In this document: positions 1 to 64,000 of the stretch, piece after piece
Numbering within the stretch: the first letter of the stretch is position 1
Layout of the letters: each line of letters starts with the position of its first letter
From: Brachyspira hampsonii 30446
GTDB lineage: Bacteria; Spirochaetota; Brachyspiria; Brachyspirales; Brachyspiraceae
Direction of reading: 5' to 3'
Assembly (NCBI RefSeq): GCF_000316195.1
Contig: NZ_JH994111.1
Location: forward strand, 1 to 64,000
DNA length: 64,000 nucleotides
Notes under the pieces: model-generated
What the model was told of the DNA's origin: nothing
The model's input: only the letters and a program-made list of their open reading frames with translations
Database searches by the model: none
Made by a program: the position numbers and the translations under genes

Positions 1-45
1 CAATGTATTAAAGTATTTTATGCTTCTGTAGTTATTATCCATCAT
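1..45 (-). CDS. Rpn-family PD-(D/E)XK nuclease, 5' end only
   Basis: Only the first 15 codons lie in the window; the gene runs off the left edge. The visible N-terminus (MMDNNYRSIKYFNTL) is identical to that of the complete Rpn-family gene at 1296-2177, and the 45 bp differ at two positions. Together with the SH3 gene copies it marks the boundary of a tandem duplication of about 2.1 kb. It has the same consensus promoter placed 7 nt before the ATG as the complete copy. Whether this copy is intact cannot be seen. Confidence 0.75.
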   Translation of the reverse strand, partial: MMDNNYRSIKYFNTL

Positions 46-51
46 ACAAAC

Positions 52-80
52 ATTATAATAAGATTAATATAAATTGTCAA
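52..80 (-). promoter_or_regulatory. sigma70-type promoter of partial Rpn gene
   Basis: On the minus strand TTGACA (75-80) and TATAAT (52-57) are separated by exactly 17 bp. The start codon begins at 45, about 7 nt after the -10 box, so the predicted first transcribed base is at or next to the A of the ATG. This suggests a leaderless message. The same arrangement occurs in the duplicated copy at 2184-2212. Confidence 0.7.
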
Positions 81-109
81 AATTATTATATTATTATTGC
101 TATGATCTT

Positions 110-967
110 TTAATAGCCTCCGTTTTCAAGTTTTATCTGTGAACCATGCACAAAGCCATGAATCGCATCTTTTCCATCTTTAGCATTCGGAGGCATATAA
201 TATACTTCACACCAACCTTTATCATCTATTTCATAATAATAATAATTATCAATAGCTAATAAAAGACCTCCATTATTAATCATATCGTTTTTCAAAATCT
301 TTCCTATTATTTTTCCATTTGCTTTATCTCTTATATTCACATAATCGTCTTTGGAATTATATTCAAGTTTGCTGTAATAAGCATCTCCTGCATTATAATT
401 ATTTTTAGTAAAATACTCTGTTTCTACATCACCTAAAGCCTTAAAACCTACAATATCACCGTAAGCCTCTCTTCCTGCTTCACCTTCTCCGTAAAAACGA
501 TAATTTCTAATTGTTACTTCAGCTCTTACCGCAGAAGCACCTAAAAATCTTTTATTTAAAGGTTCTGGTAATTTTACTTCAATATTTTTTAATAAAACAC
601 CGAATTCCAATCTGTCAAATTCAACACCGCTAAAATCCAAAGAATCACCATATTTAGAAGCACCTTGATTTTTCAAATCCATTTCAAATGAAGCAAATAA
701 AAAAGGAAGATTTACATTATTATCAGGATAAAATCTTAAAGCACTATAAATAATATCAATATCAGAATTATCAGCTCTTTCAAGAACTCCTGTTAATGTA
801 ATCTCTCCATCAAAATAAACTATACCACCACTTTCTACATTATAGGCTTTAAGTGTATTTTTTGTCACTTTACCATTATCACTTAAAAGTTCAGAAAAAT
901 ACGCTTCAGTAGGCGGAGATGCCCATAAAAAATTAATACTTAAAAGAAATAAAATAATTTTTTTCAT
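110..967 (-). CDS. secreted SH3-domain protein, copy 1
   Basis: A protein of 285 residues with a signal peptide (MKKIILFLLSINFLWA, then SPP) and no lipobox cysteine, so probably periplasmic or surface-exposed. The C-terminal third carries a bacterial SH3 (SH3b) signature, DDYVNIRDKANGKIIGKIL, often linked to peptidoglycan or wall binding. The rest matches no family I recognise. An open frame continues upstream to 1042, but the ATG at 967 has AGGAG 7-8 nt before it and starts the signal peptide, so I use 967. It is a close paralogue of the gene at 2234-3106; the Rpn-type gene follows 64 bp downstream in both copies. Function unknown. Confidence 0.7.
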   Translation of the reverse strand: MKKIILFLLSINFLWASPPTEAYFSELLSDNGKVTKNTLKAYNVESGGIVYFDGEITLTGVLERADNSDIDIIYSALRFYPDNNVNLPFLFASFEMDLKNQGASKYGDSLDFSGVEFDRLEFGVLLKNIEVKLPEPLNKRFLGASAVRAEVTIRNYRFYGEGEAGREAYGDIVGFKALGDVETEYFTKNNYNAGDAYYSKLEYNSKDDYVNIRDKANGKIIGKILKNDMINNGGLLLAIDNYYYYEIDDKGWCEVYYMPPNAKDGKDAIHGFVHGSQIKLENGGY

Positions 968-987
968 TGAATAACTCCTATTATATA

Positions 988-1260
988 TAAAAAACTTGTT
1001 CGTTACTAAGCCCTGCCATTTTGACAAATGGCAGACACTCACAAGTTTTTTATTTAGTTTATATAATATTCAAAGGCTCGTAATTTTTTATTCTGTTACT
1101 ATGCTCGCGACGAAGTCCACATTACGAAGCAATGTGAATCCGCCTTAAATAATCTAGCGAGTAAACTCACTAGCTAGATTCAGCTCACTTTTTTATTTAG
1201 TTTATATAGTCTTCAAAGGCTCGTAATTTTTTATTTTGTTGCTATGCTCACCACAGTATA
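988..1260 (-). repeat. hairpin repeats downstream of Rpn gene
   Basis: This 328-bp gap between the Rpn gene and SH3 copy 1 is full of inverted repeats. A perfect 9-bp stem with a 4-nt loop lies at 1013-1034 (CTGCCATTT/AAATGGCAG), enclosed by AAAAAACTTGT and its complement. A bulged palindrome spans 1151-1180 (AATCTAGCGAGT...ACTCACTAGCTAGATT), and a third hairpin spans 1117-1139. The segment 'CAAAGGCTCGTAATTTTTTATT' occurs twice in similar form (about 1071 and 1215). The same palindrome core follows the Rpn gene at 39.9 kb, so these look like parts of an Rpn-linked element. Confidence 0.7.
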
Positions 1261-1295
1261 AAAAATTAACTAATAAATATATAACATTTATACAT

Positions 1296-2177
1296 TTACA
1301 ATTTCTCTACTTCCTCTATACTCAAACCTGTATTTTCACTAATTATTTTTATATCTATACCAGCTTTTTTCAAATTTCTAGCTATATATATCTGCTGTTC
1401 TTTTTTACCTTTTTCCATACCTTGTTTAATACCCTCTTCAATTCCTAGTCTTCTCTCTTCTTCAAGCATTATCTGATTACCATATAAATAAGCCTGCCTC
1501 TTATCGTATTCATTCATCATTAGCCTATCTTTAATGAAATTATTGTATCGTCTCTGTACCTCTTCCATTACAGGTTTTTCTTTTACTAATTCTGACATTA
1601 TAACCTCCTCATTCTCTTTCATTGTAAAGAATTTTAGCCAGCAATTTAAATCTGGTTTTAATAAATTGTTATTAAATTTCTTTAGCTCAATTATATGTAT
1701 TTGTAAATGATCAGTTAGTAATCTTTGATTAACCGTATCATAAATCATGTAACAGGAATGTATATTATTACTGTCATCTAAATTGAAATTAAGAAGATTA
1801 ATACTTATTACAGGAGTTAGTGCATCGTATTTTTCGCCTTGCTTTAAAAGTTTACTGTAATTAGAAGCCCAATAATAAAGTATGCGTTCTGGAAATCTTG
1901 AATTGCCTTGAAGCTGAATCTCTATTATAACAACTGAACCATTTTGAGTTATACACTTAACATCTGCAATTGTTTCTTTATCTTCATAGTTCTCCTTATA
2001 GTTAAATGGCGTAAGTATTTCTACAGACCTAAAAGTCTTCATGCCAGCATCAAGCATTGTTGAATTAATAAAATCAAGTAATATTGCCTCGCTTCCTTTA
2101 TCAGAGAAAAGATATCTCACAAAATAATCGTTCAATGTATTAAAATATTTTATGCTTCTGTAATTATTATCCATCAT
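1296..2177 (-). CDS. Rpn-family recombination-promoting nuclease / putative transposase
   Basis: A 293-residue protein of the Rpn / TIGR01784-like group: PD-(D/E)XK nucleases annotated as putative transposases and shown in E. coli to promote RecA-independent recombination. Visible features are the N-terminal 'LNDYFVRYLFSDKGSE', the nuclease core with Asp in ETIADVK and Glu in VVIIEIQLQ, and 'YYWASNYSKLL'. The typical C-terminal helix pair follows (EQQIYIARNLKKAG, then TGLSIEEVEKL). It is the downstream partner of SH3 copy 2 and is followed by hairpin repeats. A consensus promoter ends 7 nt before the ATG. It is a paralogue of the gene at 39883-40728. Confidence 0.85.
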   Translation of the reverse strand: MMDNNYRSIKYFNTLNDYFVRYLFSDKGSEAILLDFINSTMLDAGMKTFRSVEILTPFNYKENYEDKETIADVKCITQNGSVVIIEIQLQGNSRFPERILYYWASNYSKLLKQGEKYDALTPVISINLLNFNLDDSNNIHSCYMIYDTVNQRLLTDHLQIHIIELKKFNNNLLKPDLNCWLKFFTMKENEEVIMSELVKEKPVMEEVQRRYNNFIKDRLMMNEYDKRQAYLYGNQIMLEEERRLGIEEGIKQGMEKGKKEQQIYIARNLKKAGIDIKIISENTGLSIEEVEKL

Positions 2178-2183
2178 ACAAAC

Positions 2184-2212
2184 ATTATAATAAAATTAAT
2201 ATAAATTGTCAA
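2184..2212 (-). promoter_or_regulatory. sigma70-type promoter, Rpn gene
   Basis: TTGACA at 2207-2212 and TATAAT at 2184-2189 on the minus strand, spacer 17 bp: a perfect consensus. The ATG starts at 2177, leaving no room for a ribosome binding site if transcription starts at the usual distance. The promoter lies inside the 56-bp gap after SH3 copy 2. Confidence 0.75.
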
Positions 2213-2233
2213 AATTATTATTGCTATGCTCTT

Positions 2234-3106
2234 TTAATAGCCTCCGTTTTCAAGTTTTACCTGAGAACCATGCACAAAGCCATGAATTGCATTTTTTCCG
2301 TTTCCAACCACTGGAGGAAGATAAAATACCTCATACCAATTTTTTTCAAAATTTTCATAATTCATATAATCAATACCTGCTCCATTGATAGATAATAAAA
2401 CTCCCCCATTATAAATCATATCATTTTTCAAAATCTTACCTATTATTTTTCCATTTGCTTTATCTCTTATATTCACATAATCATCTTTAGAATTATATTG
2501 AAGTTCGTTGTAATAAACATTTCCGTCATTATAATTATCTTTACTAAAATACTCTGTTTCTACATCACCTAAAGCCTTAAAACCTACAATATCACCGTAA
2601 GCCTCTCTAGATGCTTCACCTTCTCCATAAAAACGATAATTTCTAATTGTAACTTCAGCTCTTACAGCAGCAACGCCTAAAAATCTTTTATTTAAAGGTT
2701 CTGGTAATTTTACTTCAATATTTTCTAATAAAACACCGAATTCCAATCTGTCAAATTCAACGCCGCTAAAATCCCAAGAATCACCATATTTAGAAGCACC
2801 TTGATTTTCCAAATACATTTCAGATGAAGCATATAAAAAAGGAAGATTTACATTATTATCAGGATAAAATCTTAAAGCAGTATAATTATCTCCCATATCT
2901 TCATTATCAGCTCTTTCAAGAACTCCTGTTAATGTAATCTCTCCATCAAAATAAACTATACCACCACTTTCTACATTATAGGCTTTAAGTGTATTTTTTG
3001 TTACTTTACCATCATCGCTTAAAAGTTCAGAAAAATACGCTTCGCTAGGCGGAAATGCCCATAATAAATTAATGCTTAAAAGAAATAAAATAATTTTTTT
3101 TATCAT
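2234..3106 (-). CDS. secreted SH3-domain protein, copy 2
   Basis: A 290-residue paralogue of the 110-967 product, with signal peptide MIKKIILFLLSINLLWA and the same SH3b segment (DDYVNIRDKANGKIIGKILK). Most residues are identical. Differences are scattered and include a few extra residues near the C-terminus, around 'NGAGIDYMNYENF'. The start is supported by its position at the signal peptide and AAGGA upstream. The Rpn gene follows after 56 bp. No catalytic motif is visible; a wall-associated or surface role is inferred only from signal peptide plus SH3b. Confidence 0.7.
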   Translation of the reverse strand: MIKKIILFLLSINLLWAFPPSEAYFSELLSDDGKVTKNTLKAYNVESGGIVYFDGEITLTGVLERADNEDMGDNYTALRFYPDNNVNLPFLYASSEMYLENQGASKYGDSWDFSGVEFDRLEFGVLLENIEVKLPEPLNKRFLGVAAVRAEVTIRNYRFYGEGEASREAYGDIVGFKALGDVETEYFSKDNYNDGNVYYNELQYNSKDDYVNIRDKANGKIIGKILKNDMIYNGGVLLSINGAGIDYMNYENFEKNWYEVFYLPPVVGNGKNAIHGFVHGSQVKLENGGY

Positions 3107-3157
3107 AATATAACTATCCTTTTTAATTTTTTAATATTCTATTATAAAAAAATATAA

Positions 3158-3727
3158 TTATATACCTTTATCTATATCATGTATTGACATGCCTCTTTTA
3201 TCTAAAATATAATTTCTAAGTAAAATGCCAAATATAGACATGATATCTTCAACTAAAATTCCATAATTATATGCTTGATTTTTCACTTTTAATAATTCTT
3301 CTTCATTTAGGTATTCTATTAATTTGTTCTTTGCTAAATCCATAGAATTTTTTTGTATGTCATAAGCAGAATTACAATCTTTTAAAGAAGTGTCATTTTC
3401 TAATTTATCTAAATATTTTTTTAATATTTCATTAGCATTCATGTCTTTACTTATTTTTTGTCCTACATCAGTTAAAGAAATAGGGCTATTAGACATTATA
3501 GGAGAATTTTTATTTGTATGCTGATAAATTAAATCGATTTTAGTTTCCACCTTTATAAGTCTATCTGATATATCATCTATTTTTGATAATTTATTATCTT
3601 GATTACTAAATTTTTCTGACCATTTTCCTAATTTATAAGTTAAAAATATAATGAATATTAAGATTATTACTAAAATAATGACACTAGAATTTAACTGCTG
3701 TATAAATAAACTTAATAATTCTACCAT
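3158..3727 (-). CDS. single-pass membrane protein with coiled coil
   Basis: A 189-residue protein of unknown family. A hydrophobic segment at about residues 16-32 (SSVIILVIILIFIIFLTYKL) is followed by a polar, coiled-coil-prone stretch (SKIDDISDRLIKVETKIDLI). The soluble C-terminal domain is rich in Lys, Asp and Leu. No signal-peptidase site is obvious, so it is probably anchored with the bulk in the cytoplasm. AGGAA lies 7 nt before the ATG. It is not clearly in an operon: hairpin repeats separate it from the riboflavin genes and the SH3 gene is just downstream. Confidence 0.55.
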   Translation of the reverse strand: MVELLSLFIQQLNSSVIILVIILIFIIFLTYKLGKWSEKFSNQDNKLSKIDDISDRLIKVETKIDLIYQHTNKNSPIMSNSPISLTDVGQKISKDMNANEILKKYLDKLENDTSLKDCNSAYDIQKNSMDLAKNKLIEYLNEEELLKVKNQAYNYGILVEDIMSIFGILLRNYILDKRGMSIHDIDKGI

Positions 3728-3827
3728 AATATTTTCCTCATAATAAAAATTTTATTACTAATAATATTATTAAATTAACAATATTATAAAATATTTTTTA
3801 TATAAAACATATAAAAACCTTTCAATA

Positions 3828-3916
3828 TAAAAAACTTGTTCTATTACTGCTATGCTCACCTCGCCGATAATTAGCAAATAAATAAATTTATTTGCTGGCT
3901 TCGGTTCGCTTTTTTA
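3828..3916 (-). repeat. solo 24-nt hairpin element (Rpn-type repeat)
   Basis: A perfect palindrome with 10-bp arms and a 4-nt loop at 3873-3896 (AGCAAATAAA/TTTATTTGCT). It is flanked by TATGCTCACCTCGCC on the left and GGCTTCGGTTCGC on the right, nearly the same flanks as the hairpins at 39.6-39.85 kb, whose stems have a different sequence. AAAAAACTTGTT precedes it. It lies between the riboflavin operon and the 3158-3727 gene, without an adjacent Rpn gene, in a 199-bp gap. Confidence 0.65.
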
Positions 3917-3926
3917 TTTGAAATTA

Positions 3927-5126
3927 TTAATCTAGTATGTGTCCCATTCTTTCTTTCTTTGTCTTTAAATAAAATGCATCATACTCTGAAGCCTCTATTT
4001 GTATAGGCACTCTGTCTTTTATTTCAAGTCCGTAATTATTCAAATACTTTATTTTGTCTGGATTATTAGTCATAATTTTTATGCTCTTAACACCCAATTT
4101 TTTAAGCATTTGATAAGCCTCATAATATTCACGCATATCATCTCTAAAACCCAAAGCTATATTAGCATCCACTGTATCAAGTCCGCTGTCTTGAAGCTCA
4201 TAAGCTCTTAATTTATTAACAAGTCCTATTCCTCTGCCTTCCTGACGCATATATACCATTATACCTCTGCCTTCAGAAGCAATTTTTCTCATAGCATAAT
4301 CATACTGCTCTCCGCAATCGCATCTTTTTGAACCTAATGCATCGCCTGTCAAACATTCAGAATGTACTCTGCAAAGCACATCCTCGCCGCTTGAAATGTC
4401 TCCCATAGTTAAAACTACATGATGTTCTTTTGTTATTTTATTTACAAAAGTAAGTATTTCAAACTCTCCGTATTTAGTAGGCATTTTAGCCTTAGCATAA
4501 AGCTCCATCAAGTCTTCATTCTTTTTTCTGTAGTCTATCAAATCAGAAACTGTTATCATTTTAAGATTATGTTTTTTAGCGAAATCAATCAAATCATCTC
4601 TTCTCATCATATCGCCGTCATCTCTCATAATCTCGCAGCATAAACCGCATTCTTTAAGTCCTGCAAGTCTCATCAAATCAACAGTAGCCTCAGTATGTCC
4701 CATTCTTACAAGCACTCCACCGTCTTTTGCAAGCAATGGAAACATATGACCTGGGCGTCTGAAATCTTCTGGTTTAGATTTTTCATCAACTACTTTTAAA
4801 GCTGTAATGGATCTTTCTACTGCGGAAATACCTGTTGTAGTGTCAACATGATCTATAGATACTGTAAAAGCAGTTTCATGATTGTCAGTATTTTTTGTAA
4901 CCATTTGATTTAAATTAAGTTTGTTTGTAATTTCTTTGCTCATAGGCATACATATTAAGCCTTTAGCATAAGTAGCCATGAAGTTAATATTCTCTGTAGT
5001 AGCAAACTCAGCTGCACAGATTAAATCACCCTCATTTTCTCTATCTTCGTCATCGGAAACAACTATTATTTTTCCGTTTCTTAAATCCTCTAAAGCCTCA
5101 TCAATAGTGCTGTAAATGTTTTCCAT
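3927..5126 (-). CDS. ribBA: RibBA: DHBP synthase / GTP cyclohydrolase II
   Basis: A 399-residue bifunctional enzyme. The N-terminal half (about 1-200) is RibB, making 3,4-dihydroxy-2-butanone 4-phosphate from ribulose 5-phosphate; it shows [11 protein letters not shown] and GHTEATVDL. The C-terminal half is RibA, opening the GTP imidazole ring; it shows the zinc cysteines in [14 protein letters not shown] and the [20 protein letters not shown] signature. Together they supply both precursors of riboflavin. GGAG lies 8 nt before the ATG. It is last in the operon ribD-ribE-ribBA; no lumazine synthase follows. Confidence 0.96.
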
Positions 5127-5206
5127 TTTTAATGCTCCATTTAATTTTTTTATTCAGCTTTTTCCTAATAATAAACTGTAAAAAACTGCAAAAAGTTCAA
5201 AAATTA

Positions 5207-5860
5207 TTAAAATCCGTTCTTAAGTAAAAACTCCATTGTGATATTGGATTTTTTACTATTATCATTGTTTTCTTTATTATCTTCTTTAAATGTTAAAAGC
5301 CTTTCAACATACTTGCCTATAACATCATTTTCTATATTAACTTTATCACCCTCTTTTTTATAATAGAGTACAGTTTCCTTTAATGTATGAGGAATAACAG
5401 CTATAGAAAAAGTGTTATCAGTTAAACTTGCCACTGTCAAACTTATACCATCAACAGCAACAGAGCCTTTCTCTACTATATACTTCATTAAATGTCTAGG
5501 CACTTCAATAGTAAGTATAATAGCATTATCATCTTTTTTCATAGACTTAATGCTTCCCACTCCGTCAATATGCCCGCTTACTATATGACCACCGAATCTT
5601 CCGCTTAAAGTCATTGCTCTTTCAAGATTAACTCTGCTTCCGTTTTTTAAACTTCCCAAATTAGTACGGTTCAAAGTCTCCTGAGTAACATCAGCATTGA
5701 ATATCTTATTATCAAAACTAGACACAGTTAAACAAGTACCATTAACAGCAACACTATCACCTAAATGCAAATCATCAAATATCTTTTTTGCTTCTATCGT
5801 AATAACTTTGCTCTGTACCGATTTAACAATTCCTATTTCTTCAACTATACCAGTAAACAT
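5207..5860 (-). CDS. ribE: riboflavin synthase alpha chain
   Basis: A 217-residue protein converting two 6,7-dimethyl-8-ribityllumazine molecules into riboflavin. It begins with the diagnostic MFTGIVEEIG and contains the two repeated lumazine-binding domains (AVNGTCLTV in the first, AVDGISLTVA in the second, with SGHIDGVG between). A Lys/Asn-rich tail of about 20 residues extends past the usual end. Second gene of the riboflavin operon, 80 bp before ribBA and 115 bp after ribD. Confidence 0.95.
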   Translation of the reverse strand: MFTGIVEEIGIVKSVQSKVITIEAKKIFDDLHLGDSVAVNGTCLTVSSFDNKIFNADVTQETLNRTNLGSLKNGSRVNLERAMTLSGRFGGHIVSGHIDGVGSIKSMKKDDNAIILTIEVPRHLMKYIVEKGSVAVDGISLTVASLTDNTFSIAVIPHTLKETVLYYKKEGDKVNIENDVIGKYVERLLTFKEDNKENNDNSKKSNITMEFLLKNGF

Positions 5861-5889
5861 TTTTAATATTTTCTCTCTTAAATAATTTT

Positions 5890-5918
5890 GTACTTTTTCC
5901 CGCCTTCGCCAAAAGTAC
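5890..5918. repeat. short intergenic hairpin, ribD-ribE gap
   Basis: GTACTTTT and AAAAGTAC form an 8-bp stem around the relatively GC-rich loop TCCCGCCTTCGCC. A second ACTTTTT/AAAAAGT pairing overlaps it to the right. It has no U-tract, so it is not a plain terminator. It looks like a small dispersed intergenic repeat or an intra-operon processing hairpin. Confidence 0.4.
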
Positions 5919-5975
5919 CAAAAAGTGCAAGTGTAAAATTAATTATATGTAAAGCTAATATATTTTATCTATAAA

Positions 5976-7085
5976 TTAATAATTTAAATAGTATTCCAAA
6001 AATAAATCCTCATCTATTTTTGTTATATCTCCGCCTATAAGTTTAAAAGCATTATTAGGGTCATCTATACCTTCGCCGCCTATAGGGCTTTTTGCTTTAA
6101 CGCCTCCAAATATTTTTGGTGCTATATAAACTAAAACCTTATTTACTAGCCTTTCCTCTATCAAACTAGCATGCAAAGAAGCACCGCCCTCTACATACAC
6201 ACTATCAATATTTTTCTCTTCGCCTAATATCTTCATTAATTCTTTTAAATCTACTCTTCCATTATCACTTTCTGTTTTTATTATCTCTATTCCCAAACTT
6301 TCAAGCTCTTTTATTTTACTGTCATCATTGCTAATAGTAGCTATAAAAGTTTTTATTTCTTTTGCAGTTTTACAAATATTAGAGTCCAAATCTATTTTTA
6401 AAGAACTATCTAAAATTATTCTTATAGGGTTTCTAGTATTTGGAAGTCTGCAATTAAGTGTAGGATTATCTTCTATTACAGTATTTATTCCAACCATTAT
6501 GGCAGAGTATTTATTTCTAAATCTATGAGAATGCTCTCTTGCTTTTTCAGAAGTTATCCATTTTGACTTTCCGCTTACTGTTGCAATTTTGCCGTCAATA
6601 GTCATAGCATATTTCATCACAACAAAAGGTCTTTTATTTGCTATATAATAGAAAAAAACTTCATTTAATTTTATGCACTCTTCTTCAAGTACATTAACTA
6701 TCACCTCAATTCCAGCATCTTTTAATTTTTTTATTCCGTTACCTGCAACTTTAGGATTAGAATCCACACAGCCTATAATAACTTTTTTTATTTTATTTTT
6801 TATAATAGCATCAGCACAAGGAGGAGTTTTACCATAATGAGAACAAGGCTCTAAAGTTACATATATAGCAGCTCCTTCGACATCTTCTCCTTTTTTTTGT
6901 GCATCAAGAAAGGCATTAATTTCAGCATGATTTTCACCGTATTTTTGATGATAACCTATGCCTATAACTTTATCATCTTTCACTATTACAGCACCAACCA
7001 AAGGATTAGGACTAGTAAAACCTTCTCCTTTTTTTGCTTCTTCAATAGCCATTCTCATATATTTTTCATGCATATTTTGCTGCAT
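5976..7085 (-). CDS. ribD: bifunctional deaminase/reductase RibD
   Basis: A 369-residue protein performing the second and third steps of riboflavin synthesis. The N-terminal cytidine-deaminase-like domain (about 1-150) has the zinc motif HAEINAF and PCSHYGKTPPCADAI. The C-terminal reductase domain (about 155-369) begins RPFVVMKYAMTIDGKIA and contains VEGGASLHASLIEE. First gene after the FMN riboswitch. ATG at 7085 is used; an in-frame ATG four codons later is possible, as neither has a strong ribosome binding site. Confidence 0.95.
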   Translation of the reverse strand: MQQNMHEKYMRMAIEEAKKGEGFTSPNPLVGAVIVKDDKVIGIGYHQKYGENHAEINAFLDAQKKGEDVEGAAIYVTLEPCSHYGKTPPCADAIIKNKIKKVIIGCVDSNPKVAGNGIKKLKDAGIEVIVNVLEEECIKLNEVFFYYIANKRPFVVMKYAMTIDGKIATVSGKSKWITSEKAREHSHRFRNKYSAIMVGINTVIEDNPTLNCRLPNTRNPIRIILDSSLKIDLDSNICKTAKEIKTFIATISNDDSKIKELESLGIEIIKTESDNGRVDLKELMKILGEEKNIDSVYVEGGASLHASLIEERLVNKVLVYIAPKIFGGVKAKSPIGGEGIDDPNNAFKLIGGDITKIDEDLFLEYYLNY

Positions 7086-7163
7086 AATGCTAATACTCTT
7101 AAAAAAATAATTTTTTATTTTTAATCTTTGGGTTTTATTTTGGCGGATTTTTGACTTGTAAAC

Positions 7164-7198
7164 AAAAAAACTCTAAATGTTAAAAATAACAGTTAGAG
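7164..7198 (-). terminator. attenuator terminator of rib operon
   Basis: On the minus strand CTCTAACTGTTA and TAACATTTAGAG form a 12-bp stem with one mismatch and a 4-nt loop (7171-7198), followed by seven T (7164-7170). It lies between the FMN aptamer and ribD, where an FMN-controlled terminator is expected. Confidence 0.85.
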
Positions 7199-7230
7199 CC
7201 ATCATTTTATGTAGTAGTTTACATTAATTT

Positions 7231-7358
7231 TATCTTCTACCATCCAGACTTTAACTGTCGGTTTTGGAATTGCACCAAATCTGCCATTTTGAATAAGAAA
7301 CATCAAAAAAGCTCGCGGACTTTACCGCCGGTATGGAATTTCACCTAGCCCCGAAGAT
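7231..7358 (-). promoter_or_regulatory. FMN riboswitch (RFN element)
   Basis: The minus strand carries the conserved RFN blocks in order: CTTCGGGGCTAGGTGAAATT, CATACCGGCGGTAAAGTCCG, CGAGC, then GGTGCAATTCC, ACCGACAGTTAAAGTCTGGA and TGGTAGAAGATA. Together with the promoter upstream and the terminator downstream it should shut off ribD-ribE-ribBA when FMN is abundant. Confidence 0.97.
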
Positions 7359-7371
7359 TTATTATACTAAT

Positions 7372-7400
7372 ATTATAATACAAATATTTTCTGTTGTCAA
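7372..7400 (-). promoter_or_regulatory. sigma70-type promoter of rib operon
   Basis: TTGACA (7395-7400) and TATAAT (7372-7377) on the minus strand with a 17-bp spacer, a perfect consensus. The predicted start, near 7365, is a few bases before the FMN aptamer. It sits in the 59-bp gap after the phosphatase stop codon. Confidence 0.85.
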
Positions 7401-7417
7401 GTTATTTCACTATAATA

Positions 7418-7870
7418 CTAAAAACTCATTATTTCGTACCAATAATTATCAAAATATCTATACATTCCCATTCCTGGCGAATAATAAGTATATATCTCAT
7501 GAAAATCTTTTAAAGCATCTTTAAATGAAGTATTATCAATATAGCCTTTTCTCGCCATATAAAGAAGTGCTATAGACGGAGATCTGGACATGCCAAAATT
7601 ACAATGAACTAACACTTCCATATCATTTATATGTTCATCTATAAACTCCATAGATCTTTTTATCATAGGAAAAGCATATTCAAAAGATAAACTGCTTATA
7701 TCAAGTAAATTTAAATATAAATTATTATTACTCTGATAAACTTTTTTATCGCCTATATTTCCCCTCACACCTCTTACAAAACAGCTTTGGCAAGCATGAA
7801 CTATAGCTCCTTTAAACTCAGAACAGTCTCTGTCATTTCCTACATATAAATTTTTGTATATTTGCTTCAT
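7418..7870 (-). CDS. dual-specificity protein phosphatase
   Basis: A 150-residue cysteine phosphatase of the DSP type. The catalytic loop is HCNFGMSRSP (HCxxGxxRS), with the preceding beta-strand 'MEVLVHCN' and 'ALLYMARKGYI' after it. The N-terminus, IYKNLYVGNDRDC, is the usual 'I...LYLGN' opening of DSPs. An in-frame ATG exists 15 bp upstream, but GGAG lies 9 nt before the ATG at 7870, so that start is chosen. It has its own promoter at 7896-7923. The substrate cannot be told. Confidence 0.85.
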   Translation of the reverse strand: MKQIYKNLYVGNDRDCSEFKGAIVHACQSCFVRGVRGNIGDKKVYQSNNNLYLNLLDISSLSFEYAFPMIKRSMEFIDEHINDMEVLVHCNFGMSRSPSIALLYMARKGYIDNTSFKDALKDFHEIYTYYSPGMGMYRYFDNYWYEIMSF

Positions 7871-7895
7871 AATAAAAAACTCCAATAAGATTTAC

Positions 7896-7923
7896 ATTAT
7901 AATTAAATAATTTAAATTGTCAA
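7896..7923 (-). promoter_or_regulatory. sigma70-type promoter of phosphatase gene
   Basis: TTGACA (7918-7923) and TATAAT (7896-7901) on the minus strand, spacer 16 bp, 26 bp before the chosen ATG. Confidence 0.7.
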
Positions 7924-7991
7924 TTTTGTTTTACATATTATTAAATATAAAAAATAATAATCAAATTAATATTTGTTACTAATTATTCCAT

Positions 7992-8358
7992 TAGACCTGT
8001 TGTAATTTTGTACATACATATATTGATATTATTATATAATAAATTTAAAAATAATATTTATAGTTTTAATAATTGGGGCTTTGCTGCGAAGCACACAGTC
8101 GTGCCAAACCCCACTTCTTTTGTGACGCTGTCCGCCTTCGGTGTGGCACATACGAAGTACGCCTCGCTGTGCGTGCCTTCGGCAGGCGAGAAGCAGGCAA
8201 AGCCCGCCTACGGCGAAAGACTGCATTTTTATATCTTATTTGTATAAAATTATATTACATTTAAAACAAAAAATAATATATAAAACTACTATAAATAAAA
8301 TTTATATTATGTATTTTTAATCATAACTGTATAAAAATATAAAATTGCAACAGGTCTA
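7992..8358. mobile_element. MITE-like element with GC-rich core
   Basis: 18-bp terminal inverted repeats, TAGACCTGTTGTAATTTT at 7992-8009 and its complement with one mismatch at 8341-8358, bound a 367-bp segment without a plausible gene. The outer TA on each side may be a target duplication. The middle (about 8073-8223) is far richer in G+C than the surroundings. It has internal hairpins and a 9-bp long-range pairing, GGGCTTTGC (8076-8084) with GCAAAGCCC (8197-8205). Reading frames inside it are very short and overlap on all strands. It is probably a non-autonomous transposable element; its parent transposase is not in the window. Confidence 0.75.
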
Positions 8359-8411
8359 TTATTCTAGAATATAAAAATTTATATAGTTAAATGATGCATT
8401 AACAATCTATA

Positions 8412-8998
8412 ACGCACGATAAAAAAACATATAGTATAAATATATTTATATTATATGTTATTGCTTTGAACTAAAAATTATTTAATCGTGCGGTAATTGC
8501 ATAACAAATAAAAAAAGATTTGGGTGGGTGTTTTTATTTATAATTTAAACAAAAAATATCAAATAATTTATAATGCAAAATAAGATTATAAAATCTTGAG
8601 GGTGGGAATTAGAATAAGTCAAAAAATTTAAAAACTTTTTCTCGCTCCCCACCCTTTAGAAATTATTACTTCACTTTGAATTTTAGCTTTGTATTATTTT
8701 GTTATTTAATTTACATATATTAGCACCCACCCAAGCGTATTTAAATTTATTATCTATTCACTGCACGGTAAACGAAATTCTTAAATATAAATCTATTAAC
8801 AATACAATTTTAATTATGTTTTAAAATAAAATTTTGCGTGCGTTGTAAAAATTCAAAACCTAATCAAAACTTTGGTGGGAGTTAATAAATTAGAATAAAA
8901 TATAAAGGCAAATAAAATCTAAATATCATAATTAAACAATAAGCCTAGAGGGTGGGAATTAGAATAAAGCAAAAAAATTAAAAATATTCTAACTTCCA
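8412..8998. repeat. alternating G-rich inverted-repeat chain, copy 1
   Basis: A non-coding stretch carrying, in order: ACGCACGAT (8412), ATCGTGCGG (8485), TTGGGTGGGTG (8520), GAGGGTGGGAATTAG (8597), TCCCCACCCTTTAG (8645), CACCCACCCAAGCG (8724), TGCACGGT (8762), TTGCGTGCG (8833), ACTTTGGTGGGAG (8869) and AGAGGGTGGGAATTAG (8946). Adjacent motifs are reverse complements, so the DNA is a chain of palindromes. The same motifs in the same order and at similar spacing recur at 16.6-17.4, 56.5 and 62.6-62.9 kb. Function unknown. Confidence 0.75.
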
Positions 8999-9016
8999 CT
9001 TTTATATATTTATTAT

Positions 9017-10060
9017 TCATGAATTTTTATTTGTCATACTATTATTAAAGAATTCGCTTAATTTATCAAAAGGTATTAAATCTGTTCTGTCATATAGATC
9101 AACATGATTAGCATTAGGTATTATTATTAACTCTTTTGGTTCTTTAGCTTTTTGATATGCATCTTCGCTGAAATATCTTGAATGAGCTTTTTCACCTGCT
9201 ATAAAGAGTATAGGTCTTGGAGATATAATATCGATATTTTCTAAAGGATAATAATTCATCAAGCTAATACTGCTTATAACAGACATGGCAGTTGTGGCAC
9301 GAGGGTGAAAACCTCTTTTTGTACGATAATAACTGTAGAACTCTTTTACTATATCTGGGGCATTTTCATCTATAGTTTCAGGAGTACCTATTTGAAATTG
9401 TTTTTCTCCGCCCTGATATTCATTCCATCTTTGCATGGAAGCTGCTTCAATCATTTTTTTTCTCTCTTCATCAGTTAAAGAATCATACATTCCGTTTCTG
9501 GCTATCTTCCCATATCATACATACTAGCCACAACTATTGCTTTTATTCGGCTGTCAATTTTAGCTGCACTTAAAACAAAACTTCCGCTTCCGCATACTCC
9601 TATAGCTCCTATTTCGTCTCTGTCAACATAGCTTAATGAACCTATAAAATCTACTGCAGCACTGAAATCTTATGCAAATGCCTCTGGTGAAGCTGTATAA
9701 TGAGGAGAGCCTCCGCTTTCTCCGTTGTATGATGCATCAAATGCTATAGCAACAAAGCCTCTCTCTGCCATAGCCTGAGCATATACTCCTGCAAGCCTGT
9801 TCTTTTACTGCACCGTAGGGACCTCCTATAACTAATGCCTTATATTTTTTATTGGTATTAATATCTATAGGTGTGTATAAGTCAGCAGCTATATTTATAC
9901 CTAGTCTATTATAAAATGATACTTTTTTAACATTTACTTTATCGCTCTTTTTGAAAGTTTTATCCCATTGTAATGTATTGTTCTGTGCCATAATACTTCC
10001 TATAGGAAAAAGCATATATGCTGAAAATAATAAAGCTCTTTTTAAAAAATTTTTAAACAT
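9017..10060 (-). pseudogene. broken alpha/beta hydrolase (dienelactone-hydrolase-like)
   Basis: The N-terminal part (9737-10060) and C-terminal part (9017-9490) both align with the intact hydrolase at 13159-14253, but the gene is disrupted at three places. There is a frameshift after 'GAVKEQ' near 9796, an in-frame TAA at 9670-9672 where the paralogue has Glu-Asp ('PEAFA-stop-DFSAAV'), and another frameshift near 9505 after 'YDMGR'. Signal peptide and C-terminal 'NANHVDLYD' histidine region remain. Three independent lesions make sequencing error unlikely. It is divergent from the LysR gene, which may once have controlled it. Confidence 0.85.
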
Positions 10061-10153
10061 TATAATATCCTCCTTTTAGTTATTTATAGAATATAATAAT
10101 TAATAAACTATAGTAAATATTTATTGATTATGAATATATATACTTTTTAGGTA

Positions 10154-10182
10154 TTGATTAAAAACTAATAATTCTGTATTAT
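10154..10182 (+). promoter_or_regulatory. possible promoter of LysR gene
   Basis: TTGATT (10154-10159) and TATTAT (10177-10182), spacer 17 bp, 25 bp before the LysR start codon; a TATAAT overlaps it. The region is very AT-rich, so this is only moderately reliable. Confidence 0.45.
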
Positions 10183-10206
10183 AATAAATAAAGGAGATTT
10201 AAATAT

Positions 10207-11112
10207 ATGGAGATAAGAGCTTTAAAATATTTTTTAACTACAGTAAGAGAGGGAAACATTACAAAGGCGGCAAAATATCTTAATTTAACACAGCCTAATT
10301 TATCGCGTCAGATAAACATGCTAGAAAGAGATATAGGGCATAAATTATTTGAAAGGAAACATAATAATATAGAGCTTACTCCAGAGGGTATTTTACTTAA
10401 AAAAAGAGCAGAAGAAATATTAAATATGATAGATAAAACAAGGGCTGAGTTCAATTTTACTGATGAATTAATAGCAGGCGATATATTTATAGGAGCAGGT
10501 GAAACTTGGGCTATTGCATTGCTTGCCTCTATTATGCGGGATATGCAAAAAGACTATCCGCATATAAGATATAATATTTACAGCGGAAACTCTGAAGATA
10601 TTACAGAGAAGCTAGATAAAGGACTATTAGATTTTGGGGTGTTGATAGATCCAGCCGATTTATCAAAGTATGATTATTTAAAAATGCCTGCCAAAGATAC
10701 TTGGGGTCTTATTATGAGAAGAGATTCAAAGCTCGCACAAAAAAAGTATATATTAAAAAAAGATATTCTCAATATTCCTTTAATAGTATCAAGACAGACT
10801 ATTCAGAATGATATGCAGAATAATGATTTTTTAAAATGGTTGGGAGGAAGTTTCAGCGGTTTGGAGATAGCGGCTACTTATAATCTTATTTACAATGCAT
10901 TGATTATGGTACGCGAAGGTATGGGGTATGCTTTTGCTTTGGATAGGCTCATAGATAATATTAATAATAAAGATATATGTTTCTTGCCTTTAAAGCCTAA
11001 ATTAGAATCTGGGCTTAATGTTGTATGGAAGAAAAATCAGGAGTTCTCAAGGGCTTCAAAAATATTTTTGGAAAGAATGAATAAAAGTTTTTGTAATATA
11101 ATTGATAATTAA
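10207..11112 (+). CDS. LysR-family transcriptional regulator
   Basis: A 301-residue regulator. The N-terminal winged helix-turn-helix (about 1-60) shows MEIRALKYFLTTVREGNITK, AAKYLNLTQPNLSRQI and LERDIGHKLFER. The effector domain spans about 90-300 (IFIGAGETWAIALL, DFGVLIDP). AAGGAG precedes the ATG. It is divergent from the broken hydrolase at 9017-10060, the normal arrangement of a LysR regulator with its target; the target has decayed, but the intact paralogue at 13159-14253 is 2 kb away. The effector is unknown. Confidence 0.92.
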   Translation: MEIRALKYFLTTVREGNITKAAKYLNLTQPNLSRQINMLERDIGHKLFERKHNNIELTPEGILLKKRAEEILNMIDKTRAEFNFTDELIAGDIFIGAGETWAIALLASIMRDMQKDYPHIRYNIYSGNSEDITEKLDKGLLDFGVLIDPADLSKYDYLKMPAKDTWGLIMRRDSKLAQKKYILKKDILNIPLIVSRQTIQNDMQNNDFLKWLGGSFSGLEIAATYNLIYNALIMVREGMGYAFALDRLIDNINNKDICFLPLKPKLESGLNVVWKKNQEFSRASKIFLERMNKSFCNIIDN

Positions 11113-11214
11113 AAAATACTAGACTTAATTTATATATATGATAAAATTTATTATATAGAAATATTTTTTATTCCGAATTATATAATAATTTTTTATAGTA
11201 AAGTGAGAAAATAA

Positions 11215-12450
11215 ATGCTTGTAAGTTTTAGTGCAAAGAACTATAAATCATTTTATGATGAAGTTACTCTTGATATGCGTATAGAAGTTAATGACAAGAA
11301 CAGAGAAGAAATTGAAAATAATCCTTTTGTATATAAAATAAATGATGATTATATATCAAAACTATGCATACTATACGGACATAATGGAAGCGGAAAATCT
11401 AATTTGTTAAAGGCTATTCAATATTTAACTAATATTAATATAAATCATTTACCTTCAAATTATGAAGAATTATTTATTCCAAATATGATTTATGGTAAAG
11501 ATAAAAATACAGAATTCACATTAGAATTTTATTATAATAATATTTTATTTTTCTATAAAATAATATTAGATAATAAAAATAAAAAAATAGAATATGAATT
11601 GTTAAAAGAAAATAATAATATAGTTTTTGAAAGAAATAATAGTAATATAGTAGATGGAAATGACTTTTTTATCAATATTAAAGGTATACCAACACAAATT
11701 ACCGTCATATCTCATTGTTATAGTGTTGACGATTATAAAAAAAAAGTGAATAAACACAGAAAAATATTTGTAAAAAATTTTTCTATTTATTTAGACAATA
11801 CAAAATTATGGCAAATATTATTTTTTGAAATTGATAATATATATTCTTCATTAAGAAAATCTAAGACTTGGAATATATATAAAAAACTTATCTCTCTTGC
11901 TGATGTTGGTATAGATGATATAAAAATTATAAAAAATAAAAAAGATAATGATATATTTGAAGATTTTATAAATAGAAATAAATATAAATTAACATCTATA
12001 CATGAAAATTATGAAGATGATTTTAAAAAAATAGAATCTGATGGAACTAAAATTTATGCAAATAATTTAGTATCTATATTAAAATCTTTAATAAATGGAA
12101 ATTTATCTGTATTAGATGAATTTCAAGGTGTGCAGTCTGAACTTTTAGAGCTTGTTATAAGTTTGTTTCAAAAAAATATGTTTGAAGATTTGGATAATCC
12201 TACAGTTCAATTAATATTATCAACTCATGATACAAATTTAATGAGCCTTAAAAATACATTGTTAAATCATTATTGGTTTCTAAACAAAGAAGATAATAAA
12301 AGCGAATTATACTGTGCTTCCGACTTTGAAGATTTAAAAAGAGAAGATTTAGAAAAAGAATATAAAAGAAACAGCCTAAAAGCAAAATACAACTCCCGAT
12401 TATTTGAAGTTCCTTCAAAGTTTTTTATTGATGAGGATATAAATAAATGA
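11215..12450 (+). CDS. AAA/ABC-type ATPase, AbiLi/RloA-like
   Basis: A 411-residue ATPase of the SMC/ABC-like AAA_15/21 group used in phage-defence modules. It starts with SFSAKNYKSFYDEVTLDM, has Walker A GHNGSGKSN (about residues 62-70), an IESDGTKIYANNL signature near 280, a Walker B-like SVLDEFQ near 300 and the switch STHDTNLMS near 340. The Walker B flank (GVQSELL) departs from the usual 'SSLHP' form. It overlaps the following RloB-like gene by 4 bp, so the two are translationally coupled. The pairing resembles AbiL: an ATPase controlling a Toprim-like effector. Confidence 0.75.
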   Translation: MLVSFSAKNYKSFYDEVTLDMRIEVNDKNREEIENNPFVYKINDDYISKLCILYGHNGSGKSNLLKAIQYLTNININHLPSNYEELFIPNMIYGKDKNTEFTLEFYYNNILFFYKIILDNKNKKIEYELLKENNNIVFERNNSNIVDGNDFFINIKGIPTQITVISHCYSVDDYKKKVNKHRKIFVKNFSIYLDNTKLWQILFFEIDNIYSSLRKSKTWNIYKKLISLADVGIDDIKIIKNKKDNDIFEDFINRNKYKLTSIHENYEDDFKKIESDGTKIYANNLVSILKSLINGNLSVLDEFQGVQSELLELVISLFQKNMFEDLDNPTVQLILSTHDTNLMSLKNTLLNHYWFLNKEDNKSELYCASDFEDLKREDLEKEYKRNSLKAKYNSRLFEVPSKFFIDEDINK

Positions 12451-13094
12451 GGAATAAACAAACACTAAATACTTTAAATAACAAAAAATATTATTTATAT
12501 TGTTTTTCGCCCGGAGAAACCGAATTTGAATATTTAAAAAAATATATAAATGAAAAACTTAATGATAAAATTAAATATAATGGTAATGCTCAAACACATC
12601 AATTAAGTTCAAATATTAAAGATGATGTACAAAAAAATAAAGAAATAAATAAAATAGTAGATTTTATAACAAATAGAACTTCAACTATGAATGAATATGG
12701 TTTGGGAAAAATAATTGTGTTTATAACTGACTGTGATAATGCTGAACTTAACCATATAGAAGATTTAAGAAAAAAATTTAATAAGTGTCTGCAATTATAC
12801 GGCAATATTAATTCTAGTATATTTATACTTAATTATCAGGCATTGGAAAGCTGGCTTGAATATTATTATGATAAAACAACAGATAAACAAATAATTAGAG
12901 ATGATGTATTTAAACATTGGGATAAAGTATTTCAAAATAATCATGATAATGCTGTAAATAAATATTTAAACAAACATAATCAAAAAGTACCTTCATCAAT
13001 AGATAATTATTCAGATATACATACTAAAAGCTATTCAGATTTTCCTTATGCTTTTAAATATTTGGAAGAACTTGAAATTAATAAAAATAGTTAA
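12447..13094 (+). CDS. RloB/AbiLii-like Toprim-fold protein
   Basis: A 215-residue protein. The opening YYLYCFSPGETEFEYLKKYI fits the RloB family, with the Toprim-like glutamate in GETE. FITDCDNAEL supplies the DxD acidic pair. TNR, YQALESWLEYYY and the C-terminal KSYSDFPYAFKYLEEL fit the same family. In AbiL-type systems this partner is the presumed nuclease or effector. The start overlaps the ATPase stop (ATGA). It ends before a hairpin shared with the convergent hydrolase gene. Family assignment comes from motifs only. Confidence 0.65.
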   Translation: MRNKQTLNTLNNKKYYLYCFSPGETEFEYLKKYINEKLNDKIKYNGNAQTHQLSSNIKDDVQKNKEINKIVDFITNRTSTMNEYGLGKIIVFITDCDNAELNHIEDLRKKFNKCLQLYGNINSSIFILNYQALESWLEYYYDKTTDKQIIRDDVFKHWDKVFQNNHDNAVNKYLNKHNQKVPSSIDNYSDIHTKSYSDFPYAFKYLEELEINKNS

Positions 13095-13101
13095 CTTTTA
13101 A

Positions 13102-13135
13102 AAAACTCCCAAGCAAATTAATACCTGAGAGTTTT
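13102..13135. terminator. bidirectional terminator between convergent genes
   Basis: AAAACTCCCA (13102-13111) pairs with TGAGAGTTTT (13126-13135). On the minus strand the one mismatch becomes G-U and the stem is followed by six T, so it best serves the hydrolase gene. It also ends the defence pair on the plus strand. Confidence 0.65.
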
Positions 13136-13158
13136 ATTAATTAATGATTAGATTTATA

Positions 13159-14253
13159 TTATTTTAGATTGTCATTGAAGAACTGTGTTATTTTTTCAAA
13201 AGGTATTTTTGACATGTCATCGTATAATGAAACATGATCTGCATCTTCTATTATTACTAATTCTTTATTGTTTCCTAATATTTCATTATAAACATCTTCA
13301 GAATAATATCTTGAATGTGCTCTGTCGCCTGCTATTAAAAGTACAGGAGTAGTATCCAAATCCCCAAGATTATCCATCAAATTAAAGCTCCAGAAAGAAA
13401 AAGGCATAGTAGCAGTCCAAGAAGTAACGAAGTTTATAGCACGAGGGTGATAAGCTCTTTTTGCATAATAGTTGTAAAAGGCAGCAAATACAGGATCAGC
13501 ATTCTCTGGAAGCTCTTCAGGTACAACCATTGCAGAAGCCTGTATATTATTATTTTCATCAAAAGTAGGCTCATGATTACCTAAAGCATAATTTCCATTT
13601 TCAGCATCTTTCCAACGCTGCTCGCTTAAATACTCTCTTATTTTTCTTCTCTGCTCTTTTGTATAATAATCCTGATGTCCTTTGCTCATATCTCTTGACA
13701 TGTCATACATTGAAGCAGTTGCTACGGCTTTAATTCTAGTATCAGTACCAGCAGCAGTTATAGCCATACCAGAAAGCCCGCATATACCTATTGCCCCAAT
13801 GCGATTCCTATCTACATAATCAAGCAAACCTAAATAATCTACAGCAGCACTATAATCTTCTGTGAATATATCAGGTGAAGCATTATTTCTAACCTCTCCG
13901 CCGCTTTCACCAGTAAAAGACGGATCAAAAGCTAATGCTACAAAACCATTGCTAGCCATTTCCTGTGCATATAAACCTGATGACTGTTCCTTAACTGCTC
14001 CGAATGGTCCAGAAACTACCAATGCGGGATTTTTTTTATTGCTGTAGTCTTGAGGCAAATATAAATGTCCTACTATTTCTATACCGTAGCGGTTTTTGAA
14101 TCTCACTTCTTTCATTTCTATATTTGTGTAAACTGTAAATACTCTGCTGTCCATATTATTTTCTCCTTTATTTTGATTGTTTTCTGTGCTGTTATTATTA
14201 CAAGAAATTATAAATGCTAGTAATAATAAAATTGATGATATTGTTTTTTTCAT
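13159..14253 (-). CDS. alpha/beta hydrolase lipoprotein (dienelactone-hydrolase-like)
   Basis: A 364-residue protein with a lipoprotein signal (MKKTISSILLLLAFIISC, acylated Cys at about 18), so membrane-anchored outside the cytoplasm. The alpha/beta hydrolase core has VSGPFGAVKEQ, a nucleophile elbow IGICGLSG (GxCxG, suggesting a Cys nucleophile as in dienelactone hydrolases), an acid in LLIAGDRAHSRYYSED and the catalytic His in DADHVSLYD. AGGAG precedes the ATG. It is the intact paralogue of the pseudogene at 9017-10060. An acetyltransferase gene lies 35 bp upstream in the same direction. Substrate unknown. Confidence 0.8.
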   Translation of the reverse strand: MKKTISSILLLLAFIISCNNNSTENNQNKGENNMDSRVFTVYTNIEMKEVRFKNRYGIEIVGHLYLPQDYSNKKNPALVVSGPFGAVKEQSSGLYAQEMASNGFVALAFDPSFTGESGGEVRNNASPDIFTEDYSAAVDYLGLLDYVDRNRIGAIGICGLSGMAITAAGTDTRIKAVATASMYDMSRDMSKGHQDYYTKEQRRKIREYLSEQRWKDAENGNYALGNHEPTFDENNNIQASAMVVPEELPENADPVFAAFYNYYAKRAYHPRAINFVTSWTATMPFSFWSFNLMDNLGDLDTTPVLLIAGDRAHSRYYSEDVYNEILGNNKELVIIEDADHVSLYDDMSKIPFEKITQFFNDNLK

Positions 14254-14288
14254 GTTTTCTCCTTTTTTTATTTATTTTAATTTTTTAT

Positions 14289-14876
14289 TTAATTTGCTAT
14301 TTTTAATTTGTTTATTTCTTTTATGATTTTGGCAGGTATTCCTCCTACTATCACATTTGAAGGTACATCTTTATTAACTAAAGCTCCAGCTGCTATTATA
14401 GAATTATCTCCTATAGTTACTCCAGAAAGTATATGTACTCCTGAACCTATCCATACATTATTTCCAATTACCACTTTTTTTGGGTATGTTGTGCTTCTGT
14501 ATTCTACTTCTATTCCATGATTGAGTGTTGAAATAGTGGCATTCATTCCTATAAATACATTATCTCCTATAACAATGCCGCCTCTATCCTGAAATGAACA
14601 GCCGCAGTTGAAAAATACATTCTTTCCTATCTTTATATTCTTTCCAAAGTCAGTATAAAATGGAGGAAAGCATGTGAAACTTTTATCTATTTTTTCGCCT
14701 GTAAGCTCTTCAAATAATTCTCTTACCTCATCTGTTGTATGATATTTATTATTAATTTCCATAGTTATTTTTATTGCATTCTGAGAGCATTCATATAAAA
14801 GCGGTGATAATTCTTTATCCTCGCTTGATATTGTATTGCCTTCTTTGCAGTATTTAATAAACTCTTCCATATTCAT
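14289..14876 (-). CDS. hexapeptide-repeat acetyltransferase (maltose/galactoside type)
   Basis: A 195-residue enzyme of the left-handed beta-helix family, with the N-terminal Mac-like helical domain and repeated hexapeptides such as [25 protein letters not shown] and [19 protein letters not shown]. The catalytic His is in [11 protein letters not shown]. The C-terminal [20 protein letters not shown] is diagnostic. It presumably acetylates a sugar from acetyl-CoA. AGGA lies 9 nt before the ATG. Likely co-transcribed with the hydrolase downstream. Confidence 0.88.
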
Positions 14877-15085
14877 TTTAGTTTTTCCTTATGTTTTTGA
14901 TTTATTTGCATTTTATAGAAAAATTAAATTATATCAAATAATTATGTGTTATATATTATTATACCTAAAAAGTATAATATTAATGCATACATTTAATATT
15001 CTTTTAATTAAAATGAATTTGCTTTTTTTATTTTTATGTATCATACTATAAGTAGGCGAAATACAAACAAAAAGGATTTGTGATA

Positions 15086-16441
15086 ATGATAGAAAATTTT
15101 ATACCTAATAAAAAAGTATTCGTATTTGATACTAATGTCATACTTCATGATTTTAAGTCAATATTTTCTTTTGAAGAAACTAATATAGTTATACCTATTA
15201 CCGTACTTGAAGAGGTTGATAAGTTCAAAAAAGGAAGCGATACAATCAATTTTAATGCAAGGGAGTTTATAAGGGAGCTTGATGTTATAGTAGAGAAAAA
15301 TGAAGAGCTTCAGGGTACTAAAGATATTTTTAAAAAAGGTGCTTTGCTTGATAATAAAAGTAAAGTATTTATAGATGTTAATAATGAAGAGAGAGATGAT
15401 TTCAAAAAAATATTTGCAGGTAATATACCAGATCATAAAATATTATCATGTGCCTATAATATAAAATGCGAAAATCAGCGTGTAATTCTCATAACAAAAG
15501 ATATTAATATGAGAATGAAGGCTAGAAGTTTAGGTATTGACACGCAGGACTATAATACTGACAAGATAGAAAAATTATCATCATTATTTACAGGTATAGA
15601 AAGCATATCTGGAGATAATGCACGCATTTATATAAAAGAGCTTAATGAAAACAAAGAAATAGCAGTAAAAGGTGAGCATTCTATTTATCCTAATACATAT
15701 TTGTGCTACAGAGTAAAAGAAGAAGATGAGGCAGTAATAGGTAAATATAAAGATGATACAAAAACAATAGTTCATGTTGATACTAATATAGATGCTTATG
15801 GAATAAAGCCTAGAAATGAAGAGCAGGCTATGGCTTTGGACGTTTTACTTGATAATGATATACCTTTAGTTACAATAATGGGTAAAGCTGGTACTGGTAA
15901 AACTCTTTTAGCACTTGCTGCTGCTTTAGCAAAGAGAAGGGAGTACAGACAGATACTTTTAGCTCGTCCTGTAGTTGCACTTTCTAATAAAGATTTGGGT
16001 TTTCTTCCCGGTGATATTAACAGTAAATTAGATCCTTATATGCAGCCTTTATTTGATAATCTTTCTGTTATACAGCATATTCATTCTGACGACAGCGATG
16101 AAAGTAAAAATATTAAAAAAATGCTTGAAAATGAAAAGATAGTCATTTCACCTTTGGCATATATAAGAGGAAGGAGTTTGAACAAAATATACTTCATAGT
16201 AGATGAAGCACAGAACCTAACGCCTCATGAAATAAAAACTATTATAACAAGAGCGGGAGAAGGTACAAAAATAGTTTTCACAGGCGACATTCATCAGATA
16301 GACACTCCGTATTTGGACGAGAGAAACAATGGTCTTACTTATTTGATAGACCGCACAAAAGCGGAAGTATTAAGCGGTACTGTTACGCTTGAAAAAGGTG
16401 AGCGTTCAAAACTTGCGGAGCTTGCTGCCAATGTGTTATAA
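15086..16441 (+). CDS. PhoH-family ATPase with N-terminal PIN domain
   Basis: A 451-residue protein of the PhoH2/YlaK type. The N-terminal PIN nuclease domain (about 1-150) shows VFVFDTNVILHDF, VLEEVDKFKK and LITKDINMRMKA. The C-terminal PhoH ATPase shows Walker A IMGKAGTGKTLLALAAAL, LLARPVVALSNKDLGFLPGD and Walker B FIVDEAQNLTPHEI, then TGDIHQIDTPYLD. Such fusions are described as RNA-targeting, ATP-dependent helicase/nucleases. GTG at 15080 also opens the frame, but AGGA lies 9 nt before ATG 15086 and only 3 nt before GTG. A strong terminator follows. Confidence 0.92.
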   Translation: MIENFIPNKKVFVFDTNVILHDFKSIFSFEETNIVIPITVLEEVDKFKKGSDTINFNAREFIRELDVIVEKNEELQGTKDIFKKGALLDNKSKVFIDVNNEERDDFKKIFAGNIPDHKILSCAYNIKCENQRVILITKDINMRMKARSLGIDTQDYNTDKIEKLSSLFTGIESISGDNARIYIKELNENKEIAVKGEHSIYPNTYLCYRVKEEDEAVIGKYKDDTKTIVHVDTNIDAYGIKPRNEEQAMALDVLLDNDIPLVTIMGKAGTGKTLLALAAALAKRREYRQILLARPVVALSNKDLGFLPGDINSKLDPYMQPLFDNLSVIQHIHSDDSDESKNIKKMLENEKIVISPLAYIRGRSLNKIYFIVDEAQNLTPHEIKTIITRAGEGTKIVFTGDIHQIDTPYLDERNNGLTYLIDRTKAEVLSGTVTLEKGERSKLAELAANVL

Positions 16442-16462
16442 AATTATTTAACATTAACAATT

Positions 16463-16506
16463 AAAGCATAGAGGAATTGGTAAATCAAATCCTTTATGCT
16501 TTTTTA
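16463..16506 (+). terminator. terminator of phoH gene
   Basis: AAAGCATAGAGGA (16463-16475) pairs with TCCTTTATGCTTT (16490-16502), a 13-bp stem with one G-U, followed by TTTTTT. It is 21 bp after the stop codon. Confidence 0.9.
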
Positions 16507-16559
16507 TTTTTAACTAAAATAAAATTTATATTAACTTTTTGATTGATTAAAAAAGTATA

Positions 16560-17410
16560 CCCACCAAAGATGTAATTAAGTTTATAACTTTTTAAACGCA
16601 CGCAGAATTTATTTTTTAAACATACTGAAAATTGTATTTTTGATAAATTTTATATATTTAGTTTCGTTCACCGTGCGGCGTATAGGCTACAAATTTAAAT
16701 TCGCTTGGGCGGGTTTTAATAAATTCTAATTAAATAATAAAACAGTATGAAGTTAAAATTAAAAATAAAGTAATAAATTCTAAAGGGCGGGAAGTGAGAA
16801 TAAAATTTTTTACTTTATTCTAGTCCCCACCCTCTAGGCTTATTATTTAATTCTGAAATTAAAATTTTATTTGCCATTTTACTTTACTCTAATTTATTAA
16901 AGCCCACCCAAGTTTTGATTAGGTTTAGGACTTCTTTAACGCACGCAGAATTTATTTTTTAAACATACTGAAAATTGTATTTTTGATAAATTTTATATAT
17001 TTAGTTTCGTTCACCGTGCGGCGTATAGGCTACAAATTTAAATACGCTTGGGCGGGTGCTAACAAATCTTATTTAAATAATAAAACAGTATGAAGTTAAA
17101 ATTAAAAATAAAGTAATAAATTCTAAAGGGCGGGAAGTGAGAATAAAATTTTTTACTTTATTCTAGTCCCCACCCTCTAGGTTTATTATTTTAATCTGAA
17201 ATTATAATTTTATTTTCCTTTTTACTTTACTCCAATTTATTAACGCCCACCCAAGTTATGATTAAATTTATAATCATAACTACGCACGGATAATGAAATT
17301 TTATAATATAATAAGATTTGTATTTCAAATAAAATCTATATTTATAATTTTTTCTGCGTGCGGTAAGTAAAACATTAAATTTAAATTAAAGCTTGTGATG
17401 GGGAGAACTT
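16560..17410. repeat. alternating G-rich inverted-repeat chain, copy 2, with 343-bp tandem duplication
   Basis: Non-coding. Two nearly identical 343-bp units start at 16596 and 16939 (ACGCACGCAGAATTTATTTT). Each contains ACCGTGCGG (16670), CGCTTGGGCGGG (16702), CTAAAGGGCGGGAAG (16780), TCCCCACCCTCTAGG (16824) and GCCCACCCAAG (16902), with matching positions 343 bp later. After the second unit another ACGCACGGA (17282) and TGCGTGCGG (17355) follow, then a degenerate tail. The few differences between units suggest a recent duplication. The rest of the 1.1-kb gap shows nothing else I can name. Confidence 0.8.
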
Positions 17411-17541
17411 CTAAATCTAAATAGAGTTTAACATAAAAATAAGTTAATATATACTAGAGATGCTGGTTGAAACAAAATTTAAAACTTGATAAATATAGTC
17501 TAAATTGTATAATTAATAATTAAAAACTATTTGGAAATACT

Positions 17542-17777
17542 ATGTATGAGAATATTCGCTGGAAAATATATCACCCAGAAATATTTTTAAAGAAGCATAC
17601 GCAGCAAAGATTATTAAAAGTCAAGATGAATTTATTGATATGATGCTAAGCCGTAATTTGCTTTCACATACTTATGATTTTATTAAATTTAAGGAAGTTA
17701 TTATCAAGATAGAGAATGATTATTTGAAAATATTAAATGAATTATATAGTTTCTTTTTGGAGAAAATAAATGATTAA
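17542..17777 (+). pseudogene. HEPN-domain protein (MNT partner), internally deleted
   Basis: The C-terminal 68 codons (from 17571) read SPRNIFKEAYAAKIIKSQDE and continue with MMLSRNLLSHTYD. This is the diagnostic RNxxxHxY motif of HEPN 'nucleotidyltransferase substrate-binding' proteins of the HI0074 family. Just upstream, in another frame, ATG at 17542 gives MYENIRWK, the usual N-terminus of the same family. The intervening part, where most of the first helices should be, is missing. The stop is 13 bp before the MNT start, the normal spacing of this pair. The gene is therefore a deletion remnant. Confidence 0.75.
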
Positions 17778-17790
17778 AGGATAAATATTA

Positions 17791-18081
17791 ATGCTTGATG
17801 AAAAGATAAAAGAAGGTATAAGAAATATATGCAGTTCTTATAAAAATATAGAAAAAGTTATACTCTTTGGCTCTAGGGCGATTAATAAAGAAAAATATAA
17901 TTCTGATATAGATTTAGCTTTAGTCGGAGAGTTTGATTTACTTTTTTGCGAAAGATTAAAAGAAGAATTATCAGACCTTCCTACTCTTTTAAAATTCGAT
18001 GTAATTTCCTATAATAATATTGAAAATGATGAATTATTAAATGATATAAAAAATCATGGAAAAGTTATCTATAAAAAATAA
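17791..18081 (+). CDS. MNT-type minimal nucleotidyltransferase
   Basis: A 96-residue protein with the nucleotidyltransferase signature VILFGSRAINKEKYNSDIDL (GS-R-x-DxD). It has the size of MntA antitoxins, which AMPylate and neutralise HEPN RNases. AAGGAT precedes the ATG. Its HEPN partner directly upstream has lost its middle, so this gene may be an orphan antitoxin. A strong stop is followed by 465 bp without a gene. Confidence 0.88.
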   Translation: MLDEKIKEGIRNICSSYKNIEKVILFGSRAINKEKYNSDIDLALVGEFDLLFCERLKEELSDLPTLLKFDVISYNNIENDELLNDIKNHGKVIYKK

Positions 18082-18546
18082 TATACTCGTTTCAAAAGTG
18101 CTTGATAGGATTAAGGATAAAATTCTAAAATAGAATGTTTTATAGTGTATTGTTTTAGTATGTAAATATGTATTCTTCTGACTGCATGCTATACTCATAA
18201 AAGGGTACTTTGTATGTATTAGTCCATTCTTAAATGTAGTCTTACACATTGCCTAGCATGTCCCTTATATACAGTATGCAAAGAATCACTTTATATGCTT
18301 CTCAATGGTAAATAAACTCTTATAAAACTAAATACTATATTTTAAATTACTAAAAATAGTTATATAATACTTTTTAACTAATTATATTATAAAAAATTTG
18401 CTATTATTTATATAATAATTCGCCTATATGATAATTAAAAAAAATTAATTTTTTTATTTTATTTATGCAAAAAATTGTTTTTAATATAAAATAGAATATA
18501 TAATAATCGGTTATATTGTTAATACGAGAAATTTTAAAGGATAAAT
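18082..18546. repeat. gene-free gap with one possible repeat arm
   Basis: No coding signal. GTTTCAAAAGTGCTTGAT at 18089-18106 matches one arm of the element family seen at 25.7, 31.0 and 37.1 kb, followed by AAAATTCTAAAAT. A matching right end is not recognisable, so this is at best a degenerate or solo copy. The last 100 bp hold the upstream region of the MATE gene and are almost pure A+T. Confidence 0.4.
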
Positions 18547-20400
18547 ATGATTAGTTTTTTTAAAAGTCAGTCTACAGAGGCAAGAAGAGATCTGATTCTT
18601 CATGGTCCTATTAGTAATACTTTAATAATGCTTTCTATTCCAACTCTTATAATGAGTATAGTTCAGTCTATGATACCATTGATGGACGGACTTTTTCTTA
18701 ATAATGTTGCTGGTACTGTTATAGCAAGCAGCGTGCATTTTTCAGAGCCTATAATCAATATGATGACAGCATTATCTCAAGGTTTGGGGGTTGCTGCTAT
18801 GGCTATAGTGGGGCAGTATAATGGACTAGGGGACTTTAAAAATGCCAAAAGAATATCCACACAAATAGTTGTTATAGGGGTAATGTTTGGAATTGCTATG
18901 GGGCCTACTCTATATGTTGTAAGTATATTAGTGTCAATGAATCTTTTGCCTAATATTAAAGAGAATGTATTTACCTATTTATCTTTATATAGTTTTGTTA
19001 TGCCTATGACATTTTTAGCTGCTCTATATAATGGTATAAAAAACGCTAATGGTAAACCTGAAGCTACTCTTATAAGAAGTATAATACTTCTTCTTTTGAA
19101 AATATTATTTAATTTTATATATGTTTATTTACTTCATTTGGGCATAGTAGGAAGTGTATTGGCTTCCTTTTCCACTTATGCTATTGTAACAGTTTGGATG
19201 TATTATGATTTATTCATAAAAAAAAGCGATGATAAATTATCTTTAAAAGAATTTAAATTTGACTCTACAGTATTGAAGGAGCTTATGATTATAGGTATTC
19301 CTTCTATGCTCAATACATTTTTAACTAATTTAGGATTCTTTCTTATCAATACGGAGGTTGAAAAATATGGTGCTTCTGTATTAAACGGGCAGGGTATATC
19401 TAATAATATAGTTAATATATGCTTTAATTTTACAGCTGCTTTTGGTTCTGCTGTTACTACAATGGTTAGTATGAATATAGGTGCTAAATATAATGATAAA
19501 GCTAAGAAATCATGTTATACAGGAATCATAATGTCAGTTATTACATCCATTGTTCTTATAGCTATTATCATACCTCTTACGCCTCATCTTACTATACTTT
19601 TTACTAGGCAGGCTGAGGACTTATATGTGGCTAATGGATCTCTTCCTATATTTGCTTTTGGTGTATTGGGATTTGGAGTGGCTATGGTTTCTCAGGGTGC
19701 TTTGATTGGACTTGGAAGAACTAGAATACCTCTTATAATAAGCATACTTAGAATATGGCTTTTGAGATTTATATTTATTCTTTTAACAAGCAAATATTTA
19801 TCATATTGGTCAGTATTTTGGGGCAATTTATTTTCAAACACTATGGCTGGAGTAATAGCACTATTAGTAATATTAAGAGTTCCTTGGGTTTCTGTTATTA
19901 ATTTGAAAACACAAAACAGCCTTGTTTTAAGGACAAGATTATTTGTAGATGCTCTAGGTGCTAGATTATTTCCTAAAAATATTGGTAAGAGAAAAGATTA
20001 TGTTCAGAAGATGAGAGATAAATTGAGTAAAATAAAAGATCCTGTTAAACTTGTTTTATTTAGAGAGAAAGAACTTGAAAAGATAGAGAGGATGCAGGAG
20101 AAGGAAGAGAGAGAAAAACAAAGAGAAGAAAAGAGAAAATTAGAAAGGGCAGAATGGAAAATGCAGCTTGAAGAGATGAAAGAATTGAGAGATAAGAAAA
20201 ATCGAGAACGCAGAGAATATAATGAAAATAGGAAAAAAGAGAAAGAAGCTAAAAAATTACAAATGAAACAGGAAGTACAGGCTAGAAGAGAAGCAAGATA
20301 TAAATTAAGAGAGGAGAAAAAATTAGAAAGTCAAAAGCGTAAGGAAGAGAGAATGAATTTAAGAAATAAAAATACAAAAAATAATAAGCCGAGAGAATAA
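18547..20400 (+). CDS. MATE-family efflux transporter with long charged C-terminal tail
   Basis: 617 residues. The first ~445 form the 12-helix MATE fold (IPTLIMSIVQSMIPLMDGLF, ALSQGLGVAAMAIVGQYNG and a second half from about 235), exporting drugs or metabolites in exchange for Na+ or H+. After residue ~450 a tail of about 165 residues follows. Its last ~120 are almost only Lys, Arg, Glu and Gln (KEEREKQREEKRKLERAEW), predicted to form a long charged coiled coil in the cytoplasm. MATE proteins usually end near 450 residues. AGGA lies 5 nt before the ATG; ispD follows after 5 bp. Confidence 0.88.
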   Translation: MISFFKSQSTEARRDLILHGPISNTLIMLSIPTLIMSIVQSMIPLMDGLFLNNVAGTVIASSVHFSEPIINMMTALSQGLGVAAMAIVGQYNGLGDFKNAKRISTQIVVIGVMFGIAMGPTLYVVSILVSMNLLPNIKENVFTYLSLYSFVMPMTFLAALYNGIKNANGKPEATLIRSIILLLLKILFNFIYVYLLHLGIVGSVLASFSTYAIVTVWMYYDLFIKKSDDKLSLKEFKFDSTVLKELMIIGIPSMLNTFLTNLGFFLINTEVEKYGASVLNGQGISNNIVNICFNFTAAFGSAVTTMVSMNIGAKYNDKAKKSCYTGIIMSVITSIVLIAIIIPLTPHLTILFTRQAEDLYVANGSLPIFAFGVLGFGVAMVSQGALIGLGRTRIPLIISILRIWLLRFIFILLTSKYLSYWSVFWGNLFSNTMAGVIALLVILRVPWVSVINLKTQNSLVLRTRLFVDALGARLFPKNIGKRKDYVQKMRDKLSKIKDPVKLVLFREKELEKIERMQEKEEREKQREEKRKLERAEWKMQLEEMKELRDKKNRERREYNENRKKEKEAKKLQMKQEVQARREARYKLREEKKLESQKRKEERMNLRNKNTKNNKPRE

Positions 20401-20405
20401 ATTTT

Positions 20406-21116
20406 ATGAATAATACAACTTTAGTAATATTAATAGCAGGAAGTTCTAAAAGATTTGCAGGTAAAGTAAAAAAGCAATTTATAAAAGTTGATAATAAGCC
20501 TATATTTATTCATACTCTTATAAATATGCTTAAATTTAATTTTAATAATATTGTTTTAGTGAGTGCTGAAGAAGAGATAAAAAATATAAAAAAATATATT
20601 GAAAAAGAAGCTCTTATAAAAGAAAAAATAAGGAAAAATATTCATTATATAAAAGGCGGAAGTGAGAGGGTGTATTCAGTATATAATGCTATGAGGTTTC
20701 TAAATGAACATAGAGAAGATATTAAAACCGATTATGTATTCATTCATGATGGGGTAAGACCTTTAGTGAAAAAAAAGGAAATTATGCAGTTATATGAATA
20801 TGTTGTAAAGTATGATGCTGCTATATTGGCTTCTAAGGTTGTAGATACGATAAAAAAGGTTAATGAAGATAAAACTATAATAGATACTATTGACAGAACC
20901 TATCTTTATAGGGCAGCCACTCCTCAGGGTTTTAAATTTGATAATTACATGTATGCAATTGAAAAGTATATTAATGATAAAAATGCTGTTTTAGTTACAG
21001 ATGATGCTGAAATATATAGTAAATATTTTGGAGATGTAAAGATATATGAATGTTCTTCTGATAATATAAAGATAACCAGCAGAGAAGATTTAGATATTTT
21101 TATAAAATTAAGATAA
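20406..21116 (+). CDS. ispD: 2-C-methyl-D-erythritol 4-phosphate cytidylyltransferase
   Basis: A 236-residue enzyme of the MEP isoprenoid pathway, joining CTP and MEP to CDP-ME. The N-terminal nucleotide loop is LIAGSSKRFAGKVKKQF, a variant of the usual AAGxGxRMG...KQ; the catalytic Arg and Lys are kept. FIHDGVRPLV, VVDTIKK, RAATPQGFKFD and VTDDAEIYS follow in the expected order. It sits 5 bp after the MATE gene, so the two are co-transcribed. Confidence 0.9.
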   Translation: MNNTTLVILIAGSSKRFAGKVKKQFIKVDNKPIFIHTLINMLKFNFNNIVLVSAEEEIKNIKKYIEKEALIKEKIRKNIHYIKGGSERVYSVYNAMRFLNEHREDIKTDYVFIHDGVRPLVKKKEIMQLYEYVVKYDAAILASKVVDTIKKVNEDKTIIDTIDRTYLYRAATPQGFKFDNYMYAIEKYINDKNAVLVTDDAEIYSKYFGDVKIYECSSDNIKITSREDLDIFIKLR

Positions 21117-21191
21117 AATCATATTAATTATTTGCTTTTTTTTTTATTCAATGATAAAATTTTGATAATAAGTTATTAGGGGCGGTATATT

Positions 21192-21740
21192 TTGAAGTGC
21201 AATATATGTGGTAAAGAAAAAGCTGTATTATACATTCAAGAAATAATCGGTAATGAAAGAAAAGAAATTTCTATATGCAAAGAATGTGAAATAAACGGCA
21301 ATATTATAGAAAAATGTTTGGAATTGGAATTTAATAATATTGATACCATATTTCCGAATTATAAATCATTGCCTTCAAAAAAGAAAAAGAAGAAAACTCC
21401 TAATTCTAATAAAATATGCAAAGTTTGCGGATACTCCTTAGATAATTTTATAAAAACAGGCATAGTATCATGTCCTAAATGCTATGAATATTTTAAATCA
21501 GAACTTAGCAGGCATATTAAAAAAATACATAGAGAAAATAAACATATAGGAAAAATATCCAGCAGAAATTTAACTAATAAAGATATAGAATCCAAAATTA
21601 ATAAATACAGAGAAGAAATAGAACTTCTTATAAAAATAGAAAAATATGAAGAAGCTGCTTTGATAAGAGATAAATTAGAACATTTGAAAAAAGATTTAAT
21701 ATCTAAAAAAACTAAGAGCGAAAAAAAAGATGTCCGTTAA
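21192..21740 (+). CDS. mcsA: McsA-like zinc-finger protein with UVR motif
   Basis: A 182-residue protein. An N-terminal zinc finger (MKCNICGKEKA, later ICKECE) and a second CxxC pair (CKVCGYSLDNF, CPKCYEYF) are followed by a C-terminal UvrB/UvrC motif (EKYEEAALIRDKLEHL). This is the McsA architecture, the activator of the McsB protein-arginine kinase and a ClpC adaptor. The start codon is TTG: AGGGG lies 9 nt upstream and MKCNICG is the natural N-terminus. It overlaps the next gene by 11 bp. Confidence 0.85.
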   Translation: MKCNICGKEKAVLYIQEIIGNERKEISICKECEINGNIIEKCLELEFNNIDTIFPNYKSLPSKKKKKKTPNSNKICKVCGYSLDNFIKTGIVSCPKCYEYFKSELSRHIKKIHRENKHIGKISSRNLTNKDIESKINKYREEIELLIKIEKYEEAALIRDKLEHLKKDLISKKTKSEKKDVR

Positions 21741-22737
21741 TAATACAGCAAATTGGATATATAAAAAAGGTGAAGATGATAATATAGTATTATATTCTAA
21801 AATTTCCATTTACAGAAATGTAGACGGTATTAGATTCTTTCATAATATGGATAAAGAAGATTTTAAAAATACAGAAAATATTTTAAAATCTAATATAGAA
21901 AAATTAAATCTTAATTTATCATATAAAAAACTTATTGAACTTCCTTCTATTGATATTAGAATGCTTATAGAAAATCTTACTATACCCAGCAATAAGAATA
22001 TAGTGAATGCTTCATTATTTACAAATGAAGATGAAGATATATCTTTACTAATAAATTCTAATGAACATTTAGAAATTCAAACTATATCAAGAGGTTTAGA
22101 ATTAGAGAGCTGTTTTAATAAAGCCTATGAAATAGAAAGCATTTTAGATCAGCAAATAGATTTTGCTTATGATAAGAAATTCGGCTTTCTTACAAGTTCT
22201 CCGAATATAATAGGTACGGCTATGATGGCTGAAGTTTGTATTGCCGTTCCTTGTCTTACTTGGAAAACTTCTGATAATATAGATTATATAATTAGCGAAT
22301 GCAATAAAAAGGGATTAGAAGTAAATGTGAAAAACGGACTGCTTAATATAAGAAATAATATTATGATAGGAGTGACCGAAAAGTTTATACTTGACACTAT
22401 TATAGAAAAAGTTAAAGAGATATCTGAAAAAGAAAAGAAAATAAGAAATAGAATAAAAAAACTAGACAGGGTAAAAGCTGAAGATAGAATATACAGAAGC
22501 AATGCTATATTATTATCAGCAAGAAGTTTAAAATATAGAGAACTTATTAATTATAGCTTATGGCTTAGGTTGGGTATTTATTATGAGATTATTGATAATA
22601 TAAGTTTGGATACTATATATTATATGGCTTTTGTTGGAAAGAATGCCCATTTAAAGCATCTATATGAAAAAAGCAGTTATTATAGAAATGTTGATGAGAT
22701 AAGGGCTAATGTTGTAAGAGATATATTAAAACAGTAG
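21730..22737 (+). CDS. McsB-like protein, active site degenerate
   Basis: A 335-residue member of the guanidino-kinase family. Anchors to McsB are SRGLELESCFNKAYEIE, FGFLTSSPN, EDRIYRSNAILLSARS and LWLRLGIYYEI. Residues needed for arginine phosphorylation in McsB are lost. STRIRLARN has become YSKISIYRN, NEEDHIRIQ has become NSNEHLEIQ, TSCPTNVGTGLRAS has become TSSPNIIGTAMMAE, and the GEGSEA loop is gone. A regulatory pseudo-kinase is likely. It overlaps mcsA by 11 bp and therefore keeps the normal mcsA-mcsB pairing. Confidence 0.82.
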   Translation: MSVNNTANWIYKKGEDDNIVLYSKISIYRNVDGIRFFHNMDKEDFKNTENILKSNIEKLNLNLSYKKLIELPSIDIRMLIENLTIPSNKNIVNASLFTNEDEDISLLINSNEHLEIQTISRGLELESCFNKAYEIESILDQQIDFAYDKKFGFLTSSPNIIGTAMMAEVCIAVPCLTWKTSDNIDYIISECNKKGLEVNVKNGLLNIRNNIMIGVTEKFILDTIIEKVKEISEKEKKIRNRIKKLDRVKAEDRIYRSNAILLSARSLKYRELINYSLWLRLGIYYEIIDNISLDTIYYMAFVGKNAHLKHLYEKSSYYRNVDEIRANVVRDILKQ

Positions 22738-22740
22738 ATA

Positions 22741-23229
22741 CTATTTTATAAAATTTATTTCCACATTGTATTTAAATTGAAAGTTCATACCATAAACATT
22801 AAAGGTTAGTATTATATCAGCATTGCATTTATAACTTTCTGTCATTATAGCATCAAGGGCGGTTTGAAATAAATCCATATACTTTACTTTAGACTTCATA
22901 TTCATTTCTCTGGAATCATTGGCTGGAATTCTTATAATGTCTGATTCTTCAGATGATTGTGAGTTTGCAAATACATCGCCTGAAGAATTAATAAGATTTA
23001 TTTCAAGTTTTTCTATTGGAAGCTCAAATGGTAAATTATTTTTTATTTCAAGCAATGTATTTAATGTAATATCTGATAAAGTAATATTATATATAGATGC
23101 AGATTTTACAGTTATATCAGGTTTATATTTTTCTATATATTCCCTTGTAATTTTATCAGCCTCTGACTTTACTTTAGAGCATGATAGAACTGTAATTAAC
23201 AATAAAATTGATATTTTAATTAATTTCAT
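22741..23229 (-). CDS. LEA-2-like lipoprotein, copy A
   Basis: A 162-residue protein with a lipoprotein signal (MKLIKISILLLITVLSC) followed by one LEA14/WHy-type beta-sandwich: SIYNITLSDITLNTLLEIKN, then LPIEKLEINLINSSG and NDSREMNMKSKVKY. The family is linked to stress tolerance in plants and bacteria, but its bacterial role is unclear. The ATG overlaps the stop codon of the upstream paralogue (TAATG), indicating translational coupling. It converges with the mcsB-like gene, 3 bp away. Confidence 0.72.
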   Translation of the reverse strand: MKLIKISILLLITVLSCSKVKSEADKITREYIEKYKPDITVKSASIYNITLSDITLNTLLEIKNNLPFELPIEKLEINLINSSGDVFANSQSSEESDIIRIPANDSREMNMKSKVKYMDLFQTALDAIMTESYKCNADIILTFNVYGMNFQFKYNVEINFIK

Positions 23230-23720
23230 TATTCTTTAAATGTTAACTCTTTAGTATAAGGGAATTCAAATTGCATTCCGTATATAGTAAATGTTAAAGT
23301 TATTTTAGCATCGCATTTAAAAGATTTTGATTTTATAGCATCAAAAGCTGTTGTAAATACATCTACATATTTTGCTTTAAAATCTAAATTAATATCTTTT
23401 GCCTGATTTGCCGGTATCTTTAATGTTTCTACAGAATTAGCTGTTGCAAAAGTTTTTCCTGAAGTATTAATAAGATCTATTTGAACTTTATCAATAGGAA
23501 CTTCAAAATCTAGATTATTCTTTATTTCAAAAAGAGTAGTTAAAGTGATATCCTGTAATGTTATGCTTGATATTGAGGCATTTTTAGCTTTTATATCAGG
23601 TTTATGTTCTTCTATATAGCTTCTTGTGATTTCTTTTGCTGATGATTTTAGGGTTTCACATGAGTACAATACAAATAGCATTGATAATATTGAGATTATA
23701 GCAGTTATTTTCTTAATCAT
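23229..23720 (-). CDS. LEA-2-like lipoprotein, copy B
   Basis: A 163-residue paralogue of copy A with lipoprotein signal (MIKKITAIISILSMLFVLYSC) and the same core (ITRSYIEEHKPDIKAKNAS, ITLQDITLTTLFEIKN, VPIDKVQIDLINTSGK). AAAGG lies before the ATG. First of the two coupled genes. The two proteins probably sit side by side in the membrane; no catalytic motif is expected in this fold. Confidence 0.72.
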   Translation of the reverse strand: MIKKITAIISILSMLFVLYSCETLKSSAKEITRSYIEEHKPDIKAKNASISSITLQDITLTTLFEIKNNLDFEVPIDKVQIDLINTSGKTFATANSVETLKIPANQAKDINLDFKAKYVDVFTTAFDAIKSKSFKCDAKITLTFTIYGMQFEFPYTKELTFKE

Positions 23721-23793
23721 AAATCATACCTTTTTTATTTAATACATATTTATATAACAAATACAACTAAAAATAGTGATATGTAGTAGTTTA

Positions 23794-24207
23794 TTATTGA
23801 TGATATAAATGTTTTATAATATTAAGTATATCAATATTATGTTCATAATTTTTTAAATTTATTGGTATTATAGAGAACATGTTTAATTTACCGGTTATTA
23901 CATGAATTTTAAATATTGATTTTTTTAAATTAAAAAAGTTATTTATTAAATTTGAAAATTCTTTATTATATAAAATAAGATTAAAAGTAATATCTTTAGT
24001 TTCTTTTGATTTTACTGATATATCATCGCATTCTATATAAGCGAATTTTTCATTTAGGCAATTAATGAGATTAAGCTTTAAATTTTCAAATTTTATTTTT
24101 ATAGGGTAATTATTTTTTACATTTAATGTTATTTGAAAGTATGTACTGTCCCATTCAAATTTTTGCAGAATAATATTTTTAATATTAATATCAACATGTA
24201 ATTTCAT
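23794..24207 (-). CDS. LEA-2-like protein without signal peptide
   Basis: A 137-residue, divergent third member: IKNIILQKFEWDSTYFQITL, NVKNNYPIKIKFENLKLNLIN, then SKETKDITFNLILY. It follows the same strand order as copies A and B but lacks the signal sequence, so it may be cytosolic or a shortened gene. No clear ribosome binding site is seen. A strong hairpin lies just upstream. Confidence 0.6.
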   Translation of the reverse strand: MKLHVDINIKNIILQKFEWDSTYFQITLNVKNNYPIKIKFENLKLNLINCLNEKFAYIECDDISVKSKETKDITFNLILYNKEFSNLINNFFNLKKSIFKIHVITGKLNMFSIIPINLKNYEHNIDILNIIKHLYHQ

Positions 24208-24230
24208 TGTTATAATAGATATAGCATTAT

Positions 24231-24266
24231 AAAAAAGTTACAATCTGATACAGATTGTAACTTTTT
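24231..24266 (-). terminator. terminator after NfnA-like gene
   Basis: AAAAAGTTACAATCTG and CAGATTGTAACTTTTT form a perfect 16-bp stem with a 3-nt loop. It lies 12 bp after the stop codon of the minus-strand flavoprotein gene. Confidence 0.88.
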
Positions 24267-24277
24267 ATAATTAAATA

Positions 24278-25105
24278 TTAATTAGCTAATTTTAAATTGC
24301 ATTCATGCTCTTCTTTTTTGTACATAGCCTGTCTTTTCATAAGAAGATCAAAATCAATTAAATGACCGTCAAATTCAGGTCCTTCAACGCATGCAAATTT
24401 AGTTTCATTTCCCACTTTTACTCTGCAGCATCCGCACATTCCTGTACCATCTATCATAATAGGGTTTAAGCTGACAACTGTAGGAAGATTATATTTTTTT
24501 GTAAGCAAAGAAACAAATTTCATCATAATAGCAGGACCTATAGCTACAACTTCTGAAATTTTTTCTCCTCTTTCATATATTCTAGTAATCATGTCGGTTA
24601 CAAGACCTTTTTCCCCATAACTTCCATTATCAGTACAGATAAGAACTTCATCAGATATTTTTTTCATCATGTCTTCCATAATGATAAGTGATTTATCTCT
24701 TGCCCCTAATATAGAAATAACTTTGTTTCCGGCTTTATGATGTGCTTCCATGATAGGATGCAAAGGAGCAATACCAACTCCTCCTCCTACACCTAAAACT
24801 ATTCCGTCTTTTTTTTCTATATGAGTAGGCTGACCTAAAGGACCTATAATATCCATTATTTCATCACCAACTTGAAGCTCCATAAGTTTAGCAGTAGAAT
24901 ATCCTATACTTTGAGTAACTATAGTAATAGTACCAGCTTCTGCATCAGCATCAGCTATAGTTAGCGGTATTCTTTCACCTTTTTCATCTAGTCTGAATAT
25001 TATAAAATTACCTGCTTTACGATGTTTAGCTATATCTGGGGCTACTACTTTCATCATAAAAACTTTTTCCGACCATTGTTCTCTAGCGACTATCTTATAG
25101 CCCAT
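24278..25105 (-). CDS. NfnA-like FAD/NAD-binding [2Fe-2S] subunit
   Basis: A 275-residue protein of the small subunit group of NADH-dependent ferredoxin:NADP oxidoreductase / sulfide dehydrogenase. FAD-binding barrel: FIIFRLDEKGERIPLTIAD. NAD-binding: VLGVGGGVGIAPLHPI. A C-terminal [2Fe-2S] site: DGTGMCGCCRVKVG then FACVEGPEFDG. Such subunits normally pair with a GltD-like large subunit encoded next door. None is present here: rplS is upstream and LEA-2 genes are downstream. AGGAG lies before the ATG; the gene is 36 bp after rplS. Confidence 0.85.
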   Translation of the reverse strand: MGYKIVAREQWSEKVFMMKVVAPDIAKHRKAGNFIIFRLDEKGERIPLTIADADAEAGTITIVTQSIGYSTAKLMELQVGDEIMDIIGPLGQPTHIEKKDGIVLGVGGGVGIAPLHPIMEAHHKAGNKVISILGARDKSLIIMEDMMKKISDEVLICTDNGSYGEKGLVTDMITRIYERGEKISEVVAIGPAIMMKFVSLLTKKYNLPTVVSLNPIMIDGTGMCGCCRVKVGNETKFACVEGPEFDGHLIDFDLLMKRQAMYKKEEHECNLKLAN

Positions 25106-25141
25106 AAAATTCTCCTTAAAATAACAAAATTGTAAATAATA

Positions 25142-25552
25142 TTATTCTGCTGCTTTATTTTCTTCGGCAATGTTTTTTACTAAATCTGAATGTTTAGGGA
25201 TTTTTACACCTAATCTTTCTACTAAGCGAGCTTTTTTACCAACTTTGTTTCTAAGGTAGTAAAGTTTAGCTCTTCTTACTTTAGCTTTTCTTATGATATC
25301 AACATGATCTATTCTAGGAGAATTCAATAAGAATATTCTTTCAACACCCACGCCGTAAGATATTTTTCTAACAATAAAACTTTTATTAATTCCTTTTCCG
25401 CGAATAGAAATAACAGTACCTTCATAAGCCTGTAATCTTTCTCTATCGCCTTCAATAATTTTTACCCATACTTTTAATGTATCACCTATTTCAAAAGGAA
25501 GTATGGCTTCTTTTTTATATTTTGCTTCTACTAATCTTATCTGTTGATCCAT
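25142..25552 (-). CDS. rplS: 50S ribosomal protein L19
   Basis: 136 residues, slightly longer than the usual ~115. Shows the L19 hallmarks [36 protein letters not shown] and [20 protein letters not shown], then [21 protein letters not shown]19 sits at the interface of the subunits. AGGAG lies before the ATG. It stands apart from rpsP-rimM-trmD, its common neighbours in other bacteria, and is followed by the NfnA-like gene. A promoter lies at 25652-25680. Confidence 0.97.
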
Positions 25553-25651
25553 TTGTAATATCTCCTAATTAATTTTATTTATATTAATGTTATTTAATTT
25601 CATAAAGAATCTAAAATAAACAAATATAACATTATAGAATATAGTTGCAAT

Positions 25652-25680
25652 ATTCTATCATAATATGTTAATTTTATCAA
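25652..25680 (-). promoter_or_regulatory. sigma70-type promoter of rplS
   Basis: TTGATA (25675-25680) and TAGAAT (25652-25657) on the minus strand, spacer 17 bp, 100 bp before the rplS start. Confidence 0.6.
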
Positions 25681-25708
25681 GTAAAATTCCAAAATAAATT
25701 TTAATAAT

Positions 25709-25892
25709 ATTCTTGTTAAAAGTGCATGGCAAACAATTTTAGGATTGATTTATTTTGCTATAAATGTTTTATATGTTGTGCAAATTGTATCTATATTATA
25801 AAAATGCAGCATTTCACAAACCTAATGCACATAAAACAACGCAGCTATATACTTCAAAAATTAATAAATAAAATTAGTTTTGAAACAGCCTA
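25709..25892. repeat. TIR-type intergenic element (GTTTCAAAA family)
   Basis: The right end AAAATTAGTTTTGAAAC (25870-25886) matches the left end of the copy at 37049 in reverse complement, and the left end GTTAAAAGTGC resembles the arm GTTTCAAAAGTGC seen at 18089. About 180 bp, no gene. It fills most of the 343-bp gap between rplS and the LacI-type gene. Confidence 0.5.
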
Positions 25893-25895
25893 ATA

Positions 25896-26933
25896 TTAAT
25901 TTTCTAAATTTTCTAAAAATATTATTTTAGAGTCAGATACCTCCCAATTAGTATTAACATTTTTTTTATATATCATTTCAAACATTATTTTACCGGCATT
26001 ATATCCTTCCATAAATACAGCTTCCATAACAGTAAATGATATTATACCTGATTTTATTAGGTTTTTTATACTTTCTGCCATACCATGAGTAACTATTTTT
26101 TTACCTATTAGTATGTTTTTATCTATCATATCATAAATTTCCTGAGCATATCTATTAATATAAATTCCTTTAATATCCTCTTTAAGGCATATTTCTTTTA
26201 TAGTATGTATGCTGTCTTCTATATTTCCGCAGTAAATAGGACCTAAAATATCTATTTTTGTGTCTTTTATTCTTTTCAAAAATCCTTCTAAATACATTCC
26301 TGAAGAAATATTATCATCTCCATTATCAATTATCAGAAGTTTTTCATTGTCTCTCAAAATATTAGCAGCTATTCCAGCAACTATAGAACCTTGTTTTATA
26401 TGATTAGGTCCTACATGCGATATGCTGTCAGACAATCTCGTTCCTATAGAGATTATATTAATTTTACCGAAATAGGGCTTTAATATATTATATATAATAT
26501 CTCTATTTAAAGGCGTTATTATTAAGCCGTCTATATTACCTTCTTCTAATATCTTTTTTAAAGTTTCTATCTGCTTATCAGGAGAATGTATTTCTGTGGG
26601 CGTTATTTTTAGATTATAATTATATATAGAATATTCTTTCTGAACGGTATTAAGTCCTCGTATAATTTCTTTTGTATAAAACTCATTAAAAGAATCAGCT
26701 ATGAGACAATGTACTATCTTTTCTTTTTGATTTGCCAGAGAACTTCCTATGTAATTTTTTTCATAATTTAATTCGGAGGCTAATTCTAATATTTTAGATT
26801 TGGTTTCTTCTTTAATAAATTCGCTTCCGTTTATTGCTCTGGCTACAGTTGTTCTGCTTATACCAAGTCTTTTAGCTATTTCTTTCTGAGTTACTCTCTT
26901 GAGTTTTGTTAATTCTTTTACATCATCGTTCAT
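25896..26933 (-). CDS. LacI-family transcriptional regulator
   Basis: 345 residues. The N-terminal LacI helix-turn-helix has VTQKEIAKRLGISRTTVARA followed by INGS and KSKILELASELNY with the hinge. The periplasmic-binding-protein-like domain has VHCLIADSFNEFYTKEIIRG, DGLIITPLNRD and IISIGTRLSDSISHVGPNH. It presumably senses a sugar or related ligand. No sugar gene lies beside it, so its target is elsewhere or unrecognised. The next gene in the same direction is LemA-like, 82 bp away from its stop. Confidence 0.9.
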   Translation of the reverse strand: MNDDVKELTKLKRVTQKEIAKRLGISRTTVARAINGSEFIKEETKSKILELASELNYEKNYIGSSLANQKEKIVHCLIADSFNEFYTKEIIRGLNTVQKEYSIYNYNLKITPTEIHSPDKQIETLKKILEEGNIDGLIITPLNRDIIYNILKPYFGKINIISIGTRLSDSISHVGPNHIKQGSIVAGIAANILRDNEKLLIIDNGDDNISSGMYLEGFLKRIKDTKIDILGPIYCGNIEDSIHTIKEICLKEDIKGIYINRYAQEIYDMIDKNILIGKKIVTHGMAESIKNLIKSGIISFTVMEAVFMEGYNAGKIMFEMIYKKNVNTNWEVSDSKIIFLENLEN

Positions 26934-27014
26934 ATTAATCCGAATAATTTAATTTAGTCTATTATAGTAAAAGTTTTAATTTTTGTAAATATGATTAATG
27001 CTAATATATTTTAT

Positions 27015-27623
27015 CTATTGAAACATATTAGCAGTTTGTGCTATTATATTAGTTCCCGTTTCAAATTTCAAGAAAGGAAATTTTCCCATTATACCTGCTA
27101 CTATACTTGAAGGAGGAGTTGTTGTAAGTCTATTATACTCCAATACATGATCATTATAGGCAGATATATATTTTTTTTCATCTTCTATTATAGGACGCAT
27201 CTCATTTAAAGCGGATATATAGTTCTGATTTGTTCTTAAAACGGGATAATTTCTAGCTGTATAATTAATTTTATTTATATTTTCAGTTATTCTTGCCTGT
27301 ATATATTGATATTCCTGAAATGTTAATGGTTTTTCTATTAAAGTAGAATCGGCTTCTATTGATTTTATTCTTGCTATATAATTGCTTAGTGAATGAAGTA
27401 CATATATATCTATTTTTGGTATTACTGATACGGCATTATAATAATTTTCTGAAGCTATATTTTTTTTATAATAAGTATCCATTATGGAGTCTAATGATTC
27501 TCTTGATAATTTTTCTTCTGTTAATATAGATTCTTTTATAGAAGTTGTAGAAACTATCATAAATATAGTAATAGCTATTATATTCACTAAAATAAATATT
27601 ATTGCTACCGCAGAGCCTCTCAT
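27015..27623 (-). CDS. LemA-family membrane protein
   Basis: A 202-residue protein. An N-terminal transmembrane segment (VAIIFILVNIIAITIFMIVS) is followed by a helical domain ending in the LemA-like motif YISAYNDHVLEYNRLTTTPP and SIVAGIMGKFPFLKFE. LemA proteins are membrane-anchored helical bundles of unclear role. The central region is diverged (ARNYPVLRTNQNYISAL). The GGGGA before the ATG supports the start. It is upstream of the LacI-type gene in the same direction. Confidence 0.7.
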   Translation of the reverse strand: MRGSAVAIIFILVNIIAITIFMIVSTTSIKESILTEEKLSRESLDSIMDTYYKKNIASENYYNAVSVIPKIDIYVLHSLSNYIARIKSIEADSTLIEKPLTFQEYQYIQARITENINKINYTARNYPVLRTNQNYISALNEMRPIIEDEKKYISAYNDHVLEYNRLTTTPPSSIVAGIMGKFPFLKFETGTNIIAQTANMFQ

Positions 27624-27766
27624 ATATTTTAATCCCCGTTTTTTATATATTTTAGATTAAAAATTATATATTATATATCTTATTAATTCAAATTTATTTA
27701 TTTTATAAAACAGTTAATATCAATTTATGTGATAAATCAGTATTTGAAAAGTATATATATTTTACC

Positions 27767-27794
27767 TTGACTTTTTTACATTATTATATAGAAT
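27767..27794 (+). promoter_or_regulatory. sigma70-type promoter of amino-acid ABC operon
   Basis: TTGACT (27767-27772) and TAGAAT (27789-27794), spacer 16 bp, 33 bp before the binding-protein ATG. Confidence 0.65.
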
Positions 27795-27827
27795 TATCAA
27801 AAAATATAAAATTATAGGATTTAAGTT

Positions 27828-28571
27828 ATGTTTAAGAATAATATTGTAAAAATAGTGATAGCTTTGTTAGCAGTTTTAGTTTTATTCATAAGCTGTCAGA
27901 AAAAAGAAGAAAAAAACAAATTGTATGTAGGCACTAATGCTGAATTTGAGCCTTTTGAGTATAGAGAAGGGGATAAAATAGTTGGATTCGATATGGATTT
28001 GATAGCTGAGATTGCTAAGTTAATAGGTAAAGAAATAGAGATAGTAGATATGCAGTTTGACGGACTTCTTCCTGCTTTAGAAGCTAAAAAAATAGATATA
28101 ATTGCTGCAGGTATGACTGCTACTGAAGAGAGAAAGAAGTTTGTTAATTTTACAGAACCTTATTATAATTCAAAACAGTCTATAGTAGTTCAGGCATCAA
28201 ATACTGATATAACTTCTTTTGATAGCTTTGCAGGTAAAAAAATAGGTGTTGTTTTAGGATACACAGGAGATATTTTAGTAAGCGAAATGACTAATGTAGA
28301 AGCTCAGAAATTTAATAGTGCTTCAGAAACAATATTAGCTTTGAAATCTCAGAAAGTTGATGCTGTTGTATTAGATTATGAGCCTGCTAAAAATTATGTT
28401 GCTCAGAATGCTGAATTGAAATTAGTAGAAACTGATGCTGCTGTTGAAGAGTATTCTATAGCTATGAGAAAAGAAGATACAGAGCTTCTTGCTCAAATTA
28501 ACGATGCTTTAAAAACACTTAAAGATAACGGCACTTATGATGCTTTAATAAGCAAATATTTTGGTGAATAA
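27828..28571 (+). CDS. amino-acid ABC transporter, substrate-binding lipoprotein
   Basis: 247 residues with a lipoprotein signal (IVIALLAVLVLFISC, Cys at about 24). The family-3 solute-binding fold shows LYVGTNAEFEPFEY, IVGFDMDLIAEIAKLIGK, DIIAAGMTATEERKKFVNF and GKKIGVVLGYTGD. This is typical of polar amino-acid binders such as GlnH and ArtJ; the exact ligand is not readable. It heads the operon with permease and ATPase. Confidence 0.93.
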   Translation: MFKNNIVKIVIALLAVLVLFISCQKKEEKNKLYVGTNAEFEPFEYREGDKIVGFDMDLIAEIAKLIGKEIEIVDMQFDGLLPALEAKKIDIIAAGMTATEERKKFVNFTEPYYNSKQSIVVQASNTDITSFDSFAGKKIGVVLGYTGDILVSEMTNVEAQKFNSASETILALKSQKVDAVVLDYEPAKNYVAQNAELKLVETDAAVEEYSIAMRKEDTELLAQINDALKTLKDNGTYDALISKYFGE

Positions 28572-28583
28572 TATATTATACTT

Positions 28584-28646
28584 TATATCTTCTTCTTATT
28601 ACCTTTCAATTTTTGCTTTGAGATTATAAGAAGAGGATATATTTTT
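28584..28646 (+). terminator. intra-operon hairpin after binding-protein gene
   Basis: TATATCTTCTTCTTAT (28584-28599) pairs with ATAAGAAGAGGATATA (28626-28641), 16 bp with one G-U, followed by TTTTTATTA. It probably lowers read-through or protects the upstream message, so that binding protein exceeds permease. Confidence 0.7.
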
Positions 28647-28665
28647 ATTATAAAGGTTTATATAT

Positions 28666-29379
28666 ATGCTTGAATATTTAGAACTTCTAAAGTTAATATT
28701 CATATCAAATGACAGATATATTTATATTATAAAAGGGTTATTATTTTCTGTAGGAACAACTGCATGTGCTACAGTGATAGGTATTATATTGGGTATATTA
28801 GTTGCTTTGCTTCAGCTTTCTGAATTTTATCCATTTAAAAACTCTAAAAAATTGAAAGATTTTAATCCTTTAGCAAAAATAGCATTCTGGTATGTAAATA
28901 TTTTAAGAGGAACTCCTGTTGTAGTACAGCTTATGATATGGGCTAATATTGTTTTTGTTGATAATTTAAGAAATACTCCTATACTTATTATAGCAGCCAT
29001 TGCTTTTGGTATAAACTCTGGTGCTTATGTTGCTGAAATTATAAGGGCTGGTATACAGAGTTTAGATAAGGGACAAATGGAGGCGGCGAGAGCTTTGGGT
29101 ATGAATTATGGACTTGCTATGAGGCTGATAATAATACCTCAGGCTATCAAAAAAATACTTCCTCCTTTAGTAAGCGAATTTATAGCTTTGCTTAAAGAAA
29201 CTTCTGTTGTAGGATTTATAGGAGGAGTTGATTTACTTAGATCTGCAAACATCATAACAAGCCAAACATATAGGGGAGTTGAGCCTTTACTTGCTGTTGG
29301 TATAATATATTTTATACTTACTTCTATATTCGCTATGATTATGAAGAGAGTAGAGGAGGGTTTAAAAGAAAGTGATTAA
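28666..29379 (+). CDS. amino-acid ABC transporter permease
   Basis: 237 residues of the HisM/GlnP type: about five membrane segments and the EAA loop [34 protein letters not shown] and [18 protein letters not shown] are family signatures. It overlaps the ATPase gene by 8 bp. It couples ATP hydrolysis by the 29372 product to uptake of the ligand captured by the 27828 lipoprotein. Confidence 0.94.
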
Positions 29380-30100
29380 GGTAAAAAATTTACATAAACA
29401 ATTTGGAAAATTAGAAGTTCTTAAAGGTATTGATGTTAACATTGCAAAGGGAGAGATCATTGCCATAATAGGACCTTCCGGAAGCGGTAAATCAACATTT
29501 TTAAGATGTCTGAACAGACTTGAAGAGCCTTCTAAAGGTGATATTATCATAAACGGCAAAAACATAATGGATAAAGATACTAATATTAACATTATGCGGC
29601 AGGAACTTGGTATGGTATTTCAGCATTTCAATTTATTTCCTCATAAAACTGTTATGGAAAATATCACTTTAGCTCCTATGAAAGTAAAGAAAGTTTCAAA
29701 AGAAAATGCTGAGAAAAAGGCTATAGAGCTTCTTAATAAAGTAGGATTGGTTGATAAAAAAGATGTTTATCCGAGCAAACTTTCCGGAGGACAGAAACAG
29801 AGAATAGCTATAGCTAGGGCTTTGGCTATGGAGCCTGATATTATGCTTTTTGATGAGCCTACTTCTGCTTTGGATCCTGAGATGATTAAAGAGGTTTTAG
29901 ATGTTATGATAGAGCTTGCAAGAGAAGGCATGACTATGTTAATTGTTACTCATGAAATGGGGTTTGCAAAGAATGTTGCTACGAGAATACTTTTTATGAA
30001 TGACGGGCAGATACTTGAAGATGAAAAACCTAATGAATTCTTTTCTAATCCTAAACATGACAGAGTTAAAGATTTCTTGTATAAAGTATTAAATCATTAA
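29372..30100 (+). CDS. amino-acid ABC transporter ATP-binding protein
   Basis: 242 residues of the GlnQ/HisP group. Walker [22 protein letters not shown]-loop [11 protein letters not shown], signature [15 protein letters not shown], Walker [15 protein letters not shown] and the switch His in VTHEMGFA are all intact. The start codon is GTG at 29372, inside the permease gene, with GAGGAGGG about 12 nt upstream; no better start exists. Confidence 0.96.
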
Positions 30101-30238
30101 TTTTGATAATATATTAATAAAAAATAAAAATTATACTTTTTATTCTATAATAGTTTTATATGTTTTAATCTTAAATTGATTTTTTAATTTGGCATAAAAA
30201 TAATTTTTAATAAAAACAATTTTTTAAGGAAACAAATA

Positions 30239-30976
30239 ATGGTTTATGAAATATTTTCTAACAAACTTTCAATAGGAATCATATCTTATGTTGTATTTAT
30301 AATATCAGCAAGTACGCATGAATATTCTCATGCCAGAACTGCATTTATGTTTGGAGATAGAACTGCTATGAGACTTGGAAGGCTTACTCTAAATCCTTTA
30401 GCTCATATTGATATATTGGGAAGTGTAGTTCTTCCAATAATTGCTGCCGTTACAGGTATTCCGGTTATAGGCTGGATGAAAGCTGTTCCTGTTAATCCGC
30501 ATAATTTTAATAATTTTGAAAGAGATCAGGCATTAGTATCATTTGCAGGACCTTTTGCCAATCTCATAATTGCATCTATAGCTTTTATCATAATGAAAAT
30601 ACTAACAATAACTACAGACGGTACTTTTTTAATATATAAAATTATAATGATTTTAGAACAAAATAATAATGCTTTCTTTAATATGATAATTAATGCATTA
30701 CCTATAATTTTGGCTATGCTTTTTATGTTTTATATGATTAATATAATGCTTATGTTTTTTAATCTTCTTCCTTTTCCTCCATTGGACGGAGGATGGATAC
30801 TAAGGTTTTTCTTATCTCCAAAGGGTAAAGATACTTATGATAAAATATACCCTTACGGATTTCTAATACTTTATGCCTTGCTTTTCTTTGGAATATTAAG
30901 AACTATATTGGCATTTATACAGACTATATCTCAGCATTTATTGGGAAAGAGTATTAATATTATATTTTCTATATAA
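30239..30976 (+). CDS. site-2 protease family (M50) membrane protein
   Basis: 245 residues, about five transmembrane helices. Zinc motif HEYSHA (HExxH, about residues 27-31) in the first helices and the third ligand in NLLPFPPLDGGWIL. GWMKAVPVNPHNFNN lies between. It is the compact, PDZ-less M50 type, which cleaves membrane-embedded substrates. AAGGA precedes the ATG. No neighbour suggests a substrate. Confidence 0.88.
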   Translation: MVYEIFSNKLSIGIISYVVFIISASTHEYSHARTAFMFGDRTAMRLGRLTLNPLAHIDILGSVVLPIIAAVTGIPVIGWMKAVPVNPHNFNNFERDQALVSFAGPFANLIIASIAFIIMKILTITTDGTFLIYKIIMILEQNNNAFFNMIINALPIILAMLFMFYMINIMLMFFNLLPFPPLDGGWILRFFLSPKGKDTYDKIYPYGFLILYALLFFGILRTILAFIQTISQHLLGKSINIIFSI

Positions 30977-30980
30977 ATAG

Positions 30981-31145
30981 AGTTTCTTCCAAACTAATTT
31001 TATTATTAATTGCCATGTATATTTTACATGTTTTTAATGCAGTATGTAGGCTTAAATACCGCATGTTTATACAACATGTAGAATATTATTTTTATAATTG
31101 ATAAATTTCTAAAATTTTATCAAGCACTTTTTAAACTAATATTTT
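30981..31145. repeat. TIR-type intergenic element (GTTTCAAAA family)
   Basis: Left end GTTTCTTCCAAACTAATTTT (30982), right end TATCAAGCACTTTTTAAAC (31118-31136). The right half, ATTATTTTTATAATTGATAA with AAATTTTATC, closely follows the sequence near 37170-37220. About 165 bp filling the gap between convergent genes; it contains ATGCAGTATG and no coding signal. It could also act as a terminator. Confidence 0.5.
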
Positions 31146-32036
31146 TTATCTGTTCAAACTCCACCAGCTACCTTTAGGAGAATAGAACATATATTCTATG
31201 GCAAAATTGAATGTTGATGTATTTGGGGCATTGCCTTTTCCATATACTGTTTTCTGATATGATACTGTCATATACAAAAAGTCCGATATTGTAGCTTTAA
31301 ATTTTACAAATATGTCCAAATAAGAAAGAGTTGATTGTTTGGTATATGGAAATATATAATTAACTCCTGTATATAGAGTGATAAAAGGAGAAGTAATTAT
31401 TTCTACGCCTCCGGATATTTCTCCTGTATTAAGAATATCTTTTAATAAATTATCTCTAGTATCAAATGTATAGCAAAAGAAGAAATTAAGAGGTATTACT
31501 TTAGGAATACCGGCAAACATTATTGTGGTATATAGATTAAAAGGATCTTTAATATCTAAATATATATGATTATTTTTCATAAAACTATAGCTTAATCCTA
31601 CTTTAACACCTATAGATAAATACCAATCCAATAGTGTGGCTTTCATAGTGGCATTAATGGAATCAAAATTAAAATCATCTGTCATATTTGTAGCACTAGT
31701 GATATCATTTCTCCAATCTTGTCTTTGATATGTGAAGCTAGTTGATACTCCTAGTTCTAAATATTTAATAGGTCTTACTTTAAAATAAGGCATAAATGTA
31801 AAATATAAATCTCTTCTGCTTATATTTGGGTTATTAGGATCCAATATCTGTAATTTTCCATCAAACCAAGAATTATATTCAGAAAATATTCCGCCTATGC
31901 CTACAGAAAACATTTTATTTTTTTCTATAAGAGGTGTAACATCAAAATCAAAGTCATTTCTTCTTGCAAAAGATATTTGAGAAAAACAGAATAATATAAA
32001 AAGTATAAAGTATATAATTGATAATCTATTTTTCAT
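31146..32036 (-). CDS. outer-membrane beta-barrel-like protein
   Basis: About 296 residues with a signal peptide (LSIIYFILFILFCFSQISFA). The mature part alternates aromatic and polar residues in strand-like runs (LYFTFMPYFKVRPIKYLELG, TLYTGVNYIFPY, YMTVSYQKTVYG), as in outer-membrane barrels. The frame also opens at TTG 32051, directly after the upstream stop. ATG 32036 fits the signal peptide better, but neither has a clear ribosome binding site. It is last in the YtxH/SurA-like operon. No named family recognised. Confidence 0.65.
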   Translation of the reverse strand: MKNRLSIIYFILFILFCFSQISFARRNDFDFDVTPLIEKNKMFSVGIGGIFSEYNSWFDGKLQILDPNNPNISRRDLYFTFMPYFKVRPIKYLELGVSTSFTYQRQDWRNDITSATNMTDDFNFDSINATMKATLLDWYLSIGVKVGLSYSFMKNNHIYLDIKDPFNLYTTIMFAGIPKVIPLNFFFCYTFDTRDNLLKDILNTGEISGGVEIITSPFITLYTGVNYIFPYTKQSTLSYLDIFVKFKATISDFLYMTVSYQKTVYGKGNAPNTSTFNFAIEYMFYSPKGSWWSLNR

Positions 32037-32051
32037 AATATTAGTTAACAA

Positions 32052-33128
32052 TCACTTTTTTAATAATAAATCAATATTCTTTTCTATATTGTATCGGTAT
32101 CTTAGATCTGTAACTAATATTTGATATTTTTGCTGAGTTTTAGCTTCTACCACTAAGCTTGCTAATGCTTTTTGGGCATCAGCATAAGGCAAAGAATCTA
32201 TATTATACATTTTACCATATCTTTCATAAGCTAAATTGATTTCTTCTTCTGTAGGAGTAGGTATAGTAGATCTTATGGTTTTATTTATAAAATTGGCATT
32301 AACAGCATTTCTAGTTAAGAAATTTTCTATAGATTTAGCCTGAGGGGTTTCATAAAATCCTACTTTTTTAGCTTCATACATCATAACTTCTCTAGCTACA
32401 AATGCCTTAAACATTCCCTCTTTAGCCTGAAGTTTTAAGGCAGCCGGAATATTTGCCCCAGCCTGTTTTATAGATTCATCAAACATATTATTAAATTCTG
32501 ACAAAGGTACAGTTTTTTCTTCTATAGTAATGCAAGGATCACTATTAATTGAATATTTAAAATTATTATAATTAGTTCTTGCTGATTCTATGATTTTATC
32601 ATATTCATTTCTCATACGCTCTTGAAGAATTGTTGTTTCTATTTCCATAGCAACCTGTTCATAAGTTACATTAGGACCTACAGCAGCCCTTATTCTTGAT
32701 ATATTATTATTAAAGAATCTTCTTTTTTCTTCATCTGTTACTACGGCAAAATCATCTGCAACTTTTTCTTGCATATAAAGCTGCGATAATTGATTATCTC
32801 TTTCTTTAGAAATTAATTTTAATACTTCTTCATCTTTATCATATCCCGCTTCAACGGCTTTTAAGTATATTAATTCCTGCTCTATAATTTGGGAAGCAAA
32901 CTGCCACAATTGAAAATCATTAGTAAGAAGAGCATTAACAGCCTCTTCAGGAGCACCTCTTAAAACGGTAAGATTAGATATTTCAGACAAGCATTCTTCA
33001 ACAGTCATAAGTTTTTTTATATTTCCTTCGCCGTCTCTTATCCTAATTACCCAATTAGTATCCTCTGAATATAAAAAAGAAGAAAATAATACTATACAAA
33101 AAATTGAAAAAAATATTTTTTTTATCAT
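32052..33128 (-). CDS. SurA-N-like periplasmic chaperone
   Basis: 358 residues with a signal peptide (IFFSIFCIVLFSSFLYS). Mostly helical, with SurA/PrsA-like chaperone features: QLWQFASQIIEQELIYLKAV, VTDEEKRRFFNNNISRI and TPTEEEINLAYERYGKMYN. No parvulin isomerase domain is visible, so it should act as a holdase for exported proteins. The outer-membrane-type gene follows with no gap, making that protein a plausible client. AGGAA lies before the ATG. Confidence 0.7.
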   Translation of the reverse strand: MIKKIFFSIFCIVLFSSFLYSEDTNWVIRIRDGEGNIKKLMTVEECLSEISNLTVLRGAPEEAVNALLTNDFQLWQFASQIIEQELIYLKAVEAGYDKDEEVLKLISKERDNQLSQLYMQEKVADDFAVVTDEEKRRFFNNNISRIRAAVGPNVTYEQVAMEIETTILQERMRNEYDKIIESARTNYNNFKYSINSDPCITIEEKTVPLSEFNNMFDESIKQAGANIPAALKLQAKEGMFKAFVAREVMMYEAKKVGFYETPQAKSIENFLTRNAVNANFINKTIRSTIPTPTEEEINLAYERYGKMYNIDSLPYADAQKALASLVVEAKTQQKYQILVTDLRYRYNIEKNIDLLLKK

Positions 33129-33153
33129 AATAAAACAATTCCTAAATTATAAA

Positions 33154-33561
33154 TCAAAAATCTTCATCATCATTTTCGGTGAAATCATCTTTTTTTCTAT
33201 TTTTACCGGTAAATAGGGCAAATATAGATTTAAATATATTAATAATGCTAAAGTTATTAGATATATTTGAAGTCATTGAACTAAAATTACTAATGCTGCT
33301 GGATAAATTATTAAACGAATCATGTATACTGTCTAATGTTAGTTTAACCTTATTAGCTTCATCATCTACTGTATTTGCAATGCTTCCTATTTTTTCACTA
33401 ATAGATTCGATATTTTCTAATATTCTATCGAATCTATTAGTAAATCTAAAATAACCTGCAAGTAAAACAAAAAATATAGCTAATACTAATATTAATATAG
33501 AAATAGCTATGAAAGCTAAAGATATAGCTATAACATTAATTTGAAATGTAATATCCTGCAT
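33154..33561 (-). CDS. DUF948-like membrane protein with coiled coil
   Basis: 135 residues: an N-terminal transmembrane helix (ISILILVLAIFFVLLAGYF), then a heptad-rich stretch (NIESISEKIGSIANTVDDEA) and Ser/Asn-rich helices, ending in an acidic tail. This fits the DUF948/YtxG type often encoded with YtxH, as here: the ytxH-like gene ends 8 bp upstream. A link to envelope stress is inferred from context only. Confidence 0.65.
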   Translation of the reverse strand: MQDITFQINVIAISLAFIAISILILVLAIFFVLLAGYFRFTNRFDRILENIESISEKIGSIANTVDDEANKVKLTLDSIHDSFNNLSSSISNFSSMTSNISNNFSIINIFKSIFALFTGKNRKKDDFTENDDEDF

Positions 33562-33569
33562 GTTAATTA

Positions 33570-33836
33570 TTATTCTTCAACAGTTTCTTCAGAAGCTTTT
33601 TTCTTTCTTTTTTCAAAGAAATCATTTGTTTTTTCTTTTCCTTTTTCAACTAATTCTGAAGTTTTTAATACGCTTCTATGATAAATATCATCTACTTTAT
33701 ATTTAATATTATCCATAGTTTCTTTAATATCTTCTCTAGTTTCTTCTCCGGCTTTTGGTGCGAATAATACTCCCAAAGCAAGACCTGCAGTTAAGCCCAA
33801 TAAAAATGAAAACATACCTGATACTTCTCTAGACAT
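33570..33836 (-). CDS. YtxH-domain protein
   Basis: 88 residues. An N-terminal glycine-rich helix with the YtxH signature (FLLGLTAGLALGVLFAPKAG, then EETREDI), followed by a charged amphipathic helix and a Lys/Glu tail. It is a small single-pass membrane protein. AGGAGG lies 8 nt before the ATG, a very strong site. First gene of a four-gene operon running to the outer-membrane protein. Confidence 0.85.
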   Translation of the reverse strand: MSREVSGMFSFLLGLTAGLALGVLFAPKAGEETREDIKETMDNIKYKVDDIYHRSVLKTSELVEKGKEKTNDFFEKRKKKASEETVEE

Positions 33837-33873
33837 AATAATATCCTCCTAGTTGTTACATAACTTATCTTTA

Positions 33874-33902
33874 ATATTAAATTTAATTTACATTTTTGTC
33901 AA
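33874..33902 (-). promoter_or_regulatory. sigma70-type promoter of ytxH operon
   Basis: TTGACA (33897-33902) and TAATAT (33874-33879) on the minus strand, spacer 17 bp, 38 bp before the ytxH ATG. The remainder of this 325-bp divergent gap (to 34161) shows nothing else I can support. Confidence 0.65.
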
Positions 33903-34161
33903 CTAATCAAAAATGCTTTTCTAATATAAAAACTAGAAATAAAGTAATAAGTAATATTGTTTTTTTGTATAAAAAGCCTTAATATTAGTTTGATAAATAA
34001 TACTAATTAAAATTTTTTAAAATTATAATTTATCACTAGTAATATAAAGCATTAAATTGGCAGATTATTACTGCAGCATAATGTAAAAGAATCGTACTAA
34101 TATATTAATTAAACATGTAAAAATTAAGTTTACAATTTTTATTATAATAATAGGAGCTATT

Positions 34162-34674
34162 ATGGAATTGAAAGTTTTGAATAAGCAGAATAATTCTAGA
34201 ATGTGTCTTGTATGCGGATTTAAAAATGATTTGAGTTTGAAAGCAGAGTTTTATGAGTTGGAAGATAAATCATTATGTGCTTTAGTAACTTTTAAAGATG
34301 TGCATCAGGGGTATCCTTCAAGAGTTCATGGCGGTATACTTGCAGCCATTTTAGATGAGACTATAGGAAGAGCTATGATGCCTTATACAGGCGAAGATAA
34401 ATGGGGCGTTACTATGACTCTTACTACGAAATATAAAAGACCTGTGCCTATCAATGAACAAATTAGAATAATAGGAAAAATCACTTCCGGAGACGGAAGG
34501 ATATTTGAAGGTGAAGGATATATACTTCTTAATGATGATAAAGTAGCTGTAACTGCTAAGGGTACATATATATGTATGGGGCTTGAAAAAATAGCTGAGA
34601 TGGATCCTAATAATGAAGAAGATTGGTTTGTAGAAAAAAAAGAAACTGATCCTAAAATAATAGATATACCTTAA
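34162..34674 (+). CDS. hot-dog fold thioesterase (PaaI type)
   Basis: 170 residues. The hot-dog signature with the catalytic acid is RVHGGILAAILDETIG; the strand KWGVTMTLTTKYKRPVPINE and VAVTAKGTYICM complete the fold. An N-terminal MCLVCG motif resembles that of other hot-dog proteins. It presumably hydrolyses an acyl-CoA. AGGAG precedes the ATG. Stands alone. Confidence 0.8.
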   Translation: MELKVLNKQNNSRMCLVCGFKNDLSLKAEFYELEDKSLCALVTFKDVHQGYPSRVHGGILAAILDETIGRAMMPYTGEDKWGVTMTLTTKYKRPVPINEQIRIIGKITSGDGRIFEGEGYILLNDDKVAVTAKGTYICMGLEKIAEMDPNNEEDWFVEKKETDPKIIDIP

Positions 34675-34708
34675 TTTTATTAATTATATTATAAAGTATT
34701 ATCACGAT

Positions 34709-34736
34709 TTGACTTTGATTAATAGTTTTGTATAAT
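34709..34736 (+). promoter_or_regulatory. sigma70-type promoter of GT2 gene
   Basis: TTGACT (34709-34714) and TATAAT (34731-34736), spacer 16 bp, 47 bp before the glycosyltransferase ATG. Confidence 0.65.
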
Positions 34737-34783
34737 ACTTTGTATTTATTTAAATATAAAATTTATTAGCTGAAATGTAAATT

Positions 34784-36577
34784 ATGAAAATAAATGAATT
34801 AGTATCTATATTAGTTCCTGTTTATAATATAGAAAATACAATAGAAAAAAATATCAATGTATTAATAGATAAAGTTTCACCATTTTTAATGAACTTTGAA
34901 GTAATTATATCCGATGACGGAAGCAGTGACAATTCTAAAGAAGAAATAAAAAAATTATGCTCAAACTTTAGAGAAAATAATAAAAACTCAAATTTAAAAA
35001 ATATAATAGGAGTTTATGCTATAGAAAATCAGGGAAAAGGACATGCTTTAAAAAGAGCATGCGAAGTTTCTAACGGAGAGTATATAATATTTTGCGACGG
35101 CGATATGGAAATAGATCCTTCTCAATTAGAAAATTTTTTCGTGATTATGCAAAAAGAAAATGCTGATGTTGTTATAGGCTCTAAAAGACATAAAGATTCT
35201 ATAGTTAATTACTCTAATATAAGAAAATTAATATCTTTTATATATTTTATGTTTGTTAAAATATTTTTTCATCTTCCTATACAGGATACTCAGACTGGAT
35301 TAAAGCTTTTCAAAAGAGATGCTATAATAAATATTTTTCCAAGGATATTGGTAAAAGCATTTGCTTATGATTTGGAAGTTTTAGCTGCATGCAATTCAAA
35401 CGGTAAAAAAATAGTATCAGCACCTGTTATAGTTAATCCAAACAGACATTTTGGCTTTATTAAGTTTTCAGTATTATGGAGAACTTTTATTGATACTTTG
35501 GCAATATTCTATAGACTTAATATAGTTCATTTTTATAGGGATTTATTTTCTGAGCTTAAAGAAAAACCTCTTGTAAGCATCATAATACCTTTAAAAAAAA
35601 TTAATGATTATATAAAAGAAGAAACACAATATTTACTTGAGCAAATATATACTAACTTTGAAGTGATAATACTTCCAGATAAATATACTGATGGTGAAAT
35701 TAATATAGAATTATTTAAAGATGATAGAATAAAAATTATAGAAACAGGGGAGTTTCCTCCAGCTATAAAAAGAGCAATGGGAGTAAAAAAGTCAAAAGGA
35801 AGTATATTAGCGTTTTTAGATGATGATACATATCCAGAAAAAGATTGGCTTTTAAATGCATTAAGGGCTATGGAGAGTAAAAAAGTTTATGCTCTTGGAG
35901 GACCTGCTATAAATACACCGAAAGATAATTTTTCAAAACAGATAAGCGGACTTATTTACAGTTCAACACTTATGAGCGGAAAGCATAAGGCTAGATATAT
36001 ACCAGATAAGGTGCAGTATGTTAATGATTATCCAAGCTGCAATTTTATCATCACAAGAGAGCTTTATGATAGGGTAGGAGGCTTTGACAGTGAGTATTGG
36101 CCTGGTGAGGATACCATACTTTGCAATAATATTATGAAAGCAAATGAAAAGATATTGTATACTCCAGAAGCATTGGTTTATCATCATAGAAGAGATTTAT
36201 TTTTTGGGCATTTTAAACAGCTTAAAGGTTATGCTTGGCATAGGGGATATTTTGTAAAAAGGTTTGGAGGCAATTCTTTGAGTTTATCTTATTTTATACC
36301 TTCAGTATTTTTACTTTATACTATATTTGTGCCTTTTGCATTATATTTTGATTTGCCTAAAGTTTTAAATAGTTATATACCAGCTATTAATAAAAATATA
36401 TTTCTTTATTTATTGCTGTTTCCTCATAGTTTTTACGGACTATGTTTAATTGGAAGCTGGGTTAGTACATTATCGCCTATAAAGGGTTTTTGTAAGGCTA
36501 TAGGTATATTTCTATCTCATTTAACTTACGGATTTTTCTTTATAAAAGGTTTTATTAAAGGACTTGTAAAAAAATGA
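34784..36577 (+). CDS. double GT2 glycosyltransferase with C-terminal membrane helices
   Basis: 597 residues containing two family-2 glycosyltransferase domains in one chain. The first (about 6-235) is of the dolichyl-phosphate-mannose synthase type: SILVPVYNIENTIEKN, ISDDGSSDNS, IIFCDGDMEID, QDTQTGLKLFKRDA. The second (about 262-500) has SIIIPLKK, AFLDDDTYPEKDW, FIITRELYDRVGGFD and WPGEDTILCN. At least two membrane helices close the protein. Probably makes a lipid-linked sugar or a surface glycan. No clear ribosome binding site, but a promoter lies upstream. Confidence 0.85.
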   Translation: MKINELVSILVPVYNIENTIEKNINVLIDKVSPFLMNFEVIISDDGSSDNSKEEIKKLCSNFRENNKNSNLKNIIGVYAIENQGKGHALKRACEVSNGEYIIFCDGDMEIDPSQLENFFVIMQKENADVVIGSKRHKDSIVNYSNIRKLISFIYFMFVKIFFHLPIQDTQTGLKLFKRDAIINIFPRILVKAFAYDLEVLAACNSNGKKIVSAPVIVNPNRHFGFIKFSVLWRTFIDTLAIFYRLNIVHFYRDLFSELKEKPLVSIIIPLKKINDYIKEETQYLLEQIYTNFEVIILPDKYTDGEINIELFKDDRIKIIETGEFPPAIKRAMGVKKSKGSILAFLDDDTYPEKDWLLNALRAMESKKVYALGGPAINTPKDNFSKQISGLIYSSTLMSGKHKARYIPDKVQYVNDYPSCNFIITRELYDRVGGFDSEYWPGEDTILCNNIMKANEKILYTPEALVYHHRRDLFFGHFKQLKGYAWHRGYFVKRFGGNSLSLSYFIPSVFLLYTIFVPFALYFDLPKVLNSYIPAINKNIFLYLLLFPHSFYGLCLIGSWVSTLSPIKGFCKAIGIFLSHLTYGFFFIKGFIKGLVKK

Positions 36578-36580
36578 TTT

Positions 36581-36853
36581 TTAAAACTCTATGAAATATA
36601 ATTCCATTTTTCTTATTATACTTGATAGTGCTTTAACTTTTTCATCATCTTCAATATTTGATATTTGATATTTTGAAGGATTTGACTTTATCATATCCAA
36701 TAATTCAAATGATAATACAAATAGATTCTCTGTTAGAATATCATCTAATTCCATATCATCTTTTAGCAATTCGTTTATTTCAATAGCATTACATAATAAA
36801 TTTTCATGATCCAAATTTTCCGTTAGGCTATTTAATTTATTATCATTCACCAT
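36581..36853 (-). CDS. small acidic protein, unknown
   Basis: 90 residues, rich in Asp, Glu, Asn and Leu, no signal peptide (ELLKDDMELDDILTENLFVL, SNIEDDEKVKALSSIIRKME). Predicted mostly helical; no family recognised. It is probably real: AGGAG sits 7 nt before the ATG at 36853, and a promoter with 17-bp spacing lies at 36881-36909. A longer frame starting at TTG 36859 would leave 1 nt after the AGGAG. It converges with the GT2 gene, 3 bp away. Confidence 0.6.
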   Translation of the reverse strand: MVNDNKLNSLTENLDHENLLCNAIEINELLKDDMELDDILTENLFVLSFELLDMIKSNPSKYQISNIEDDEKVKALSSIIRKMELYFIEF

Positions 36854-36880
36854 AATCAAACTCCTTTTTACATATTTTAC

Positions 36881-36909
36881 AGTATATGAGAAATATAATA
36901 TAAAGTCAA
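36881..36909 (-). promoter_or_regulatory. sigma70-type promoter of small acidic protein gene
   Basis: TTGACT (36904-36909) and TATACT (36881-36886) on the minus strand, spacer 17 bp, 28 bp before the ATG at 36853. Confidence 0.6.
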
Positions 36910-37048
36910 GATTGTGTAAATATAATATAACAAAATATTTACTTATACTAACAATTAATTATAAAAATAATATACATCATAGTAATTTTGTATTTTTATA
37001 CAGTTAAATTATTATTTTAATTTGAAAAGTAAAATGAACTAATATACT

Positions 37049-37233
37049 TGTTTCAAAACTAATTATATTTATGATTGTGTGAACTAGCCGTTCGTATGGA
37101 AAGTAGATACTTGGCGAATGCAGTAGTTGAAAGACTGCATATTTAAGATAATTGCAATATATTATAAAAATTATTTCTATAATTGATAATTACACAAATT
37201 TTATATATAATCTCATCAAATACTTTTGAAATA
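37049..37233. repeat. TIR-type intergenic element (GTTTCAAAA family)
   Basis: GTTTCAAAACTAATTA at the left (37050) and TACTTTTGAAATAATTA at the right (37221) are imperfect inverted ends of a ~185-bp element. The core carries a slightly GC-richer stretch (GAACTAGCCGTTCGTATGG) and GAAAGACTGCAT, the latter also present inside the MITE at 8215. No gene. It occupies most of the 483-bp gap before the permease gene; the flanks are plain A+T. Confidence 0.5.
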
Positions 37234-37336
37234 ATTATATTATTAAAATTATAAATATATTTAAAATAATTCTATAATAGAATAACCCATATAAAAATCT
37301 AAAAAGCTCTAATAAAATTATTATATAGTAAAATTA

Positions 37337-38290
37337 TCATCTAGCTCCCTTATCATAAGGAACACCTGATGCCTTAGGAGCCTGAGAATTTTTAGAAGTA
37401 AATGCAAGCACTATTATAGTAGTAATATAAGGAATCATCTTATATATGTTATTGGATATAGGAAGACTTGCAAGTATAGGTATTCCAGAATAGGCAGATG
37501 CTAAAGTCTTCATAAGTCCAAAGAAAAATGCAGCATATAATATCTTCATAGGCTTCCATTGTCCGAATATGAGTACCGCCAAAGCTAAAAATCCGTATCC
37601 TGCCACAGTGGCATTAAAGTTAGTAGAAGTAGGAATAACAAATACTAATCCTCCTAAACCTCCCAAAGCCCCTGATATAGCAACACCAATATAACGCATT
37701 TTATAAACATTAATACCAACAGAGTCTGCCGCCTGAGGATATTCTCCGCAGCTTCTAAGTCTAAGACCGAATCTAGTTTTATAAAGAATAAACCAAGATA
37801 ATGCTAATATTATAAAACCTATATATGTTGTTATATATGTGTTTTTGAAAAATAGTCCTCCTATTATGGGAATGCTTCCAAGTATAGGTACAGATTCTAT
37901 TCTAAAGTTATTAACAAAACTTATCTGCTGAACGGTTTGAATAGCTCTTGTAACATATATAGCAAAAGCAGGAGCAAATATATTTAAAGCAGTACCGCTT
38001 ATAACCTGATCTGCACTCATACTAATGGCAGCATAAGCATGAAGAAGAGAAAATACAAGACCGGATAAAGCTGATATAATCATCGCTAAAAATAATGTTA
38101 TCATAGGCGGAAAATTAGCACCTAATCTGCTTATAAAAAATATTCCGGCAAAGGCCCCTATTATCATTATGCCCTCAAGAGCAATATTAACAACCCCGCT
38201 TCTTTCAGAAAACATTCCGCCTAATGCTACAAGCAAAAGAGGAATAGAAAAAAACATTGTCTGCTGTACTAAAAAATAAATTGTTTCCAT
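37337..38290 (-). CDS. nucleoside ABC transporter permease (NupQ/YufQ type)
   Basis: 317 residues, 8-9 hydrophobic helices. Opens with IPLLLVALGGMFSERSGVVN followed by IALEGIMIIGAF, the signature of the branched-chain/BMP-type nucleoside permeases. TRFGLRLRSCGEYPQAADSV and AISGALGGLGGLVFV are the cytoplasmic-loop motifs. Pairs with the permease directly upstream to form the channel. The last gene of the nucleoside locus; AGGAG lies 12 nt before the ATG. Confidence 0.9.
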   Translation of the reverse strand: METIYFLVQQTMFFSIPLLLVALGGMFSERSGVVNIALEGIMIIGAFAGIFFISRLGANFPPMITLFLAMIISALSGLVFSLLHAYAAISMSADQVISGTALNIFAPAFAIYVTRAIQTVQQISFVNNFRIESVPILGSIPIIGGLFFKNTYITTYIGFIILALSWFILYKTRFGLRLRSCGEYPQAADSVGINVYKMRYIGVAISGALGGLGGLVFVIPTSTNFNATVAGYGFLALAVLIFGQWKPMKILYAAFFFGLMKTLASAYSGIPILASLPISNNIYKMIPYITTIIVLAFTSKNSQAPKASGVPYDKGAR

Positions 38291-38330
38291 TTTAAATAAA
38301 ATCTCCTTTATATTTTCTATTCTTTACTAA

Positions 38331-39446
38331 TTACTCATTAGCATTCTTTTCTTCTTTTTTGATTATCTTCTTAGATATAAATCCAACAATAGATTTAAAA
38401 AGCAAAGCAAAAGCACTGAAATATATTATAGCAGATATGATCATCTCTATAATTTCCGGAGTAAAATCATATATCTGCATATAAAATCCTCCGACAGTAA
38501 TATGAGCAATGAAAAGCCCAGCAATTAATATACCTATAGGGTGAGAAAGCCCAAGCAAAGCAATAGGTATACCCATAAATCCTTCCTCAGCAAGCACATC
38601 AACAACCTCTATATGCTTACCCACTCCAGAAAGATATAAAAGTCCGCCTCCTAGTCCTGCCAAAGCTCCGGCTATAACCATAGAGAGAATTATATTTCTT
38701 TTTTCGTTGATGCCGGCATATTTACTTGCATCCTTATTTAGTCCGCATGCTTTAAGCTCGAAGCCGAATGTAGTTTTTGAAAGTATTATATATACTATTA
38801 TTACTACAATCACAGCAATGAAAAAGCCTCCGTTGGCACTTGAACCTTTAAATATCGTATTAAGCCCCATAGTAGGAATAGTAGAAGAAGGAGTAATATT
38901 TTGAGACTGATTTTTAAGCATATCATAAACCGTAAGCGTAACAAGATAATTAACTAAATACATACCAATATAATTCATCATAATACTTGAAATAACTTCA
39001 TTAACATTGAAATGTGCCTTTAAAAAACCGGGTAAATAAGCCCAAAGCCCTCCGGCTATAAAAGAAACAAGTAAAGCAATAATCCAATGCAAAGCAGGCG
39101 GAAGAAATGTACATTTTACAGCAACCAATACAGCAGCATAAGCCCCCACTATAAATTGACCAGGTGCACCAATATTAAAAAGTCCGTTTTTAAAAGCGAA
39201 TCCCACAGAAAGCCCTGTAAGTATCAAAGGAGTTGCAGTGTATATAACCTGTCCCAATCCTCTGCTTCCGCCTGAAAAACCTCCTGAAAGTATTGTCATA
39301 AAAGCTGGAAAAGCATCATGAACATTACTTATAAGAAGTATTATAAGCCCAAGAAGCAATCCTATAATAATAGCGAGAAAAGAAGAAAATATATTAATAA
39401 ATCCTTCTTTCTCCAAAATACCTGCCAATTTATTTTTGAAATCCAT
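38331..39446 (-). CDS. nucleoside ABC transporter permease (NupP/YufP type)
   Basis: 371 residues with about nine helices: LTGLSVGFAFKNGLFNIGAP, VNEVISSIMMNYIGMYLVNY and AGALAGLGGGLLYLSGVGKH match this permease group. AAGGAG precedes the ATG. The permease is separated from its ATPase gene by an Rpn gene and hairpins (39552-40728), while the second permease follows after 40 bp. Confidence 0.9.
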   Translation of the reverse strand: MDFKNKLAGILEKEGFINIFSSFLAIIIGLLLGLIILLISNVHDAFPAFMTILSGGFSGGSRGLGQVIYTATPLILTGLSVGFAFKNGLFNIGAPGQFIVGAYAAVLVAVKCTFLPPALHWIIALLVSFIAGGLWAYLPGFLKAHFNVNEVISSIMMNYIGMYLVNYLVTLTVYDMLKNQSQNITPSSTIPTMGLNTIFKGSSANGGFFIAVIVVIIVYIILSKTTFGFELKACGLNKDASKYAGINEKRNIILSMVIAGALAGLGGGLLYLSGVGKHIEVVDVLAEEGFMGIPIALLGLSHPIGILIAGLFIAHITVGGFYMQIYDFTPEIIEMIISAIIYFSAFALLFKSIVGFISKKIIKKEEKNANE

Positions 39447-39551
39447 TAATCACTCCTTTTATAACAATACATTTTATATTAATAATTAAAATTTCATATG
39501 CTAACTATAAACAGTATATTTAACATGCCATTTTAACTAATGTCATAATGT

Positions 39552-39896
39552 TCACAAGTTTTTATTTTATTATTGTTATGCTTGCCTACGCCTTAAAAAG
39601 ACAGCGAGTAAACTCACTATCTGGCTTCGGCTCGCTTGCATACATTTACAAACGCTCACAAGTTTTTTATTTTATTATTGTTATGCTCGACTCCGATTTA
39701 AATAGCTAGCGAGTAAACTCACTAGCTGGCTTCGGCTCGCTTGCATATATTTACAAACTCTCACAAGTTTTTTATTTTATTATTGTTATGCTCGCCTCGC
39801 CTTAGATAGCTAGCGAGTAAACTCACTAGCTGGCTTCGGCTCGCTTGTTAGTATAATATATACCTAATATATTTACAAACGCTCACAAGTTTTTTA
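39552..39896 (-). repeat. tandem 24-nt hairpin array 3' of Rpn gene
   Basis: Three units of about 104, 105 and 122 bp, each starting TCACAAGTTTTTTATTTTAT (39552, 39656, 39761). Each contains TTATGCTCGCCTCGCC or a variant, a 24-nt palindrome and GGCTTCGGCTCGCTTG. Palindromes: 39599-39622 (AGACAGCGAGT...), 39704-39727 and 39808-39831 (AGCTAGCGAGT/ACTCACTAGCT). On the minus strand every non-Watson-Crick pair becomes G-U. A fourth TCACAAG starts at 39883, where it is the last codons and stop of the Rpn gene. The units therefore appear to be derived from the end of that gene. Confidence 0.8.
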
Positions 39897-40728
39897 TTTC
39901 TTCTATACTCAAGCCTGTTAATTTACAAATAAGATTAATATCCATATTTTCTTTTTTCATATTTCTAGCTATAGATATTTGCTGTTCTTTTTTACCATCT
40001 TCAATACCTTTTACACGCTCTTCATTAAGCATTAATATATTAAAATAATCCCTCTCATAATCACTGTAACCATTATATAAATCACTGCTATTAACAAATT
40101 TATAATATTCATCATATACTTCTTTCATTATAGGATTTTTTTTCACTAGTACTTTCATTATATCCTCCAATTGATTTTTTGCACTTAAAAATTTAAACCA
40201 ATCTGATAAACCATCATATATACTATTATCATTTTTAAACTTTTTCAATTCTAAAAAATGAATCTCTAAATGATTAGTCAATATATGATTAGTTTCCAAT
40301 TCTTTTATAAAATAACAGCTATGTGCTTTATCTGAATCTTTTATTAAATTAAAATCTAAAATATTAATACTTATAACAGGTGTCAAATCGGAATATAGAT
40401 CTTTAGATTTTAAATTTGAAAAATAGTTTTTAGCCCAATAGTATAAACTTCTATATATAAAAGATTGATTGCCTATTCTTTGTATCTCTATTAAGATAGT
40501 ATCTCCAGATTTTGTTTTTCCTTTTACATCTGTTATAGATTCTTTGTCATTTATACTTTCTTTTAAGTTAAAAGAATTTAATACTTCTATACTTTCAAAA
40601 GGTTCTTGATTAGCATCTATTCTTACAGAATTAATCAAATTTTTTAAAATATGCTCATGTCCTTTTTTAGCAAACATATAACGCATAAAATAATCATTTA
40701 AAACATTAAAATCTTTATTAATTTTCAT
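39883..40728 (-). CDS. Rpn-family recombination-promoting nuclease, inserted in nucleoside operon
   Basis: 281 residues, paralogue of the 1296-2177 product: FNVLNDYFMRYMFAKKGHE, nuclease core ESITDVKGKTKSG and ILIEIQRIG, YYWAKNYFSNL, and the C-terminal KKEQQISIARNMKKENMD and TGLSIEEIKNL. It lies between the ATPase and permease genes of a transporter whose genes are usually contiguous, so it is an insertion. The open frame and reading direction match the operon, allowing read-through. No good ribosome binding site or promoter is visible. Confidence 0.88.
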   Translation of the reverse strand: MKINKDFNVLNDYFMRYMFAKKGHEHILKNLINSVRIDANQEPFESIEVLNSFNLKESINDKESITDVKGKTKSGDTILIEIQRIGNQSFIYRSLYYWAKNYFSNLKSKDLYSDLTPVISINILDFNLIKDSDKAHSCYFIKELETNHILTNHLEIHFLELKKFKNDNSIYDGLSDWFKFLSAKNQLEDIMKVLVKKNPIMKEVYDEYYKFVNSSDLYNGYSDYERDYFNILMLNEERVKGIEDGKKEQQISIARNMKKENMDINLICKLTGLSIEEIKNL

Positions 40729-40768
40729 AGTTCAATTCATATAAAAAATTAAATACAATTTATTATAT

Positions 40769-42298
40769 TTAAGCACTCCTCTTAGAACCAGCCATATAAA
40801 GACCAAGTTCATTAATAGTTAAATCTTTATTAAGAACATTAGCTACTATCTCACCCTCATATATAACCAATATTCTATCACTTAAATTCATAACCTCATC
40901 AAGCTCTAATGAAACAAGTAAAACAGCCTTTCCATTATCTCTTTGAGCTATTAATTCTTTATGTATGTATTCTATAGCACCTACATCAAGTCCCCTTGTA
41001 GGCTGAACCGCTATAAGTAAATCCGGATTTCTGTCTATCTCTCTTGCTATAATTACCTTTTGCTGATTTCCTCCTGACATACTTCTTGCTATAGTTTTAG
41101 AGCCTTCGGCACTTCTTATATCAAATCTTTTTATAAGTTCATCAGCATAATTATCTATTTCTTTAAACTTTAAAAATCCGTTTTTTTGAAATTTATCTGT
41201 AAAATATGTCTGAAGTATAGTATTTTCTGCAAGAGTATAATCAAGCACAAGTCCATGTTTATGCCTGTCTTCTGGAATATGACCTATACCGCTTAAAGTT
41301 TTATTTCTTATAGATAAATTTGTAATGTCTTTGCCATTTAAATGAATGCTTCCGCTTGACATCTCTATAAGACCGGTAAGAGCATATATGAGTTCGCTTT
41401 GTCCGTTTCCATCAATACCAGCAATACATACTATCTCTCCTGCACGAACATCAAAAGAAACATTTTTAACTATATTTTTTTCACTATGAGGAGATTTAAC
41501 ATTTAGTTCTTTTACTGATAATATTATATCCTTAGGCTTAGCCTCAGTTTTATCTACTACTAAAGATACCTTTCTTCCCACCATCATTTCTGACATTTCT
41601 TCTTTAGTAGTGCTTTTTACATCAATAGTTCCTATATATTTACCCTTACGAAGAACAGAGCATCTGTCAGCAACCTCTTTAATCTCATTTAATTTATGTG
41701 TAATAAATAGTATAGATTTACCTTCTTTTACTAATGACTTCATTATCTTCATAAGCTCATCTATTTCATTAGGAGTAAGTACAGCAGTAGGCTCATCAAA
41801 AATAAGTATATTATTATTTTTATAGAGCATTTTTAAAATTTCTACTCTCTGCTGCATACCTACAGTTAAATCGCTTATAAGAGAGTCTGGATAAATTTCA
41901 AGTCCATAAGTTTTGCTTAATTCCATTACTTTTTTTCTTGCATCATCAACCTGAAGTATTCCATGCTTTACAGTTTCAACACCAAGCATAATATTTTCTA
42001 AAGCAGTAAAATTATGAACTAATTTGAAATGCTGATGCACCATGCCTATTCCCAAAGCATTTGCCGTATTAGGATTATCAATATTTACTTCTTTGCCATT
42101 AACTTTAATAATCCCCTCTTCTTGTTTATAAAGCCCAAATAATACACTCATTAAAGTAGATTTACCGGCTCCGTTTTCTCCAAGCAAAGCATGTATTTCA
42201 CCTCGTTTTAATTGTATAGTGATATTATCATTTGCTATTATACCCTTAAAGCGTTTGGTTATATTAAGCATTTCAACTACATATTCTGAATTTTCCAT
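40769..42298 (-). CDS. nucleoside ABC transporter ATPase (two ABC domains)
   Basis: 509 residues with two fused nucleotide-binding domains, as in RbsA, MglA and the BMP-type transporters. The first has Walker A GENGAGKSTLMSVLFG, signature LTVGMQQRVEILKML and ILIFDEPTAVLTPNE. The second has a degenerate Walker A (GIDGNGQSELIYAL), signature MSGGNQQKVIIAREI and LDVGAIEYIHKEL. A further ATG 15 bp upstream is in frame, but AGGAA lies 6-7 nt before the ATG at 42298. It has its own promoter and is cut off from the BMP genes by a terminator. Confidence 0.92.
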   Translation of the reverse strand: MENSEYVVEMLNITKRFKGIIANDNITIQLKRGEIHALLGENGAGKSTLMSVLFGLYKQEEGIIKVNGKEVNIDNPNTANALGIGMVHQHFKLVHNFTALENIMLGVETVKHGILQVDDARKKVMELSKTYGLEIYPDSLISDLTVGMQQRVEILKMLYKNNNILIFDEPTAVLTPNEIDELMKIMKSLVKEGKSILFITHKLNEIKEVADRCSVLRKGKYIGTIDVKSTTKEEMSEMMVGRKVSLVVDKTEAKPKDIILSVKELNVKSPHSEKNIVKNVSFDVRAGEIVCIAGIDGNGQSELIYALTGLIEMSSGSIHLNGKDITNLSIRNKTLSGIGHIPEDRHKHGLVLDYTLAENTILQTYFTDKFQKNGFLKFKEIDNYADELIKRFDIRSAEGSKTIARSMSGGNQQKVIIAREIDRNPDLLIAVQPTRGLDVGAIEYIHKELIAQRDNGKAVLLVSLELDEVMNLSDRILVIYEGEIVANVLNKDLTINELGLYMAGSKRSA

Positions 42299-42352
42299 TA
42301 TATTTCCTATCATATATTTTATATATAACTATTTAAAAACAATTATATATAA

Positions 42353-42381
42353 AATATAGTTCAATGATTTTAAATTGTCAA
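42353..42381 (-). promoter_or_regulatory. sigma70-type promoter of ATPase-permease unit
   Basis: TTGACA (42376-42381) and TATATT (42353-42358) on the minus strand, spacer 17 bp, 55 bp before the ATPase ATG. It is just downstream of the terminator at 42391-42428. Confidence 0.7.
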
Positions 42382-42390
42382 ATATTTATA

Positions 42391-42428
42391 AAAAAAATAG
42401 AGATACCAGATATGAAGCTGATATCTCT
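42391..42428 (-). terminator. terminator after third BMP gene
   Basis: On the minus strand AGAGATATCAG and CTGGTATCTCT form an 11-bp stem with one G-U and an 8-nt loop (42399-42428), followed by A and seven T. It is 24 bp after the BMP stop codon. Confidence 0.88.
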
Positions 42429-42451
42429 TAATATTTTAATAATTAATAGTT

Positions 42452-43528
42452 TTATTGTATCAAATTAACTTTAACTATATCTAAAGGCAGTTCATTAACA
42501 TCTTTAGCATCTTTATCAGTAAGAACTTTTATTTCTCCCATATTAAGTTTCTGATATATTGTATCATAATCATTTTGAGTGAATTTTTGGAATTTAGAAG
42601 TAGCCATAGGAAGACCTATACCATTAACTTTAGCATCAAGTACAACAGATTTTCCTCCAGGGAATTTAGCATTATAAAAATCATCTATAGCATTATAAAC
42701 AGATTCTCCAAGCATTTTCATAGCAGAAGTTATAACAGTAGGAGATTCAGCACTTTGATCTATATCAACACCTATAACTAATCCGTTATTTTGTTCAGCA
42801 GCACTCATAACAGAGTTTCCAGCTCCTCCTGCAGGAGCAAATATTACCTGTATGCCACTTTGATACCAAGAAGTAGCTAAAGTCTGATTTTCAGGAGTAG
42901 CATTGAAGTTTCCTATATATGTATAATTTATTTTTATACTTCCTACAGGAATATTCATTTCCTTAGCAGCATAATTAGCACCCTGTACAAATCCGTAACC
43001 GAATCTTATAACAGCAGGAACAGCCATACCTGCCATAACGCCTAAATTAGTATAGCCTTCTTTTACTATAGCATAACCTGCTAAAAATCCTGCCTGTTCT
43101 TCAGCATAAAGTACAGAATAAACATTAGTTTCTATTCTAAAATCAGTATAAGTTCCGTCCTGAGGACTTCCGTCTAAAAGTACAAAACTTACATCTGGAT
43201 GAGTATCTTGAGCTCTGTATACTGCAGGTTCAAATAAAAATCCCGGAGTTACTACCAATTTAGCACCGGCAGATACTGCTAAATCTATAGCGTCAACATA
43301 AGCATCAGTAGTTTTTTGAGCAGGCTGATAGTATTTATGAGATATAGAGTTTTCCTCAGCATATTTTGTTAAACCTTCCCAAGCTCCTTGATTGAAGGAT
43401 CTGTCATCTATGGTGCCTACATCTGTTATTAATGCTAGTTCATATCCTCCGGATTTCTTTTCTCCTCCGCATGAAATCATGAGAAGGAAACTCATTAATG
43501 TAATGATTGAGATAAGAATTTTTTTCAT
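42452..43528 (-). CDS. BMP-family nucleoside-binding lipoprotein, copy 3
   Basis: 358 residues. Lipoprotein signal ISIITLMSFLLMISCGG; basic-membrane-protein (PnrA/TmpC) fold with LALITDVGTIDDRSFNQGAW, SAGAKLVVTPGFLFEPAVY, AGFLAGYAIVKEGYTNLGVM and NGLVIGVDIDQS. PnrA-type proteins bind purine nucleosides. AGGAG precedes the ATG. Third of three tandem paralogues; it is closest to the copy immediately upstream. A terminator follows. Confidence 0.93.
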   Translation of the reverse strand: MKKILISIITLMSFLLMISCGGEKKSGGYELALITDVGTIDDRSFNQGAWEGLTKYAEENSISHKYYQPAQKTTDAYVDAIDLAVSAGAKLVVTPGFLFEPAVYRAQDTHPDVSFVLLDGSPQDGTYTDFRIETNVYSVLYAEEQAGFLAGYAIVKEGYTNLGVMAGMAVPAVIRFGYGFVQGANYAAKEMNIPVGSIKINYTYIGNFNATPENQTLATSWYQSGIQVIFAPAGGAGNSVMSAAEQNNGLVIGVDIDQSAESPTVITSAMKMLGESVYNAIDDFYNAKFPGGKSVVLDAKVNGIGLPMATSKFQKFTQNDYDTIYQKLNMGEIKVLTDKDAKDVNELPLDIVKVNLIQ

Positions 43529-43605
43529 AGTTTAATGTCTCCTATTTTTATAATTTTTATAATATGTTTGCTTGCTAAAAATTATTAAATCTATATAGTA
43601 AAAAG

Positions 43606-44679
43606 TTATTTTATATAATTTATTTCTATTATATCTAAAGGTAAATCTTCTACTGTTTTGGCATCTGTATCTTTTAATATTTTTATACTGCCGTTTGAAA
43701 GCGGATTGTATATAGTATCATAATCATTTTGAGTGAATTTTTGGAATTTAGAAGCAGCCATAGGAAGACCTATACCTTTAACTTTAGCATCGAGTATAAC
43801 AGATTGTCCGCCTGGGAATTTACCATTATAAAAAGAATCAACAGCATTATAAACAGATTCTCTTATTAATTTTATAGCAGAAGTAATAACAGTAGGAGAT
43901 TCAAAACTCTGATCAACATCAACCCCTATAACTAATCCATTATTTTGCTCAGCAGCACTCATAACAGAGTTTCCGGCAGCACCTGCAGCAGCAAATATTA
44001 CCTGTACACCGCTTTGATACCAAGAAGTAGCCAAAGTCTGATTTTCAGGAGCAGCATTGAAGTTTCCTATATATGTATAATTTATTTTTATGCTTCCTAT
44101 AGGCATATTCATTTCATCAGCAGCATAATTAGCACCCTGTACAAATCCGTAACCGAATCTTATAACAGGAGGAATTGCCATACCTCCAATAACACCTAAA
44201 TTAGTATAGCCTTCTTTTACTATAGCGTAACCTGCTAAAAATCCTGCCTGTTCCTCAGCATAAAGTACAGAATAAACATTTTTCTCTATTCTAAAATCAG
44301 TATAAGTTCCGTCTTGAGGAACACCGTCTAAAATTACAAAACTTACATCCGGGTGATTATCCTGAGATTTATATATTGCAGTTTCAAATAAATAATTAGG
44401 TGTTATTATTAATTGAGCACCGGCAGATACTGCTAAATCTATAGAATCAATATATCCTTCTGTAGTTTTTTGAGCAGGCTGATAATATTTATATGTTTTT
44501 CCATTTTCTTTAGCATATTGAGTTAATCCTTCCCAAGCTCCTTGATTAAATGCTTTATCATCTATTGTGCCTTCTGTAATTAAAGCTATTTCATATTTTC
44601 CAGATACAGTATTTTTAGAGCATGAAGCAATAAATATAAAAGAGATAATAATTATTATTAAACTGAAAAATTTTTTCAT
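43606..44679 (-). CDS. BMP-family nucleoside-binding lipoprotein, copy 2
   Basis: 357 residues with lipoprotein signal IIIIISFIFIASC and the same PnrA-like core (LITEGTIDDKAFNQGAWEGL, AGFLAGYAIVKEGYTNLGVI, AAEQNNGLVIGVDVDQSFES). Long stretches are identical to copy 3, suggesting recent duplication or gene conversion. The N-terminal 'LITEGTIDD' lacks the two residues present in copies 1 and 3 (LITDVGTIDD, LIDLGPIDD), which may alter the ligand pocket. Confidence 0.93.
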   Translation of the reverse strand: MKKFFSLIIIIISFIFIASCSKNTVSGKYEIALITEGTIDDKAFNQGAWEGLTQYAKENGKTYKYYQPAQKTTEGYIDSIDLAVSAGAQLIITPNYLFETAIYKSQDNHPDVSFVILDGVPQDGTYTDFRIEKNVYSVLYAEEQAGFLAGYAIVKEGYTNLGVIGGMAIPPVIRFGYGFVQGANYAADEMNMPIGSIKINYTYIGNFNAAPENQTLATSWYQSGVQVIFAAAGAAGNSVMSAAEQNNGLVIGVDVDQSFESPTVITSAIKLIRESVYNAVDSFYNGKFPGGQSVILDAKVKGIGLPMAASKFQKFTQNDYDTIYNPLSNGSIKILKDTDAKTVEDLPLDIIEINYIK

Positions 44680-44704
44680 ATTTTAATTTCCTATAATATA
44701 GAAT

Positions 44705-45787
44705 TTAATTAATATAAGTAATTTTTACTAAATTCAAAGTCAATTTTTCTACGCTTTCAGCATCATTATCTTTTAATACCTTAATAGTTTTTTTAACAAG
44801 AGAGTCATATATGATATTATAATCATCTTCTGTAAAAACTTTAAATTTTGAAGTAGTCATAGGAAGCCCTACGCCTTTAACCTGAGCTCCTAATATGCTG
44901 GTTTTTCCTCCGCTGAAATTCCCATTATAATAAGAGGCAACCGCATTGTAAACAGATTCTCTTATTAATTTCATAGCAGAAGTTATAACAGAAGGAGATT
45001 CAAAACTCTGATCAACATCAACACCTATAACTAATCCGTTATTATTTTCAGCAGCACTCATAACAGAATTACCAGCAGCACCTGCAGCAGCAAATATTAC
45101 TTGTACTCCGCTTTTATACCAAGAAGTAGCAAGAGTTTGATTTTCCGGAGTAGGGTCATAATTACCTACATAAGTATATTTTATATTAATAGCATCTTTA
45201 GGCAGCTTTGATTCAACAGCAGCATAATCAGCCCCCTGCACGAATCCGTATCCGAATCTCACTACCGCAGGGTGAGCAACGCCTCCCATAAATCCTAAAT
45301 TAGTATATCCTTCTTTTACTATAGCATAACCTGCCAAAAAACCTGCTTCCTCTTCAGAATAAAGAATTGCAATTGTATTGGACGATGTTTTATAATCTGT
45401 ATAGGTTCCGTCCTGCGGTTCTCCGTCTATTAATATAAAATTAACATTTGTATAAATATCCTGTGCTTTATAAATTGCAGGTTCAAACTGATATCCAGGA
45501 GTTACTATTAATTTAGCACCGCCTTTAACTGCAAGGTCTATAGTATTTAAATAAGAATCTATATCTTTATCAGGAACTCTATAATATTTATAGCTTATAC
45601 CATGATTTTCAGCATAATCCTTTACGCCTTCCCAAGATCCCTGATTAAAAGATTTATCATCTATAGGTCCTAAATCTATAAGTACAGCTATTTCAAAGCT
45701 ATTTGTATCTTTATTTGCACTTTTAGAGCATGAGAATACAAATAAAGAAATGATAAATAAAACACATAACACTATTTTTTTAATCAT
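44705..45787 (-). CDS. BMP-family nucleoside-binding lipoprotein, copy 1
   Basis: 360 residues with lipoprotein signal VLFIISLFVFSC; PnrA-like core (VLIDLGPIDDKSFNQGSWEG, GGAKLIVTPGYQFEPAIYKA, EEAGFLAGYAIVKEGYTNLG). The most divergent of the three. First after the nucleoside phosphorylase genes, 46 bp downstream. The three binding proteins would feed one ATPase/permease set; different nucleoside preferences are an inference. Confidence 0.93.
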   Translation of the reverse strand: MIKKIVLCVLFIISLFVFSCSKSANKDTNSFEIAVLIDLGPIDDKSFNQGSWEGVKDYAENHGISYKYYRVPDKDIDSYLNTIDLAVKGGAKLIVTPGYQFEPAIYKAQDIYTNVNFILIDGEPQDGTYTDYKTSSNTIAILYSEEEAGFLAGYAIVKEGYTNLGFMGGVAHPAVVRFGYGFVQGADYAAVESKLPKDAINIKYTYVGNYDPTPENQTLATSWYKSGVQVIFAAAGAAGNSVMSAAENNNGLVIGVDVDQSFESPSVITSAMKLIRESVYNAVASYYNGNFSGGKTSILGAQVKGVGLPMTTSKFKVFTEDDYNIIYDSLVKKTIKVLKDNDAESVEKLTLNLVKITYIN

Positions 45788-45833
45788 AATTACTTCCTAA
45801 AATTATTTTTTATTATTTGTTTTTTTTTTGTTA

Positions 45834-46619
45834 TTATTTTTTATCTTTGTCTATTAAAATTTTAATAGATTCTATTATTAAATCTATAGCTTCTTCTCCT
45901 GTATAATTTTTGGGATCATCGATATTATTTTTTACTCTCTCCTGATTATGTAAAACAAGCATAGCAGCTCCGGTTCGTACATTTTTTGCAGCCCCCACAG
46001 CAAAAAGTGTAGCAGACTCCATTTCAGAAGCTAAACAGCCTGCTTTAATATAACTATCCCACTTATATAATAATTCCTTATCCACAGCCATACTTTCAGG
46101 TGCATGCTGAGCATAAAAAGCATCTTTGCATTGTACAACACCTACATGCGTTCTTGTTTTTATTTTATTAGCACCCTCAATCATAGCTTCAAGAACATCT
46201 ATATTAGGTATGCATGGGAATTCTTTAGGTATATAATTATCCATTGTGCCGCCGCCCTTTATAGCTCCATTAACTATAACAACATCACCCGGTAAAACCT
46301 CCATATTCATACCTCCGCATGTGCCAACACGAATGAAAGTATCTGCTCCGATTTTGATAAGTTCTTCTAAAGCTATAGCAGTGGAAGGTCCTCCTATACC
46401 ATGCGAAACAGCAGAAACTTTAACCCCGTTTATATATCCTGTGTAAGTAGCATATTCTCTGTAATCAGCTATTAATTTTGCATCTTCAAATCTTTTAGCT
46501 ATTTTGACGCATCTTTTAGGATCCCCCGGCATAATGATATATTTTCCTACATCACCTTTCTTTAATTTTAAATGATGAACTAGATTTTCATTTTCCTGAT
46601 AATAGGCTTTTGGAAACAT
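45834..46619 (-). CDS. nucleoside phosphorylase (uridine phosphorylase family), copy 2
   Basis: 261 residues of the PNP_UDP_1 family: YIIMPGDPKRCVKIAKRFED, GVKVSAVSHGIGGPSTAIAL, FIRVGTCGGMNMEV and the substrate loop CLASEMESATLFAVGA. It splits a nucleoside with phosphate into base and (deoxy)ribose 1-phosphate. It is 14 bp after its paralogue. The conserved YREYATYTG fits uridine-phosphorylase-like enzymes better than trimeric PNPs; specificity is uncertain. Confidence 0.88.
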   Translation of the reverse strand: MFPKAYYQENENLVHHLKLKKGDVGKYIIMPGDPKRCVKIAKRFEDAKLIADYREYATYTGYINGVKVSAVSHGIGGPSTAIALEELIKIGADTFIRVGTCGGMNMEVLPGDVVIVNGAIKGGGTMDNYIPKEFPCIPNIDVLEAMIEGANKIKTRTHVGVVQCKDAFYAQHAPESMAVDKELLYKWDSYIKAGCLASEMESATLFAVGAAKNVRTGAAMLVLHNQERVKNNIDDPKNYTGEEAIDLIIESIKILIDKDKK

Positions 46620-46633
46620 ATTTAATTACCTCT

Positions 46634-47455
46634 TTAGTTATTGCTTTCAGCTTTTTTGTCTTTTTCATGTAACAGCACTACAGCCTCTAATGCAGTTAAT
46701 ATCATATTTTCTATATTATCATTATATTCTAAATGAGTACCCATTCTCTCTATCATAGTATTTTCTACTATATGCATTATTCCGCCAGCACGAACCTTTC
46801 TTAAAGAAGCACAAGCAAAAAGAGCAGCACATTCCATTTCGGAAGCTATAGCACCGCATAATGTATAGTATTTAAGATTATTTTCAAACTTTTCTCTGAA
46901 AAAAGAATTCTCCGGCTCTAATTCTCCGTAAAAACAGTCCTTGCTATGAACAACCCCTATATGATAATTGGCATTCATTTTTTTAGCGGCATCTCTCAAT
47001 GCGAACATAACATCAGTATTTGCAATAGCAGGGTATTCAAAAGGTATATATTCTCTTGTAGTACCTTCATCTTTGATTGCAGCCTGAGCTATTGCCAAAT
47101 CATTGGGCTTTACTTTGAGGCTAAGTCCGCCTGCAGTACCAACCCTTATAAATGTATCGGCACCTACTTTAATAAGTTCTTCCATAGCTATTGAAGCGGA
47201 AGGACCTCCTATACCTGTGGAAGTTACAGATACATCTACTCCTTTATATTTACCTGTTACTGTTACATATTCTCTATAATCAGCTTTTAATTCTGGATTA
47301 TCTAAAAAATTGGCAATATATCCCACTCTTTTAGGATCACCGGGAAGAAGTACATATCTTGCAGCATCTCCTTTCTTCAATTTTATATGATATTCAAGAA
47401 GATTATTTTTAAATGCCTCTTCATCATAGAATGCTTTAGGTTCTTTTTGCTCCAT
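46634..47455 (-). CDS. nucleoside phosphorylase (uridine phosphorylase family), copy 1
   Basis: 273 residues, paralogue of the 45834 product: RYVLLPGDPKRVGYIANFLD, DVSVTSTGIGGPSASIAMEE, FIRVGTAGGLSLKVKPNDLA and IASEMECAALFACASLR. It has about ten extra N-terminal residues and diverges in the specificity region, so the pair may cover different nucleosides. Located 22 bp after deoC in the salvage operon. Confidence 0.88.
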   Translation of the reverse strand: MEQKEPKAFYDEEAFKNNLLEYHIKLKKGDAARYVLLPGDPKRVGYIANFLDNPELKADYREYVTVTGKYKGVDVSVTSTGIGGPSASIAMEELIKVGADTFIRVGTAGGLSLKVKPNDLAIAQAAIKDEGTTREYIPFEYPAIANTDVMFALRDAAKKMNANYHIGVVHSKDCFYGELEPENSFFREKFENNLKYYTLCGAIASEMECAALFACASLRKVRAGGIMHIVENTMIERMGTHLEYNDNIENMILTALEAVVLLHEKDKKAESNN

Positions 47456-47477
47456 AAAATTACCCCAAATAATTATT

Positions 47478-48131
47478 TCAAGATTTTTGAGCTTTTACTA
47501 TAGCTATACCGCTGCTTGTACCAAGTCTGTTTGCACCAGCATTTATCATTTTTATAGCATCTTCATAGGTTTTTATGCCGCCTGAAGCTTTAACTCCCAT
47601 TTCTTTGCCTACAGCTTCACGCATAAGTTTTACATCATGCTCTGTTGCTCCGCCTGTAGAAAATCCTGTAGAAGTTTTAACAAAATCTGCTCCGCATTCT
47701 TTGGCTATTTTACATGCTAATACTTTTTCTTCATCTGTAAGAAGACAAGTTTCTATTATTACTTTTAATACGCTGGCATGGCATGCATCTCTTACTTTTT
47801 TTATGTCTCTTTCAAAAAGATCTATTTTTTTACTCTTTAGAAAGCCTACATTGATAACCATGTCTATTTCATCAGCACCGCTATCTACAGCAACCTTTGT
47901 CTCATAGGCTTTAGCTTCTTTCATCATAGCACCCAAAGGAAAGCCCACCACTGAACATACTTTTACATCTGAATGCAGAAGAAAATTATAAGCTACATTT
48001 ACATAAGCCGAATTTACGCATACAGAATAAAATCCGTATTCTTTTGCTTCTATGCATAGTTTTCTTATATCATCTATTGTAGCTTCTGGTTTGAGAATGG
48101 TGTGATCGATTAATTTATTTATGTTATTCAT
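47478..48131 (-). CDS. deoC: deoxyribose-phosphate aldolase
   Basis: 217 residues, class I aldolase cleaving 2-deoxyribose 5-phosphate into acetaldehyde and glyceraldehyde 3-phosphate. Signatures are [52 protein letters not shown] and the Schiff-base lysine in [15 protein letters not shown]. First gene of the locus; AGAGGAG precedes the ATG. A phosphopentomutase gene (deoB) would be needed to feed it and is not in the window. Confidence 0.96.
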
Positions 48132-48149
48132 TTTTTCTCCTCTTTTTAT

Positions 48150-48178
48150 ATGATATAAAACATTCTTCTATTTGTCAA
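48150..48178 (-). promoter_or_regulatory. sigma70-type promoter of nucleoside operon
   Basis: TTGACA (48173-48178) and TATCAT (48150-48155) on the minus strand, spacer 17 bp. The expected start is around 48143, leaving a leader of about 12 nt that contains the AGAGGAG of deoC. Confidence 0.55.
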
Positions 48179-48285
48179 ATTTATATCTATATATTATTAG
48201 TATATAAATTAATTTCTTTAAATCACAATAAAGATAAAAATAATAAAGATTTTTGTTATTTATAGTATAAATTACAGCACAAAAT

Positions 48286-50070
48286 TTAAGGAAGTTCTTT
48301 AATTCCAAGTTCTTTTAAGAAGCCATTATGCTTTAATTTAGCATTTTTTATTTCTAATTCTATATTTTCAAGTTCCCCTATAACATCATCTATATTTATT
48401 ATTTCTTCTTCATCTGAAGTATTTACATATCTTGAAATATTAAGATTATATCCGTTTTTTTCTATTTCTTTCATAGATACTCTGCGGGAATATTTCTTAT
48501 TATCTTCTTTTCTATACTGATATGTATCAACTATTTTATCAATATGTTCATCTGAAAGTATATTCTGACGCTTTCCTTTTATAAATTCATTGCTGGCATT
48601 GATAATAAGCACATCATCGAATTTTTTGCATTTTTTAAGCACCAATATACAAACAGGTATACCAGTAAATGCAAAAAGATTGGAAGGCAAACCTATAACA
48701 GCATCAATATTTCCATCTTGTAAAAGTTTAGTCCTGATTTTTTCTTCGGATCCTCCTCTAAATAATACACCATGAGGAAGTATAATTGCCATAGTACCCT
48801 CATTACTCAAAAAATGAAATCCATGAAGCAAAAATGCAAAATCTGCTGCCGATTTAGGGGCTAAGCCATAATCTTTAAATCTAAAATCATTTTCCATATC
48901 TTCTTTAGGCTGCCATCTATAACTAAAAGGCGGATTTGCTACTACTACATCAAACAGTATTTTTTTGGCAGGATTCATCTCGCTTAAAATATCCCATTCA
49001 TTTAATAATGAATCGCCATGAAAAATTGTAAACTCAGAATCTTTTACTCCATGCAAAATCATATTCATTCTTGCAAGGTTATAAGTAGTGATATTTTTTT
49101 CCTGTCCGTATATCTGTCCGAAATTATTTTCTTTGAATTGTTTTCTAACATTTATAAGCAAAGATCCTGAACCGCATGCGAAATCAAAAATATTGTTAAT
49201 TTTAGTTTTCTTGCCTTTACTTGGATCCTGACAGTCAAGCACAACAATACGGGAAAGAATAGTAGAAACAGGCTGAGGCGTATAGAACTCTCCTGCCTTT
49301 TTTCCAGAACCTGCAGCAAATTGAGCTATCAAATACTCGTAAGCATCTCCCAAAATATCAGTGTCATTTGAAAATTGAGAAATACCATCTGCAATTTCTG
49401 TGATAATAGAGCTTATAAGTTTATTTCTTTCTGTATAACTTCTTCCTAATTTTTCAGAGTATAGATTTATCTCAGAAAATAACCCACTGAATGTACTTTC
49501 AAAAGATTCATTTTCAATATGTTTAAAACCGCTTACCAATGTATTTAAAAGCTCTTCATTTTGAGTTTTTGCTAATTCATATATATTTCTCCATAAATAT
49601 TGAGGCTTTATCACATAATGTACTTTTCTTCTAATGTCTTTTTCAAATAAATTTATGCTATTTAAATTTTTAATATACCATAAAATAAGAGGCTGCAAAG
49701 TATTTGATGAAAGCATTTTAGTATAATCATCAGCCCAATTTTCTCTAGCTTTTTTTATCTTTTCTTTATCTTTTTCATCTTCATTTAAATTCAATTTTGA
49801 TAGCGGTATAGTTTTAGAATATTTAAGTATAATTTTTTTTAGCTCTTCTATATATCTGTCATTATTATTTTTTACAGCCTCATTTTCAATTTCATCATAA
49901 TCTTTTCCAAGAAGAATTTTTACAGCTTCTTCATACTTGTCAGATAAATATTTTAAGAACAAAAAAGAAAGCATATAATCTTTAAAATCATCAGCGTCCA
50001 TTGCCCCTCTTAATTTATCGGCTATAGCCCATAAAATAGCCCCCAACTGTTTTTTTTGCTCATCACTCAT
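48286..50070 (-). CDS. hsdM: type I restriction-modification methyltransferase HsdM
   Basis: 594 residues. N-terminal HsdM helical domain (QLGAILWAIADKLRGAMDAD, then LKYLSDKYEEAVK) and N6-adenine methylase domain with SAM motif FDFACGSGSLL (about 300) and the catalytic NPPF in VVVANPPFSYRW. GEFYTPQPVSTILSRIV is typical. An open frame extends to 50133, but AGGAG lies 7 nt before ATG 50070 and the MSDEQKK start matches the family. Last gene of the operon hsdR-hsdS-hsdM, 46 bp after hsdS. Confidence 0.95.
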   Translation of the reverse strand: MSDEQKKQLGAILWAIADKLRGAMDADDFKDYMLSFLFLKYLSDKYEEAVKILLGKDYDEIENEAVKNNNDRYIEELKKIILKYSKTIPLSKLNLNEDEKDKEKIKKARENWADDYTKMLSSNTLQPLILWYIKNLNSINLFEKDIRRKVHYVIKPQYLWRNIYELAKTQNEELLNTLVSGFKHIENESFESTFSGLFSEINLYSEKLGRSYTERNKLISSIITEIADGISQFSNDTDILGDAYEYLIAQFAAGSGKKAGEFYTPQPVSTILSRIVVLDCQDPSKGKKTKINNIFDFACGSGSLLINVRKQFKENNFGQIYGQEKNITTYNLARMNMILHGVKDSEFTIFHGDSLLNEWDILSEMNPAKKILFDVVVANPPFSYRWQPKEDMENDFRFKDYGLAPKSAADFAFLLHGFHFLSNEGTMAIILPHGVLFRGGSEEKIRTKLLQDGNIDAVIGLPSNLFAFTGIPVCILVLKKCKKFDDVLIINASNEFIKGKRQNILSDEHIDKIVDTYQYRKEDNKKYSRRVSMKEIEKNGYNLNISRYVNTSDEEEIINIDDVIGELENIELEIKNAKLKHNGFLKELGIKELP

Positions 50071-50116
50071 CTTTTTTCTCCTATTTTTATTATCAATTAT
50101 ATTTTTATTTAATTGA

Positions 50117-51412
50117 TTATTCATACTCCTCAATACTCTCCATATCAGGAAAAAGCCCCTGCATCAAAGCCTTTTTATGTTTAATTAAATTGTCTATTCT
50201 TTTAACCTGACTGTCAATAATGCTGTCAATAGAAGCCAAGCAATCAGCGATTTTTTGTTGTTCTTGAAAATTCTTTGGAATATAAAATGACAAATTTAAA
50301 ATATCTTCTCCTCTAAGATTAGCAATAGAACCATTGCCGCCACTTAATATAATGTCTAATTTTTTTTTATATAAATTTGTCTGAAATAAATATCTAGTAA
50401 TATTTAATTTACTTCTAAATATTCCACAAAAAGCCCCAACTGTAATATCTCCACTATACATACCATCATAAAATGAAGCTTTTCCAACTAAATCTCTGCT
50501 CCCATTTGCCATACAAATAGTTATATCTCCTGTAATTAATTTTTGTTCTTCTTTGCAAGGCTTTTGTACATATTGTAATCCATTTTTATAGTCTGTAATT
50601 CCCATTGGAATAATATTATTAGACCTTATAATTAATAATTTGGAAGTATCATTTGTTGTATCTTCACCCTTATAAGAAAATCCTCTTATAAATTTACCTA
50701 TTTCAGATAGTTTTTTATTTTCCCATTCTCCTGAGTCTTTAAACTCCGCAAATCTCAATTCTGGAATGGAAGAATCTTCAGATGGAAAAAGTTTCTGCAT
50801 TAAGGCTTTTTTATATTTTTTTAAAACCTCTAATTTTCTTTTCTCAGCCTCTATAAGCTCATCAATAGAATCCAAACAATCGGCAATTTTTTTCTGTTCT
50901 TCTAAGCTTGGTAAAACAATAGGTATATCCCATAAATGTTTTGTATCAAAGTTTAAAGAACCATGAGCACGTCCTCCTACTTCAATATATTTTCTTAGCC
51001 AATAACCATGATAATTATTATAAAAAAGGTAATTTAATATATTGGGATAATATTGTTTATCAGTAATTCTAAAACAAATAAAAATACTATTTGGGACTGC
51101 AGCAATATCATAATTGTTTAGCATAGATATAAAGCCTTCAGGAAATTGTTTTGTGGCACTTTTATTATAAGCAAAATCGTATTTTCTAATTACAATATAA
51201 TTTTTATATGAATTTCCAGCTATTTCTCTTCCAAATTTTTCTGTTTGAGATATTAAACCAATACCTGATGTAACACTAAGGGGAATATATTTATTTTTTC
51301 CTGCTTTTTCCTCAATAACTGAAGATATTTTGCCTAAATTTGTAATATCCCAGCTAGGAGAATTTTTGAATTCCTGAAAGCGAAGTCTTGGAACTAATTT
51401 ATTCTTCTTCAT
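50117..51412 (-). CDS. hsdS: type I restriction specificity subunit HsdS
   Basis: 431 residues with two target-recognition domains (about 10-170 and 215-385). Each is followed by the conserved helix: LEEQKKIADCLDSIDELIEA with KKALMQKLFPS, and QEQQKIADCLASIDSIIDSQ with KKALMQGLFP. Each domain reads one half of a bipartite target. It overlaps hsdR by 14 bp. Both domains appear full length, so the enzyme is probably active. Confidence 0.94.
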   Translation of the reverse strand: MKKNKLVPRLRFQEFKNSPSWDITNLGKISSVIEEKAGKNKYIPLSVTSGIGLISQTEKFGREIAGNSYKNYIVIRKYDFAYNKSATKQFPEGFISMLNNYDIAAVPNSIFICFRITDKQYYPNILNYLFYNNYHGYWLRKYIEVGGRAHGSLNFDTKHLWDIPIVLPSLEEQKKIADCLDSIDELIEAEKRKLEVLKKYKKALMQKLFPSEDSSIPELRFAEFKDSGEWENKKLSEIGKFIRGFSYKGEDTTNDTSKLLIIRSNNIIPMGITDYKNGLQYVQKPCKEEQKLITGDITICMANGSRDLVGKASFYDGMYSGDITVGAFCGIFRSKLNITRYLFQTNLYKKKLDIILSGGNGSIANLRGEDILNLSFYIPKNFQEQQKIADCLASIDSIIDSQVKRIDNLIKHKKALMQGLFPDMESIEEYE

Positions 51413-54400
51413 AAATACTTAATCCTTTAATACTTCTATCTTTAGAAAGTTTTTTCAATATCGGTAAAATATCTTTCATTATGGCTTTCTCTTTAGAACT
51501 TCTCTCTATCCAGCCTAAATTTAATGGGGAGACCAAATCTGTTAATGAATCCTCATTAAGAACAAGCATATCTGAAGTGTGGTATACAAATGTTTTAAGT
51601 GCTTCATTGTCTATACCATGTTTTTTAGCTATAGCATTTATCTCTTCATTATTCTTTTTCTCTTTAAACTTATTATAATTTTCTTTTAATTCTTTTTCGC
51701 TTAAAGGTTTATTATAAGTAAGAAGATTTATATATTCTTTGAGATCTTCCTGTTCATCAAGCATACTTGTTGTAGAGGATAATAATTTTATTATATCTTC
51801 TTTTGCTGCTTTTACTTTTTCTACATTTTGGCCTGTCATTTTTGATATAAGAGACATTATATAATCATAATCTATAATATCATTGGCAAATAGTATATAT
51901 TCAAAATCTGTTTGCTCAAATGTTTCATCATTTTCGCCATTTTCAATATGATCTCTATTTTGTTTTTTTAGTCTTTCTGCCACATCGATATACATACCTG
52001 AAAATGCTTTAAAAAGATTTTTTGACATGCATTTTTCTATTTTCTCGGCATCTTTTTCTTCTATATTCACATACTGTTCAATATAGTTTCTTATTCTTCT
52101 TATCTCTTTAAACTTATTAATAAATTCATATCTGGCATCATCGCCTTTTAAATTACTTATCTCTTCAGGTTTAAAATCAAGTTTCTTTGATTCCATAAAC
52201 TTTTTTAATTCATTGACAGCATTATTATATTCTTCTGCCATTTCAAATGCCTTAGGAGTAAGCCATATTTCTTTTACTGTTTCGCTATTTTCATTTCCAG
52301 AAAAAAGTGATATAGCCTCATCAACAGCCTCCTTTTGATATCTAAAATCGAGTATATTTCCATAAGGTTTTAAGCCATTTAAAATCCTGTTGGTTCTTGA
52401 AAATGCTTGTATTAATCCATGATGTTTTAAATTCTTATCAACATATATTGTATTTAAATATTTTGAATCAAAACCTGTTAATAGCATATCAACTACTATT
52501 GTTATATCTATTTTTTTATTATGCGGATAATCGGCATTGCTGTATTTTTGATTTTTTATTCTCTCCTGCACATCTTTATAATATGCATCAAAATTATTAA
52601 TATCATAATTAGTATTATATTGTTTATTATAATCATCTATAATATCGCTTAATGCTTTTTTCTTTTTTTCAGGATCTTTTTTATTATCTTCTTTTTCCTG
52701 CAAAAGATCCTCTTGAAGCTGTTTAACATCTTTATTGCCTTCAGCGGGAGGAGAAAACACGCAGGATATATTTAGAGTTTCAAAATCATCATTACTTTCT
52801 TTATATTTCTTTTGCTGAGACTTAAAAATATCATAATATTCAATAGCTTCATTAATAGAAGATACTGCAAATAGGGCATTATATTTTCTATAAACAGTTA
52901 CTTTATCATGGCTTTCTAATATTTTATTTACAATGGAGGTTTTATTCTGATATTTATTTGCTACTTTATCATCATTAGGACCAAAGTATTGAATATTAAA
53001 ACGCAAAACATTATTATCATCAATAGCATTTGTGATAGTATATGAATGAAGTTCTTTTTCAAAAATATCTTTTGTTGTGGCATAAGTGCCTTCTGTTCCG
53101 TCTATCTTTTTATAATTAGAATTTTGTGCAAAAATAGGGGTTCCTGTAAAGCCAAAAAATTGTGCCTTTGGAAAGAAGTTTTTAATGGTTTTATGATTTT
53201 CTCCAAATTGCGAACGATGACATTCATCAAATATTATAACAACTCTTTTATTAGAAAGCGGTGATAAAAGTTCTTTGTATGTAGGAAGTCCAATTTTCTT
53301 CTTACTTTTATTTCTTTTACTATTTTCATCGAGTGCTAATACTAATTTTTGTATTGTAGTTACTATCACTTTGTTTTTTATATCATCAGAAATAAGCCTT
53401 TCCACTAGATTTTTTGTATTTGTATTTTCTTCTACACAGTTCTCTTGAAATTTATTAAACTCTTCTCTTGTTTGTTTATCTAAATCTTTTCTGTCTACAA
53501 CAAAAAGACATTTTGCTATATTTCTATTATCTTTCAATAATGTTGAAGCTTTGAAAGATGTTAAAGTTTTTCCGCTTCCTGTGGTATGCCAAATATATCC
53601 GTTTCCTCTGTTTTGTTCTATACAGTCTATTATAGCTTTTACAGCATGTATTTGATAATAACGCATAAGAAGTAATTTTTTTTCTGTTTCCATTAAAACT
53701 ATATACTTGCTTATAAATTCACCTAATGGGCATTTTGATAAAAAAACCTCAGCAAAGTCATGTAAATATGTAATTTTTTTATTTTCTTTATCAGCAAGAT
53801 AATGTATATCTGTAAATTCTTCTTTAGCATTAAAATTAAAATGTTCATTGTTGTTGTTTGCAAAATAATATGTATTGCTCCTATTACTCACAATGAAAAT
53901 CTGCACAAAACACAATAAAGAATTAGTAAATCCATTGCCTGCATCTTTTTTATATTCCACTATCTGTTCCATAGCTTTTTTAGGTGAGATATGAAGAGTT
54001 TTTAATTCTATATGCACAACAGGTATGCCATTAATAAGTATTACAACATCATAACGATGATTACTATTTTCTGTATTCATACGAAGCTGATTAGTTACTT
54101 CATATTCATTTTTGCACCAATCGGTTGTATTTACAAGAGTGTAATCTAAAACAGTATCATCATCTCTTTTTAAATTATTTTTTTCTCTTAATATTTTTGA
54201 TGCAGAAAATACATCTGAAGTTATAATATCTTCTTTTAATCTTGAAAACTCATTATCACTTAATTTAACTTTATTAAGATTTTCAAAATGATTCCTGAAA
54301 TTGGCATCAAGAGACATTCTATCTCTTATATCATTTCTATATGTATATTTTAAATCTATAAGTTTATTAATAAAGTCTTTTTCTATTTTTGTTTCACATT

Positions 54401-54416
54401 CAATTTTTTCTTCCAT
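51399..54416 (-). CDS. hsdR: type I restriction endonuclease subunit HsdR
   Basis: 1005 residues. N-terminal nuclease domain (YDVVILINGIPVVHIELKT, about 115-135), Walker A YIWHTTGSGKTLTSFKAST (about 275), DEAD-like box VVIIFDECHRSQFG (about 395), TGTPIF, and helicase motif VVDMLLTGFDSKYLNTIYVD, then AFSRTNR. It translocates DNA with ATP and cuts it at a distance when the target is unmethylated. First gene of the operon; weak AAAGG before the ATG. Confidence 0.95.
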   Translation of the reverse strand: MEEKIECETKIEKDFINKLIDLKYTYRNDIRDRMSLDANFRNHFENLNKVKLSDNEFSRLKEDIITSDVFSASKILREKNNLKRDDDTVLDYTLVNTTDWCKNEYEVTNQLRMNTENSNHRYDVVILINGIPVVHIELKTLHISPKKAMEQIVEYKKDAGNGFTNSLLCFVQIFIVSNRSNTYYFANNNNEHFNFNAKEEFTDIHYLADKENKKITYLHDFAEVFLSKCPLGEFISKYIVLMETEKKLLLMRYYQIHAVKAIIDCIEQNRGNGYIWHTTGSGKTLTSFKASTLLKDNRNIAKCLFVVDRKDLDKQTREEFNKFQENCVEENTNTKNLVERLISDDIKNKVIVTTIQKLVLALDENSKRNKSKKKIGLPTYKELLSPLSNKRVVIIFDECHRSQFGENHKTIKNFFPKAQFFGFTGTPIFAQNSNYKKIDGTEGTYATTKDIFEKELHSYTITNAIDDNNVLRFNIQYFGPNDDKVANKYQNKTSIVNKILESHDKVTVYRKYNALFAVSSINEAIEYYDIFKSQQKKYKESNDDFETLNISCVFSPPAEGNKDVKQLQEDLLQEKEDNKKDPEKKKKALSDIIDDYNKQYNTNYDINNFDAYYKDVQERIKNQKYSNADYPHNKKIDITIVVDMLLTGFDSKYLNTIYVDKNLKHHGLIQAFSRTNRILNGLKPYGNILDFRYQKEAVDEAISLFSGNENSETVKEIWLTPKAFEMAEEYNNAVNELKKFMESKKLDFKPEEISNLKGDDARYEFINKFKEIRRIRNYIEQYVNIEEKDAEKIEKCMSKNLFKAFSGMYIDVAERLKKQNRDHIENGENDETFEQTDFEYILFANDIIDYDYIMSLISKMTGQNVEKVKAAKEDIIKLLSSTTSMLDEQEDLKEYINLLTYNKPLSEKELKENYNKFKEKKNNEEINAIAKKHGIDNEALKTFVYHTSDMLVLNEDSLTDLVSPLNLGWIERSSKEKAIMKDILPILKKLSKDRSIKGLSIYEEE

Positions 54417-54584
54417 TTTTTACATACCTTTTATTTGCAGTAAATATTTATTGAAAAATCGTTATTAGTATTAATAAATTATATATTAAAATTGAATATT
54501 ATACCATAATTATTGATATAATACCATTTATTTGAAATGATTATAATATTGAAATTGATATTTTGTAATTTTTTATAAGAAATA

Positions 54585-54614
54585 AAAAAGCAAGTGCCTA
54601 AACACCTGCTTTTT
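54585..54614. terminator. terminator after sugar aminotransferase gene
   Basis: AAAAAGCA and TGCTTTTT with inner GTG/CAC pairing form a stem flanked by A-tract and T-tract, so it works in both directions. It is 13 bp after the stop codon of the minus-strand aminotransferase gene. The rest of the gap to hsdR is plain A+T. Confidence 0.75.
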
Positions 54615-54627
54615 ATATCATTATGAT

Positions 54628-55746
54628 TTATTTACCTACTACTTTTTTTATAGCCTCTATAACTATATCCTGTTCTTCTTTTAAAATATCATTATCTATA
54701 GGCAAAGCTATATTATGTTTGGAAGCGTATTCAGATACAGGCATATCACCTTCTTTGTATCCTAATTTTTTTACTAAAATAGGAGCCAAATGTATAGGAT
54801 GCGGATAATAAAGTGCTGTAGGAACTCCTAATTCAGCTAATTTTGCTCTTACCTCATCTCTGTTATTTTCTACCTGTATAACATACTGGGCATGAACACT
54901 TTGAGTATATTCTGCTATTTTAGGTACTTTTACTATATCTTTGAGTTTCTCATTATAATACTCAGCTGCCCCTCTTCTATGTTTCATGTCATCTTCAAAA
55001 CCCTTAAACTTCTCAAGCAAAATACCAGCCTGCATATTATCAAGTCTTCCTGTAGTACCTAATTTTACATGATTCATGCCGCCTTCATCACCATGATGGC
55101 GTAATTGTTTGAGATTTTTGTAGAATTCTTCATTATCTGTAAATACCATTCCTCCGTCGCCGAAACAGCCCAGAGGCTTAGCTGGGAAAAATGATGTTAC
55201 GGCAATATCTCCTAATTTTCCGGAGCATGATTTTATATTTTTATAGCTTGCTCCAAATGACTGACATGCATCTTCTATTACAAAAATATTATTCTTTTTA
55301 GCAATATCAAGTATAACATCATAATTGGCACATTGACCGAATAAATTTACAGGTATAATAGCTGCTGTATTTTTATTTATTAAACTTTCTAATTTTTTTA
55401 CATCCATATTAAAATATTCATCAATATCGCATACCCTCACTTTCATACCTAAAAATGAAGGAGCTTCAGCAGTAGAAAAGAATGTCATAGCAGGTACTAT
55501 TACCTCTTTTTGAGAATGATCCTCACCAGCATTAAATCCCAATGCCAAAAGAGCAAGAACCAAACCAACATGCCCAGATGAAACTCCTACAGCATATTTT
55601 GCCCCTGTATAATTTGCTAATTCTTTCTCTAAAGTATCTAATTCTTCTCCGAATACAAACTGACTTCTCTCTATGATAGAAGATATTCTTTTGTCAATAG
55701 CTTCTTTTCTTTTTTCATATCCTCTGTAAAGATTCATATATTTCAT
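54628..55746 (-). CDS. DegT/DnrJ/EryC1-type sugar aminotransferase
   Basis: 372 residues, PLP-dependent fold type I. GVSSGHVGLVLALLAL is the phosphate-binding region and IPVNLFGQCANYD follows. VIEDACQSFGASYKN carries the cofactor Asp, and SFFPAKPLGCFGDGGMV contains the Schiff-base Lys. ATTGRLDNMQAGILLEKF is typical. It transaminates a nucleotide-linked keto-sugar for surface glycans. An open frame begins 60 bp upstream, but AAAGGA lies just before ATG 55746. A promoter is at 55796-55823. Confidence 0.92.
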   Translation of the reverse strand: MKYMNLYRGYEKRKEAIDKRISSIIERSQFVFGEELDTLEKELANYTGAKYAVGVSSGHVGLVLALLALGFNAGEDHSQKEVIVPAMTFFSTAEAPSFLGMKVRVCDIDEYFNMDVKKLESLINKNTAAIIPVNLFGQCANYDVILDIAKKNNIFVIEDACQSFGASYKNIKSCSGKLGDIAVTSFFPAKPLGCFGDGGMVFTDNEEFYKNLKQLRHHGDEGGMNHVKLGTTGRLDNMQAGILLEKFKGFEDDMKHRRGAAEYYNEKLKDIVKVPKIAEYTQSVHAQYVIQVENNRDEVRAKLAELGVPTALYYPHPIHLAPILVKKLGYKEGDMPVSEYASKHNIALPIDNDILKEEQDIVIEAIKKVVGK

Positions 55747-55795
55747 AAAAAGTCCTTTATATAAATTATTAAAATTAAATATAAAATTTATATAA

Positions 55796-55823
55796 ATTGT
55801 ATTCAAATTATAATTATTGTCAA
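55796..55823 (-). promoter_or_regulatory. sigma70-type promoter of aminotransferase gene
   Basis: TTGACA (55818-55823) and TACAAT (55796-55801) on the minus strand, spacer 16 bp, 49 bp before the chosen ATG. Confidence 0.6.
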
Positions 55824-55964
55824 TAGATTTATTAAAAAAAATATTATTAATAGTAATATTTTAAAAATACAGGTTAAAAATCCTTGAAATCCATATTTTA
55901 TTTTACTATACTATAGAGTAATTGATAATAAACTGATAATAATAAGAACAAGCGGAAATTGATT

Positions 55965-56405
55965 ATGAATATGTATGTTAAGGATTGTCCTAAGCGAACA
56001 GAAAAAATATTATTTATGAAAAAAATACCAAGCGATAAATCATTAATACCAAAAATTTCTAAAGATTTTTTGGATATGCTTCATTCAAACGGCATAGAAC
56101 AATGCGATGCACTGCAGGTAGCATTTGAAGAAGCTCTTACAAATGCCATAATCCATGGAAATAAAAATAATCATGATAAAAGTGTGTATTTAAATATTAA
56201 TATAGATGATGAGAAAATAGAAATTATAATAGAAGATGAAGGCGAAGGATTTGATTATATTTCGGCTATGATAGAACTTACAGAATCTCAGGATAATATT
56301 TATAAAGACAGCGGAAGAGGGATATTTCTCATATCTTTATATACAGATGATTTTTATTTTGAAGATAGTGGAAGAAAGATAGTAATAATTAAAAACAGAA
56401 ATTGA
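55965..56405 (+). CDS. RsbW-like serine kinase / anti-sigma ATPase
   Basis: 146 residues with a HATPase_c_2 domain as in RsbW and SpoIIAB. N-box: FEEALTNAIIHGNKN. G1: EDEGEGFDY. G2: DSGRGIFLISLYTDD. Such proteins bind sigma factors or phosphorylate STAS antagonists. The frame also opens at TTG 55959, but GCGGA lies 9 nt before ATG 55965. No sigma factor or STAS protein is adjacent. It is divergent from the aminotransferase gene. Confidence 0.85.
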   Translation: MNMYVKDCPKRTEKILFMKKIPSDKSLIPKISKDFLDMLHSNGIEQCDALQVAFEEALTNAIIHGNKNNHDKSVYLNINIDDEKIEIIIEDEGEGFDYISAMIELTESQDNIYKDSGRGIFLISLYTDDFYFEDSGRKIVIIKNRN

Positions 56406-56457
56406 TTTATTTTTTATATTTATTACTTGGCTAATATAGCTATGAAATTTACAAATA

Positions 56458-56660
56458 ACGCACGGTGAACGGCATTTTTTATTATAATTAAATTTGAATT
56501 TTAACATCATTAATATTTATAGTTTAGCTTATCGTGCGTTGAGTGCCATAATTTTTTTAAATCAGCTTGGGCGGGGTGCTATATTTTATTAATAGATAAT
56601 AAAGAAATGTAAAATTCATATTTCTTAGCAGATTAAAAAATTAAAAGGGCGGGGTATGTA
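56458..56660. repeat. alternating G-rich inverted repeat, half copy
   Basis: ACGCACGGT (56458) and ATCGTGCGT (56531) form the inner palindrome, followed by AGCTTGGGCGGGGTG (56564) and AAAGGGCGGGGTATG (56643), the same order as at 8.4, 16.6 and 62.7 kb. The expected C-rich counterpart to the right is absent; the NUDIX-kinase gene ends there. The last part (TAATTAGACTATAAAT with ATTTATAATCTAATT) forms a hairpin that reaches the stop of that gene. Confidence 0.7.
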
Positions 56661-56691
56661 ATTAGACTATAAATTTAGTATTATTTATAAT

Positions 56692-58242
56692 CTAATTTCT
56701 GCTAGGAATTCCAAAAGGTATTCTTAGTTTTACTATTGTACCAGCACCTTCTGAACTGTCTATATTTATAGTTCCTTGCATAGTATCAAGCAAATCTTTT
56801 ACAACAGATAAGCCAATACCCATTCCGCCGTACTCTCTTTCAAATCTTGAATCAGCCTGATAAAATGGTATGAATACTTTTTTTAATTTGCTTGGTTTTA
56901 TTCCCTTTCCTGTATCCTTTACTATTATCTCAATTTCATTTGGTATTATATTTTTCATAGTATGATAATTAAATAAGTCAGGCGAGAAATCAAGCTCTTT
57001 TTTTTCTATAGTATCTAAAGTTCTTACATTTATAGATATAGTTCCGGATTTTGTAAATTTAAAGGCATTTGATATTATTCCTTCCATAATAAGTCTGAAT
57101 CTTCCTTGATATCCTATTAATGTGATGCAGTTTTTTTCTACATTTATATCTATATTAATATCTTTTGGATAAATAAATTTGTATCCTTCTATAATAATAT
57201 TAAGTTCTTCTTCAATATTAAATTCTGATACATATTTTGAACTTTCATCATCTTTCAATGCTATTTGTATAAGGTTGTTATTAGTATCATAAAGTTTTTT
57301 AATGCTTCTTGAAACTATATTAAAGAACTCCTCTCTTTTTTCTTCTGGCATATTATTTTTTTTAAGGAGATTAATATATCCCATAATTTCTGTAAACGGA
57401 TGTCTTAATTCATGAGAAACAGTAGCTTTGAATTCCCTTATCAATCTATTGTAATGTTCAGCACTTTTTTTTAGAGAATTTATTTCATTTAATAGAGACT
57501 GAAGCCTTTTTTGAAGTATTAAATTATGATTTTTTTGATGTTCATATAATATAGAGAAATAAAGTCTGTGAAGTCCTATTTCAGTACCCGCATTTTTTAT
57601 TACACCTTCTTTGCACCATCTCATAGCTTTATCAAACGGCACGAAAAAAGATTCTATAGTTTCTTCCATAACAGAACCGTCAGTTTTAATTTCTTTTACC
57701 GGAGTTAATCCTGTTATATCGCATGTTGCAATATTAATTCTTTCTGTAATAATGCCTGAAGAACTATAATATCTATGTCCTAATACATTTATCTTTTTTA
57801 AATCTACATTATACCCTGTTTCTTCTTCAAGCTCTCTTTTGGCACATCTTTTTATTCCCTGATTAGGATTCTTTTCATTGATTTCATCTTCTTCGAGCAT
57901 ACCAGCAGGAAATTCTAAGAAATTCATAATATGTTCATCAATTTCCTCATAGTTTTTTCCTGTCATTACTTTCTCCCTATAATAAACAACCGGTCTGAAA
58001 GTGCTTATCATAAGAACCTGTATTTGATTGTCTATATAAGTGTATGGAACTATAATAACAGCATCTCTTCCTTTTCTATTTATTATATCGCAGTTATATT
58101 CCTTAGAAAAAGTTCCATCATCATATTCATTTATAGCCATAAACCTCTCTAAATTAACAAATCCTGTATCTAGTTGTATAGGGGGAGACTTACGAAAAAA
58201 TTTGGTATTTTTTACTTTTTTTGTTTTTTTATCATTAGGCAT
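56692..58242 (-). CDS. NUDIX hydrolase-histidine kinase fusion
   Basis: 516 residues, no membrane segment. Residues ~55-220 are a NUDIX domain: RDAVIIVPYTYIDNQIQVLM and the box starting FPAGMLEEDE (112-120) and ending RELEEETGY (136-144), with about 8 extra residues between. A coiled linker (~235-265) leads to a histidine kinase: phospho-acceptor VSHELRHPFTE (His277), N-box SNAFKF (391-396), G1 DTGKGI (443-448), F-box FIPFYQAD and G2 GGMGIGLS (472-479). All kinase motifs look intact. The NUDIX part may sense or hydrolyse a nucleoside diphosphate such as ADP-ribose. No response regulator is adjacent. Confidence 0.9.
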   Translation of the reverse strand: MPNDKKTKKVKNTKFFRKSPPIQLDTGFVNLERFMAINEYDDGTFSKEYNCDIINRKGRDAVIIVPYTYIDNQIQVLMISTFRPVVYYREKVMTGKNYEEIDEHIMNFLEFPAGMLEEDEINEKNPNQGIKRCAKRELEEETGYNVDLKKINVLGHRYYSSSGIITERINIATCDITGLTPVKEIKTDGSVMEETIESFFVPFDKAMRWCKEGVIKNAGTEIGLHRLYFSILYEHQKNHNLILQKRLQSLLNEINSLKKSAEHYNRLIREFKATVSHELRHPFTEIMGYINLLKKNNMPEEKREEFFNIVSRSIKKLYDTNNNLIQIALKDDESSKYVSEFNIEEELNIIIEGYKFIYPKDINIDINVEKNCITLIGYQGRFRLIMEGIISNAFKFTKSGTISINVRTLDTIEKKELDFSPDLFNYHTMKNIIPNEIEIIVKDTGKGIKPSKLKKVFIPFYQADSRFEREYGGMGIGLSVVKDLLDTMQGTINIDSSEGAGTIVKLRIPFGIPSRN

Positions 58243-58361
58243 AAATTAAATCTCTTTAAAAGTTATTTTATTTCAGCAATAATAAATCAGCATAAAATTA
58301 TACTATAATAGCTATTATTATATGCTTGTTTATTGTATAAATAATTTATTCTGTAAAAAAG

Positions 58362-58841
58362 TTATTCTTTTTTTATTACTTTTATTAATGTTATGACATT
58401 ACCTTTTTTATTGAATTTTACTTCATCAAAATATGATTTAATCATCATAATTCCTCTTCCGCTTTCACGGGCAAATCCGTCATTATTTATTTTTTTTGCT
58501 TCCTGTTTCGGTTTAAATCCAAGTCCCTGATCTTTAACTGCAATAATAATATTATCATCTTCTATTTGCAATGTTATTTCCACATGTGTGTTTTTAGCTT
58601 TATCAGTTTTTAGAAGTTCTTTTAATTTTTTATGATAAACATTTTTTTTAAGCCAATTTTTTTTGGTTTCATATAATATATTAAGATTTCCATGCTCAAT
58701 AGCATTCATAATCACTTCATATAATGCAGCAGCAAATAAATCCATTTCATTATTTGGTATGTATTTTTTTACTTCAGCAGACAAATTTTCTATTAATGGA
58801 GTAATGTCTTCTAACTTATTCTCAAGTAAATACTTTTTCAT
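58362..58841 (-). CDS. RsbW-like ATPase with basic insert
   Basis: 159 residues with a HATPase_c_2 domain: N-box LYEVIMNAIEHGN, G1 VKDQGLGFKP, G2 ESGRGIMMIKSYFDEV. Between N-box and the next strand is a Lys-rich insert of about 30 residues (KKNWLKKNVYHKKLKELLKT) not present in the 55965 paralogue. No ribosome binding site is visible before the ATG. It is upstream of the NUDIX-kinase gene, 119 bp apart, in the same direction. Confidence 0.8.
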   Translation of the reverse strand: MKKYLLENKLEDITPLIENLSAEVKKYIPNNEMDLFAAALYEVIMNAIEHGNLNILYETKKNWLKKNVYHKKLKELLKTDKAKNTHVEITLQIEDDNIIIAVKDQGLGFKPKQEAKKINNDGFARESGRGIMMIKSYFDEVKFNKKGNVITLIKVIKKE

Positions 58842-58917
58842 AAAATTATTATATCATTAAATAATATAATATCAAATTTATCAATTATATTCATTTTTTT
58901 GAAAGAACTTTATGTGC

Positions 58918-58946
58918 TTGACAAAACTAAAATCGTATAGTATAAT
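58918..58946 (+). promoter_or_regulatory. sigma70-type promoter of rpmH cluster
   Basis: TTGACA (58918-58923) and TATAAT (58941-58946), spacer 17 bp, a perfect consensus 75 bp before the rpmH ATG. It probably drives rpmH-rnpA-yidD-yidC-khpB. Confidence 0.85.
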
Positions 58947-59021
58947 ACTTCCGTATATTTATATGAATTTTTTTTATGTGAAAATGATTAATAAAGAAAT
59001 ATAATCTTTAAGGAGACATAT

Positions 59022-59165
59022 ATGAAACGAACTTATCAGCCAAGTAAGCTGCGTCGTGCTAGAAAATTCGGATTTTTTAAGCGTATGGCAACTAAACATG
59101 GACGCGATGTCTTAAAACGCAGAAGAAGAAAAGGTAGATATCGCTTAACTGCAGCAGATGAGTAA
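59022..59165 (+). CDS. rpmH: 50S ribosomal protein L34
   Basis: A small gene of 47 codons: [20 protein letters not shown], then the classic [18 protein letters not shown] basic region and a short acidic end. AAGGAG lies 9 nt before the ATG and a consensus promoter upstream. The position before rnpA is conserved across bacteria. Confidence 0.97.
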
Positions 59166-59221
59166 AATATCAGGCAATTATTAAGCAGTACTTATTGGAA
59201 AATAGTTACAGGAAATTCTAA

Positions 59222-59575
59222 TTGAAATTATATAATAAAGAGCGTTTAAAGCACAGAAGTGATATATCAGCTTTTTTCAATAATAGCAGCAGTGTTAAAA
59301 GAATTTATAATTCTAAATACACTATGCTTTTATTAGAAAATAATCGCTCCTATTCTAGGTTCGCTGTAACTATAAAAAGAAATAAAACTAATTCCGTAGG
59401 CAGAAATAGAGCTAAGAGGATTGTTAGAGAAATATATAGAACTCAAAAAGATAAAATTCCTACTGGGTATGATTATTTTATTATAGTTAATAGGTTTGAT
59501 AATTATAAGCTGCCTTCATTTGATGATTATAAAAGAGACTTATTAAAATTATTTCAGAAGGTTTTACATATATGA
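59222..59575 (+). CDS. rnpA: ribonuclease P protein component
   Basis: 117 residues. The RNR motif VGRNRAKRIVREIYR is present, with FAVTIKRNKTNSVG before it and YDYFIIVNRFDNYK after it. It binds RNase P RNA and helps cut tRNA leaders. The start codon is TTG with AGGA 8 nt upstream; no in-frame ATG gives a full N-terminus. It overlaps yidD by 4 bp. The RNase P RNA gene is not in the window. Confidence 0.95.
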   Translation: MKLYNKERLKHRSDISAFFNNSSSVKRIYNSKYTMLLLENNRSYSRFAVTIKRNKTNSVGRNRAKRIVREIYRTQKDKIPTGYDYFIIVNRFDNYKLPSFDDYKRDLLKLFQKVLHI

Positions 59576-59781
59576 AAAATATTATTTTATTTTTGATTTT
59601 TTTGTATCAGAAAGCTATTTCCCCTTATTTAAGACCTTCCTGCAGATATATACCTTCATGTTCTGAATATGCTAAACAGGCTGTCATTAAGTATGGACCT
59701 ATAAAGGGTAGTTTTCTTGCAATTGCCAGAGTACTGAGATGTAACCCTCTAGCAAAAAAAATATATGATCCTGTGCCATAG
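59572..59781 (+). CDS. yidD: membrane protein insertion efficiency factor YidD
   Basis: 69 residues: FLIFLYQKAISPYLRPSCRY then IPSCSEYAKQAVIKYGPIKG and RVLRCNPLAKKIYDPVP, all conserved in YidD, including the three cysteines. Inner-membrane-associated helper of YidC insertion. Start overlaps the rnpA stop (ATGA). The family normally ends with a longer tail; here it stops soon after 'DPVP', which is common. Confidence 0.95.
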   Translation: MKNIILFLIFLYQKAISPYLRPSCRYIPSCSEYAKQAVIKYGPIKGSFLAIARVLRCNPLAKKIYDPVP

Positions 59782-59869
59782 TATTTTTATATGCTAGACC
59801 ATCTTCCTTTTTTAATTGCTTAAAGAATTCTTGTTTGTATATAATTGATTTAAGGAGCTTAAACATTTT

Positions 59870-61744
59870 ATGAGCAATAATAAAAGAATGGTTATAGCTA
59901 TTGGACTTTCCGCTATAATAATGTTTCTATACATGTTCTATCAGGCAAAAACTATGAAGCCTGTTTATAACTCTAATGTAGGCACAAATTCAAATGCTGT
60001 TAGTAATAGCAATAATACAGATTCTGTAAATCTTCTATTGAATACCGATCAAATGCAGAAAATAGAAAAGATAGAAAACACAAATGCAGTAATTAATAAT
60101 AATGAAAAAATACTTGAAAATGAGTATGTTATAGCAACTTTTAAAAATGGTTCTTTATATTCATATAAATTAAAAAATTATTATCCGCAGGATTTAGGGG
60201 CAGATGCTACCAATGAAATTATTGATATGGTGGAGCAGGTTTATGAGGGTATTTATCCTTTTACAGTAACATTTCAAAATCTATCCAACTCCATAGCAAT
60301 ACCTGAAAATTTGAATTATCAATTATTAGAAGAAGATACTGATAAAGTTTCATATTCAGCTGATGCTGTTATTGATAATACAAAAGTGAAAATAATAAAA
60401 ACTTTTGCTTTTGGAGAGGATCCTTATCAGCTGCAAAACTCTGTTACTATAGAAAATATAGATGAGAAAGATCTCTCTTTATTCTATTCATATTTCTTAG
60501 CTACAGGTATAGGTCCATACAGAACAGATAAAAATGCTGTAAGGGAAGATGCTACAAAAGCTCAGTACTTAATAAAGGGAAATGGTAAATCTAAGATATT
60601 ATTAACAGGGGATATAGTAAAAGATAATATATTATCCAGATTATTTGGTTTTGGTTCTTCTTCCGGAGCAATTAAAACTAATCAGTTGAAATATAATATA
60701 TATGAAGGTCCTGATAAATGGGTAGCTTTAAATAACAGGTATTTTGCTATTATTTCTTCTCCTGCACAGTCTAATAATACAGTTTTTGAAACTATGACTT
60801 TTTCTAAACCTTCAACTAATGAATATAGAAATGATTTTCATTTGGCAAATTTAGTTTCTAAACACAGTATTAAAAGCGGTTCTTCGGTAACAGATACATA
60901 TTCTGTATTTATGGGACCAAAAATAAGAAGTATATTTTCAAAATATTATTTAGAAGAGTCTTATGAATCTATATTTCAGGAATCTTTCTTAGGTATTAAT
61001 TTAAGACCTTTAACATATATATTAGATGTCATGCTTAATGCTTTATATAATATTACAAAAAATTATGCTTGGGCTATATTATTATTTACACTGCTATTTA
61101 AAATAATAACATTCCCTTTGAATAATGCCTCTTATAAATCTATGAAGAAAATGCAGCTTGTCAATCCTAAAATAGAGCGTATAAGAGAACAATATAAAGA
61201 CAACCCTGATAAATTAAATGCAGAGATAATGGCTATTTATAAGAAAGAGAAGATTAATCCTTTAGGAGGATGTCTTCCAATGCTTCTTCCATTCCCATTA
61301 TTAATAGCATTCTTCTATCTCATGCAGTCTATGGTTGAACTTAGAAATACGCCTTTTTTGTGGATAACAGACTTATCTTCTCCGGATAAATTATTTGTAT
61401 TTCCTGCAGGCATACCAATATTAGGAGGATTCAATTTTAATTTATTTCCTATAGTAATGGCAATAACTAGTTATTTGAGTATGAAACTTCAGCCTTCATC
61501 TTCAGCTGCAGGAGGCGGAGCTGCTGCTGCTCAAATGAAAATGATGACAACTATTTTTCCGCTTATGATGCTTCTTATGTTCTATAATTTTGCAAGCGGA
61601 CTTGCTTTATATTGGACTGCACAAAATGTATTTGGAGTAATACAGCAATTTATAACATCAAAATTGGATAAATCTAGTGCAAGTGAGGTTATTGAAGAAG
61701 AAGAAAATAAAACATATTCAAAAAAGAAAAAAGAAAAAAAGTAA
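59870..61744 (+). CDS. yidC: membrane protein insertase YidC
   Basis: 624 residues, Gram-negative architecture. Helix 1 (MVIAIGLSAIIMFLYMFY), a large periplasmic domain (~50-370), then the conserved insertase core of five helices: NYAWAILLFTLLFKIITFPL, MKKMQLVNPKIERIREQYKD, NPLGGCLPMLLPFPLLIAFF and FASGLALYWTAQNVFGVIQQ. A Lys-rich tail ends the protein. AGGAG lies 12 nt before the ATG. A hairpin separates it from khpB. Confidence 0.96.
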   Translation: MSNNKRMVIAIGLSAIIMFLYMFYQAKTMKPVYNSNVGTNSNAVSNSNNTDSVNLLLNTDQMQKIEKIENTNAVINNNEKILENEYVIATFKNGSLYSYKLKNYYPQDLGADATNEIIDMVEQVYEGIYPFTVTFQNLSNSIAIPENLNYQLLEEDTDKVSYSADAVIDNTKVKIIKTFAFGEDPYQLQNSVTIENIDEKDLSLFYSYFLATGIGPYRTDKNAVREDATKAQYLIKGNGKSKILLTGDIVKDNILSRLFGFGSSSGAIKTNQLKYNIYEGPDKWVALNNRYFAIISSPAQSNNTVFETMTFSKPSTNEYRNDFHLANLVSKHSIKSGSSVTDTYSVFMGPKIRSIFSKYYLEESYESIFQESFLGINLRPLTYILDVMLNALYNITKNYAWAILLFTLLFKIITFPLNNASYKSMKKMQLVNPKIERIREQYKDNPDKLNAEIMAIYKKEKINPLGGCLPMLLPFPLLIAFFYLMQSMVELRNTPFLWITDLSSPDKLFVFPAGIPILGGFNFNLFPIVMAITSYLSMKLQPSSSAAGGGAAAAQMKMMTTIFPLMMLLMFYNFASGLALYWTAQNVFGVIQQFITSKLDKSSASEVIEEEENKTYSKKKKEKK

Positions 61745-61761
61745 ATAGTTTTTAGCAAATT

Positions 61762-61787
61762 AAAAGTAATATTAAGATATTACTTTT
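61762..61787 (+). other. intra-operon hairpin yidC-khpB
   Basis: AAAAGTAATAT and ATATTACTTTT form a perfect 11-bp stem with a 4-nt loop, with only a short T run after it. A weak terminator or an mRNA-processing site between yidC and khpB. Confidence 0.5.
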
Positions 61788-61807
61788 CATATAGAAAGGA
61801 GGATACT

Positions 61808-62512
61808 ATGTTAGTAAAAGAGTTTAGTGGCAAATCAGAAAAAGATGCCGTTAGTAAGGCATTAGAAGAGCTTAACCTTACAGAAGAGCAGGTTAGAATT
61901 GAGGTAATAGATAAGGGTAAACGAACATTGTTAGGTTTTGGAGAGGAATCTCCTACTATTATAAGAGTTTATTATGAGGAAATTTCTACGAATTTGGGTG
62001 AATTTCAATCTATAGTATCTAATATATTAAAGTATATGGGAGTTGAAGCTGAAGTTACTGCTAAAGAAGAGAGTGAAAAAAGAATTTATATTAATATTTC
62101 TACGGAGGATTCTGGAGTTTTAATAGGTAAAAAAGGTGCTACATTAGAGGCTTTACAGTTCATTATATCATTAATAGCTTCTAAGAAATTTAATGATGAT
62201 GCTGAAAGGCATATTATATTAGATGTTGATGGATATAGAGAAAGACGCGAAGAAACACTAAAACATATAGCCCGTCAAGCTGCTCAGCAGGCTAAAAAGA
62301 CTAGAAGAGTTGTAGCTTTAGATCCTATGTCGCCTTATGAAAGAAGAATTATACACTTAGAATTACAAAATGATAATGATGTCGAAACTAAGAGTGATGG
62401 TGAGCCGCCATACAGAAGTGTTAAGGTATATTCAAAAAGAAAAGGCGGTTATAATAATAAGAGATATAATGACAGAGGCGGTTATAATAAACCATATTAC
62501 AGAAACAGATAA
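61808..62512 (+). CDS. khpB: KhpB/Jag RNA-binding protein with Gly-Tyr-Arg tail
   Basis: 234 residues. Jag-N domain (VKEFSGKSEKDAVSKALEEL, with LLGFGEE), KH domain (GVLIGKKGATLEALQFIISL) and R3H domain (VVALDPMSPYERRIIHLELQ). The usual end of Jag is followed by about 25 residues rich in Gly, Tyr, Asn and Arg (RKGGYNNKRYNDRGGYNKPY), an RNA-binding-like low-complexity tail. AAAGGAGG precedes the ATG. Conserved neighbour of yidC. Confidence 0.94.
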   Translation: MLVKEFSGKSEKDAVSKALEELNLTEEQVRIEVIDKGKRTLLGFGEESPTIIRVYYEEISTNLGEFQSIVSNILKYMGVEAEVTAKEESEKRIYINISTEDSGVLIGKKGATLEALQFIISLIASKKFNDDAERHIILDVDGYRERREETLKHIARQAAQQAKKTRRVVALDPMSPYERRIIHLELQNDNDVETKSDGEPPYRSVKVYSKRKGGYNNKRYNDRGGYNKPYYRNR

Positions 62513-62527
62513 TCTTATATGATTTTA

Positions 62528-62556
62528 ATGGGGCTTTTTAAGCCCCATATTTTTTA
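62528..62556 (+). terminator. terminator of rpmH-khpB operon
   Basis: ATGGGGCTT and AAGCCCCAT form a 9-bp stem with loop TTT, then a run of six T. It is 15 bp after the khpB stop. Confidence 0.95.
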
Positions 62557-62580
62557 TTGTATTGAAATTTTATTCTAATT

Positions 62581-62895
62581 CCCCGCCCACTATGCTTGGC
62601 AATTAATTTGCAAACTTTTGTTTTCATTTTCTTTATAGCTATAATCTAAAAAGCATGCCCGCCCTAGCTTGTTTAAAATATACAGCTTTCAAAAACGCAC
62701 GGTTAGCTATTCTAAACATATAAATTAATTAATCATTCAAATTAAATTATATAATAAAAATCTTTTCACCGTGCGTTGGGATAAGCAGCAAATTTAATAA
62801 AAACTTGGGTGGGTTGTTCTTTTTTAATTTTAGCTTAAAAAGAAAAAATAATTAATATTTGCAATGAAAACAGTAAATATATAGGGTGGGGAATT
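62581..62895. repeat. alternating G-rich inverted repeat, full palindrome
   Basis: Six motifs are symmetric around about 62,737: CCCCGCCCACTATG (62581), GCCCGCCCTAGCTTG (62658), ACGCACGGT (62695), ACCGTGCGT (62768), AACTTGGGTGGGTTG (62802) and ATAGGGTGGGGAATT (62881). The whole is one imperfect palindrome of 315 bp with A+T-rich spacers. It lies between a terminator and another hairpin, with no gene inside. Confidence 0.75.
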
Positions 62896-62909
62896 AAATG
62901 AAGCTGTAT

Positions 62910-62943
62910 AACAAAGGGACTTAATTCAAGCCCCTTTGTTTTT
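62910..62943. terminator. hairpin before galE stop
   Basis: AACAAAGGG and CCCTTTGTT with inner CTT/AAG form a 12-bp stem with one mismatch. On the plus strand it is followed by TTTTT. On the minus strand, where galE ends 13 bp away, the mismatch becomes G-U but no T-run follows. Confidence 0.55.
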
Positions 62944-62955
62944 CATAAGTAAATA

Positions 62956-63948
62956 TTATCTGTCATTATATCCATTAGGGTGATTCTTATGCCAATTCCA
63001 TGCAGTTTGTACTATGGTTTCCAATGAGTCTATAGTAGGAGTCCAGCCCAAAACTTCTTTTGCTCTTTTACTGCTTGCTATAAGTTCTGATGAATCTCCT
63101 GCTCTTCTAGGACAAACTTCTGCAGGTATAGGATGTCCTGTTACTTTTCTAGCTACTTCAATAACTTCTTTTACGCTAAATCCGTTTCCATTACCTAAAT
63201 TGCATGAAACACTTTTACCGCCATTCTTTAAGTAATTCATAGCAGCAATATGTGCTAAAGCTAGATCGCATACATGTATATAATCTCTTAAACATGTTCC
63301 ATCAGGAGTAGGGTAGTCATCGCCGAATATTTTTATTGAATCTCTTTTTCCAAGAGGTACTTGAAGTATTAATGGTATTAAATGTGATTCAGGTTTATGA
63401 TCTTCTCCAATATGTCCGTCTGGGTTAGCACCTGAAGCATTAAAATATCTTAAAGCTACATAGTCAAAATCATAAGCTTTACTATACCAAGAAAGTATTT
63501 TTTCTAATGCTAATTTACTATCGCCGTAGGGATTAGTAGGCTCTTTTCTGCAGTCCTCTTCTAATGGTATTTTTTCAGGTTCTCCGTAAACTGCTGCTGT
63601 AGAAGAAAATATAAAATTCTTTACTTTTGCTTTAAGCATAGCATTAAGAAGATTAATTGAATTAGATACATTATTATAATAATATTTAGCTGGATTTTGT
63701 ACACTTTCACCAACTTCTATATAAGCACATAAATGCATAACAGAATCTATATCATGACTTTTAAAAATTTTATCAAGTAAATCACTATCTCCTATATTTC
63801 CATGATAAAAATTTTTGCAGTCTTTAATAGCATCTTTATGTCCATATTCCAATGAATCTATTATAACAGTTTCGATATTCTGATTTAAAAGTTCATTAAC
63901 TACATGTGAGCCTATATATCCGGCTCCTCCGCATACTAAAACAGCCAT
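62956..63948 (-). CDS. galE: UDP-glucose 4-epimerase
   Basis: 330 residues, extended short-chain dehydrogenase. NAD motif VCGGAGYIGSHVV, SSTAAVYGEP, the catalytic YGDSKLALEKIL (YxxxK), RYFNASGANPDGHIGED and PDGTCLRDYIHVCDL are all present. It interconverts UDP-glucose and UDP-galactose for surface sugars. GGAG lies before the ATG. The last 52 bp of the window are upstream sequence with nothing recognised. Confidence 0.96.
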   Translation of the reverse strand: MAVLVCGGAGYIGSHVVNELLNQNIETVIIDSLEYGHKDAIKDCKNFYHGNIGDSDLLDKIFKSHDIDSVMHLCAYIEVGESVQNPAKYYYNNVSNSINLLNAMLKAKVKNFIFSSTAAVYGEPEKIPLEEDCRKEPTNPYGDSKLALEKILSWYSKAYDFDYVALRYFNASGANPDGHIGEDHKPESHLIPLILQVPLGKRDSIKIFGDDYPTPDGTCLRDYIHVCDLALAHIAAMNYLKNGGKSVSCNLGNGNGFSVKEVIEVARKVTGHPIPAEVCPRRAGDSSELIASSKRAKEVLGWTPTIDSLETIVQTAWNWHKNHPNGYNDR

Positions 63949-64000
63949 ATTAATACTCCAAATTAAAAGTTTTATTTATTATTATATAAGTAAAGTATAA

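Follow-up and report, generated by a model that had tools for sequence, protein, structure and literature searches.

What might be sensed by a soluble histidine kinase whose N-terminal half is a NUDIX domain, and does that domain still act as an enzyme? Among bacterial signalling enzymes, histidine kinases are the main group, and those located in the cytoplasm sense mostly through PAS and GAF domains. The window analysed here, the whole stretch of 64,000 nucleotides, comes from a Brachyspira genome of 3.04 Mb in four contigs and carries such a gene at 56692..58242 on the minus strand. The gene reads from an ATG start at 58242 to 56692 and encodes a complete protein of 516 residues, as indicated by the open frame, its translation, and orthologues in all 31 sampled genomes of the class. 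An initial annotation of the window had the coordinates right and proposed that a NUDIX domain and a complete histidine kinase lacking any membrane helix are encoded together in a single intact frame; both the open frame and the Pfam matches bore out this design.

The Pfam search that had been suggested in the same annotation gave all three expected domains above their cut-offs: NUDIX at residues 110-167 (25.2 bits against 21.1), HisKA (PF00512), the dimerisation and phospho-acceptor domain, at residues 269-330 (57253..57438, minus strand; 35.7 bits against 26.9), and the catalytic domain HATPase_c (PF02518) at residues 380-510 (56713..57105, minus strand; 74.1 bits against 26.4, E 1.5e-20). 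At E <= 0.01, the NUDIX match was reported in 10 of the 12 family members scanned. The phospho-acceptor was, as proposed, His277 (codon 57412-57414), located in SHELRHP, and was followed by N392, the G1 box DTGKGI (443-448), FIPFYQ, and the G2 box GGMGIG (472-477). H277, E278, N392, D443, G445, G447, G473, G475, and G477 were invariant among 36 aligned sequences, so that the H box with its phospho-acceptor histidine and the N, G1, and G2 boxes by which a HisKA-type histidine kinase is recognised were all present, by Pfam and in the alignment. No membrane helix was found in the 516-residue protein, for which the highest 19-residue Kyte-Doolittle mean was 1.25.

In HisKA kinases, an ExxT/N motif after the histidine is linked to phosphatase activity, although it is not needed for membership. 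Here the motif reads ExxH, with H281 (codon 57400-57402) in 36 of 36 sequences; the phosphatase activity may therefore be weak, and kinase activity may be the step that is regulated. A class-specific motif, PDLFNYH (residues 421-427; 56962..56982, minus strand), lies in an insertion between the N box and the G1 box and was also invariant in the 36 sequences.

Each of the 31 genomes sampled in the class carried a single copy of the fusion: 26 were of Brachyspira and five came from four other genera. Of these five, two belong to a sister genus, one to a further genus in the same family, and two to a second family. Identity among the orthologues went down to 42%, and the two genomes of the second family showed 42-45%. 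Two ways in which the design might have been spurious had been named beforehand, a frameshift or assembly fusion near codon 230 and a lack of homologues with the same architecture. Neither applied: the frame was intact in 31 of 31 genomes and open through codon 230 in each of them, by which a frameshift or an assembly fusion was rejected, and homologues of this architecture occurred in every sampled genome of the class. When the NUDIX part was used as the query against 393 genomes of Spirochaetota, no such fusion was found outside the class, and the matches there were only short stand-alone NUDIX proteins in open frames of at most 216 codons. Close copies were sought on plasmids, where a single record had one weak, partial match to NUDIX, and in the viral contigs scanned, where no match occurred. 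Strong purifying selection acts on each half: in comparison with six close Brachyspira genomes, dN/dS was 0.04-0.09 in the NUDIX half and 0.02-0.06 in the kinase half. Furthermore, the two halves ranked the five distant genomes in identical order, which is consistent with one old fusion inherited vertically in the class.

The nearest relative of the kinase half outside the class was a 610-residue histidine kinase of another Spirochaetota family (genome G066, locus L101), with 34% identity and an E value of 2.4e-40. This protein has a long hydrophobic, apparently membrane-embedded N-terminus and no NUDIX match; it shares a partly similar insertion before the G1 box, but its H box reads SHELKTP, with Thr where the NUDIX kinases have His281. 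The presence of a hydrophobic N-terminus in place of NUDIX in this relative suggests that the ancestor of the class probably swapped one sensor for another. A weaker counterpart of the PDLFNYH motif, IDLFTHNWMNYM, was also seen in the membrane kinase.

The NUDIX half itself extends beyond the Pfam match, over residues 20-232 (57547..58185, minus strand), and includes an N-terminal subdomain of the AdpP/NudK type according to TIGR00052 and hhalign. TIGR00052, the NCBIfam family of YffH/AdpP that covers ADP-ribose and NDP-sugar hydrolases, matched residues 27-225 (E 4.9e-16, 58.9 bits) and was matched over nearly its full length in all 11 proteins scanned. Profile positions 14-184 of 188 were covered, indicating homology along the entire length with the N-terminal subdomain included; scores across the class were 46-69 bits, none of which reached the formal cut-off of 79.55 bits. 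By sequence, the fused domain is accordingly a relative of the TIGR00052 family and not a formal member. When the class profile was compared with solved structures, the top matches were E. coli NudK (E 2e-11) and ADP-ribose pyrophosphatases (E 1e-11 to 6e-10), and hhalign against E. coli NudF and NudK gave 99.2% over 177 columns starting at residue 22, again taking in the N-terminal subdomain. Judged from these profiles, the NUDIX half is a diverged domain of the AdpP/NudK (ADP-ribose and nucleotide-sugar) type. Among the ligand classes considered in the initial annotation, the ADP-ribose and nucleotide-sugar branch was thus upheld by TIGR00052, the structure profiles, and hhalign, and the (p)ppGpp or NADH branch was not.

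Motifs that separate substrates within this branch were also inspected. Asp-X-Lys at the start of helix α3 marks the NDPSases (NudK and Bd3179), which prefer GDP-mannose (PMC4629899); the corresponding residues here are N217-A218-G219, to be compared with N-A-A in NudF. A rule given for ADPRases by Dunn et al. (quoted in PMC4629899) places a proline 15 residues after the box glycine. Near that site, SPG occurs in the other genera and SSSG in Brachyspira, at a position shifted by 3-4 residues. The fused domain was the only TIGR00052 match in 30 of the 31 genomes of the class, one genome (G162) having a second, stand-alone match. No stand-alone AdpP-type NUDIX protein was found elsewhere in the source genome, whose three other NUDIX proteins fit other families better.

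The Nudix box (Pfam PF00293) spans residues 114-144 (57811..57903, minus strand) with the form G114 ... R136-E137-x2-E140-E141-x-G143, invariant in 36 sequences. Its metal-binding part, REUXEEXGU, was complete (R136, E137, E140, E141, and G143), and RELEEETGY lay at residues 136-144 as had been stated. The canonical spacing GX5EX7REUXEEXGU was broken by eight extra residues between G114 and R136, placed by alignment with E. coli NudF and NudK at approximately residues 121-128 (57859..57882, minus strand). These residues had been noticed before and are real; the accompanying idea that they reduce hydrolysis is unsupported, since the length of the insertion varies (about five residues in the other family and nine in one genus) while E137, E140, E141, E194, R83, G163, and E167 remain fixed. 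Moreover, in a structural survey, 38 of 78 solved domains, some hydrolases included, had a Nudix box altered by substitution, deletion, or insertion (PMC5389931), so that extra residues are no test of activity.

The fused domain was then compared residue by residue with two TIGR00052 proteins of E. coli, NudF (AdpP), an ADP-ribose pyrophosphatase, and NudK, a GDP-mannose hydrolase. In common are the N-terminal subdomain, the RExxEExG box, the phosphate arginine, the distal-sugar glutamate, and the loop glutamate (NudF E164). Specifically, A96, G97, E112, E115, and E116 in the metal box of NudF correspond to A113, G114, E137, E140, and E141; R79, which contacts the phosphate, to R83; E164 of loop L9 to E194; and G135 and E139, assigned to the distal sugar via their Bd3179 counterparts in PMC4629899, to G163 and E167. 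All of these were identical in the 36 sequences, in which F28, the base-stacking aromatic residue of loop L1, was also invariant. In contrast to NudF and NudK, the fused domain has the extra box residues, a longer segment before the box, and a kinase attached, and it lacks the D-x-K motif and scores below the family cut-off. The tandem Arg-Glu of strand β3 (R51-E52 in NudF) is furthermore replaced by Cys51-Asp52, invariant in the 36 sequences. The arginine stacks on the base in NudF, NudK, and Bd3179 and has been called "absolutely conserved" (PMC4629899); with both residues replaced, the nucleobase may therefore differ. These comparisons suggest that the ligand is probably ADP-ribose-like, with uncertain base specificity.

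A further difference concerns NudF E162, which we take to be the loop glutamate proposed as its catalytic base: it aligns with an invariant M192, with E193 and E194 alongside. Together with the invariant C51-D52 and the insertions near the active site, M192 could speak for a catalytically dead sensor that binds a nucleotide ligand without hydrolysing it and only gates the kinase, the view taken in the initial annotation. There is a precedent in human TRPM2, whose NUDT9-H domain is an ADP-ribose sensor attached to a signalling output and whose Nudix box does not support catalysis, yet ADP-ribose gates the channel (PMC4974056). TRPM2, however, is a eukaryotic channel, whereas the RExxEE glutamates of the NUDIX kinase are all intact and, with E194, invariant down to 42% identity, which a pure binder need not maintain. 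In addition, stand-alone spirochaete relatives vary at the M192 position as well, with the E194 equivalent retained. A dead sensor consequently appears unlikely to us, and hydrolysis is more likely to have been kept than lost.

How could such a pocket reach the kinase? The last NUDIX helix runs through a heptad coiled coil into the phospho-acceptor helix over residues 226-275 (57418..57567, minus strand), as indicated by the hydrophobic register and the fixed spacing. Register positions 243, 247, 250, 254, 257, 261, 264, 268, 271, and 275, in 3-4 alternation, were 98% hydrophobic in the 36 sequences, and registers shifted by one to three positions within residues 243-275 were 12-51% hydrophobic. 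The spacing from T220 to H277 was 57 residues in 35 of the 36 sequences and 58 in the remaining one. The joining helix thus looks as a signal-transmitting coiled coil should. In enzymes of the NudF/NudK type, both monomers contribute to the pocket, the second one supplying 46% of the buried ADP-ribose surface, and the distal sugar is contacted by the beginning of helix α3 (PMC4629899). The equivalent of α3 in the present protein is the very helix that continues into the kinase. A full-length AlphaFold model made with 10 close homologues had a mean pLDDT of 46.7, too low for reading the fold, because only close homologues were supplied.

With moderate confidence, we favour a cytoplasmic dimeric histidine kinase in which a NUDIX domain of the AdpP/NudK type provides the sensory input, a ligand shifts the joining helix, and the ligand is probably hydrolysed; the NUDIX domain as the sensor is the most economical reading of the architecture. 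The NUDIX halves would form the two-fold dimer typical of NudF and NudK, domain-swapped in the AdpP/NudK family, with a pocket made by both subunits, and ADP-ribose or a related NDP-sugar would bind there with Mg2+. The occupied pocket, partly lined by the beginning of the final NUDIX helix, would shift that helix, and the shift would raise or lower His277 autophosphorylation via the coiled coil. As the hydrolytic residues are kept, the bound ligand would probably also be hydrolysed, so that the signal would be self-terminating and the flux or the pool size of a metabolite would be what the kinase reports. In a tentative extension, which we consider possible at best, the protein would be a self-resetting kinase with the only ADP-ribose/NDP-sugar-type NUDIX hydrolase of the cell built in, turnover itself being the signalling event and flux the quantity measured.

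A housekeeping hydrolase of ADP-ribose or NDP-sugars that is merely tethered to a kinase and senses nothing would likewise retain the catalytic residues, and in the 30 genomes with no other AdpP/NudK-type NUDIX the housekeeping role would fall to this protein. However, nothing else in the kinase is recognisable as a sensory region, and the helix between the halves holds its heptad phase and length, for which a mere tether has no need. We regard this bifunctional enzyme as rather improbable.

The sensory reading we favour has partial parallels in known systems, of which TRPM2 is one. B. japonicum FixL and similar soluble PAS/GAF kinases have in common with the present protein a cytoplasmic HisKA kinase, an N-terminal ligand-binding domain, and a helix joining the two, but their sensor is PAS or GAF and not NUDIX. 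NrtR is a repressor composed of a NUDIX domain and a winged helix, and its output is DNA binding; the C-terminal winged helix is absent here, the C-terminus being HisKA/HATPase_c, and Pfam found no DNA-binding domain. The likeness lies in the regulatory role of NUDIX, as a module of a soluble signalling protein, that is described for NrtR (PMC6800001). Nudix goes unmentioned in a review of histidine-kinase sensing from 2021 (PMC8534201), and the text of a review of the Nudix clan contains neither "histidine kinase" nor "two-component" (PMC5389931). In agreement with the earlier remark that no characterised protein is known to have this design, no NUDIX histidine kinase was found in the open-access full-text literature; the mentions that were checked, a reference-list entry and a text on ADP-ribose signalling and cRec, were unrelated. 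Within the open-access literature and the Spirochaetota sampled, the sensory domain of this histidine kinase is apparently undescribed, and the protein is conserved throughout an entire bacterial class. If the proposal holds, two-component signalling would be tied directly to NAD/ADP-ribose or cell-envelope sugar metabolism, and the self-resetting version would add a new class of cytoplasmic sensor to two-component signalling, spread across a class that includes gut pathogens. Signalling has received little study in Brachyspira, which includes species of the swine and human gut, and the kinase, which every genome sampled in the class encodes, is small, soluble, and testable with standard assays.

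Where the phosphate would go was considered from the neighbouring genes and the receiver proteins. No response regulator was found adjacent to the kinase gene. The source genome encodes 14 receiver proteins above the cut-off, five of them single-domain, and each of these five has counterparts in at least one relative. Upstream of the kinase gene lies a gene for an RsbW/SpoIIAB-like ATPase (58362..58841, minus strand; Pfam HATPase_c_2, E 6.4e-16). The two are separated by 119 bases here; in two other genera the distance is about 13 and about 40 bases, and such short gaps on the same strand make their co-transcription likely. In the proposed mechanism, phosphate would pass from His277 to one of the stand-alone receivers, and/or the output would be shared with the neighbouring RsbW-like ATPase.

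The same neighbour raises the idea that NUDIX serves chiefly for dimerisation or docking, and that the kinase takes its true input from contact with another protein, such as this ATPase. The ATPase gene lies beside that of the kinase in 25 of 26 Brachyspira genomes and in 3 of 3 other genomes of the family (28 of 29). Yet it is not adjacent in the one remaining Brachyspira genome (G019) or in the two genomes of the second family, where the kinase gene persists, and the invariance of the NUDIX half is concentrated in pocket and metal residues. Docking as the main role thus seems improbable.

Other neighbours differed among lineages. A second RsbW/SpoIIAB-like HATPase_c_2 protein flanks the kinase gene downstream (55959-56405, plus strand) and is a neighbour in some Brachyspira only. 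In three deep Brachyspira lineages and the sister genus, the kinase gene is adjoined by a convergent cluster of an ECF sigma factor, a zinc-finger anti-sigma-like protein, and a small exported-looking Metal_resist/Spy-like protein (L066:8147-9649, L071:4825-6301, L072:8395-9853, and L073:8078-9429); in the source genome, the counterpart ECF sigma factor is located elsewhere (G000:C3:623695-624216). We treat these ECF and anti-sigma neighbours as leads and not as evidence of the output. In the second family, the kinase gene is preceded by two conserved genes, which encode a 311-residue protein and a short lipoprotein-like protein (L069:172-1512 and L070:7541-8910), neither with a Pfam match above the cut-off. 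Elsewhere in the window, three adjacent frames at 48286-54416 (minus strand) resemble, from their translations, the modification, specificity, and restriction components of a type I restriction-modification system.
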